Below, piece after piece: positions 1 through 41,816 of a DNA stretch of 41,816 bases. Origin of the DNA: Bacteroidales bacterium (GTDB lineage: Bacteria; Bacteroidota; Bacteroidia; Bacteroidales; UBA4181); assembly GCA_031270985.1 (NCBI GenBank), contig JAISWR010000030.1, positions 1 through 41,816 on the forward strand. The letters run 5' to 3'. The notes beneath the pieces are model-generated. The model was not told the origin of the DNA. It was given only the letters and a program-made list of their open reading frames with translations, and searched no databases. A program made the position numbers and the translations under genes. Within the stretch, counting starts at the first letter, position 1, and each line of letters starts with the position of its first letter.

Positions 1-1
1 T

Positions 2-172
2 GCGCAATCAGGTGGATATTGCCTGAACACCGGCGATTTATCGCACGGCACACATACGTTGCCGTATATTATTAGCGAACGCCTTTCCAAATTCGGTTTT
101 AACAACATAACCTTAAAAACCGTTCCACGGACAGGACGCATGCCACGCATACAAACAATGGCAGGCGCTTAA
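2..172 (+). CDS. Possible C-terminal end of an unidentified protein (partial)
   Basis: An open frame enters from the left edge and stops with TAA after 56 codons (ends ...RIQTMAGA). I do not recognise the family. A second plus-strand frame, open from about 117 to a TGA at 213-215, would end in a proline/aspartate-rich tail (KPQPDPEPDLDIPF), which also looks like a natural C-terminus. The true gene end could therefore be in either frame, or a frameshift could join them. The bases at 171-199 are a short CCC-GA/CCC-AA simple repeat that creates the Pro-rich tail. Confidence 0.25.
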   Translation, partial: AQSGGYCLNTGDLSHGTHTLPYIISERLSKFGFNNITLKTVPRTGRMPRIQTMAGA

Positions 173-231
173 ACCCCAACCCGACCCCGAACCCGACCTT
201 GATATACCGTTTTGACAAAGCACAGGCTGCA

Positions 232-441
232 TTATAATTCGCTTGTGTTTGAAAGGGCGTTTATTTTATCCTGCCATTCCTTATATCTGTCAAAAAAATA
301 TTGGCGTCTCTCATCGCTTTTACTTGCCCTCATATTTTCAAATTCTTCGCTGGCATACGCACGCAATGCGTCAATATCGGTCTCTACCCTGCTTTTTTTC
401 AATTTACCCTGTTCCTTTTCATTGCTGCCGTCCATTCTCAT
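232..441 (-). CDS. Small charged hypothetical protein (69 aa)
   Basis: A 69-residue, Glu/Lys/Arg-rich, probably helical soluble protein starting MRMDGSNEKEQ; no signal peptide or membrane segment is visible. ATG at 441 is preceded by AAAGAGGTTG, a passable ribosome-binding site; a second ATG two codons later (435) is an alternative. The start overlaps the end of the tiny ORF upstream by 23 bases, so the two may be translationally coupled. Family not recognised. The composition (many D/E/K/R, two Trp/Tyr-rich motifs such as YKEWQDK) looks more like a real protein than a shadow ORF, and nothing convincing lies on the other strand. Confidence 0.4.
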   Translation of the reverse strand: MRMDGSNEKEQGKLKKSRVETDIDALRAYASEEFENMRASKSDERRQYFFDRYKEWQDKINALSNTSEL

Positions 442-553
442 CAACCTCTTTTACTTTGTTCAAAATACCATACTTCTCAAATAATTGCAATATATTGTCA
501 TTGTTATTGTTGTTTATTACCGCATCATCGCTGCCCTGTAATGTATGGTTCAA
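419..553 (-). CDS. Tiny hypothetical ORF with Asn run (44 aa, TTG start)
   Basis: This ORF would start at TTG 553, overlapping the TGA of the upstream isomerase-like gene as TTGA, and ends 23 bases inside the next small ORF. The product has an AVINNNNNDN stretch followed by a plausible amphipathic helix (ILQLFEKYGILNKVKEV). No ATG start exists downstream of the isomerase gene in this frame, so the start is uncertain. Its position between two leftward genes with overlaps on both sides suggests translational coupling. Family not recognised; it may be a relic. Confidence 0.28.
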   Translation of the reverse strand: MNHTLQGSDDAVINNNNNDNILQLFEKYGILNKVKEVDENGRQQ

Positions 554-1386
554 AAATCCGCCTGCTGTTTCAGGTATGCCAATGCGGGCTTCAGTTCTTC
601 CTGCATGTTTTTCCACTTGCATTCCACAGACACGCAACCGCTATACCCGATTTCCCTCAGCGCTTTGAAGTAGGGTATAAAATCGTCGCCTTTCACGCCG
701 GGCGCCGACCGTTCTTCCTTTTCGGCAATGTGGCAATGCTGGATGTAAGCCCCATATTTCACGATTTCCGAAGCGGGTTCGTTTTCGCGCAACATGTGAT
801 AAATATCACACACCATCTTGAAGTTCGGGTGATTCACCGCCTCCACAATCTGTGCGCCTTCGGCTAAGGAGTTGATAAAGTTGGTTTCGTTACTGTTCAG
901 TGGTTCTATGAGCACCGTGATGCCGTAACGTTCTGCCGACAGGGCAAGTTGTTTGCAGAAGGTAACGAACTGCGCTGTTGCCTCTTGCTTGTCAAAACCT
1001 TCGGGAACTTTGCGTGCGCCGCCGCTACCGAACACGATACGGGGGATGCCTGCCGCCTGCGCACGGCGAAAAGCAGAATCAGCCCACGCCAGCGCCTCCG
1101 GATGTTTCGTTTCGCTGCCTGTGATTTTCAACGAGGCGGGAAAAAAATTGACGCAGGATACGATTTTGGCGTTTTGGGCGTTAATTTCATCCAGATGTTC
1201 CCGAAACTCCGCATCACTTTTGTCGGGCATCAGATAAGACACATAGGTTTCAATATAGTCGTATCCGGCTTCCGCAACAGAGGCATAATCTGCCATGCCG
1301 GCACATACGGCAAATGTCGGCAATTGCGCCTGATGTCTGCACGCTGCCGCCATGCAGGCAATACATATTATAATAGGTATTTTCAT
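550..1386 (-). CDS. Sugar phosphate isomerase/epimerase-like TIM-barrel lipoprotein
   Basis: A 278-residue protein of the xylose-isomerase-like (AP endonuclease 2) TIM-barrel family. Residues 1-16 form a lipoprotein-type signal ending in AAAC (Cys16), so it is probably lipid-anchored in the periplasm or outer membrane. Metal and substrate ligands expected for the family are visible: Glu161 in LIEPLN, Asp194 and His197 in CDIYHM, His219 in QHCHIAE and Glu255 in SVECKW. Family members isomerise or epimerise sugars or inositols; the substrate cannot be read from sequence. It is transcribed leftward from a TATCTTTG -7 element at 1445-1452 and may form a short operon with the two tiny ORFs downstream. 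Length is normal for the family and the start is supported by the signal peptide. Confidence 0.85.
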   Translation of the reverse strand: MKIPIIICIACMAAACRHQAQLPTFAVCAGMADYASVAEAGYDYIETYVSYLMPDKSDAEFREHLDEINAQNAKIVSCVNFFPASLKITGSETKHPEALAWADSAFRRAQAAGIPRIVFGSGGARKVPEGFDKQEATAQFVTFCKQLALSAERYGITVLIEPLNSNETNFINSLAEGAQIVEAVNHPNFKMVCDIYHMLRENEPASEIVKYGAYIQHCHIAEKEERSAPGVKGDDFIPYFKALREIGYSGCVSVECKWKNMQEELKPALAYLKQQADF

Positions 1387-1444
1387 AAATTATCCGTTTT
1401 TACGTGTGTCAATCAATATTCGGTAATAAATAACAGAACCGCCA

Positions 1445-1452
1445 CAAAGATA
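1445..1452 (-). promoter_or_regulatory. -7 promoter element for the isomerase-like gene
   Basis: The minus strand reads TATCTTTG, a full match to the Bacteroidota -7 consensus TAnnTTTG, 58 bases upstream of the ATG at 1386. No TTTG is present at the expected -33 position, where a run of A/T lies. Confidence 0.5.
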
Positions 1453-1571
1453 ATCATTTTTTTTGAGATGGCATTTTTTTTGCGCCGAATCGGACAGACG
1501 CATTGTATGTTTGCAGGAATTTCCAACCGGCGTTACATGTCACTGCGTTTTTTCATAATATTTTTCCTCCA

Positions 1572-1605
1572 TTTGCAGAAATATGATTTATTTCACGTAA
1601 ATTTG
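1572..1605 (+). promoter_or_regulatory. Promoter of the first DUF2723 gene
   Basis: TTTG at 1572-1575 (-33) and TAAATTTG at 1598-1605 (-7) are separated by 22 bases, close to the Bacteroidota spacing of 19-21. The ATG follows at 1637, leaving a leader of about 25 bases. The promoter is divergent from that at 1445-1452. Confidence 0.55.
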
Positions 1606-1636
1606 CCCCGCTCAACCGAAAATTTTTGAACATATA

Positions 1637-4600
1637 ATGGACTTTAAAAGAATCAACAGTATTACGGGTTGGCTGGTGTTTATCATCGCATCCGCCACCT
1701 ATTTGATGACCATAGAACCGACGGCAAGTTTTTGGGATTGCGGCGAATTTATTTCTACCGCGTACAAGCTGGAAGTGGGACATCCGCCGGGAGCGCCGTT
1801 TTTCATGCTGGTAGCGCGACTTTTCACCCTGTTGGCGGGCAGTAATGTGGAATTGGTAGCAAAAATGGTCAACAGTTTTTCGGCATTGTGCAGCGGCTTC
1901 ACCATCTTGTTGCTGTTTTGGAGCATCACCCATCTGGGGCGAAAACTCACCGGCAAGTCTATCGGGGAACTTTCCGCGACGCAAACCGTTTCCATCATTG
2001 GTTCGGGCGTGGTGGGCGCACTGGCATACACGTTTTCCGATACTTTTTGGTTTTCAGCCGTTGAGGGTGAAGTCTATGCGTTTTCTTCCCTGTTCACGGC
2101 GCTTGTTTTCTGGGCAATTCTCCGCTGGGAAGACGAGGCTGACGCCCGTTACGCCAACCGCTGGTTAGTGTTGATTGCTTATTTGATGGGGCTTTCCATC
2201 GGTGTGCATTTGCTGAACTTGCTGGCTATTCCGGCTATTGGGCTGGTGATTTACCACCGCAAATACAAGGTTACGCCCAAAGGCACTATTCTCGCCCTGC
2301 TGGCTTCCGCAGTTGTGTTGCTGGTCATCCTTTACGGCATCGTGCCGGGTGTGGTGCAGATAGCGGTGTGGTTTGAACTGTTGCTGGTAAAAAACTTGCA
2401 TTTCCCCATGAACACGGGTATTATCGTTTATGCCATACTGTTAGTAGGCGGCTTTATTTTTGGGTTGCATTATTCGCTTAAGAAAAATCGATTTGTCTTA
2501 AACAGTGCATTGCTGTTCGCGGTGGTCATCATCATCGGCTACAGTTCGTATGCCGCCCTGATCATCCGTTCGAGCGTGGATCCGCCTATGGATCAGAACA
2601 ATCCGCAGAATCTGTTCAACCTGCAATATTACCTCAATCGCGAACAGTACGGCGACCGTCCGTTGGTGATGGGGCCTTATTTTAACTCGCCTCCGATAGC
2701 CATCAAGGATGTAAAAACGTTATACGCCAAGCGAAACAATCAATATGTGGAAACCGGCAAAAAACAGGATTATGTGTACAGGAATGGGACAACCACTGTG
2801 TTTCCGCGCATGTACAGTCGGGAACAAGCACATGTCGACGCCTACAAAAGATGGGCAAATATACCCGCTACACAGGGTGACAATAAAATCCCTTCGTTCG
2901 GGCAAAATCTCCGCTTTTTCTTCTCCTATCAAGTAGGATGGATGTATTTCCGGTATTTCTTTTGGAACTTCATAGGACGGCAAAACGACATACAGGGGCA
3001 CGGCGGACCGTTGCAAGGCAACTGGATTTCAGGCATTACCGGCTGGGACGAAGCTCGGTTGGGACCTCAGGATTTGCCGGAAACGCTGCACAACAAGGGA
3101 CGAAATGTCTATTACTGCCTGCCGTTCCTGTTAGGGTTTATCGGTCTGCTCTATCAATATCGTCGTGATCGCAAGAATTTTCTGGTCACCCTGATGCTGT
3201 TTTTCATGACGGGCATCGCCATCGTGATTTACCTGAATCAAACGCCTTACCAGCCTCGAGAGCGGGATTACGCATACGCGGGATCGTTCTATGCCTTTGC
3301 GATATGGATAGGGCTGGGCGTGATGGCGATGATTGAGTCGCTTCCGTCAAAGATGCGAAACGTCGCTCTTGCGGTTGCCACCAGCCTCGTCCTGCTGGTG
3401 CTTGTGCCGGGCATCATGGCGCAGCAAAATTGGGACGATCATGATCGTTCGGGACGATACACCGCACGCGACTTCGCTCACAACTATCTGGTTTCGTGCG
3501 ACCCCAATTCCATCATTTTTACCAACGGCGACAACGATACTTTCCCGCTCTGGTATGCACAGGAAGTGGAAGGTATAGGCGACAGCATCCGCGTGGTCAA
3601 TCTCAGTTATCTGGCTGCCGATTGGTACATTGACCAAATGACACGGAAAGCGTATGGTTCCAAATCGTTGCCGATTTCACTCAAACCGGAACAATACATG
3701 AGCGGTACACGTGATTATCTGTATATCAGCGATTTGTTCAACGGACAACCCATAGAATTGAAAGAAGCCATGGACTTCGTGGGCGACGATAACATCCGTA
3801 CCAAAGTGGTGCAAACGCAAGACGGCTTGCTTTGGACAGGTAAGATCAACGAGATCAATAAAATATATCTCGATCAGGCAATAGATTTTTTACCTTCCAA
3901 AAATCTGAAAATAACCGTGGACAAGCAAAAAGTGCTGCGCAACGGAACCGTTGCCCTGAAAGATTCCGCACTGATTGTCCCCGAAATACGGTGGAACATC
4001 AGCGGTGAAAAAGGAGGCGGCGAGGAGCGAATTTACAAAAACTCAATGATGGTGCTGGACATTCTTGCCAACAACAATTGGGAACGTCCCGTATATTTCG
4101 CCATCACTGTATCGCCGGAAAATTTCCTGAACCTTTCGGACTATTTTCAAATGGACGGGTTGGCATACCGCTTCGTTCCTATCAAAACGCCGAATACTTA
4201 CGGTGAAATGGGACACGTTGACGCGGACAAACTGTACGACAAGATGATAAATCACTTTCGTTGGGGCAACATCAGTGATTCCTCCGTATATCTGGACGAA
4301 ACCAACCTGCGCCTGCTGGCGCGTTTCCGCAGCAATTTCGCCAGACTTGCGAGGAATTTGAATGAACAGGGTAAAATAGATTCCGCCATGTTTGTCTTAA
4401 ATAAGGCTTTTGAAGTGATACCCACTTACCAGTTACCGCTTAATTATGCGGACATAGAATTTGTGCAACAGTATTATCTTGCCGGCGCTACGGAAGAAGG
4501 GAATCAATTGGCAAAAAAGTTATTTGACGTAACATGCGCCGAGTTGAAATATTATCTGAGTTTCCCGAAAGAATTTAAGAACGACAGAGATTTGGACAAC

Positions 4601-4723
4601 GAACAGCGTTTCCGTGTGTCCACCATCAGCATGCTCCAGCAATTTGCAGACGGGTATAACCAGACCGAAATGGCGGAAGAATTTACGCAGAAATTGCACG
4701 AATTATTTCCTCAAATACAGTAA
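1637..4723 (+). CDS. DUF2723 polytopic membrane protein with C-terminal TPR-like region (copy 1)
   Basis: A 1028-residue inner-membrane protein of the DUF2723 family, typical of Bacteroidota. The N-terminal half has about ten hydrophobic segments and the family hallmarks EPTASFWDCGEFIS and GHPPGAPFFML near residues 27-55. A conserved block QTPYQPRERDYAYAGSFYAF follows near 535-555, then a soluble periplasmic part with DNDTFPLWYAQEVEG and a helical, TPR-like C-terminus. The acidic pair after the first membrane helix (DCGE) resembles the catalytic loop of GT-C glycosyltransferases such as protein O-mannosyltransferases, so a lipid-linked sugar transferase is a reasonable inference but is not shown here. 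A second copy lies directly downstream on the opposite strand. Start at ATG 1637 is supported by the promoter and the hydrophobic N-terminus. Confidence 0.85.
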   Translation: MDFKRINSITGWLVFIIASATYLMTIEPTASFWDCGEFISTAYKLEVGHPPGAPFFMLVARLFTLLAGSNVELVAKMVNSFSALCSGFTILLLFWSITHLGRKLTGKSIGELSATQTVSIIGSGVVGALAYTFSDTFWFSAVEGEVYAFSSLFTALVFWAILRWEDEADARYANRWLVLIAYLMGLSIGVHLLNLLAIPAIGLVIYHRKYKVTPKGTILALLASAVVLLVILYGIVPGVVQIAVWFELLLVKNLHFPMNTGIIVYAILLVGGFIFGLHYSLKKNRFVLNSALLFAVVIIIGYSSYAALIIRSSVDPPMDQNNPQNLFNLQYYLNREQYGDRPLVMGPYFNSPPIAIKDVKTLYAKRNNQYVETGKKQDYVYRNGTTTVFPRMYSREQAHVDAYKRWANIPATQGDNKIPSFGQNLRFFFSYQVGWMYFRYFFWNFIGRQNDIQGHGGPLQGNWISGITGWDEARLGPQDLPETLHNKGRNVYYCLPFLLGFIGLLYQYRRDRKNFLVTLMLFFMTGIAIVIYLNQTPYQPRERDYAYAGSFYAFAIWIGLGVMAMIESLPSKMRNVALAVATSLVLLVLVPGIMAQQNWDDHDRSGRYTARDFAHNYLVSCDPNSIIFTNGDNDTFPLWYAQEVEGIGDSIRVVNLSYLAADWYIDQMTRKAYGSKSLPISLKPEQYMSGTRDYLYISDLFNGQPIELKEAMDFVGDDNIRTKVVQTQDGLLWTGKINEINKIYLDQAIDFLPSKNLKITVDKQKVLRNGTVALKDSALIVPEIRWNISGEKGGGEERIYKNSMMVLDILANNNWERPVYFAITVSPENFLNLSDYFQMDGLAYRFVPIKTPNTYGEMGHVDADKLYDKMINHFRWGNISDSSVYLDETNLRLLARFRSNFARLARNLNEQGKIDSAMFVLNKAFEVIPTYQLPLNYADIEFVQQYYLAGATEEGNQLAKKLFDVTCAELKYYLSFPKEFKNDRDLDNEQRFRVSTISMLQQFADGYNQTEMAEEFTQKLHELFPQIQ

Positions 4724-4733
4724 GGGCAACTGT

Positions 4734-4754
4734 CGCTCCATATCCGATGGAGCG
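4734..4754. terminator. Hairpin terminator between convergent DUF2723 genes
   Basis: CGCTCCAT (4734-4741), loop ATCCG, ATGGAGCG (4747-4754): a perfect 8-bp stem followed on the plus strand by TGTCTTTATT. It sits in the 36-base gap between two convergent stop codons and can serve both strands. Confidence 0.7.
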
Positions 4755-4759
4755 TGTCT

Positions 4760-7700
4760 TTATTGTTGTCTTTCCAACCGGTGCTGTATTTCTTCGCCGA
4801 CTTGTTTCTCTCCGAAAGCGTCGGCGATGCGGATAATTTCACCCAACAACGCCTCGTTCATTTCCGCTTCGCGGCTCACAGTTGTGAAAAATTCCGGCGA
4901 CAGGGAATAGAAATAGTGCAATTCATCCATGCAGCGGTTGGCAAAAGCTGTAAGCAGTCGGTTGGCTTTTTCCGTTTGACCGGAAAAATACAGTGCTTCC
5001 GCCTGCAATAACGAATAATAATCGTACGGCAATCGTTCGCCGGAAAACAGATCCGATGCACGGTCGAGCACACGGACGGCAAGTTCCGGCTTATTTTCCT
5101 CCACCAGTTGCATCGCCAGCCTGGTGTACAGGTGACGGGTGCGGATAATGTTCATGGTGCGGATGCTTTGATTGTCTGTCCAGATGTTGGGCTGTTCAAA
5201 GCGTCCCCACCGGAAATCGTGCATCAGGCGATGGTAGAGTATTTCCGTGTCTATGCGTCCTGTGTTGAGCCTATCGCTGCTTGTGGTTTTCAACGGCACT
5301 AACCGGTAAGCCGTACCGTCCAATTGCAAATAGTCGTCCAGCCCCACTGTGCCGCTGTGGTTACATGCCGTCCAGTAAACGGGACGTTCCCATTTATTGG
5401 CGGCAAGTATTTCGAGCACTACCCACTGGTCTTTGGTCATTGCCTGTGCATTGATGCGAAAATGCAGTTTTTCGGGTATTTCTCCGGCAAGTTCCTTCCG
5501 TACTGTACCGTTGTTCACCACTTTCTGTTTGTCCACGTTCAGTGAGAAATTTTTTGCCGGAATGTAAGCCAGCGACACTCCGGGTTCGGGTTGGATTTTG
5601 GTGGCAGGGTCGTCACTGTTGATGAAATCCAGCGCCTGCCGCAAGTCAACGGTATCTTGGTTGTGTTCCAACAGGTAAACGAAATCGCGACGTCCCGTAA
5701 GGTATTTTTCTTCGGGAAGGGCGATCGGAAGCGGCGGGGAGTCGTAGGCGGCGCATTTCATTCCGCTGATGTACCAGTCGGCGTGCAGCAGCATCAGGTT
5801 CACCACCCGCACGTCGGTACGGATGCCTTCCACTTCCTGCAGATACCACAAGGGAAACGTGTCATTGTCGCCAATAGTGAACAGAATGGCGTCAGGAGCG
5901 CAGGAATTGAGGTAATTGTAAGCAATGTCGCGTGCGGTATAGCTTCCTGAGCGGTCGTGGTCGCGGTAGTTTTGCTGTGCCATAATTGCGGGAACGGAAG
6001 CGGACAGCAAGCCGGCAGCGACAATTGCTGCGGCGGCAGGTATTTTCCGGCGCATCGCATCAAATATTGCGGCAACGCCTAAGCCTATCCATATTGCGTA
6101 TGCATAAAACGATCCTGCGTATGCATAATCCCGTTCGCGTGGCTGCAGTGGCGTCTGGTTGAGGTACACCACAATGGCGATGCCGGTCATGACGAAGAAA
6201 GTCATCACCACAAGGAAATACCGTGTATCGCGCCTAAGATGCCACAACATTCCAATGACACCCAACAGAAAGGGTAACATGAAATATACGTTGCGTCCGG
6301 CATCGTTTTTCATGTGGTCGGGCAAGTCTTTTTGCTGTCCGATACGGGGAGCGTCAATGAACGGGACGCCGCTCAACCAGTTACCGTACAGAATACCGCC
6401 ATCTGCCTGTCTGTCGTTTTGTCTGCCTGCAAAATTCCACATGAAGTAGCGGAAATACATGTGTCCGAGTTGATAGGAAAAAAAGAAACGGAGGTTCTCG
6501 AAAAAGGCGGGTTTATACAGCAAATATTCCGTTCCGTCGTTATTCCTCATTTTGACGGGATGCCCCTTAACGCCGGCCCAATTTCTGTACACCTCCGCAT
6601 GGGAAGGATCTTCGCTGTACATGCGCGGGAAAAACGTCATGAAACGGCTGTCGTATCGCACTTCCACATTTCTGTAAGTGATTTCGTAGCGTCCGTTGAT
6701 TCGTGTGTACACGGGGCTGCTTTCCACACGTTCCGTTTCCGGCGCATTGTAGTAATTGCCGTACAGTAAGGGACGGTCACCGTACTGCTCCCTGTTCAGG
6801 TAACTCATCAGTGCGAACACATTGTCGGGGTTGTTTTCGTCCATCGGAGGATTTGCCAGCGATCGTATCACGATGACGCTATAGGACGAGTAACCGATGA
6901 TTATCACCGTTATCGACAGCAACAGGGTATGCAGCACATATTTTCGCCGCCGGTAAGTATATCTCAACCCGAAAACTATTGCCGCCACCAGTAGCACAAT
7001 GTAGCACAACACGCCCGAATTGTACGGCAATTCCAAGCCGTTGACCATCATCAGTTCAAAATATCCCGCCAACTTTACCACCCAAGGGATAATGCCGTAG
7101 AGGATACCTGCCAAAATCAACATGGCACACAGTAATGCCGACATGATACCTTTACCCGACGGCTGATACTTGCGAAAGTAATACACCAGCACGATGGCAG
7201 GGATAGCCAGCAGGTTCAGCAGATGCACCCCGATAGACAACCCCATCAGATAAGCAATCAGTATCAGCCAACGGTTGGCATAAGGGCTACCGGCAACTTC
7301 TTCCCATTTCAGGATTGCCCAAAACACTGCCGCCGTGAAAAATGACGACACGGCATAAACTTCCCCTTCGACGGCGGAGAACCAAAACGTGTCGGAAAAC
7401 GTATAAGCCAACGACCCGATGACACCACTTGCCAACACGGCAAATATTCGTGGTTTTTGATTTGTCGATTGACTGTCCGGAGAACCTCCGAATATTCTTC
7501 CTGCAATGTGCGTGATGCTCAGGAACAGGAATAAAATGGTGAAAGCGCTGAGCAATGCCGAAAAGGCGTTCACCATCATCGCCACTTTAGACGGATGGGG
7601 TGCAAAAACGGCAAATATTCGCGCCATCATCAGGAATAACGGCGCTCCGGGCGGATGTCCCACTTCCAATTTGTCGGCGGCGGCAATAAATTCGCCGCAA

Positions 7701-7804
7701 TCCCAGAAACTGACCGTAGGCTCCATCGTTGCAAGATAAGTACACGCGGCTGTCGCAAAGCAACACCAACCCGTAATACGCTCCCACCGCTTAAATTTTA
7801 CCAT
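4760..7804 (-). CDS. DUF2723 polytopic membrane protein with C-terminal TPR-like region (copy 2)
   Basis: A 1014-residue paralogue of the plus-strand gene at 1637-4723. It keeps every hallmark in the same order: EPTVSFWDCGEFIAAADKLE, GHPPGAPLFLM, FSDTFWFSAVEGEVYA, LMGLSIGVHLLNLL, QTPLQPRERDYAYAGSFYAY, then GDNDTFPLWYLQEVEG in the soluble part and a helical C-terminus. The two proteins are alike along their whole length, so this is an old gene duplication, now arranged tail to tail. Insertions differ between the copies, for example an extra segment near residues 95-105 (SPDSQSTNQK), pointing to divergence rather than recent copying. The likely role is as for copy 1: a GT-C-like membrane enzyme acting on periplasmic or exported substrates. 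The start is at ATG 7804. Confidence 0.85.
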   Translation of the reverse strand: MVKFKRWERITGWCCFATAACTYLATMEPTVSFWDCGEFIAAADKLEVGHPPGAPLFLMMARIFAVFAPHPSKVAMMVNAFSALLSAFTILFLFLSITHIAGRIFGGSPDSQSTNQKPRIFAVLASGVIGSLAYTFSDTFWFSAVEGEVYAVSSFFTAAVFWAILKWEEVAGSPYANRWLILIAYLMGLSIGVHLLNLLAIPAIVLVYYFRKYQPSGKGIMSALLCAMLILAGILYGIIPWVVKLAGYFELMMVNGLELPYNSGVLCYIVLLVAAIVFGLRYTYRRRKYVLHTLLLSITVIIIGYSSYSVIVIRSLANPPMDENNPDNVFALMSYLNREQYGDRPLLYGNYYNAPETERVESSPVYTRINGRYEITYRNVEVRYDSRFMTFFPRMYSEDPSHAEVYRNWAGVKGHPVKMRNNDGTEYLLYKPAFFENLRFFFSYQLGHMYFRYFMWNFAGRQNDRQADGGILYGNWLSGVPFIDAPRIGQQKDLPDHMKNDAGRNVYFMLPFLLGVIGMLWHLRRDTRYFLVVMTFFVMTGIAIVVYLNQTPLQPRERDYAYAGSFYAYAIWIGLGVAAIFDAMRRKIPAAAAIVAAGLLSASVPAIMAQQNYRDHDRSGSYTARDIAYNYLNSCAPDAILFTIGDNDTFPLWYLQEVEGIRTDVRVVNLMLLHADWYISGMKCAAYDSPPLPIALPEEKYLTGRRDFVYLLEHNQDTVDLRQALDFINSDDPATKIQPEPGVSLAYIPAKNFSLNVDKQKVVNNGTVRKELAGEIPEKLHFRINAQAMTKDQWVVLEILAANKWERPVYWTACNHSGTVGLDDYLQLDGTAYRLVPLKTTSSDRLNTGRIDTEILYHRLMHDFRWGRFEQPNIWTDNQSIRTMNIIRTRHLYTRLAMQLVEENKPELAVRVLDRASDLFSGERLPYDYYSLLQAEALYFSGQTEKANRLLTAFANRCMDELHYFYSLSPEFFTTVSREAEMNEALLGEIIRIADAFGEKQVGEEIQHRLERQQ

Positions 7805-7808
7805 ACAA

Positions 7809-7816
7809 CAAAGTTA
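7809..7816 (-). promoter_or_regulatory. -7-like element just before DUF2723 copy 2
   Basis: The minus strand reads TAACTTTG, matching TAnnTTTG, only four bases before the ATG. If used, the transcript would have almost no leader. No -33 TTTG is seen, so it may be a chance match and the gene may rely on another promoter in the 70-base gap. Confidence 0.3.
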
Positions 7817-7875
7817 ACAACTATTACGTACACTAATGGTTTCTTGACGGAAATTTTTCCGCCAATGCCATGGTA

Positions 7876-9840
7876 CTACAACATCGGTATTCGATACACG
7901 TTGAATGACTGTCCTTTTGCTTGCACGGTCAGTGTCTGCCCATTCACGGTCAGTGTATAGTTTTGAGGTCTGACGGCTTCGGGTTGCTCAAGGGTGTTTT
8001 CCTGTTGCAGGTCGCCTGTCAGTGTGGTGGCCTCCATTTGTGCGGATGGTTTCACGCCTTTACCTGCCGCAGTGTCTATGCGGATGCTGATGTTGCGATC
8101 CGTTGCCGCCGTATTGACTATTTTTACAATAATTTGTTTTTTGAGGACATCCGCCACAGCAGAGGCATACAATTGTTCTTCCCCTGCAACTACCTGTCCA
8201 TTGCGTGTCAGCGGCAACACATGCGTACCCTTGTTGTAGCTGTACAATTGCTGCACAAAATAATTAACCGAAAGCACAATACGCAGATTGTCAAACCATA
8301 TCAGGTCGGGATTCCATTGCCATGCATCCACATGAGCCAGCAAAGGCGCGTAAGTGGCTAAATGTACGACATCGGCATTGCGTTCCACGCCTGTGAGAAA
8401 AGCCGCTTCCGCCAAAGCCGATTCGAAACTGTTCTTTTTTTCGGGTTTAGTGTGGGCGGCATATTCACCGGCAAACACTTTAGTTCCTTTCCTGTCGTAG
8501 TTGTCGTATCGCTTGGCATTATCCAAAAACCACTGTGGCGACATATAATAATGTTCGTCCACCATGTCTACTTTCAATGCTTTCATCTGTGGCCACAAGC
8601 GGTCAAATTCTTCGCCCGAAGCGGAAGGGCCGGAAGTACCCACAATTTTGATGTTGGGGTATTTGGGGCGAATTTGTTTCATAAACGCCTCCAAATAAAT
8701 GTGATACAACGGCCCCCATTGTTCGTTGCCGATGGCTAAATATTTCATATTGAACGGTTCCGGATGTCCCATTTCGGCACGTATCCTGCCCCATTTGCTG
8801 GTAGCGGATCCGTTGGCAAATTCTATCAAATCCAGCGCATCGTCAATATAAGGCTGGAGGGAATCCATCGGTACTATCTGTTCACGTCCTTTTTGGAATT
8901 GGCATGAAAAGCCGCAACTGATGACAGGCAACGGTTCTGCACCGAAATCTTCCGCCAATTGGAAAAATTCAAAAAATCCCAAACCGTAGGATTGAAAATA
9001 ATCCGGAAAAAATTTGTGTTTAAATTCATAATTCCAGCGATTTTCATTGACGGGACGGTTTTCCACTGCTCCCACGCTGTTTTTCCATTGGTAGCGCGTA
9101 GCCAGATTGTTGCCTTCCACGATACATCCTCCCGGAAAACGCATCACGCCGGGTTTAAGGTCGGCAAGCGCCTGAGCGATGTCGGGACGCATACCGTTTT
9201 CACGGTCTTTCCACGTTTTGATGGGAAACAGCGAAATGTGTTCCAAATCGGTGATGCCCGGGGTCAGTAATTTCACGTTCAGGCGGCAATGGGCGTCTGT
9301 TGTCTTGCCGGTGATGACACCGTGATATTTTTTCCATTCCTTGCCTGTCACTTCTAATTCCACGTATCCGGCAGGATTGTTCCGGCTGTCTATCAGTTCG
9401 GCACGGAGGCGATGAGATACTCCATCAACGGAACGGGCATAAACGGTGAACCGGTAATTTTCTTCTTTCCGGATGCCCATGCCGCCGGCAAAGCCTTCGT
9501 TGATGAGTCCTGTTCCGGTGAGCAGCGCCCATTCCGAAATTAGCCTGACATAGTGTGGATTGCGGTCGAAAGGGCCGCCGTCATTTCGGATTTCCACCCG
9601 TCCGTAAGCACTCCATCCCATCAACGGTGTGTTGGTGAAGTCAAACGAGCGGTTTTTCACCAATTCGGCGTACAACCCTCCGTCGGCGCCAAAATTAATG
9701 TCTTCAAAAAATATGCCGTACATGTCGGGTTGTATTGTCGCACCTGTTTTTCGGGCATCAACGGTCAATTCGATGGTCTGTTGCGCTGCCAGAGAATGGC
9801 ATATCGTTCCGCAAATCAGCAATAAAAAAATGTTTTTCAT
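7876..9840 (-). CDS. Secreted alpha-L-arabinofuranosidase, GH51
   Basis: A 654-residue glycoside hydrolase family 51 enzyme that removes terminal alpha-L-arabinofuranosyl groups from arabinan, arabinoxylan or their oligosaccharides. Residues 1-19 are a signal peptide ending SLAAQ, so it acts in the periplasm or outside. The N-terminal region (about 20-200) includes a jelly-roll-like insert. The barrel holds the acid/base Glu373 in IGNEQWG and the nucleophile Glu459 in VFAGEYAAH, and FEDINFGADGGLYAEL near residue 45 is the family signature. The C-terminal beta domain (about 530-654) is present, so the enzyme looks intact. It lies 22 bases downstream of the GH43 gene on the same strand, indicating an operon. 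No SusC/SusD pair is in the window. Confidence 0.92.
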   Translation of the reverse strand: MKNIFLLLICGTICHSLAAQQTIELTVDARKTGATIQPDMYGIFFEDINFGADGGLYAELVKNRSFDFTNTPLMGWSAYGRVEIRNDGGPFDRNPHYVRLISEWALLTGTGLINEGFAGGMGIRKEENYRFTVYARSVDGVSHRLRAELIDSRNNPAGYVELEVTGKEWKKYHGVITGKTTDAHCRLNVKLLTPGITDLEHISLFPIKTWKDRENGMRPDIAQALADLKPGVMRFPGGCIVEGNNLATRYQWKNSVGAVENRPVNENRWNYEFKHKFFPDYFQSYGLGFFEFFQLAEDFGAEPLPVISCGFSCQFQKGREQIVPMDSLQPYIDDALDLIEFANGSATSKWGRIRAEMGHPEPFNMKYLAIGNEQWGPLYHIYLEAFMKQIRPKYPNIKIVGTSGPSASGEEFDRLWPQMKALKVDMVDEHYYMSPQWFLDNAKRYDNYDRKGTKVFAGEYAAHTKPEKKNSFESALAEAAFLTGVERNADVVHLATYAPLLAHVDAWQWNPDLIWFDNLRIVLSVNYFVQQLYSYNKGTHVLPLTRNGQVVAGEEQLYASAVADVLKKQIIVKIVNTAATDRNISIRIDTAAGKGVKPSAQMEATTLTGDLQQENTLEQPEAVRPQNYTLTVNGQTLTVQAKGQSFNVYRIPML

Positions 9841-9861
9841 AAAAAATAAATTTGGTGGATA

Positions 9862-10836
9862 TTATAAGTTTTCGGGTTCCAAATGAATGTAGACGGGTTT
9901 ATTCCTGTCGCAGGTTATTTCGTCGCCGACCAGTTCCAACTCGGCGACCTGCAATCGTGTGATGCGCTGATTTCGGTGTACGAAATAGAACACGTACGCT
10001 CTGTCGTTGTTCACAACCACATCGCAGTGCTGTCCTTTGGCGTCGTCGTCCGTTCCGGTGCCGGGTTCTTTGAGGATGTTCCGTTCCTGCCTTTTCCAGT
10101 CTGTCAGGTCGGACGAGGAAAATACGCCCAAACCGTCCCATGCGTCAATCAGCATTCGGTATTTGCCTTTCCACCGAAACACTTTTGCGCCTTCGCCTCT
10201 GTCGCGAATGATTTGTTTGCCGGCATCCGTCCAGTGGTATAAATCGGGGCTGTCTGCATAAAACATTGATTTTCCGGATCTTTCGTTATTGTAATACATT
10301 CGCCACGTTCCATCGGGCAATGGGAATACGGAAGCGTCAATCACCCTGTCGGATGCCAACGGCAGGGTGGACTGATAATCCCAATGGATTAAATCACTGC
10401 TGGTGAGATGGATGATGCTTCTCGGATGTCCCCATTCTTTGAAAATTCCCGGCACATAGGACAAGTACATGTGGTATAGCCCGTTGTGGTACACCACATC
10501 GGGTGCCCAATGGGTATATCCGGCGTCGGGACGGTAGCGGATGTCGCATGTGTCGCGGTATTGCCATGTGGCGCCTCCGTCGGTGGATTCGGCAATACCG
10601 ATGCGCGTACCGTGTACCCACGATACGCCGTCAAGACCGGGGACATTGGCTCTGCGGTTGGTGTACAGCATGAACCAGCGTTGTTCCGCCTTGTTCCATA
10701 TCACCACAGGGTCGGCAGCCCCGTCGTACACGGGGTCAATAAATAACGGTTTGGCAGCTAATTTGCCGTCGGTCGGTCGGGCAAATGCGGACTGAATCAG
10801 CAACATCCACAAGAACAATATACAGACATGTTTCAT
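9862..10836 (-). CDS. Secreted GH43-like five-bladed beta-propeller glycosidase
   Basis: A 324-residue GH43-type beta-propeller hydrolase, counted from ATG 10836. The three acidic residues expected in clan GH-F are visible: Asp42 in GAADPVVIW (base), Asp113 in HWAPDVVYH (pKa modulator) and Glu215 in RGEGAKVFRW (acid). Residues 1-19 (MKHVCILFLWMLLIQSAFA) are a signal peptide. The longer reading from 10899 is rejected because it would bury this signal peptide and the -7 promoter element at 10865-10872. Activity is most likely arabinanase, arabinofuranosidase or xylosidase; the exact subfamily cannot be fixed by eye. It is the first gene of a two-gene operon with GH51, which fits stepwise removal of arabinose side chains. 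Confidence 0.82.
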   Translation of the reverse strand: MKHVCILFLWMLLIQSAFARPTDGKLAAKPLFIDPVYDGAADPVVIWNKAEQRWFMLYTNRRANVPGLDGVSWVHGTRIGIAESTDGGATWQYRDTCDIRYRPDAGYTHWAPDVVYHNGLYHMYLSYVPGIFKEWGHPRSIIHLTSSDLIHWDYQSTLPLASDRVIDASVFPLPDGTWRMYYNNERSGKSMFYADSPDLYHWTDAGKQIIRDRGEGAKVFRWKGKYRMLIDAWDGLGVFSSSDLTDWKRQERNILKEPGTGTDDDAKGQHCDVVVNNDRAYVFYFVHRNQRITRLQVAELELVGDEITCDRNKPVYIHLEPENL

Positions 10837-10864
10837 GAGTCGATTTTTTAAATAATTAACGGAA

Positions 10865-10872
10865 CAAATATA
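10865..10872 (-). promoter_or_regulatory. -7 promoter element of the GH43-GH51 operon
   Basis: The minus strand reads TATATTTG (TAnnTTTG), 28 bases upstream of the GH43 ATG at 10836. A TTG lies 24 bases further upstream, somewhat too far for an ideal -33 element. Its position supports the shorter GH43 start. Confidence 0.5.
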
Positions 10873-10899
10873 CAAGAAATTTCCAAGACCCACACACAA

Positions 10900-11448
10900 G
10901 GGGAGGAATATTTTTCCATGATCGCGGCGAATGTCCTGTTATTTTTTTTCGACGCCTCAAATTCAGGGTGTTTCCGGATTCGGATGCCGGAGGCAAATGT
11001 GCAAATACTTGCATCTGCCGGAGGGTTGTATGCAAACGAAATTACAAATTTTACATCTGTTTTTATTTTTTGACGGTTTTCTCATCCATCACTGTAGAGA
11101 TTTTCGAGCATTGTCTGTCTCATTATTTTTAACGCATGAATTTTCATTTAGATATTTCATAAAAACATTAAATAATAATTTATATAATATTAAAATTACA
11201 ATTTTTATCGAAATAATAATTTATTTTTAAAATAATGGCATGGAATTTGTTTTGTTCTATGTGAACACAGAAAATCATAATTAAATGGTAAAAGAAAAAC
11301 GGCAAAATCCATCCCGAAGTGTTAGCGCAAGCAACAAGGATTTGAATGTTATCATTCTTTCGGGGCTGCAACTCCAATTATTTGTGATGGTTGCAGGCAA
11401 CAACAGTACCGCATAAAAATCAATCCTGATAGGTACACAGAGACTATC
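10900..11448. other. Long AT-rich intergenic region between GH43 and porU
   Basis: About 550 bases without a convincing gene. At 10985-11035 a short motif (TGCCGGAGG) occurs twice. At 11285-11416 there is a 43-codon plus-strand ORF (MVKEKRQNPSRSVSAS...), less AT-rich than its surroundings, with small self-complementary pieces such as GTTGCAGGCAAC near 11390-11402. It may be a decayed repeat or part of a structured RNA. Nothing here matches a family I recognise. Confidence 0.35.
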
Positions 11449-11456
11449 TATTTTTG
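11449..11456 (+). promoter_or_regulatory. -7-like element upstream of the leader hairpin of porU
   Basis: TATTTTTG matches TAnnTTTG exactly. No TTTG is seen 19-21 bases upstream. Transcription from here would run into the terminator-like hairpin at 11501-11524, giving a short RNA of about 70 bases or, by read-through, a long porU leader. Confidence 0.35.
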
Positions 11457-11500
11457 GCAATGTTGCATCTTTCATGTTTCATTGCCATCGCACGACAAAG

Positions 11501-11524
11501 AGGTTGTCTGGAAACAGGCAGCCT
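11501..11524 (+). terminator. Strong intrinsic terminator or attenuator upstream of porU
   Basis: AGGTTGTCTG (11501-11510), GAAA tetraloop, CAGGCAGCCT (11515-11524), then TTTTG. All ten base pairs form if two G-U pairs are allowed, and the flanking AAAG / TTTT can extend the stem. No annotated plus-strand gene ends just before it, so it must end an unannotated short RNA or act inside the porU leader. Confidence 0.7.
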
Positions 11525-11562
11525 TTTTGTATTCAAAACCATTACTGTTTGCCAAAAATCAT

Positions 11563-11570
11563 TAATTTTG
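11563..11570 (+). promoter_or_regulatory. -7 promoter element of porU
   Basis: TAATTTTG matches TAnnTTTG, 17 bases before the porU ATG at 11588 and downstream of the hairpin at 11501-11524. The match supports the start at 11588. The -33 element is not clear. Confidence 0.5.
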
Positions 11571-11587
11571 CATTTTCCTGTTTTTCG

Positions 11588-14500
11588 ATGTTGAGAAACG
11601 TGATAATCGGTTTGTTGTGCGCTTTTGCCGCTTTGTCCGTCGCATTTTCCGCTCCGGTGATGTCGTCGGGCGAGTGGTATCAGGTGTATGTTGTGCAAGA
11701 CGGGGTATATCGCATCACCTATGAAGAGTTGCGCGACATGGGCTTGAGCGACCCTGCTCGTGTACGGATCTACGGAGCTGGTGGCGCCATGCTGCCGGAA
11801 ACGGCAGACGTTCATTCATCGGACGATATCAGGGAAATCCCTGTCATGATGGTGTGCCAGACCGACGGAGTGTTTACGCATGGCGATTACGTTCTGTTCT
11901 ACGGACAAGGACCGGTGGTGTGGCAGTACAACATCAATCGGCAGAAGTTTGAACATACGGTACATTTGTGGGACAGCAAGTCGGTATATTTCATCACATC
12001 ACAGGCAGGCGGCAAACGCATCACCGCCGATACTCCACCAACCGCACCACCGACACATGCCGTTACAACGTTTGACGAACGCTTATATTACGAACAGGAA
12101 CTGACCAATCTGCTCAATTCGGGACGATTCTGGTACGGTGAATTTTTTTATGCCGCAACGCCACAAAGTTTTTCGTTTACGGCGCCCGATCTCGTATCGG
12201 GCATTCCCGTGCAGATGGAAGCTGCTTTTCTGACGCGAAGTACTGTGCCTGCTTATCTGGAAATCAGGCATGGCGGACAGATCGTCGCCAATCGTCAATT
12301 GGGCGTTTACGGGCAGGAATATGCTGTGGAAACCTTGTGCAACGCTTCGTTTACAGCGGAATCCGGCAACATATCCGTTGAATTGTCCATGAATCGCAAC
12401 GGCAACGCCAATGCTCAGGGATGGCTGAACTTCATCCGTTTACAGGCGCGAAGGAGGCTCAACATGACGTCTCCGCAGTTGCTGTTCAGGGATACGCAGT
12501 CGGCAGGCGACGGCAATGTGTCCGTGTTCACGATCGCCAACGCTTCCGAAACGCAGGTGTGGGATGTTACCGATATGTATAACGTTCTGCAGATGAACGT
12601 TAGCACGTCGGCAGATGCATTGAATTTTACCGCTGCCACCGACAGTTTGCGGGAATTTGTCGCTTTCCGCCGGACGGAAGGATGGTTGAAGCCTGTTTTT
12701 CCCGAAAACCCGCGTGTGGAAAATCAAAATCTGCACGACATGGATGCGGATATGCTGATTGTGACCCATCCCGATTTTTGGTCGGCGGCGCAGGAACTTG
12801 CGGATTTGCATCGCACAAAAGACGGACTGACGGTGGCAACGGTAACCACCAATCAGACGTACAACGAATTTTCCTCAGGCAAACAAGACCCTGCCGCCAT
12901 CCGTAACTTCACAAAAACAGTATATGAGCGTTCGGGCAAACTTAAATATCTGCTGCTGATGGGCAAAGGATCGTTCGACAACAAATCAAACCTTGTAAGC
13001 AGCGGAAAGGCAAGCGCCAACACCAATTTCGTGGCGACCTATCAATCAGCGGAATCGCTGCACAACATGCAGTCGTACGTATCCGACGATTATTTCGGCA
13101 TTCTGGATGATGGAGAAGCGATTTTGGGAGGAAAACTGAAAATCGGCGTGGGCAGGATTCCCGTAAAAACAGCAGAAGAAGCGCAAATCGCGGTGAACAA
13201 AATCCGCAAATATATGGAAACGCCGCCAAACGGGACTTGGGCAAACCTGATAGCGCTACTTGCCGACGACGAAGATGAAAACATCCACACAGCACAGTCG
13301 GACAGCATTGCCGAATACCTGCAACAATACCAACTCCAATATACCCTTGAAAAACTGTACTTCGACGCTTTCCCGCAAACGCCTACCGCCGACGGACACC
13401 GTTATCCCGAAGTGACGGAACAGTTGAACGGTCTGCTGAACAACGGCTGTTTCCTCATCAACTACATCGGACACGGAAATGCTACGGGACTGTCCGAAGA
13501 ACGGGTCATTTACGCCGACGGCATTGACAAGTGGAAAAACAAAATATTCCCGCTTTTTGTGGTGGCAACCTGCGAATTTGGTCGCTATGACGATTATCTG
13601 CGCACCACCGCAGGCGAAAAAATAATCCTCAATCCCAACGGAGGCGGTATTGCCTTACTGACCAGCACACGGCTGGTGTATTCAAAATCAAACTTCCAGT
13701 TAACCAAAAACTTTTTCCGGTCGCTGTTCGTCGAACCGGCAACCGATAAACCCTATCGGCTTGGAGATTTCATCAGGTTGAGCAAAAACGCATCGGATAC
13801 TGACATCAACAAGTTATGCTTCACGTTGCTGGGCGATCCCGCACTGGCATTGCCGCTTCCCACAAACAAGGTACGCACCGTCGCTGTGAACGGGCGTCCC
13901 GTGGAAGATCCTTTAGACACGCTAAAGTCCGGCGCTTTAGTGACCATCAAGGCAGAAATAACCGACAGAAACGGGCAAAAAATGACTTCGTTCAACGGAA
14001 TGGCGCACATATCGCTGTTCGACAAATCTGTGGAAACATACACGCAAAACAATGATCACGTTTCGCCACCCATGCAGTTCATCACGCAAACGTCCGTGCT
14101 GTATCGTGGCAAGTCAACCGTCCGTAATGGGGAATTTGAAACAACTTTCATCATGCCGCGGGACATGCTTTACCGTTACGGGTTCGGAAAAATCAGTTAT
14201 TGGGCGTATTCGAACAACGAAACCGCAACCGGTGCATTCGACAGGATAACGGTGGGCGGTGCGGTGGAACCGCCAATTGACGCGACAGGTCCCGAGATAC
14301 GGCTGTTTATGAACGATACGCTTTTCCGCGACGGCGGCATCACCGATCGACGTCCCGTGCTGATTGCCCTTCTTTCCGACGAAAGCGGCATCAGCGCTTC
14401 CGGAGGCGTCGGACATGACATCGCCGCAATGCTGGACAACAACCTCTCCGCAACATATACCCTGAACGCCTATTATGAAGCCTGCCCGGATAATTACCGG

Positions 14501-14938
14501 AAAGGACAAGTGACATACCGTTTCTCCGAACTTCCGGCAGGCACGCATGAATTGTCGTTTTCGGCATGGGATATGGACAATAACGCATCACAGGCATTTC
14601 TTCGGTTCCGCGTGACGCATAACGACGCTCTGCGGATAAGTAACCTCTACAACTACCCCAATCCGTTTTCCGGCAGCACCTTCATTTATTTTGAGCACAA
14701 TCTGCCGGACGAACCGATGGAAGTGGAGATACAGATATTTGATCTGTCCGGGAAACTGTTGCGCACCATCAAGCAGTCGCTGACAACGGAAGGCTACACT
14801 TCGAGGCAGCTGCAATGGGACGGACACACGGCAAACGGCAGTCAAACGGGTAGCGGCATATACCCTTACCGCGTCATCCTGCGCACAGGAAAAGGACAGG
14901 AAGCCACGATGACCTCAAAAATGATGATCATCCGGTAA
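11588..14938 (+). CDS. porU: Type IX secretion system sortase PorU (gingipain-like C25 peptidase)
   Basis: A 1116-residue C25-family cysteine protease of the T9SS attachment complex. PorU cleaves the C-terminal signal of cargo proteins at the cell surface and attaches them to A-LPS. Start at 11588 gives a signal peptide (MLRNVIIGLLCAFAALSVAFS); the longer in-frame reading from 11474 would cross a terminator hairpin and the promoter. Catalytic His629 lies in NYIGHGNATG and Cys662 in VVATCEFGRYDD, 33 residues apart. Upstream is the caspase-like fold with LLLMGKGSFDNKS. The C-terminal region (about 1030-1116, YNYPNPFSGSTFIYF ... GIYPYRVIL) is an FlgD-like Ig/CTD domain. Length matches the family. 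The usual partner porV is not downstream here; a PspC cassette follows. Confidence 0.93.
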   Translation: MLRNVIIGLLCAFAALSVAFSAPVMSSGEWYQVYVVQDGVYRITYEELRDMGLSDPARVRIYGAGGAMLPETADVHSSDDIREIPVMMVCQTDGVFTHGDYVLFYGQGPVVWQYNINRQKFEHTVHLWDSKSVYFITSQAGGKRITADTPPTAPPTHAVTTFDERLYYEQELTNLLNSGRFWYGEFFYAATPQSFSFTAPDLVSGIPVQMEAAFLTRSTVPAYLEIRHGGQIVANRQLGVYGQEYAVETLCNASFTAESGNISVELSMNRNGNANAQGWLNFIRLQARRRLNMTSPQLLFRDTQSAGDGNVSVFTIANASETQVWDVTDMYNVLQMNVSTSADALNFTAATDSLREFVAFRRTEGWLKPVFPENPRVENQNLHDMDADMLIVTHPDFWSAAQELADLHRTKDGLTVATVTTNQTYNEFSSGKQDPAAIRNFTKTVYERSGKLKYLLLMGKGSFDNKSNLVSSGKASANTNFVATYQSAESLHNMQSYVSDDYFGILDDGEAILGGKLKIGVGRIPVKTAEEAQIAVNKIRKYMETPPNGTWANLIALLADDEDENIHTAQSDSIAEYLQQYQLQYTLEKLYFDAFPQTPTADGHRYPEVTEQLNGLLNNGCFLINYIGHGNATGLSEERVIYADGIDKWKNKIFPLFVVATCEFGRYDDYLRTTAGEKIILNPNGGGIALLTSTRLVYSKSNFQLTKNFFRSLFVEPATDKPYRLGDFIRLSKNASDTDINKLCFTLLGDPALALPLPTNKVRTVAVNGRPVEDPLDTLKSGALVTIKAEITDRNGQKMTSFNGMAHISLFDKSVETYTQNNDHVSPPMQFITQTSVLYRGKSTVRNGEFETTFIMPRDMLYRYGFGKISYWAYSNNETATGAFDRITVGGAVEPPIDATGPEIRLFMNDTLFRDGGITDRRPVLIALLSDESGISASGGVGHDIAAMLDNNLSATYTLNAYYEACPDNYRKGQVTYRFSELPAGTHELSFSAWDMDNNASQAFLRFRVTHNDALRISNLYNYPNPFSGSTFIYFEHNLPDEPMEVEIQIFDLSGKLLRTIKQSLTTEGYTSRQLQWDGHTANGSQTGSGIYPYRVILRTGKGQEATMTSKMMIIR

Positions 14939-14989
14939 GAACCGAAAGTTCGCCTGCAACAGTTTGAAATACAGTCGTATCATTTTTGC

Positions 14990-15073
14990 GGAAGGCGGTC
15001 GAAATCATCATCCACGTGCCTTGCTACCTTATCCGTAATGAGAGCGGAGATTTTCGACACCCAGACGCCTTCC
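14990..15073. repeat. Imperfect inverted repeat downstream of porU
   Basis: GGAAGGCG (14990-14997) plus GTCGAAATC (14998-15006) pair with GATTTTCGAC (15049-15058) and CGCCTTCC (15066-15073). Small internal loops and one bulge interrupt the arms. It lies 50 bases after the porU stop and may be its transcription end, or the relic of an element; no T-run follows directly. Confidence 0.5.
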
Positions 15074-15154
15074 TCCCGACTTCGACACGCTAAAAAAATA
15101 TTTTCATATACGTTAAAGTATGTTAAAAATTGTTAAAATTATATTTTGAAAAAG

Positions 15155-15173
15155 TACTATGCTATGCATGGTA
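15155..15173. promoter_or_regulatory. Putative PadR operator, copy 1
   Basis: TACTATGC-TAT-GCATGGTA: two 8-base arms matching at 7 of 8 positions around a 3-base centre. It ends 14 bases before the -7 element and so covers the -33 region, where a bound repressor would block RNA polymerase. A PadR-family gene lies in the operon it would control. Binding by that protein is inferred. Confidence 0.5.
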
Positions 15174-15187
15174 TTAAAAATATTTTA

Positions 15188-15195
15188 TATCTTTG
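15188..15195 (+). promoter_or_regulatory. -7 promoter element, copy 1
   Basis: TATCTTTG, an exact TAnnTTTG match, 36 bases before the ATG of the truncated copy. The region around -33 is occupied by the inverted repeat and has no TTTG. Confidence 0.55.
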
Positions 15196-15231
15196 CACCG
15201 AAAAATAATCACATAAATTATAGACGACAAC

Positions 15232-15300
15232 ATGAAAAAAGCAATTACCATACACCTGAATAACAAGGCGTTTCAAATTGAAGAGGAAGCCTGTGCCTGA
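15232..15300 (+). pseudogene. Truncated duplicate of the PspC gene start (22 codons)
   Basis: The ORF encodes MKKAITIHLNNKAFQIEEEACA and stops with TGA. It is the same sequence as the start of the intact gene at 15450 with four residue changes; the stop corresponds to TGT (Cys) in the intact copy. Homology ends at the stop, so it is a partial duplication. It could still be translated as a short leader peptide, because its promoter and start are intact. Confidence 0.75.
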
Positions 15301-15374
15301 GGGATATATGTTGGATATTGCAATACTATTATGTTAAAATATGTTAAAAATTGTTAAAATAACGTTTTGAAAAG

Positions 15375-15393
15375 TACTATGCTATGCATGGTA
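15375..15393. promoter_or_regulatory. Putative PadR operator, copy 2
   Basis: Identical to the inverted repeat at 15155-15173 (TACTATGC-TAT-GCATGGTA), at the same distance from the -7 element of the intact operon. Sequence outside the coding part has drifted in places while both copies of this repeat are unchanged. Confidence 0.5.
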
Positions 15394-15407
15394 TTAAAAA
15401 TATTTTA

Positions 15408-15415
15408 TATCTTTG
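15408..15415 (+). promoter_or_regulatory. -7 promoter element of the PspC-PadR-PspC operon
   Basis: TATCTTTG, 34 bases before the ATG at 15450; the same arrangement as in copy 1. Confidence 0.6.
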
Positions 15416-15449
15416 CACCGAAAAATAATCACATAAATTAGATGACAAC

Positions 15450-15881
15450 ATGAAAAAAGTAATTACCATACACCTGAATAACAAGGTGTTTCAAATTGAA
15501 GAGGAAGCCTATGTCTGTTTGAGCAAGGCGTTGGCAAACTTCCGCGACAGGGAAGATCAGGTAGCCGAAGGTCTGGAAGGGAAAATTTCCGGAAGCAAAA
15601 CGGTGATCACCTATCCGGATGTGGTGGATGTGCTGTACCGGTTGGGCTATACGTTTTCGGAGAGTCCGCAGACGCCGTATTCAGCAAAAAGGCTGTACCG
15701 TCAGCCCAAAGACAAGCTGATAGCAGGCGTATGCACGGGTTTGGCTGAGTATTTCAACGTTGACCCCGTGCCGATCAGGGTAGTCTTTCTGATTGCATTT
15801 CTACTCGGGTCGCTCGGGTTCTGGGCGTATGTGGCGTGTTGGATTATTGTGCCGAAGTCGCCCAAATTACTTCACGCTTAA
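15450..15881 (+). CDS. PspC-domain membrane protein with N-terminal ferredoxin-like or ACT-like small domain
   Basis: A 143-residue protein. Residues 1-75 form a small domain starting MKKVITIHLNNKVFQIEEEAY, which recurs at the start of the larger PspC protein two genes downstream. Residues 80-140 are a PspC domain: KRLYRQPKDKLIAGVCTGLAEYFNVDPVPIRVVF, then a membrane helix ending WIIVPK. PspC proteins sense or transmit envelope stress at the inner membrane; the exact role here is unknown. It is the first gene of a tight operon (13 bases to padR, then 6 to the second PspC gene). The start is fixed by the duplicated promoter and leader. Confidence 0.85.
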   Translation: MKKVITIHLNNKVFQIEEEAYVCLSKALANFRDREDQVAEGLEGKISGSKTVITYPDVVDVLYRLGYTFSESPQTPYSAKRLYRQPKDKLIAGVCTGLAEYFNVDPVPIRVVFLIAFLLGSLGFWAYVACWIIVPKSPKLLHA

Positions 15882-15894
15882 ATACGATTATGCC

Positions 15895-16260
15895 ATGAAC
15901 GTTGCTAATGCAAAAGCCCAAATGCGGAAAGGGGTGCTGGAATATTGCATTCTTTCCGTGCTGTCCGAAAGCGACGCCTATCCGTCCGACATCATCCGCC
16001 GGTTGAAAGAAGTGCGGATGATGGTGGTGGAGGGCACGCTGTATCCGTTGCTGATGAGGCAGAAGAACGCCGGATGGCTGTCCTACCGCTGGGAAGAATC
16101 CACACAGGGGCCGCCGCGGAAGTACTATTCCATCACGCCGGCGGGGCGACTGTTCCTGCACGAACTGGATGCTTCGTGGAATGAACTGGTCGATTCGGTA
16201 CATCACCTCCGCCAGCGAACTGATAACAAACCATCGATAACCATCAATAACCATCAATAA
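15895..16260 (+). CDS. PadR-family transcriptional regulator
   Basis: A 121-residue winged-helix regulator. The core reads AQMRKGVLEYCILSVLSESDAYPSDIIRRLKE, then VVEGTLYPLLMRQKNAGWLSYRWEES and GPPRKYYSITPAGRLFLHEL, the classic PadR motifs (TLYP, PRKYY.LT..G). Start at ATG 15895 was chosen because the reading from 15793 runs through the preceding gene. PadR proteins are usually dimeric repressors of neighbouring genes, and in many bacteria they sit beside PspC or DUF1700-type envelope genes. Here the regulator lies between two PspC genes. Its likely targets are the inverted repeats at 15155 and 15375. The C-terminal tail (PSITINNHQ) is encoded by a 10-base tandem repeat. Confidence 0.9.
   Translation: MNVANAKAQMRKGVLEYCILSVLSESDAYPSDIIRRLKEVRMMVVEGTLYPLLMRQKNAGWLSYRWEESTQGPPRKYYSITPAGRLFLHELDASWNELVDSVHHLRQRTDNKPSITINNHQ
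16231..16260 (+). repeat. Three tandem 10-base units at the 3' end of padR
   Basis: CCATCGATAA, CCATCAATAA, CCATCAATAA in a row; the last unit contains the padR stop. Because the unit is not a multiple of three, gain or loss of one would change the final residues and stop position. Confidence 0.8.
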
Positions 16261-16266
16261 AGTAAC

Positions 16267-17766
16267 ATGAAATCTGTAATCACCATTCACATCAACGGCA
16301 TTGTGTTCAACATTGAAGACGACGCTTATCACAAACTGTCGGCATATCTGGATACCTTGACGGCGTACTTCCAGCAAGAGCCGGGCGGAAACGAAATCAT
16401 TGCCGACATTGAGGCGCGGCTTGCGGAATTGTTTGTGGAAACCGCCGCCGGCACAGTAGTGACGCTCGCAGACGTCACTCGTGCCTTGGAAACGCTCGGA
16501 TCGCCGGAAGATATTACCGGAACTGCGGAAACGGACCCCGACGGGCATACGCACACCGCCTCCGAACGGGAAAAAACCACGAAACGCCTGTACCGCGACC
16601 CCGACGGACGCTACATAGGCGGCGTGTGCGCAGGCATTGCCAATCGTCTGGGTATCAATCCGGCTATCGTACGGATATTGTTCATCATCGGACTGTTTTT
16701 CGGAGGAATGTTCGCAGGAATCTATCTCCTGCTGTGGCTCATCATCCCTTTGGCAAAAACCACCGCGCAAAAACTCCAAATGCGGGGAGAATCGGTAAAC
16801 GTCAACAACATCTGGAAACACATCCAAGAAGAAATATCCACCGACGCATCACTGCAACAGTCATTCCGTCAGTTTATCTCTGAAGCGGGAGAACTTTTCG
16901 ACAAGGTAGTGAGGATTTTCTTCCGGATAGTGGGTATTGGCGTGGGACTGCTGCTGATCCTCACAGGCATCGGCAGCGCTGTGCTTATGTTTTGTGTATA
17001 TTTCATGCAAGGACTCCTGTTCGAACACAGTGTAGAATGGGATTTCCTGCCGTTCCACGAATTGTTGCGCCACGTTGTATCACCCGCAGCCTACTACACC
17101 TTGTGTGCAAGCGGGATAATCGTTGCGGCGCTGATGGTCTTTGCCCTTATCTTCTGGGGTGTCCGGCTCATGACAAAATTCAGGATAAGGTACAAAATCG
17201 TACATGTCGCATTACTGCTGACATGGTTTGGCGGAATTGTCCTGATTGCCGTCACCGTTATGGTGGAATTTCGTCATCATGCGTGGCGCAATGACGTGAT
17301 AGAAACAAAAATGCTGCCGGTTGCCGATACCCTGTACCTGAAAGCCATTCCCTCCGAAATGAAAATATCCAACAACCCGCTGGACATATATTACGACAGG
17401 GGGAACGGACGTTTTTACGGAATGCCGCACCTGTCCATCCACAAAAGCGAAGACGACAGGATACGGCTGCGCATCAGGAAAGAAGCCAACGGCAGAAGCA
17501 AAATGGACGCTTATCGTTATGCCGAAGATATATCCTACCATGTAACGGTTTGTGATTCGTTGCTGCTGTTCCCCTCCTTTTTTTCGGTAGAACCGCCGCA
17601 TCAATGGAATTTTCAGTTCCTGAACATGACGCTGTACGTCCCCGAAGGAACAGTCATTATTCCCGACAAACTGTTGTGCGACAAGATATTTGGGGGCAGT
17701 CACCACGCATATTACCGACATAAATGGATCATGGAAAAAAACGGATTGCATAAATTGGAGGAATGA
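16267..17766 (+). CDS. Large PspC-domain membrane protein with C-terminal extracytoplasmic domain
   Basis: A 499-residue protein. Residues 1-85 repeat the small domain of the 143-residue neighbour (MKSVITIHINGIVFNIEDDAY ... DIEARLAELF). Residues 100-165 are PspC (KRLYRDPDGRYIGGVCAGIANRLGINPAIVRILF, then a membrane helix ending WLIIPL). Three or four further membrane helices lie at about 220-345. The C-terminal 150 residues are soluble, beta-rich and probably periplasmic. The design (small domain, PspC, membrane, beta domain) is known in Bacteroidota PspC proteins. It ends the operon 6 bases after padR. A role in sensing envelope state and passing it to PadR-controlled expression is inference. 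Confidence 0.85.
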   Translation: MKSVITIHINGIVFNIEDDAYHKLSAYLDTLTAYFQQEPGGNEIIADIEARLAELFVETAAGTVVTLADVTRALETLGSPEDITGTAETDPDGHTHTASEREKTTKRLYRDPDGRYIGGVCAGIANRLGINPAIVRILFIIGLFFGGMFAGIYLLLWLIIPLAKTTAQKLQMRGESVNVNNIWKHIQEEISTDASLQQSFRQFISEAGELFDKVVRIFFRIVGIGVGLLLILTGIGSAVLMFCVYFMQGLLFEHSVEWDFLPFHELLRHVVSPAAYYTLCASGIIVAALMVFALIFWGVRLMTKFRIRYKIVHVALLLTWFGGIVLIAVTVMVEFRHHAWRNDVIETKMLPVADTLYLKAIPSEMKISNNPLDIYYDRGNGRFYGMPHLSIHKSEDDRIRLRIRKEANGRSKMDAYRYAEDISYHVTVCDSLLLFPSFFSVEPPHQWNFQFLNMTLYVPEGTVIIPDKLLCDKIFGGSHHAYYRHKWIMEKNGLHKLEE

Positions 17767-17823
17767 GCGGTTCTACCCCGTCCAAATGTACAAACATGCT
17801 CGGTTTTCACTCCGGATTGCTTG

Positions 17824-17844
17824 CGACGGCGTACCTCGCTGTCG
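17824..17844. other. Hairpin between the PspC operon and rel
   Basis: CGACGGCG, loop TACCT, CGCTGTCG forms an 8-bp stem with one G-U pair in the 187-base gap between convergent genes. It is not followed by a T-run on either strand, so its use as a terminator is uncertain. A 61-codon ORF (17763-17948) also spans this gap, overlapping the PspC stop as ATGA. Confidence 0.4.
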
Positions 17845-17953
17845 GAAAAATAATTGCCCGAGCAGGGGAGTTTGGTATATCTGAAAAAATTCCATCATTT
17901 CCAAATGTAGAGACGAAATTTTTCCGGTTTTTATCTGTTCGATGCTGAAGGGG

Positions 17954-20170
17954 TTACTCGCCGATGCTTTCTCTCGATTGGTCCAACTCCTCAATTCGTT
18001 TGACGGTTTCTACGCCTTTGAGGTTTTTCAGTTCTTTGGTCAGGTTTTCCACATCTTCTGTATTGTGCACATACAGTTCGATGGTGCCTTCGAAAATGCC
18101 GTCGTGGCTTGCCATGTTGAAAGTGCGGATATTGACGTTCATTTCTTCGGTGATTTTTGAAATGATGCGCAGATAGATATCGGGGCGGTCAATGCCTTGA
18201 ATGGCTATTTTGACCAGAAAGGAGAATACTTTGTAGGTGGTCCACTTCACAGGAACGATACATTCGCTGTGATTGGAGGCTAATTTTACTGCGTTCGGAC
18301 ATCGCGACTTGTGTATCTGCACCACGTCTTCCTTGTGATTCATGTATCCGATCACGTCGTCGCCTGGAATAGGGTTACAGCACAGGGCGATGCGGTACTG
18401 CATGTTGGGGGTGTTTTTACGGGCGGAAGAAGTGGGTTGTTCTTGCCGGTCTTTCACACCGAACAGTTGCAATTGCCAATATCGTATCCATTTGTTTTTG
18501 CTGTTGCGTTTCAGTATTTTTGTCAGATCGTCCAGTTTGATGACCTCCATTCCTATGCGGCTGTACAGGGCTTCTTTGGTGGGCATGTCGTAGGCGTCCA
18601 GCATCTTGCGCATCACCCGCGAATTGGGGCTTAGGTTGTTTTCTCTCAGTTTTTGCTCGAACAGCAATCGTCCTTTTTCCACCCGGTTGCGGTTTTCCGC
18701 CTTGATGTTGTTTTTGATGCTGGTTTTCGCTTTGGTGGTAGTTGCTTCATCCAGCCATTCGCGTTGCGAGCGCATTTTGTCCGAAGTGATGATTTCCACC
18801 TGGTCGCCGCTGGACAGCATGTGGTTGAGTGGCACAAGTTTGTGGTTTACTTTGGCGGCGATGGCGGAGTTGCCTATTTTTGAATGTATTTCGTAAGCAA
18901 AATCAAGCGCAACGGCTTTTTGAGGCAGCGTTTTGATTTGTCCCTTTGGGGTGAATACCTGTATTTCGTTGGCAAAGAGGTTCAATTTGAAATCGTCGAT
19001 AAACTCCAGAACGTCGGAATCCTGTTCTTTCAGTGATTCCTGAATTTTCCTCAGCCACTTGTCCAGTTCCGATTCGGAAGAAGCCACGCCTTTGTATTTC
19101 CAATGTGCGGCAAATCCCTTTTCGGCAATATCGTCCATTCTCCGCGATCGTATCTGCACTTCCACCCATTTGCCGTTTTTCCCCATCACGGTGATGTGTA
19201 ACGCTTCGTAGCCGTTGGATTTCGGAATGCTCACCCAGTCGCGAATGCGGTCAAGTTTGGGCGTATAGATGTCGGTGATGAGCGAATAGATATTCCAGCA
19301 TTGCCTTTTTTCGGAAATATCCTTATCCGGATCAAAGACGATACGCACTGCGTTGAGGTCGTAGATTTCCTCAAACGGTACGCCTTTGTGCTGCATTTTG
19401 TAATAAATGGAGTAGATGGACTTGGGACGTCCGGTCATTTCAAACCGGTAATGATTGGCGGACAGTCTTTCCCGTATGGGCGACATAAATTCTTCCAACG
19501 CCTGATTGCGCTTTTCCTCGTTGTCTTTTAGAAGATTGACAATGTCTATATAAATTTTCGGATGGCGGTATTTGAGGCTCAAATCTTCCAGTTCTTGTTT
19601 GATGGTGTAAAAACCCATTCGGTGAGCCAACGGTGCGTACAGGAAAATAGTTTCGCTGGCAATTTTGATTTGCTTGTCGGGCGGGAGCGCGTCCAACGTC
19701 CGCATGTTGTGCAGGCGGTCAGCAAGTTTGATGAGGATAACCCGCACGTCGTCGGAGAGGGTAAGCAGCATTTTTCGGAAATTTTCCGCCTGTAGCGACG
19801 AATTGTTATCGAACACGTCCGAAATCTTGGTCAGCCCATCCACAATGACGGCTACTTTTTTGCCGAAATGCTCTTTGATAAATTCCAGCGTGTAATCCGT
19901 GTCCTCCACCACATCATGCAGCAATGCCGCCACCACAGAGGTAGTGCCCAGCCCTATTTCTTCCACCACGATACGTGCCACGCAAAGCGGATGGATGATG
20001 TAAGGCTCGCCCGACTTGCGGCGCATGTCACTATGTGCCAAGTGCGCCAAATCAAATGCCTCGCGTATAGCGTCCCTGTCCTTATCATTCCTGATAAAGG
20101 TAGATATATGCAGCAATTCCTGAAACTGATCCTGAATCGCTATCTCTTCCGCCGCCGTTAACACTGACAT
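17954..20170 (-). CDS. Bifunctional (p)ppGpp synthetase/hydrolase, RelA/SpoT family
   Basis: A 738-residue Rel-type enzyme that makes and degrades the alarmone (p)ppGpp during starvation. The N-terminal HD hydrolase domain is intact: His60, His85-Asp86 in LLHDVVEDT and Asp151 in LADRLHNMRT. The synthetase domain follows (GRPKSIYSIYYKMQ at 247-260, Asp271 in EIYDLNAVRIVFD, NGYEALHITV). Then come TGS (IQVFTPKGQIKTLP, about 395-455), a Cys-containing conserved region (IALCCNPIPGDDVIGY) and a C-terminal ACT domain (about 660-730). Hydrolase motifs are all present, so it should be bifunctional. A promoter lies at 20190-20221. It is monocistronic as far as the window shows and convergent with the PspC operon. 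Confidence 0.95.
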   Translation of the reverse strand: MSVLTAAEEIAIQDQFQELLHISTFIRNDKDRDAIREAFDLAHLAHSDMRRKSGEPYIIHPLCVARIVVEEIGLGTTSVVAALLHDVVEDTDYTLEFIKEHFGKKVAVIVDGLTKISDVFDNNSSLQAENFRKMLLTLSDDVRVILIKLADRLHNMRTLDALPPDKQIKIASETIFLYAPLAHRMGFYTIKQELEDLSLKYRHPKIYIDIVNLLKDNEEKRNQALEEFMSPIRERLSANHYRFEMTGRPKSIYSIYYKMQHKGVPFEEIYDLNAVRIVFDPDKDISEKRQCWNIYSLITDIYTPKLDRIRDWVSIPKSNGYEALHITVMGKNGKWVEVQIRSRRMDDIAEKGFAAHWKYKGVASSESELDKWLRKIQESLKEQDSDVLEFIDDFKLNLFANEIQVFTPKGQIKTLPQKAVALDFAYEIHSKIGNSAIAAKVNHKLVPLNHMLSSGDQVEIITSDKMRSQREWLDEATTTKAKTSIKNNIKAENRNRVEKGRLLFEQKLRENNLSPNSRVMRKMLDAYDMPTKEALYSRIGMEVIKLDDLTKILKRNSKNKWIRYWQLQLFGVKDRQEQPTSSARKNTPNMQYRIALCCNPIPGDDVIGYMNHKEDVVQIHKSRCPNAVKLASNHSECIVPVKWTTYKVFSFLVKIAIQGIDRPDIYLRIISKITEEMNVNIRTFNMASHDGIFEGTIELYVHNTEDVENLTKELKNLKGVETVKRIEELDQSRESIGE

Positions 20171-20189
20171 CTTTCTCCGATTAAAACTG

Positions 20190-20221
20190 CAAAATTACAT
20201 GAAAAACTTGGGTTTTCCAAG
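20190..20221 (-). promoter_or_regulatory. Promoter of the rel gene
   Basis: The minus strand carries CTTG (20218-20221) as a -33-like element, a 20-base spacer and TAATTTTG (20190-20197) as the -7 element. The ATG at 20170 follows 19 bases later. Confidence 0.55.
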
Positions 20222-20658
20222 CGCAAGAAATGAAAAAAAGTTTTTTTACAGAGGAAAGATATAATTTTTTTTTGAGACCCGACAGGAGCATGTGACGAAT
20301 TTGTGTCTGATAAAAAATGACCCCGAATTTGGAAATTCTTTTGGCATTGCCGATTAAGCCCTAACCCCGCCATATTTATCCAATTTGCGATAACGTGTTA
20401 ATAAACAATAACATGTGGGATTTTATAGATCATCTGATTAGAGGATCTATTAAAATCATCACAACAATTTTAACCGCTAATGTTTTTTTTGGATAAATTT
20501 TACATTAATTTTCAGATACTTACGAACATCTTCATGAAAATTTCACCTCTGTATATCTGTTTTTTGAAACTTTGGTTCAATTTTTGAGGATAAAATTTGA
20601 AAGTGTTATTTTTTAATTCCAATAAATTAAATTATGTTTACTTCAATTTTTTTTTCGG
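20222..20658. other. Intergenic region with two inverted repeats
   Basis: An AT-rich stretch of about 440 bases without a gene. ACGTGTTA (20393-20400), 8 bases, TAACATGT (20409-20416) is an operator-like inverted repeat with 7 of 8 positions matching. Two bases on, GATTTTATAGATCATC (20419-20434), loop TGATTA, GAGGATCTATTAAAATC (20441-20457) forms a 39-base hairpin with one bulged A and one mismatch. A near-match to the -7 element (AAAATTTG at 20592-20599) may serve the next gene. Confidence 0.5.
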
Positions 20659-21045
20659 ATGAAACGGATTAAGTTATTGGTTGTCATTTTATTTTGTGTT
20701 TCTGTAACGATGTTGCCGGCGCAAAATATCAAATTGCCGTCAGACCTTGCCAGCGCTCTTGAGGGTGGGAATGCGAAGGAAATCAGCAAGCGGTTTAACT
20801 CGTCGGTTGAATTGATATTGAATCATAATCAGGATGTGTACGGGAAGTCCCAAGCCGAACAAATCCTGAAAAGTTTTTTCGATACCAACGGGCCGAGTTT
20901 CAAATATAAGGATCTCCATTCCAACGGCAAAGAAGAGTCGCATTGTAACTTTATCGGGTCGTTGTACACCAGCAAAGGGACTTACCGTGTGTACATCTAT
21001 ATCAAAAACGACCAGATTTACCAAATGAGGATGGACAACGATTGA
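20659..21045 (+). CDS. DUF4783 exported small protein
   Basis: A 128-residue protein with a signal peptide (MKRIKLLVVILFCVSVTMLPAQ) and a compact NTF2-like alpha+beta domain (SDLASALEGGNAKEISKRFNSSVEL ... KGTYRVYIYIKNDQIYQMRMD). This matches DUF4783, which in Bacteroidota commonly sits directly before nadC, as here (2 bases between stop and the nadC ATG). The molecular function is unknown. The intact signal peptide and typical length point to a functional periplasmic protein. Co-transcription with nadC is likely from the spacing, but a shared function is not established. Confidence 0.8.
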   Translation: MKRIKLLVVILFCVSVTMLPAQNIKLPSDLASALEGGNAKEISKRFNSSVELILNHNQDVYGKSQAEQILKSFFDTNGPSFKYKDLHSNGKEESHCNFIGSLYTSKGTYRVYIYIKNDQIYQMRMDND

Positions 21046-21047
21046 GG

Positions 21048-21896
21048 ATGATCGACGTTGCTTATCTGACCGCATTTATTGATAACGCCTTTAAAGAAGA
21101 CATCGGCGATGGGGATCATACGTCGTTTGCCTGTATTCCGAGTTTCCGGCAGGGTAAAGCCCAACTGCTGGTGAAACAGGAGGGCATATTGGCAGGCGTG
21201 GAAGTGGCGGAGCGAATTTTTCACCGTTTCGATGCCGAATTGAAAGTAAACGTCTTCCTTCGCGACGGCGCTGAAGTTCATCCGGGCGATGCGGCGTTTA
21301 CCGTTGAAGGAAAAGTAATATCCATCCTTCAATGTGAACGTCTTGTCCTGAACCTGATGCAGCACATGAGTGGCATTGCCACACAAACGCGCCTGTACGT
21401 AAAGGAACTGGAAGGGACTTCCGCCCGCCTGCTGGATACGCGCAAGACAACGCCCGGCATGAGGCTGCTCGACAAAGAAGCGGTGCGCACAGGCGGAGGC
21501 ATCAACCACCGCATCGGGCTGTTCGATATGATTCTGCTCAAAGACAATCATATTGACTTTGCCGGCGGCATCGAAAAAGCCATCGACCGCGTGCACGCAT
21601 ACTTGCAGGAACACGGCAAAAACCTGAAAATCGAAATAGAAGCCCGAAGCCTGAACGACGTTGAGCGCATTCTCCGCCACAACAGGATAGACCGCATCAT
21701 GCTGGACAACTTCGATACGGAAAACACCGCAAAAGCAGTGCAAATGATCGACGGAAAATACGAAACGGAATCGTCGGGCAACATCACCTTAGCTAACATC
21801 CGTTCCTACGCCCTTTGCGGAGTGGATTACATCTCGGTGGGCGCACTCACTCACCATGTCTGCGGATTGGACATGAGCCTGAAAGCCATAAAGTGA
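21048..21896 (+). CDS. nadC: Nicotinate-nucleotide pyrophosphorylase (quinolinate phosphoribosyltransferase)
   Basis: A 282-residue cytoplasmic enzyme that converts quinolinate and PRPP to nicotinate mononucleotide, CO2 and PPi in de novo NAD synthesis. Hallmarks are EDIGDGDHTS near residue 17, CERLVLNLMQHMSGIAT near 96, LLDTRKTTPGMR at 128-139, GGGINHRIGLFDMILLKDNH at 149-168, EIEARSL, IMLDNF and the C-terminal GNITLANIRSYALCGVDYISVGALTH. ATG 21048 is preferred over the TTG at 21042 because it lies just after the stop of the DUF4783 gene. No other nad genes are in the window. Confidence 0.96.
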   Translation: MIDVAYLTAFIDNAFKEDIGDGDHTSFACIPSFRQGKAQLLVKQEGILAGVEVAERIFHRFDAELKVNVFLRDGAEVHPGDAAFTVEGKVISILQCERLVLNLMQHMSGIATQTRLYVKELEGTSARLLDTRKTTPGMRLLDKEAVRTGGGINHRIGLFDMILLKDNHIDFAGGIEKAIDRVHAYLQEHGKNLKIEIEARSLNDVERILRHNRIDRIMLDNFDTENTAKAVQMIDGKYETESSGNITLANIRSYALCGVDYISVGALTHHVCGLDMSLKAIK

Positions 21897-21993
21897 TTGA
21901 ACCCGTGAAAGATACAATAAAACGCACCCATACTTTTTTGACCAATCCGGTGTTTTTTTCGATAAAAAGTATCTGTATCCGATTTTATGGTAT

Positions 21994-22001
21994 TATTTTT
22001 G
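21994..22001 (+). promoter_or_regulatory. -7 promoter element upstream of a small membrane ORF
   Basis: TATTTTTG matches TAnnTTTG, 26 bases before the ATG at 22028. The -33 element is poor. Confidence 0.4.
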
Positions 22002-22027
22002 TGACACAATAGTAAAAGATTTTGAAG

Positions 22028-22132
22028 ATGATTACAAGCCTGATTATTGGTTTTATTATATACCGTTTTTTTAGAAAAAGAGGAAAAGAAATAAAAGTAC
22101 CTGTGTGTGATGAACATACTAATCCATCCTGA
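22028..22132 (+). CDS. Possible small membrane peptide (34 aa)
   Basis: MITSLIIGFIIYRFFRKRGKEI... : one hydrophobic helix followed by a strongly basic stretch and a short polar tail. This is the usual layout of a single-span membrane peptide with its tail in the cytoplasm. A -7 promoter element lies 26 bases upstream and GAAG precedes the ATG. It ends 17 bases before the next lipoprotein gene, so the two could share a transcript. No family recognised; short hydrophobic ORFs can arise by chance in AT-rich DNA. Confidence 0.4.
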   Translation: MITSLIIGFIIYRFFRKRGKEIKVPVCDEHTNPS

Positions 22133-22149
22133 ATTTAAATTTGAATGAT

Positions 22150-22737
22150 ATGAAAAAAAATACCTGTATCTCTGCGATTTGTATAATTGCTTGCGTAGCA
22201 GCATCTTTTTCCTGCGATAAGACCGAAATCAAACCCATAAGGGAAGTGATTGTGGGAAAATGGGTTTTTGACAATTACACGGTTGATGATGAACAGTTGA
22301 AGCGAGATTTTGCCGACATACTGTATTGGATGGGTCATGACACCTTATCTGCCGATTTTGAGCGAATTACGGAATTTACTGCCAACGGTCGTTATTTGTT
22401 GTACGGCATAAGCGACATGCCTGTTGTTTTGCCATCCGAAGGCGTGGACGATGAAGGTGAAATCATCCCGTCGTCTCCCTTTGAAAAGGGAACTTATGCA
22501 TTTGAAGGCGATGTGCTGTCGCTGACCAATCACTCGGAAGTCAAAGACGGTTTCCCTTTCCCCAAAGCCCAAGCGTGGGCCAATAACAACGACTGGATTA
22601 CCCTGTCAGCCAAAATATCGGATTATGTGGATGTGGAGTACATCATTACAACCTATCCCATCGAGGATCAGGAACTGAGAAACAGGTTGAGAACCGGCAA
22701 CATACAGGTGTATTTCAAACGTTATGCCGGAGAATGA
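22150..22737 (+). CDS. Hypothetical lipoprotein, lipocalin-like
   Basis: A 195-residue protein with a lipoprotein signal peptide (MKKNTCISAICIIACVAASFSC, lipobox ending at Cys22). The mature part starts DKTEIKPIREVIVGKWVFDNYTVDD and continues with alternating strands (ITEFTANGRYLLYG, KGTYAFEGDVLSLTNH). This GKW...F...G.Y pattern is seen in small lipocalin-like lipoproteins of Bacteroidota. No catalytic motif is visible and no specific function can be given. ATG 22150 is chosen over TTG 22141 because the Lys-Lys start belongs to the signal peptide. Confidence 0.7.
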   Translation: MKKNTCISAICIIACVAASFSCDKTEIKPIREVIVGKWVFDNYTVDDEQLKRDFADILYWMGHDTLSADFERITEFTANGRYLLYGISDMPVVLPSEGVDDEGEIIPSSPFEKGTYAFEGDVLSLTNHSEVKDGFPFPKAQAWANNNDWITLSAKISDYVDVEYIITTYPIEDQELRNRLRTGNIQVYFKRYAGE

Positions 22738-22743
22738 TACGGA

Positions 22744-22762
22744 GAACCGTAAATGACGGTTC
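22744..22762 (+). terminator. Hairpin after the lipoprotein gene
   Basis: GAACCGT, loop AAATG, ACGGTTC is a perfect 7-bp stem six bases after the stop codon. A T-run does not follow, so termination strength is uncertain. Confidence 0.5.
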
Positions 22763-22845
22763 GGTCGGATTGCATGCAACATGCGGCAAGACGACACTCC
22801 GGTAAAAATTAACATTTTTTGTGACGGGGATTCCCAAGAAATTCA

Positions 22846-22853
22846 TATTTTTG
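22846..22853 (+). promoter_or_regulatory. -7 promoter element of the prolyl oligopeptidase gene
   Basis: TATTTTTG, 19 bases before the ATG at 22873. A TTTG at 22818-22821 is 24 bases upstream, slightly beyond the usual spacing. Confidence 0.5.
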
Positions 22854-22872
22854 CCCCAAATAATAATTGATC

Positions 22873-24984
<2,112 letters not shown>

Positions 24985-25099
24985 ACCCTTTATTGAAAAG
25001 AATTCACTTCGACCTGAAAGGGTTGAACCACAGTAAATTCGATTCAACCGGACGACGGTCGTGTCCTCTCATGTTCAATTTTCAATTGGAAAAATTTGT

Positions 25100-25147
25100 A
25101 AAAATGTCTAAAAATTAGACAGCACTGTCTAATTTTTAGACATTTTT
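25100..25147. promoter_or_regulatory. Two tandem 17-bp palindromes forming a 48-base perfect inverted repeat
   Basis: Box 1 is TGTCTAA-AAA-TTAGACA (25105-25121) and box 2 is TGTCTAA-TTT-TTAGACA (25126-25142). The boxes are separated by GCAC, so their centres are 21 bases apart, two helical turns. Together with the flanking A5 and T5 tracts they make a 23-bp perfect stem with a 2-base centre. This can be a double operator for a dimeric repressor of the efflux operon starting at 25234, or an AT-rich two-way terminator after the peptidase gene. No candidate regulator gene is adjacent. Confidence 0.75.
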
Positions 25148-25233
25148 GCCTCATTGAAAAATAACGTATATGTTGATTATCAGTAAATTAAATGGATTGG
25201 CACGATTTTCGATGATCTTCCCGAAAAAGTATC

Positions 25234-26580
25234 ATGAAAAATTTTCGGAACATATTATTTGGTTTACAGATAATGCTTTTTATCCGGCTGGCGGATTGTC
25301 GGGTGATGATTGCTCAGGAAAAGACGTGGACGCTGGACGAATGTATGCGCTATGCGGTGGAAAACAGCCTGCAAAGCGCGCGGCAGAAAGCGCAAAACGA
25401 AATCTACCGCCAAACGTACCGGGAAGCAGTGGGCAGCATGTTGCCGTCGCTGAACGCAAACGTCAATCTCAGCGCCAATTTTGGTCGTGGCGTTGATCCG
25501 GAAACGAACGGTTACATCTCCATCAGCACGCTCGGCAACAACTACGACGTCTATTCGTCGGTGACGCTTTTTGACGGACTGTATCGCTTTTCGGCGGCAA
25601 AGATGCATCGTCTCAATCAACTCAAAGGCGACAGGCAGTTGCAACACATTGAGGACATGCTGGCGCTGGAAACGATGGAATTGTTTTTCAACGTCCTGTA
25701 CTATAAAGGCGCCATGGTTCTGGCGCGGCAGCAACTGGACGAAAGCACAACAAACCTGCGGCAGGCGCAACGAATGGAAGAACTCGGGATGAAATCCGTT
25801 TCCGATGTTGCGGAAATGGCGGCAAAAGAGGCGGAAGACCGCTACAACCTCACGCGGCAGACGAATCTGTTGCATCTTGAAGCCATCCGATTGAAAGAAA
25901 AGATGAATTTCCCGACAGATCAGGCGTTGGACATTGCGGATACGGATACGTCCCGTGTGTGTCCCTTGCCGGTGTTCATCCCCGACGTCGGCGGAGCAGC
26001 CCTGTTGCTGCCGCGAAGTCTGGCGGCGGCAAAAGATGTGGAAGCGCGGCGGATGGAACTGAAAAGCGCAAAAGGACGCTCATTCCCCACCCTTTCGCTC
26101 AACGGAGGCTTCAACACGGGATTCGCCCGACTGATGGACAACAGCGGATTTACCCCGTTCAGCCAACAATTGCGCAACAAATGGGGATATTACGTATCGG
26201 CGTCGCTCAGAGTCCCTATTTTCAACGGTTTTTCCCAATCGGCAAACATCCTGCGCGGCAAGCAGAACGTCATCATTGCCGAAAACGAGTACAACGCGGC
26301 ATTACGTGCGGCATCCGGAGAAATAGAACAAGCGGTAGCGGATGTAAACGGACTCGCGGAGGAACACATACAGTCCACCAAAAAAGCACAGGCTATGGAA
26401 ATAGCGCAGCGCGTCAATCAACGCAAGTATGAAGAAGGCATCATCAGTGCGCTCGAATTGAATACCGGCGCTAATCGCCTGTTGCAGGCGCGTGTGGAGC
26501 AATTGTACATCGGATTGAAATATAAATTGAAATCAAGACTGACGGCATATTATCAGGGAGAAAGTTTTTTTGACAATTAA
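25234..26580 (+). CDS. TolC-family outer-membrane efflux protein
   Basis: A 448-residue outer-membrane channel protein of a tripartite efflux system. It has a signal-like N-terminus (MKNFRNILFGLQIMLFIRL), then the start of the family domain WTLDECMRYAVENSLQSARQKAQNEI. Two OEP repeats follow, with long helices (residues 150-225 and 335-430) and strand segments (NANVNLSANFGRG, YVSASLRVPIFNGFSQSANI). The end LLQARVEQLYIGLKYKLKSRLTAYY is typical. It is the first gene of an operon with the adaptor 12 bases downstream, permeases and an ATPase. Expression may be controlled by the palindromes at 25100-25147. Confidence 0.9.
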   Translation: MKNFRNILFGLQIMLFIRLADCRVMIAQEKTWTLDECMRYAVENSLQSARQKAQNEIYRQTYREAVGSMLPSLNANVNLSANFGRGVDPETNGYISISTLGNNYDVYSSVTLFDGLYRFSAAKMHRLNQLKGDRQLQHIEDMLALETMELFFNVLYYKGAMVLARQQLDESTTNLRQAQRMEELGMKSVSDVAEMAAKEAEDRYNLTRQTNLLHLEAIRLKEKMNFPTDQALDIADTDTSRVCPLPVFIPDVGGAALLLPRSLAAAKDVEARRMELKSAKGRSFPTLSLNGGFNTGFARLMDNSGFTPFSQQLRNKWGYYVSASLRVPIFNGFSQSANILRGKQNVIIAENEYNAALRAASGEIEQAVADVNGLAEEHIQSTKKAQAMEIAQRVNQRKYEEGIISALELNTGANRLLQARVEQLYIGLKYKLKSRLTAYYQGESFFDN

Positions 26581-26592
26581 AGATTTAAAGTC

Positions 26593-27837
26593 ATGGATAT
26601 CATTTTAGAAAAGAAAAAAGGCATCAGAAGGAAACACATTCCTTACATCATCGGCGTCGCAATGCTATTGACGCTGACATTGTGGGTGATTTTCGGGAAT
26701 CATGCGTCGCGGATGCACGTGGAACTTCGGAAGATCACCGTCCAGAAAGTGACCAAAGGTGAGTTTAACGACTATATCCGCATCAACGGGCAGGTGCAAC
26801 CCATCAACATCATACAGTTGAGCGCTATCGAAGGCGGAATGGTGGCGGAAAAGGTGACGGAAGAAGGATCGATGGTGCGGCAGGGGGAGATCATCGTGCA
26901 GCTGACCAATCCGATGCTTAGCCTGAACATCCTCGACAGCGAGGCGCAACTTGCCGAAAAGCAAAACTTCCTGCGCAACACTCAGGTGGCAATGGAACAG
27001 GAAAAACTGAACCTGCGCAGGGAAAAACTGCAGTTAGACATGGACGTGGAGCGGAAAAACAGGCGTTATCTGCAATACGAAAAACTGTATGCCGAAAAAC
27101 TAACCTCGCGCGAGGAATACCTCATGGCTAAGGAAGACTACGAATTTGCCGTCAATTCGCGGCAGTTGGTCGTGGACAGGCAAAAACAGGATTCCATTTA
27201 CCGCACGATCCAGATTGACCAGATGGAAGAAAGCCTGCACAATATCCGAAAAAACCTGCAACTGGTGCGGCAGCGGGTGGACAACCTGAACGTGAAAGCT
27301 CCGGCAGACGGACAACTCGGTCTGCTGGATGTAGAAATCGGGCAATCGGTAGGCGCAGGGGGACGCATCGGACAAATCAGCGTGCTGTCGGACTACAAGA
27401 TCGAAGCCTTGATAGACGAACATTACATCGACCGCGTACGGACGGGACTTGACGCCACTTTTGAACGACAGGACAGAAAATTCGCCCTGCGCGTTCGCAA
27501 GGTGTATCCGGAAGTGCGCGACAAACAGTTCAAGACCGACTTTGTGTTTGAAGGAGAGCGTCCGGACAACATCCGCGCGGGACAGACCTATTACATCAAC
27601 CTGCAACTCGGACAACCGGCAGAAGCGGTGCTGCTCCCGCGCGGCGCCTTCTACCAGAGCACGGGCGGACAATGGGTGTTCGTAGTGTACGGCGACAGGG
27701 CGGTGCGCCGTAAAATCACGATCGGACGCCAAAACCCTCTTTTCTACGAAGTGTTGAGCGGGCTGGAACCCGGCGAACAAGTCGTCACCTCCGCTTACGA
27801 AAACTTCGGCGACACGCAAGAATTAATCATCCAATAA
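26593..27837 (+). CDS. HlyD/MacA-type periplasmic adaptor (membrane fusion) protein
   Basis: A 414-residue membrane fusion protein linking an inner-membrane ABC transporter to TolC. Residues 20-38 are a single membrane anchor. The lipoyl-like half-motifs are GQVQPINIIQLSAIEGGMVAEKVTEEGSMVRQGEIIVQL (about 65-105) and VKAPADGQLGLLDVEIGQSVGAGGRIGQIS (about 235-265). A coiled-coil hairpin (about 110-235) and a beta-barrel follow, ending PGEQVVTSAYENFGDTQELIIQ. It lies 12 bases after the TolC gene and 19 before the first permease remnant. Features are complete, so it is likely functional. Confidence 0.92.
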   Translation: MDIILEKKKGIRRKHIPYIIGVAMLLTLTLWVIFGNHASRMHVELRKITVQKVTKGEFNDYIRINGQVQPINIIQLSAIEGGMVAEKVTEEGSMVRQGEIIVQLTNPMLSLNILDSEAQLAEKQNFLRNTQVAMEQEKLNLRREKLQLDMDVERKNRRYLQYEKLYAEKLTSREEYLMAKEDYEFAVNSRQLVVDRQKQDSIYRTIQIDQMEESLHNIRKNLQLVRQRVDNLNVKAPADGQLGLLDVEIGQSVGAGGRIGQISVLSDYKIEALIDEHYIDRVRTGLDATFERQDRKFALRVRKVYPEVRDKQFKTDFVFEGERPDNIRAGQTYYINLQLGQPAEAVLLPRGAFYQSTGGQWVFVVYGDRAVRRKITIGRQNPLFYEVLSGLEPGEQVVTSAYENFGDTQELIIQ

Positions 27838-27856
27838 TCATCAAAAATTTTCCACC

Positions 27857-28145
27857 ATGAACCCTTTCATCAATTTTTTACACGTGTTGAAACATTTCAA
27901 AACCTCGTCCCTCATCAACGTTTTGGGGCTTTCGGTAGCGCTAATCGTGTTCTTCCTCGTGTTGATACAGGTGTATTATGATTTTACTTATGACCGCGGA
28001 TACCCCCATTCGGACGGGATTGCACAATTCTACCACTTTCAAAGCGATGGAGATGGTGAAACGGACATCCGTTATCAACGAGACGAACTGTTCGTGTTGC
28101 CGTAATTTTTAAATTAAATAAATGGAATCATTAAAAAGCGAATAA
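27857..28145 (+). pseudogene. Internally deleted MacB-like ABC permease (N-terminal stub plus C-terminal remnant)
   Basis: An 82-residue ORF (27857-28105) holds the first membrane helix and the start of the periplasmic domain of a MacB/FtsX-type permease (FKTSSLINVLGLSVALIVFFLVLIQVYYDFTYDRGY...), then stops. A full permease has about 780 residues. At 28122-28145, 16 bases on, ATG-GAA-TCA-TTA-AAA-AGC-GAA-TAA encodes ESLKSE-stop, the counterpart of the C-terminal VETIKSE-stop of the intact permease next door. The gene therefore seems to have lost its middle, about 2 kb, leaving both ends. The stub could still make a single-span membrane peptide. Confidence 0.75.
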
Positions 28146-28170
28146 AAATAAATTTAATATTTAGTCTGTC

Positions 28171-30528
28171 ATGAACATCTTTTATCAAAAAAAACGGAAC
28201 AAGCTGTTTAAAATCTTCTCATTGGCGGTTGGGCTGTCTATGGGGCTGGTGCTGCTGTCCAAAGTGTATTTCGATCTGTCGTATGATGCGTTTTTCCCCG
28301 ATTCGGAGCGTATTTACCAGATTCAATCGAACATTCGCTGGAATGAAAATGATCGGGAAGACCAAACCTTCGGGCAGGTGAGCGGCGGCGTTGCGCCCGG
28401 TATGCTGGCGGAAATTCCCGAAGTAGAAACGGCGACCCGTTTCACGTTTATAGCCACCGACGACATTTTTGTCACTGCCGACAAGCGGAAGTTCGTGGGG
28501 ACTTTCCTCCTCGGCGACACCTGTCTGTTCGACATGTTCCCGCTGCCGTTGTTGGCAGGCAACGCAAAGGAGATACTGTCGCAGCCCATGTATGCGCTGG
28601 TATCTTCCGCCATTGCGGAGAAAATGGGCGGGACAAATCGGGCTGTGGGGCAGGTCATACAGCTGGAGAGCGCGCCCGGACGGATGATCACCATCGGCGG
28701 CGTGTTTCGGGCTTTGCCGAAAAACAGCCATCTGAACAAGTTCTTTGATGTCATTGTGTCCATGCCGTCTATTGCACGTTTCATGTGGGACGGTTCCATG
28801 AACTGGATAGGCAACGACCGCTATCTCGGCTATGTGAAACTTGTGCGCGGCGTGCGTCCCGAACAGTTGGACATCGCCGTTGCCGCCATGTGCACCCGCC
28901 ACCAGCCGGCGGAACTTATGCAGAAGGCAGGCATAAGCCTCGGCTATGGTTTGAAACCTTTGTCGGAAGTGCATGGAGGCGACAGCGACGTGCGCCGCAT
29001 GATGCTGATACTGTCCATCCTCGCATTCTTGCTGTTGTTCACCGCTGTGATGAACTACCTGTTGGCGGTGGTGTCGTCGCTCGTCACACGCGCGAAAGAA
29101 ATAGCGGTGCGCAAATGTTACGGCGCGTCGGGAGCATCCATCTACCGTAAAGCCTTGTCGGGCGCTCTTACCGACCTGCTCCTGTCGCTGGCGTTATCGG
29201 CGGCGCTGGTGTTCTCATTCCGCGACCTCATCCTCTCCTTGCTGAAAACGCACATTTCCGACCTGTTCACGCTACGGAGCGGTCTGTTGCTGCTGGGCGT
29301 CTGCACAGCGATATTTCTCATCGCAGGTTTCGTTTCGGGCAGACTCTACGCCAGCATTCCCGTTGCGGCGGCTTTCCGGCGCATCGGCGAAAACAAACGC
29401 CGCTGGAAACTCGGCTCGCTGCTGCTGCAATTTACGGTCGCCGGATTCTTCGTTTGCCTGATGACAGTCATCCACCGACAATACCGCCACATGGTGGACT
29501 ATTATCCGGGCTACAGTTACGAAAATTTGGCGTACTGCAACCTGTCCGGCGTGGACGGCAACCTGCGGCAGAAAGCGCTCGACGAAGTGAGCCGTTTGCC
29601 CGAAGTGGCAGCGGCAACCACATCGGATAACCTGTTGTTCGACAGAGCGTCAGGCAACAACATTATGCTGCCCGACGACGATAAAGAACTGTTCAATGTC
29701 GCAGATTTGTACCAGGTGGGCAACGGTTATTTAAACCTCATGGAAATACCGGTGACAGACGGGCGGGCGTTCGCCGAAGATGCCGCCGGACTGCACGAAG
29801 TGATGGTGAGCCGCAGTTTCGCCGAAAAAATCGAGGACTTCACAGACTGGGACGACGGCGTTGTGGGCAAAGTGATACAGATTACCGAACATCAGGGACT
29901 GTTTACTGTTTGCGGGGTGTATGAAAACGTGCTGCTGGGCGTCATCGGCAGTAACGAAGACCGTCCGTCGGTGATGTTCCACACCGACAGGGCAACCCAC
30001 AACCTGCTGATAAAGTTTCACCACCAAACGACTGAAGCAATGCAGCGCGTGACGGATTTGCTCGCCACTCTGCTGCCAGACAAAACCGTAGAGGTAATTG
30101 CCTACACCGCGGAAATGGAGAGCCGCTACATCGACTCACGGAAATTCCTCAATTCCGTTATGACGGGCGCTGTTGCGGCGCTGATCATCGCGCTGACAGG
30201 GTTGATAGGGTACGTCAACGACGAAGTGAACCGCAGAAGCGCGGAGGTGGCTATCCGCAAAATCAACGGCGCAAAAGTGCGCGAAATCCTGCAACTCTTC
30301 GGGCGAGACATATTAAAAATAGCTCTTCCCGCGTTATGTACAGGTAGTGTGATTGCCGCCTTCACCGCACAAAAATGGATGGAAGGCTTTTCGGAAAAAA
30401 CAAACCTGTCTGTCCCGCTTTTTGCCTTGTGTGTCCTATGCGTCCTTGCCGTCATACTTGCTTCGGTAGCAGTAAATACCCGCCGCATAGCGATGAAAAA
30501 CCCCGTGGAAACGATTAAAAGCGAATAA
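28171..30528 (+). CDS. MacB/FtsX-type ABC transporter permease
   Basis: A 785-residue inner-membrane permease with two FtsX-like halves. An N-terminal helix (18-36) is followed by a periplasmic MacB core domain (about 40-275), three membrane helices (about 280-400) with the cytoplasmic motif RAKEIAVRKCYGASGASIYRK, a central helix near 425-440, a second periplasmic domain (about 445-665) and three more helices. The second motif RRSAEVAIRKINGAKVREIL and the C-terminus AMKNPVETIKSE are typical of Bacteroidota pumps. It is the only full-length permease between the adaptor and the ATPase gene, flanked by two stubs. The substrate is unknown; macrolide, peptide or lipid export are family options. 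Confidence 0.9.
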   Translation: MNIFYQKKRNKLFKIFSLAVGLSMGLVLLSKVYFDLSYDAFFPDSERIYQIQSNIRWNENDREDQTFGQVSGGVAPGMLAEIPEVETATRFTFIATDDIFVTADKRKFVGTFLLGDTCLFDMFPLPLLAGNAKEILSQPMYALVSSAIAEKMGGTNRAVGQVIQLESAPGRMITIGGVFRALPKNSHLNKFFDVIVSMPSIARFMWDGSMNWIGNDRYLGYVKLVRGVRPEQLDIAVAAMCTRHQPAELMQKAGISLGYGLKPLSEVHGGDSDVRRMMLILSILAFLLLFTAVMNYLLAVVSSLVTRAKEIAVRKCYGASGASIYRKALSGALTDLLLSLALSAALVFSFRDLILSLLKTHISDLFTLRSGLLLLGVCTAIFLIAGFVSGRLYASIPVAAAFRRIGENKRRWKLGSLLLQFTVAGFFVCLMTVIHRQYRHMVDYYPGYSYENLAYCNLSGVDGNLRQKALDEVSRLPEVAAATTSDNLLFDRASGNNIMLPDDDKELFNVADLYQVGNGYLNLMEIPVTDGRAFAEDAAGLHEVMVSRSFAEKIEDFTDWDDGVVGKVIQITEHQGLFTVCGVYENVLLGVIGSNEDRPSVMFHTDRATHNLLIKFHHQTTEAMQRVTDLLATLLPDKTVEVIAYTAEMESRYIDSRKFLNSVMTGAVAALIIALTGLIGYVNDEVNRRSAEVAIRKINGAKVREILQLFGRDILKIALPALCTGSVIAAFTAQKWMEGFSEKTNLSVPLFALCVLCVLAVILASVAVNTRRIAMKNPVETIKSE

Positions 30529-30555
30529 TCAAACATCATTCAATCCATAACAAGT

Positions 30556-30864
30556 ATGAACCGGTTCTTTTTCAAAATTACATTACGGGATTTGGTGCAG
30601 CGCAACATCTTTTCCGTGGTCAACATCATCGGGCTGTCTACCGGACTGGTAGTGGTGCTGCTGATTTACCTGCTGGTGTGCCGCGAACTGTCGTTTGATT
30701 GGTCATTCGTGCAGGGCGACAACATTTATCGGGTCAATACGGAGTGGCGTCAGGTACGGGTGGGCGAAACCTCTGCCAGGACGCCCGCCGTGCTCGCAAA
30801 CGCAATGAGAGACCAAATTTCAGGCGTGAAAAGCGTTGTGCGGTACGACACCAAATACAAGTAA
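30556..30864 (+). pseudogene. Truncated MacB-like ABC permease, N-terminal stub (102 aa)
   Basis: MNRFFFKITLRDLVQRNIFSVVNIIGLSTGLVVVLLIYLLV...: the start, first membrane helix and first part of the periplasmic domain of a third permease, ending with TAA after 102 codons. Only 44 bases separate it from the ATPase gene, so the remaining 650 or more residues are deleted, not merely out of frame. The reading frame and ATG are intact and the codon use is like its neighbours, so the loss may be recent or the stub may be retained. No clear C-terminal remnant is seen, although the last residues (DTKYK) could derive from one. Confidence 0.7.
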
Positions 30865-30908
30865 ACTTTTTAAAACATCAAAATAATTCACACTAAATTT
30901 AAGACATC

Positions 30909-31583
30909 ATGATAAAAATTGAGAACCTGAAAAAGGTATTCCGCACGGAAGAAGTAGAAACTGTTGCATTGAACGGTGTAAATTTACACATCGCCGAGAA
31001 AGAGTTTGTCGCCATCATGGGATCCTCCGGATGCGGCAAGTCCACCTTGTTGAACATCCTCGGTCTGCTGGACAATCCCACATCGGGGCAGTATTATCTG
31101 GCGGGTGTGGAAGTGGGGCACCTCAAGGAAAAGCAACGCACCGAAACGCGCAAGGGACAGATAGGTTTCGTGTTCCAAAGTTTCAATCTCATTGAGGAAA
31201 TGAACGTGTTCGAGAACGTATCCCTTCCGCTGGTGTACATGAACGTGAACAAGGCGGAGCGCAAGCAGCGCGTGGAAGAAGCGCTTTACCGCATGAGCAT
31301 CAGCCACCGCGCCAAACATTTCCCCAATCAGTTGTCGGGAGGACAACAGCAACGCGTAGCCATTGCCCGTGCGGTAGTTGCCAATCCGAAACTTATCCTC
31401 GCCGACGAACCTACCGGTAACCTCGACTCGAAGAACAGCAACGACGTGATGGATCTCCTTTTGGAACTGAATCGGGAAGGCACCACCATCGTGATGGTGA
31501 CGCACTCGCAGCACGACGCTTCCTTTTCCGGTCGCACCATCAACCTCTTTGACGGACAAATCGTGACGGAAGTCATCCTGTAA
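30909..31583 (+). CDS. ABC transporter ATPase, LolD/MacB type
   Basis: A 224-residue nucleotide-binding subunit that powers the permease above. Walker A is GSSGCGKST (38-46), Q-loop FVFQ (Gln90), signature LSGGQQQR (142-149), Walker B LILADEPTG (162-170, Glu167) and the switch His199 in VTHSQHD. All catalytic residues are present. The sequence is of the LolD/MacB/FtsE subfamily that pairs with FtsX-like permeases. It ends the efflux operon; a strong hairpin follows at 31612-31648. Confidence 0.95.
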   Translation: MIKIENLKKVFRTEEVETVALNGVNLHIAEKEFVAIMGSSGCGKSTLLNILGLLDNPTSGQYYLAGVEVGHLKEKQRTETRKGQIGFVFQSFNLIEEMNVFENVSLPLVYMNVNKAERKQRVEEALYRMSISHRAKHFPNQLSGGQQQRVAIARAVVANPKLILADEPTGNLDSKNSNDVMDLLLELNREGTTIVMVTHSQHDASFSGRTINLFDGQIVTEVIL

Positions 31584-31611
31584 CAGCACGTTCAACGTCA
31601 TTTTTGAGACA

Positions 31612-31648
31612 GCCCCGCCATCCCGCCGGATGGTATGTCGTTCGGGGC
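31612..31648. terminator. Nested hairpin between convergent efflux operon and beta-helix gene
   Basis: An inner stem CCATCC-CGCC-GGATGG (31618-31633) is enclosed by GCCCCG (31612-31617) and CGGGGC (31643-31648). It lies in the 67-base gap between two stop codons and can stop transcription from both sides, although T-runs are short. Confidence 0.6.
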
Positions 31649-31650
31649 GC

Positions 31651-34194
31651 TTACAGCGTTTTCGTCTCTATTTTCAGCCAGTGCAACATGGTGGCGTTGT
31701 CGCCCGTAGTGCCGGTATGCTGGATGCCGGTTCCGCCGAAAGCGTCGGGTATGACTTCGGCGGACAAATCGACGGTTTTATGCAGACCGGCAGGCGTTTC
31801 CGTCGGCGTTACGGTTTCCGCATGAGCGGTCAGCCGTCCCGACGATATATTCAGCGTGATGGTGCATCCGGTGCGGAAACAGGTGGAGGATACGGGTGGG
31901 GAAATGGCGCGGGACGTGCCGTTTTCGTACCGCATCAGGATGAAATCCACAGCGTGGTCGTACTTAACGGTGCGGATGATTCTCATTCCGTATCCCGTAA
32001 GGGTTTTGGTGTCCATCTTGATGTACACATCCAGATATTGCCCCGTGGCGCTGCCGAATCCCTGTCCGGCGGTTTTGCAGGGATCAACATTCAGCGTCAC
32101 TTTCATGTCGCCGTATTTGCCGTCCACCGGCGTATAGAGCAACCGTGCGCCCCTTTTCGCCTGCAACAGTCCTGTTCCTACAGCGCCGTTTATTCCTGTG
32201 CCGTAAAACCAGCTATCCGTTGGGGAAGGCGTCCATTGGTGTTCTTCGGTATCTTTCGGCTTGTAGCCGTCCACCGTCCAGTAGCCCGGCAGGATTAGCG
32301 GCTGATATGCCGTGGGAAAGTTTTGAAAGTCGGTGTAAAAATCTCCGGAGGACACATCTTTTGCCGCAACGGGTTCGGTCATGATGAACGTTTCCGCTTT
32401 TCCCGCATGGCAACGCAGATGTTTGGGGGCAACGGAGATCATCATGTAGCAGCCTGCGTCGCCCGGCGTCAGTTCATACGTCTGTTCGGGGCGGTTGAGA
32501 CGCGACACGGCAACTTCTACCGGCTGCGATCCTTTTGCATCGCGGCAACGATACCACGTAATCAGCGATTCGTCTTTCCTGCCTTCCAGCGCCAGTTCGT
32601 ATGCCACCGTCAAACGACCGTTCCGTGCTGGCAGGATTTTCGGAAGCGACAGAAAACGCGGCGCATCCAGAAATTTCGGGGCAACGGTCAGCACGCTTGC
32701 CGCACGTAAACCCGACGGCGTGTAAGCGGTCACCGTCACTTCCACGGTTTGGTCGCTGTTGTTGATGCCCGTTGCCGTACAGGTTTGTCCCCGATTTGTA
32801 TCCAGCGACAGCGCTGACCGGTACTCCCGCGCTATCTCGTACGTCACTTCGTTGCGTTCGTCGTCCGTTTTCACATCGTAAAATCCCGCTCTTTTGTCCG
32901 TGACGCTCAACGTTGCGGAGGTTACCCCCGATTCTATTCTTGCCGATGCGGGCGAAATGCGCAAATAGGTAGGGATATCCGTCAGTTTTTTGCCGAGTTC
33001 CTTTTCGGCGGCGGCAACCAGCGCTTTGATGTTCGCCGGATCCCAATCGTCATCGCCTTTCAGCAGGTTGTAGGTATTGTACACCACCTGTCCTCCGTAT
33101 TCAAAGCGATAGGCATTCAAAATGGCTTTTCCGCTCATATCTACGGTTATTTGCGGCACGTCCGGACTGATAACCACCGGCTTGCCGTTGAGGGACACCT
33201 GATACTGGTAACACATCAGATCGCCCTTAGGATACTGTGTCCAACCGATATAAGGCGTTCCGGAGGCATGGCGGAAACGGCTGTCCACTATGGCGACCGG
33301 ACTTTCCCGTTTGGTGAGGTATTGCGCTCCGTCTGTGATGATTTCAATATCGCAGTTCAGAAACACAGCGCCCGTACCCTGAGTGGCGGCAAACGGCTTT
33401 GAACTGTAAAAATCCAGATCGCAATTCAGATATACGCCCGTTCCGCACAAAGCGTCATCGGTACATTCAAAATGGCAGCGATCGAAAAACACGCGCTTTC
33501 CTCCGGAGAAGGGGCACAGGTTGAGGCGGCTCACAAATCGCGTGTTGCGCGCCGTAATACGGTCGCCGTTGCAGATGGCGAGTTGTGCTTGAGTGACGGT
33601 GTTGGAACGTTTTGCGCGGTTCAGGCGGGGCAGCAACGGAAATACCAAATCCACATTGCAATAGTTGCCCAGCGTCACATTTTCCGTACTTGTGCCGTTC
33701 CCTTCGATGTAGAACATTGTGAAATTTCCGTCCGAACCTTGTGTTTGTCCACGGTTACAGGCAAGCACCACATTTTCGGGTTTGTCCGTCAATCCGTAGA
33801 ACCGCAGCCATTCACACTTGATTTCCATCCCGAATGGCGCTCTGCCACCCGCAGCCGGCTTCCTGACGTCGGGGTCGTCGGGGTCGTCTATCCAGTACAC
33901 CCAGGGGGCCAAATACAGCATCATCGGGCGCGCTTCCGTCCCGTCCGACAGATGCTTCACGGCTTCCTGCACGGAACGGAACACATAGGGAGAACGGGCG
34001 ACGTCGGCATCGGAAAGTTGCCCGTCCACGAAAAAGTTTTTTTCGTCCAATACAATTTTCCCGCCTTTGTACTCAATGTGATCACCCATAAAAACAATGG
34101 GATTGCTTGCGTCCAAACTGCGGTAAGCGGTAGTTTGCGATACGCCGTACTGCGTAACGCACAACAGAAATAAAAGGTTAAATGCCGGTTTCAT
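31651..34194 (-). CDS. Secreted right-handed beta-helix protein, pectinesterase-like
   Basis: An 847-residue exported protein (signal peptide MKPAFNLLFLLCVTQYGVSQ). Residues about 25-400 look like a pectin-lyase-fold beta-helix: YVFRSVQEAVKHLSDGTEARPMMLYLAPWVYWI, then repeated short strands (VTLGNYCNVDLVFP, RITARNTRFVSR, VFFDRCHFECTDDALCG, AVFLNCDIEIITDG). The RVFFDRCHFECTDDALCG segment resembles the active-site strand of CE8 pectin methylesterases (Asp in an FxDC/DxxF setting), so a pectin or acidic-polysaccharide esterase is a fair guess. Two or more beta-sandwich domains (about 400-640) and a C-terminal jelly-roll follow. Start 34194 is preferred over 34236 because the -7 element at 34223-34230 lies between them. 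Confidence 0.7.
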   Translation of the reverse strand: MKPAFNLLFLLCVTQYGVSQTTAYRSLDASNPIVFMGDHIEYKGGKIVLDEKNFFVDGQLSDADVARSPYVFRSVQEAVKHLSDGTEARPMMLYLAPWVYWIDDPDDPDVRKPAAGGRAPFGMEIKCEWLRFYGLTDKPENVVLACNRGQTQGSDGNFTMFYIEGNGTSTENVTLGNYCNVDLVFPLLPRLNRAKRSNTVTQAQLAICNGDRITARNTRFVSRLNLCPFSGGKRVFFDRCHFECTDDALCGTGVYLNCDLDFYSSKPFAATQGTGAVFLNCDIEIITDGAQYLTKRESPVAIVDSRFRHASGTPYIGWTQYPKGDLMCYQYQVSLNGKPVVISPDVPQITVDMSGKAILNAYRFEYGGQVVYNTYNLLKGDDDWDPANIKALVAAAEKELGKKLTDIPTYLRISPASARIESGVTSATLSVTDKRAGFYDVKTDDERNEVTYEIAREYRSALSLDTNRGQTCTATGINNSDQTVEVTVTAYTPSGLRAASVLTVAPKFLDAPRFLSLPKILPARNGRLTVAYELALEGRKDESLITWYRCRDAKGSQPVEVAVSRLNRPEQTYELTPGDAGCYMMISVAPKHLRCHAGKAETFIMTEPVAAKDVSSGDFYTDFQNFPTAYQPLILPGYWTVDGYKPKDTEEHQWTPSPTDSWFYGTGINGAVGTGLLQAKRGARLLYTPVDGKYGDMKVTLNVDPCKTAGQGFGSATGQYLDVYIKMDTKTLTGYGMRIIRTVKYDHAVDFILMRYENGTSRAISPPVSSTCFRTGCTITLNISSGRLTAHAETVTPTETPAGLHKTVDLSAEVIPDAFGGTGIQHTGTTGDNATMLHWLKIETKTL

Positions 34195-34222
34195 TGTGAT
34201 TGATATTCGTTTGGTGATAGTG

Positions 34223-34230
34223 CAAAAGTA
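34223..34230 (-). promoter_or_regulatory. -7 promoter element of the beta-helix gene
   Basis: The minus strand reads TACTTTTG (TAnnTTTG), 28 bases before the ATG at 34194. No -33 TTTG is visible. Confidence 0.45.
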
Positions 34231-34279
34231 CTGCATTATTTTGATTTACCCTCATCTTTTCTTAACCGATTTATAATTT

Positions 34280-34312
34280 TTTGCAAAATCGGCAGAAAAT
34301 AGATTATCTTTG
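34280..34312 (+). promoter_or_regulatory. Promoter of tRNA-Val
   Basis: TTTG (34280-34283), a 21-base spacer and TATCTTTG (34305-34312): a full match to the Bacteroidota -33/-7 promoter. The tRNA starts 13 bases later. This is the best-formed promoter in the window. Confidence 0.8.
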
Positions 34313-34325
34313 CCTCCCGAAATAA

Positions 34326-34400
34326 GGGTTGTTAGCTCAGTTGGTTTAGAGCATTACCTTGACAGGGTAGGGGTCAACGGTTCGAATCCGTTACAACCCA
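34326..34400 (+). tRNA. tRNA-Val (anticodon GAC)
   Basis: A 75-base cloverleaf. The acceptor stem GGGTTGT pairs with ACAACCC, with discriminator A at 34400. The D arm is GCTC-AGTTGGTTTA-GAGC, the anticodon arm TTACC-TTGACAG-GGTAG with GAC at 34361-34363, the variable loop GGGTC, and the T arm AACGG-TTCGAAT-CCGTT. CCA is not encoded. A consensus promoter lies directly upstream. GAC reads the valine codons GUC and GUU. Confidence 0.95.
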
Positions 34401-34459
34401 CAGATGATCTGCGCGTATTTGGTACGTTGTCGGAAGAGTATCTCATTAAAACTGTCATC

Positions 34460-34813
34460 ATGTTCAAGTTACTTTTTTTCTCCACCATCCAAAGTTTGTT
34501 GCTTGCGCTTACGCAGGTTTTTCTGAAACTTGGGTTGAATCGGATGGAGCCTTTCGGGTTTAACCGGATTTTTTTCAAATCCGCTTTGTTCAATCTGCCT
34601 TTTGTTTCGTCCGGGCTATGTGTGGCAGGGGCATCGCTTATCTGGTTTCATATCGTCAAACATTTCGAGTTGTCTGTAGCCTATCCGCTCATCAGCATCA
34701 GTTACGTGTTCGGGATGATAGCGTCCATTCTTATTTTCCACGAGACGGTGTCCCTTTCACGCTGGATTGGCGTAGGATTCATCATGGTGGGCGTCATATT
34801 TCTCACCAAATGA
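34460..34813 (+). CDS. Small DMT/EamA-like four-helix membrane protein
   Basis: A 117-residue protein with four hydrophobic segments (about 3-22, 35-58, 70-90, 97-115), the size and pattern of small multidrug resistance or ArnE-like half-transporters. The last two helices carry AYPLISISYVFGMIASILIFHETVSLSRWIGVGFIMVGVIFL, the classic DMT end with Glu in FHE. It probably works as a dimer moving a small molecule or undecaprenyl-linked sugar; the substrate is unknown. The gene starts 59 bases after the tRNA-Val with no visible promoter between, so it may be read from the tRNA promoter. A terminator hairpin follows at 34821. Confidence 0.8.
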   Translation: MFKLLFFSTIQSLLLALTQVFLKLGLNRMEPFGFNRIFFKSALFNLPFVSSGLCVAGASLIWFHIVKHFELSVAYPLISISYVFGMIASILIFHETVSLSRWIGVGFIMVGVIFLTK

Positions 34814-34820
34814 CGACGTT

Positions 34821-34851
34821 CCGGCAATCGGATTTTTAAACGTTTTGCCGG
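34821..34851 (+). terminator. Terminator after the DMT-like gene
   Basis: CCGGCAA (34821-34827) pairs with TTGCCGG (34845-34851) around a 17-base loop, then CATCTTTTTT follows. It starts 7 bases after the stop codon. Confidence 0.65.
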
Positions 34852-34938
34852 CATCTTTTTTTGATTTTTTCGATTGGCAATATGCGCCGGATGTGGTTTC
34901 TCCGAGAAAAATAATATTTTCGGATGGTGTAATCATTT

Positions 34939-34946
34939 TATTTTTG
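34939..34946 (+). promoter_or_regulatory. -7 promoter element of the LOG-family gene
   Basis: TATTTTTG (TAnnTTTG), 29 bases before the ATG at 34976. A TTTT about 18 bases upstream may stand in for the -33 element. Confidence 0.5.
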
Positions 34947-34975
34947 TAATATTGCACCTTTAAAAACGTTCAGAC

Positions 34976-35689
34976 ATGAGTTCAGAGAAAGAAGAAAAAA
35001 TCAGAGATGCGTTTGACAGCAAGGATTGGAATGAGATAAAAACGGAAGATTCATGGCGTATCTTCAAAATTATGTCAGAATTTGTGGAAGGATACGAGAA
35101 ATTGGGCAGAATAGGTCCGTGCGTGTCCATATTCGGCTCTGCGCGTACCACTCCCGACCACAAATACTACAAAATTGCGGAAGAAATTGCCTTCAAGCTG
35201 ACACAATTCGGGTACGGCGTCATCACAGGCGGCGGGCCGGGAATCATGGAAGCCGGAAATCTGGGCGCTATGCGAGGAAAGGGACGATCGGTGGGGTTGA
35301 ACATCAATCTGCCTTTTGAGCAATCACACAATCTGTTCATTGACCCCGACAAACTGATAACTTTCGATCATTTTTTCGTGCGGAAAACCATGTTTGTCAA
35401 GTATGCACAGGGATTCATCGCCTTACCCGGCGGATTCGGCACCCTGGACGAACTGTTTGAAGCGTTGACCCTGATGCAGACCGAAAAAATCGGACGATTT
35501 CCCATCGTTCTGGTAGGCAAATCCTATTGGGAGGGGCTGATCCAATGGATTCGAGACACAGTTCTGAGCGAGTACGACTACATCAAGGAAGCGGATCTGG
35601 AGATATTCACCATTGTGGACAATGCCGACGATGCGGTCGATATCATAAATAAATTTTATTCAAAATATTTGCTCAGTCCTAATTTTTAA
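34976..35689 (+). CDS. LOG-family nucleotide 5'-monophosphate phosphoribohydrolase (TIGR00730)
   Basis: A 237-residue Rossmann-like protein of the LOG family, formerly called lysine decarboxylase-like. The signature GGGPGIME is at 85-92, the conserved Arg136 lies in FFVRKTMF, and PGGFGTLDE at 151-159 holds the catalytic Glu. Family members release a nucleobase and ribose 5-phosphate from (modified) nucleoside monophosphates. True lysine decarboxylase activity is not expected. The N-terminal 45 residues are charged and helical, an extension seen in larger bacterial LOG proteins. It has its own promoter; the SPOR-like gene follows 47 bases after the stop with another promoter. Confidence 0.88.
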   Translation: MSSEKEEKIRDAFDSKDWNEIKTEDSWRIFKIMSEFVEGYEKLGRIGPCVSIFGSARTTPDHKYYKIAEEIAFKLTQFGYGVITGGGPGIMEAGNLGAMRGKGRSVGLNINLPFEQSHNLFIDPDKLITFDHFFVRKTMFVKYAQGFIALPGGFGTLDELFEALTLMQTEKIGRFPIVLVGKSYWEGLIQWIRDTVLSEYDYIKEADLEIFTIVDNADDAVDIINKFYSKYLLSPNF

Positions 35690-35705
35690 ATCGAACAGAT
35701 TGTTA

Positions 35706-35713
35706 TATATTTG
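35706..35713 (+). promoter_or_regulatory. -7 promoter element of the SPOR-like gene
   Basis: TATATTTG (TAnnTTTG), 23 bases before the ATG at 35737. A TTTT 19 bases upstream is a weak -33 match. Confidence 0.5.
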
Positions 35714-35736
35714 CCGATAATTAAATCCGAAACCGA

Positions 35737-36804
35737 ATGATTAATCGTATTTTCATACCGATAGTTGCAGGAATAGCAATGATGCTGGGGGGATTCTTTT
35801 TTTACCAGAAAGGCGCGTTGAAAATAGAGATAGACGCGCCCGACACCATTGTGGGAGGAACGGAAGTCACCGTCAATGTAACCTTTACGAAAGGCAAGTT
35901 GAGTAATTTTGCACGTTTCCAGCAGGATATTCCTTACGGATTCACCGTGAAATCCGAAAATTCCGCCAACGCCGACTTTAGCTTTGAAGATCGGAAAATT
36001 CGCCTGATATGGTTGAATCTGCCCGACAAAAGCGAGTTCACCGCCTCTTATATCATCATTGCCGACGAACGTATGTCGGGAAATTTCGACTTGGGAGGAA
36101 CTTTTTCGTATGTTGAAGGTAACGCCCGTAAATCCTATGATATAGCGGCAAAAACAATATCCGTCATCCCTTCTCCGAATGTTGCACACTCTCTGGTGAT
36201 AGACATAGGAGATTTTGCCAAAACGGCAACCGTCGCCCAAGCACAGACGGAAACAAGCCCGTCGCCGCCCGCCGCAAAACCCGATGAAACCGTACAACAA
36301 GCGGTTGCCGAAAAGCCCTTGCCGCCGGAAACACAACCGAATAAAAGCGCAACCGAAAAAGAATCTCCCGTATCGGAGGTTGCTCAGCCTTCACAAACAA
36401 CTCCGGTTTACGTTGCCGCAACGACAGAAAGCGCTCCGTCACAACCGGTTACAACGCCGGAATTGCCGGTGCGGATAGCTGATCCCGCCCATGAACTCAA
36501 CCTCATGCTGAGTAATGAAAACAGCGTGTATTATCGTGTGCAGATTGCGGCAGGTCATAAACCCGTGAATATTGTCCGCTACTTCGGGCGACATATCCTC
36601 AATTTTGAGGTAAAGCGAGAGCAACACGAAGGATGGTACAAATATTCGATAGGATCGTTTCAGGAATATCGCGATGCACGCAATTGCCGCGAACAACTCA
36701 ACAACACCATGCTGAATGGCGCTTTTGTGTCGGCATACAACAACGGCAGAAGAATTACCGTACAGGAAGCGTTGATGATGTCGCACCAACAGTGGGTAAG
36801 ATAA
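35737..36804 (+). CDS. Membrane-anchored protein with C-terminal SPOR-like domain
   Basis: A 355-residue protein. Residues 5-23 form a membrane anchor or uncleaved signal. Residues 30-145 form a beta-sandwich-like domain (ALKIEIDAPDTIVGGTEVTVNVTF ... FDLGGTFSYVEGNARKSYDI). Residues 160-245 are a Pro/Ala/Glu/Thr-rich linker, long enough to span part of the periplasm. The C-terminal 90 residues (YYRVQIAAGHKPVNIVRYFG ... WYKYSIGSFQEYRDARNCREQL) resemble a SPOR domain, which binds denuded peptidoglycan. The arrangement suggests a link from inner membrane to cell wall. It is followed 46 bases later by a beta-barrel protein, probably in one transcript. Confidence 0.75.
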   Translation: MINRIFIPIVAGIAMMLGGFFFYQKGALKIEIDAPDTIVGGTEVTVNVTFTKGKLSNFARFQQDIPYGFTVKSENSANADFSFEDRKIRLIWLNLPDKSEFTASYIIIADERMSGNFDLGGTFSYVEGNARKSYDIAAKTISVIPSPNVAHSLVIDIGDFAKTATVAQAQTETSPSPPAAKPDETVQQAVAEKPLPPETQPNKSATEKESPVSEVAQPSQTTPVYVAATTESAPSQPVTTPELPVRIADPAHELNLMLSNENSVYYRVQIAAGHKPVNIVRYFGRHILNFEVKREQHEGWYKYSIGSFQEYRDARNCREQLNNTMLNGAFVSAYNNGRRITVQEALMMSHQQWVR

Positions 36805-36850
36805 TTGGCAACCAAACATCACCTATACCCGTCATGAAAATTTGAATGGA

Positions 36851-38230
36851 ATGAAGTCACTCACAAAAATAGCGATGTTCGCAGGGGTAACGATAGCGTT
36901 CATGACGAAACCCGTTATCGCTCAGGACGTTGACGACGACGAAACGGCCATTAACCTTCTGACACGAACAGACACCTTGGAAAATCCGGTGTACATGCCT
37001 GTCGTGGGCTTAGGCGTGGGGTATTTCAATTTTCACGGCGACGTAAAAAACGCCTATTCCAGCATCACGGCGGGGAAGCCCGCATTACGCATCAACGTAG
37101 CATCCTATATCGGTAAAACACACCAACTGAGAGGCAATCTGGTATTCATGACCGGCAATGTGTCCGGCAACCAGCGCACGGTGACAGACACCAGCCAATA
37201 CAAAAACCTGAATTTCATGTCCACCATTTTCAGTTTCGGATTCAATATCCATTACAGTTTCAAACCGCTGATACGGGGGAAATATCTGGAACCGTTCATA
37301 TCGCTGGGTATCGAAACGATGAGTTTCAACTCCAAAGCCGATTATCTGGACAAAGATAAAAACCGCTACTATTATTGGAGCGACGGCACCATACGCACAG
37401 TGCACGAAAGTCCGGGTATTCCCGACGATCTGTATCTGACTCAGCGCGATTACAATTATGAGACAGATTTGCGATCCGTCGCCAAACAAAGAAGCGGATT
37501 GAGCAAATACGGCACGTTCTCCTTTGCCGTGCCGGTAGATGTCGGTTTTGATTTCAATATCTCCGAAAGAGTGACCTTGCGTGCTGCCACATCGTTGCAC
37601 TACACGTTCACCGATCTGTTTGACGACATGACTTTCAAATCCAAAAACGAGGAATACAAAGGCAAGAAAGGGAACGACTGGTTTACGTTTTCCTACATAT
37701 CTCTTCATTTGGATTTGTTCTCACAGGATAAAGTAAAAGTGGTGGAAGAACTTTTCGCCGACGCGGATGATTATGACATGGCAATGTATGATGATCAGGA
37801 CAATGACGGCGTCTTTGACGGATGGGACAAATGCCCGAATACACCCGCAGAAGTGCCTGTGGATTCACTGGGGTGCCCGTTTGACAAGGACAACGACGGT
37901 GTGCCTGACTATCTTGACCAGGAAACATCACGCGACGGCGCTATCGTGGACGAGTTTGGCGTTGAAATCAACGAAAACACCATCGTAGAGCTGCTGGGAC
38001 AACCCGCCCTGCTGCGCCAGGACGTAGAAGCATACCTCTCCCGTAACCGATCGACCGTCCGCAAAAAAGGCACGCCGATACCTGACAAATTCAAACAGAT
38101 GGATAGAGACAACGACGGATATATATCTTTCGACGAATTGTTGCATGCCATTGATGCCTATTTTGACGGCACGTCCAACTATTCGCCGACTGATATCAGA
38201 GAGTTGAACAATTTCTTTTTCGATCAGTAA
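36851..38230 (+). CDS. Outer-membrane beta-barrel protein with thrombospondin-3 and EF-hand Ca-binding repeats
   Basis: A 459-residue exported protein (signal peptide MKSLTKIAMFAGVTIAFMTKPVIAQ). Residues about 45-300 are alternating amphipathic strands of an outer-membrane barrel (VYMPVVGLGVGYFNFHGDVKN ... TFSYISLHLDLFSQ). Then come thrombospondin type 3-like repeats (DDQDNDGVFDGWDKCPNTP, DKDNDGVPDYLDQ) at about 315-355 and a canonical EF-hand loop DRDNDGYISFDE near 421-432. Calcium binding is expected; the C-terminus probably lies in the periplasm. No OmpA peptidoglycan-binding domain is seen. The downstream helicase gene lies in the same frame just 12 bases after its TAA. ATG 36851 is chosen over TTG 36842. 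Confidence 0.82.
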   Translation: MKSLTKIAMFAGVTIAFMTKPVIAQDVDDDETAINLLTRTDTLENPVYMPVVGLGVGYFNFHGDVKNAYSSITAGKPALRINVASYIGKTHQLRGNLVFMTGNVSGNQRTVTDTSQYKNLNFMSTIFSFGFNIHYSFKPLIRGKYLEPFISLGIETMSFNSKADYLDKDKNRYYYWSDGTIRTVHESPGIPDDLYLTQRDYNYETDLRSVAKQRSGLSKYGTFSFAVPVDVGFDFNISERVTLRAATSLHYTFTDLFDDMTFKSKNEEYKGKKGNDWFTFSYISLHLDLFSQDKVKVVEELFADADDYDMAMYDDQDNDGVFDGWDKCPNTPAEVPVDSLGCPFDKDNDGVPDYLDQETSRDGAIVDEFGVEINENTIVELLGQPALLRQDVEAYLSRNRSTVRKKGTPIPDKFKQMDRDNDGYISFDELLHAIDAYFDGTSNYSPTDIRELNNFFFDQ

Positions 38231-38242
38231 CCGTTTACAGCC

Positions 38243-41200
38243 ATCAGCCGACTTACCATATACAGCGCATCGGCAGGATCGGGCAAAACCTACACCATCA
38301 GCAAAGAGTACATCAAACTGCTGTTGCAACGCCCCGACAACTACCGGCATATCCTTGCGGTGACTTTTACCAACAAGGCAACCGAAGAGATGAAAAGCCG
38401 CATCATAGAACACCTGTACGGAATCGGAACAGGCAAAGACCGGCAATACATACACGACCTGTCACAGGAAACGGGCATGTCCGAAACCAAAATCATTGAT
38501 ACGGGCAAGGTCGCCCTGGCAAAACTGCTGCATGATTACACACACTTTTCGGTGTTCACCATCGACAGTTTTTTTCAGAAAGTGATTCGGTCTTTTGCAC
38601 GGGAACTCGGTATCCATACCGCTTACAATGTGGAACTCGACCAAACTTCAATACTGGATGAAGCCATTGATTTGATGCTGGATAAACTGGACGAACAATC
38701 GTTTCTGAAAGAATGGCTGGTGGACTGGGCGCAGCGCAAAATTGAAGAAGGCAAGTCGTGGAACTTCAAATGGGACATTCACCGTTTGGGCAGCGAACTG
38801 TTTGCCGAAGAACTGAAACTGACCGATGATGAACGTTTTGCGGAAATCACCGATAAAAAACGGATTGAAGTCATCAGGCTGAAACACGAACATGACTTGA
38901 GTCTGTACAAAAACGCACTCAAAGACATCGGCAAACGATCCATGGACAAAATGGCGAAATTCAACTTATCCTCAGACGATTTCGCCTATAAAAACAGCGG
39001 TGTGGGCGGATATTTCCGAAAACTGTCGGAAGGCATCGACGCATTGCGTAACACTTACGTAGAGAAGGCATGCACAGGCGTAGAAGCATGGTACGGCACG
39101 AAATCGTGCCGCAAACAGGATATTGAGGAGGCATGGGCAGACGGGCTGGGCGTGATGCTGGAAGAAGCCGTCGGTTTGCAAGTCGGCAAGGGAAAAGATG
39201 TAGCCACCTCGCAAGTCATCCTGAAACACCTGCACGTGTTGGGTATCCTCTCTGACCTGATGGAATGCGTGAAGGAATACACGCGCGACCAAAACCTCAT
39301 CCTTATATCTTCCGCTGCCGATTTCCTGAGAAAAATCATTGCCGAATCCGATGCGCCTTTCATGTACGAACGCGTGGGAAATTTCTACCACCATTTCATG
39401 ATAGACGAATTTCAGGACACCTCGACGATACAGTATCTGAATTTCCGTCCGCTCATCGAAAACAGCCTCGCCTCCGGCTATGCCGATTGGATAGTGGGCG
39501 ACGTCAAACAATCCATCTACCGCTGGCGCAACACCGACTGGAAAATACTTGCCGAAAAAGCAAAAGCCGGCTTTAGTGCCTATCCCGTCCTGAAAAAGTC
39601 GCTCAACGTCAATCGGCGTAGCGCTCCGGAAGTGGTACGCTTCAATAACGCATTTTTTCGCGAAGCGGTGGAACAGATTTGCGCCGCTTTCGCAAAAGAA
39701 AAAAACGCTACGGACGAACCGGCGGCAGACATTCGCCGTGCGTACAGCGATGCATATCAATATCTCCCCGAAAATCAAACCACAAAACCGCAAGGGTATG
39801 TGCGGATCGCCATGATGCCATGCCCCAAAAAAAACGGAAACGGAGAAGATCGTGAAACATGGAAAGAGAAAGTGATGCAGCAACTGCCTCAAGACATAGA
39901 GCGGTTGCAGGATATGGGTTACCGCCTGTCCGACATCGCCATATTGGTGCGCGAAAACAAAGAAGCGCAGGACATTGCCTCCGCACTGCTGCGTTACGGG
40001 GAGGAGCATCCGGGCAAATACCGCTACGAAGTGCTGTCCGACGAATCGTTACTGCTCGCCGGCGCACCGTCCGTCCGTTGGCTGGTGGCAGCCATGCATT
40101 TGCTCATTAACCCGCAAGACCTTATCAACAGAACCCTCTTGCACCACGAACAGGAGCAGTATCTGCAAAGCGACAGGATGACCGGTATTGCCGAAATGAC
40201 GGACAAAGAGCGACAGGAATGGCAAAGCCTGCCGGTGTACGAACTCGCAAGCAGGCTGATACAAGAGAGCGGACTGGACGGTAACGAAGAACAACAGCCT
40301 TTCATACAGGCTTTCCGTGATGTGCTCCTGCAATATTCCCGCCGTGAAATCACCGATGTGCACTCATTCCTCGCATGGTGGGACGAGCACAGAAACAAAC
40401 ATTTTGTGTCCATGCCCGACGGACAGGACGCCATCCGCCTGATGACCATCCACAGAGCAAAAGGAATGGAATTTAACGCGGTGCTGCTCCCCTTTTGCAG
40501 CTGGCAACTGGCTAAACCCGGGAAAATCCTGTGGTGTCGCCCGCCCGAATCCTGCGCCGACATACCCCTGCTCCCGTTGCGTTTTGAAAGCAAACTCGGC
40601 GACACGATTTTTGTAAACGCATATCTGAAAGAAAAAATGATGTCCTTCATCGACAACCTCAACCTGCTGTATGTGGCGTTTACCCGCGCAAAAAAATCAT
40701 TGCTGGTATACACCGTCCAAGGCAGTGAAGAAAAATTTACCGAAACAGGCGACCTCATTCGCCGGATTTTTCTGCGTCCCGAAGCGAAAAAAGACGAAAA
40801 TAAAGACTGTATCTCTCTGTGTGTCAAAGAATCTTCCGATGGTTGCCTGATATTCGAACTGGGCAGCTTGTCGGAAATCACCGGCGGACAATCACCGGCG
40901 CGCGGCAGAGGCAAGGAGCGCCTTGCCGCACGCCGCACACTGCACACCGCCAACCGTAACTACGTACCCCACATCACTCGCGGCAGCGCACAAATGGACA
41001 GAGGAAAATTGCTGCACGAAATTTTCCGGCACATCACCACCGCAGAAGATCTGGAGCGCGAAGTGAACGCTTGCATCAGCGCGGGTAAATTACCCGAAAA
41101 GGAAAGGGAAACGATCGCCGGTACAGTACGGCAAATGCTCCAAAACCCAACCGTCGGCCGGTGGTTTTCGGGCAACATCCAAGTAAAAACGGAAGCTGAA

Positions 41201-41434
41201 ATACTTCTTCCGGACGGTTCGGTGGCGCGCCCCGACCGCATTGTGTTCACACAAGACGGAAAAGTGCAGGTGATTGACTACAAATTCGGGGAAAAAGAAT
41301 CGCCCGCCCACACCGAGCAAGTGCGCCATTACATGCGACAACTGAGCGGCATGGGATACTCAAGCGTCGAAGGATTCCTCTGGTACGTGACACAGAGCAA
41401 GATTGTGCCTGTCTGTCAGGGACGGGTGACGTAA
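38243..41434 (+). CDS. UvrD/AddA-like helicase with C-terminal RecB-type nuclease; no canonical start codon
   Basis: A superfamily 1 helicase-nuclease of about 1063 residues for double-strand break repair, like AddA/RecB. Walker A (ASAGSGKTYT) is encoded at 38267-38296, motif Ia is VTFTNKATEEM, Walker B IDEFQDTS, motif V HRAKGMEF and motif VI LLYVAFTRAKKSLLV. The nuclease part has LLHEIF and DGSVARPDRIVFTQDGKVQVIDYK, with the active Asp, Asp and Lys. The open frame starts right after the preceding TAA. Upstream of Walker A it has no ATG, GTG or TTG; the first is TTG 38324, which would cut off Walker A. ATC at 38243 (reading ISRLTIYSASAGSGKT) stands where relatives have ATG. An AddB-like partner does not follow in the window. 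Confidence 0.88.
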   Translation: MSRLTIYSASAGSGKTYTISKEYIKLLLQRPDNYRHILAVTFTNKATEEMKSRIIEHLYGIGTGKDRQYIHDLSQETGMSETKIIDTGKVALAKLLHDYTHFSVFTIDSFFQKVIRSFARELGIHTAYNVELDQTSILDEAIDLMLDKLDEQSFLKEWLVDWAQRKIEEGKSWNFKWDIHRLGSELFAEELKLTDDERFAEITDKKRIEVIRLKHEHDLSLYKNALKDIGKRSMDKMAKFNLSSDDFAYKNSGVGGYFRKLSEGIDALRNTYVEKACTGVEAWYGTKSCRKQDIEEAWADGLGVMLEEAVGLQVGKGKDVATSQVILKHLHVLGILSDLMECVKEYTRDQNLILISSAADFLRKIIAESDAPFMYERVGNFYHHFMIDEFQDTSTIQYLNFRPLIENSLASGYADWIVGDVKQSIYRWRNTDWKILAEKAKAGFSAYPVLKKSLNVNRRSAPEVVRFNNAFFREAVEQICAAFAKEKNATDEPAADIRRAYSDAYQYLPENQTTKPQGYVRIAMMPCPKKNGNGEDRETWKEKVMQQLPQDIERLQDMGYRLSDIAILVRENKEAQDIASALLRYGEEHPGKYRYEVLSDESLLLAGAPSVRWLVAAMHLLINPQDLINRTLLHHEQEQYLQSDRMTGIAEMTDKERQEWQSLPVYELASRLIQESGLDGNEEQQPFIQAFRDVLLQYSRREITDVHSFLAWWDEHRNKHFVSMPDGQDAIRLMTIHRAKGMEFNAVLLPFCSWQLAKPGKILWCRPPESCADIPLLPLRFESKLGDTIFVNAYLKEKMMSFIDNLNLLYVAFTRAKKSLLVYTVQGSEEKFTETGDLIRRIFLRPEAKKDENKDCISLCVKESSDGCLIFELGSLSEITGGQSPARGRGKERLAARRTLHTANRNYVPHITRGSAQMDRGKLLHEIFRHITTAEDLEREVNACISAGKLPEKERETIAGTVRQMLQNPTVGRWFSGNIQVKTEAEILLPDGSVARPDRIVFTQDGKVQVIDYKFGEKESPAHTEQVRHYMRQLSGMGYSSVEGFLWYVTQSKIVPVCQGRVT

Positions 41435-41610
41435 GCAACATCCATCCCAAAATGTCCGTTTCAACCGGATAGATATTGGGGAATTATGTCGCACAAAGCA
41501 TCATTCATAAAAAACATACGGACTCAGCGGAACGACGTTGATGACGACGCATCATTCTATTCGAATCTGCGGCGGTTCATCAAGATGCCTTCCGTTCCAA
41601 ATCGTCCAGC

Positions 41611-41727
41611 CTTTTTTCCTGTTTTTCTTACTTTTTTCTGATTGTTTTTAGATCAGTTTAATATCAATTAGTTACCAAAAAGTTTTTTGTTTTTTGGGGT
41701 GTCCCATTGAGAAAAACAGGAAAAAAG
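41611..41727. repeat. 18-bp perfect inverted repeat with 81-base spacer
   Basis: CTTTTTTCCTGTTTTTCT (41611-41628) is the exact reverse complement of 41710-41727. The 81 bases between are AT-rich and encode nothing evident. No target-site duplication is seen at the outer ends (AGC on the left, CCT on the right). It may be a MITE-like relic, an invertible segment, or simply a long hairpin in RNA. Confidence 0.75.
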
Positions 41728-41740
41728 CCTATTGCCACAC

Positions 41741-41816
41741 ATGCCCGAATCCATAGCAACACCGGCCAACCCAAACAAAAAAAAACGAAATAAAAACAGC
41801 TCCCGTATGCACGCCA
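41741..41816 (+). CDS. Possible N-terminal part of a gene running off the window
   Basis: An ATG at 41741 opens 25 codons to the edge (MPESIATPANPNKKKRNKNSS...), basic after residue 12. No family can be named. It starts 14 bases after the right arm of the inverted repeat. It may be real, because it is the only open frame continuing to the edge with a sensible start, but evidence is thin. Confidence 0.25.
   Translation, partial: MPESIATPANPNKKKRNKNSSRMHA

Follow-up and report, generated by a model that had tools for sequence, protein, structure and literature searches.

Envelope-stress operons of the PspC-PadR (HAAS-PadR) type have been described through their proteins and gene neighbourhoods, in an account in which the word "operator" does not occur (PMC11237479). 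In Listeria, the PadR repressors LstR, LltR and LftR mainly repress their own operons, which encode membrane proteins, and autoregulation has been shown for all three (PMC6624303). The promoters of the primary sigma factor in Bacteroides and other Bacteroidota carry the -7 consensus TAnnTTTG (PMC7366714).

We analysed the 41,816-nt contig JAISWR010000030.1 of a Bacteroidales bacterium (UBA4181; assembly GCA_031270985.1), the whole of which is referred to here as the window. It contains an operon with the gene set of the described PspC-PadR operons, that is PspC, a stand-alone PadR and a PspC/LiaI-LiaF-TM/Toast-rack protein, and in comparison with them a tandem promoter is an extra feature (PMC11237479). 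The genes of the operon are as follows.

15450-15881, plus strand: first gene of the operon, short and intact, for a 143-aa PspC-domain protein (PF04024, 3.6e-24)
15892-16260, plus strand: PadR-family regulator gene (PF03551, 2.3e-17, 63.2 bits against a cut-off of 27)
16267-17766, plus strand: gene for a long PspC / LiaI-LiaF-TM / Toast-rack membrane protein, 499 aa (PF04024, PF22571, PF22744)

The regulator gene, which likely starts at the ATG at 15895, is the one PadR gene detected in this genome. In the 499-aa protein the Toast-rack domain (PF22744) scored 60.2 bits, and a HAAS domain scored 20.1 bits against a cut-off of 27. Upstream of the operon lies a gene for a peptidase C25 with a C-terminal sorting domain, which by its architecture would be PorU-like, and downstream on the opposite strand lies a RelA/SpoT gene.

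A partial tandem duplication at the start of the operon

Aligning the region before the first PspC gene with itself gave two units and a junction.

15109-15300, plus strand: unit 1 of the tandem duplication, with AT tract, operator, promoter, 5'UTR and 22 codons followed by TGA
15301-15329, plus strand: junction between the units, 29 nt, unique
15330-15519, plus strand: unit 2, the copy that runs into the intact PspC gene

The units are identical at 178 of 192 alignment columns (93%) and differ by 11 substitutions, over about 189 sites, and 2 indels. The AT tract with its GTTAAA repeats is present in both; the dyads lie 220 bp apart, as do the -7 elements, and the gene starts lie 218 bp apart. 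Since the operator pattern matched twice in the window against 0.00 expected, and nowhere besides the two units, the repeat is not due to chance. The sequence-only reading had described two copies about 220 bases apart that share an AT tract, an inverted repeat, a -7 element and a gene start, with inverted repeat and -7 identical and scattered changes in the flanks and coding part. The alignment bears this out, and it places the boundaries of the copies at the positions listed. We conclude that this is a real, lineage-restricted partial tandem duplication. For the junction, no source was detected on comparison with the upstream, downstream, PspC, PadR and porU-like sequences (best shuffle p 0.06-0.08, uncorrected, ten comparisons).

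An assembly artefact, for instance the alleles of two strains joined in a metagenome-assembled genome, would fit the fragmented state of the genome (146 contigs, 85% complete) and the lack of the repeat in relatives. However, the copies differ at 13 places (6% divergence), copy 1 has acquired a stop codon, the 29-nt junction is unique, and both copies lie well inside the 41.8-kb contig; two alleles could be joined in this way only through a long word common to both. We therefore regard an artefact as very unlikely.

The duplicated operator and promoter

Within each unit we found the same dyad, by pattern match, followed by a -7 element that agrees with the published consensus (PMC7366714).

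15153-15175, plus strand: operator dyad 1, AGTACTATG-CTATG-CATGGTATT, 23 bp, predicted PadR site
15188-15195, plus strand: -7 element 1, TATCTTTG (TAnnTTTG), 12 bp past dyad 1
15373-15395, plus strand: operator dyad 2, 23 bp, identical to dyad 1
15408-15415, plus strand: -7 element 2, TATCTTTG, 12 bp past dyad 2

The presence of TATCTTTG in both copies is shared with the primary-sigma promoters of Bacteroidota. Unlike those promoters, neither unit has a clear -33 TTTG; none was found in the -33 region of either unit, which is occupied by the dyad. A -33 element was likewise not identified in Flavobacterium johnsoniae (PMC7366714). Since the -33 position lies inside the dyad, a bound repressor should block polymerase.

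With the PspC protein as query we retrieved 29 other loci (L003-L031) from the genus, family and order for comparison. In 26 of them a dyad of this form precedes TAnnTTTG by 10-12 bp. The pattern of dyad, 12 bp and TAnnTTTG was matched in 108 of 295 genomes of the order at up to 3 mismatches and in 163 of 395 genomes of the class at up to 2; a backward control pattern gave far fewer matches. Among 91 genomes, the module (up to 2 mismatches) was present in 21, namely 21 of the 52 with a PadR gene versus 0 of the 39 without (Fisher p = 1.3e-6, an indicative value, as the 91 genomes are related and the lists were transcribed by hand). In 20 of these 21 genomes the PadR match follows the module on the same strand, at a distance of 74-1,409 bp. 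Because the module is confined to PadR-encoding genomes and precedes PadR in nearly all of those that have it, the dyad is very probably the PadR operator. This lends strong support to the earlier suggestion that the inverted repeat is an operator. A search of the open literature for the dyad sequence found no paper. The operon resembles those of LstR, LltR and LftR in pairing a PadR regulator with its own membrane-protein genes, and differs from them in phylum and promoter type, the PadR site here being predicted from sequence (PMC6624303).

The survey also gave two side observations. At L122 (G011:C19), positions 978-1020, a module with 2 mismatches stands on a contig other than that of the PadR operon, before a gene for a GYF_2 / CD225-like membrane protein; this gene is a possible second PadR target. 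Two relatives from the order (L016, 1062; L025, 1015) have a further, degenerate dyad 34 bp upstream of the main dyad.

The longest unchanged run between the two copies is 69 columns (p = 0.033 given 13 changes). The predefined 43-bp block from operator to -7 is also unchanged (p = 0.033, or 0.056 with substitutions only), and the 69-column stretch takes in part of the 5'UTR as well. The identity of this middle block is a weak hint of constraint on the promoter of copy 1, suggestive and not decisive; an unchanged block of this kind is also what gene conversion would produce. Because both promoter-operators are still perfect (a weak signal, p about 0.03), the first one, P1, is probably still bound by PadR and active.

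A selected role for the double promoter is possible. It might take the form of a two-promoter, two-operator circuit kept by selection, in which the first operator adds repressor binding, through titration or through cooperation or looping between the two sites, and P1 raises induced output. The perfectly kept operator-to--7 blocks would fit such a circuit. So would the doubling of site number in a genome where these are the only perfect dyads and a single PadR gene was detected, and so would the 220-bp spacing, which at 10.5 bp per turn is 20.95 turns and puts both dyads on one helix face. However, the arrangement is seen in one genome only, the statistics are weak, looping by PadR is an assumption here, and the in-phase spacing could be of the kind that arises fairly often by chance. 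We consider this circuit unlikely.

The 22-codon reading frame

The coding part of unit 1 was compared codon by codon with the intact gene.

15232-15300, plus strand: 22-codon ORF, apparently a relic in decay, derived from the start of the PspC gene

Copy 1 begins with ATG at 15232 and has 22 sense codons before TGA at 15298-15300; in the alignment this stop stands opposite TGT (Cys23) of the intact gene, whose ATG is at 15450. The sequence-only reading, in which a Cys TGT had become TGA and left a 22-residue peptide, was thus correct. The copies differ by 5 substitutions over the 23 codons, all 5 nonsynonymous and 0 synonymous. Copy 1 carries the changes V4A, V13A, Y21C and C23stop; V4 and Y21, both lost in it, are invariant in 5/5 congeners. 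At codon 22 it is copy 2 that has changed, while copy 1 retains the middle base of most congeners. Without constraint the expected nonsynonymous fraction is 0.73-0.81, so 5/5 would be seen with a probability of roughly one fifth to one third. The substitutions are compatible with no constraint, and we see in them no sign of a selected peptide. At 15442-15453, copy 2 has a 3-codon ORF (ATG ACA ACA TGA) that overlaps the real PspC start; copy 1 has ACG there.

It had also been proposed that the first unit could make a leader peptide. On this view the PspC gene would be regulated by ribosomes translating the 22-codon ORF of the P1 transcript. The start codon of the ORF stands in almost the same context as that of the PspC gene itself, and the ORF would probably be translated if transcribed. 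However, this proposal found no support, and we rejected it as highly improbable. The coding changes alter the protein at every difference, including positions that the congeners keep. The ORF was found in none of the relatives compared, where leader-peptide attenuation calls for a conserved short ORF. The P1 leader RNA folds no better than shuffles (z = 0.51), no switchable hairpin was seen in it, and there is no terminator-like site between the units (15300-15450). The most plausible reading of the 22-codon ORF is a relic, not a leader peptide.

Origin of the duplication and similar events in relatives

The genus consists of uncultured Bacteroidales known from metagenome-assembled genomes. 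All five congeners with the PspC gene (G002, G004, G005, G007, G008) have a single module, and their neighbourhoods differ. In three other congeners (G001, G003, G006), which are drafts so that absence is soft, we detected no PadR, no short PspC gene and no close dyad match; the best match in G006 differs at 2 positions and lacks a -7 element. This pattern is as expected if regulator and site were lost together. A search for sister strains returned only congeners at 57-61% protein identity and no conspecifics, so the species sample is one genome. Among the matches listed in the order and class surveys, no other genome has two complete modules less than 300 bp apart on one strand (G501 and G528, with two same-strand matches each, are unplaced). 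Since the five congeners have one module and no other close pair is among these matches, the duplication most likely arose on the branch of this species.

The idea of a simple duplication scar stands in part. A duplication did take place, and among the genomes compared it is found in this lineage alone, but the unchanged 69 columns hint at more constraint than a plain scar predicts. Relatives lacking the first copy, together with no transcript starting near 15200, had been named as the mark of a recent neutral duplication; the five congeners do lack the copy, and this shows recency, not neutrality.

A comparable duplication was found in G033 (L120), from another family of the order. As in the window, promoter, operator, 5'UTR and first codons are doubled before a PspC gene, here together with upstream sequence and with 8-9 codons (MKRTIQ-). 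Unlike in the window, the two modules are 550 bp apart, and the first copy now precedes a different gene, whose product begins MKRTIQMNREMKTINLIK... and in which the borrowed start is joined to a predicted secreted small protein.

L120 (G033:C55) 2999-3400, minus strand: predicted secreted protein of 133 aa in which a W-M-(F/L) motif recurs; its gene has a PadR-type promoter from the duplication and takes its start from PspC

This protein had no Pfam match. The borrowed promoter seems to have a gene to serve in G033, but only a stub in the window. By these two loci, there have been at least two independent partial duplications of the module.

Two genomes of the class, G658 and G675, also have two same-strand modules less than 1 kb apart. 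We rejected them as the same case; there the promoter was duplicated with a complete small gene, and the starts are not truncated. A module stands before each of two 102-aa predicted secreted paralogues (L126, G658:C6, 1103 and 2059; L127, G675:C6, 1035 and 1893), which suggests that in that family the PadR regulon includes small secreted proteins.

In what we consider the probable course of events, a tandem duplication specific to the lineage of this species took in only the beginning of the PspC-PadR-PspC operon, namely its PadR-controlled promoter and the first 22-23 codons, and the gene start in the upstream unit is now a dead relic. PadR would bind the dyad, which includes the -33 region, and block the promoter. 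Because the promoter and operator of copy 1 are still perfect, the operon most likely has two identical PadR-repressible promoters; P1 would still fire, and its longer transcript would read through the second promoter, P2. Counting against this explanation are the unchanged 69-column block and the fact that 5/5 nonsynonymous changes are also frequent under drift on few sites.

The default consequence of unit 1 would be a modest change in dosage, with two promoters and two operators instead of one. There is a slim chance that the duplication is a selected form of the switch, in which an upstream operator in helical phase alters the strength of repression or response, and that duplication of the module, as in the window and G033, is a recurrent route of rewiring. 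The G033 case suggests that partial duplication of the module can bring new genes under the same stress control. Small as the evolutionary event in the window is, it draws attention to an operator-promoter module that is conserved in PadR-PspC stress operons across Bacteroidota.
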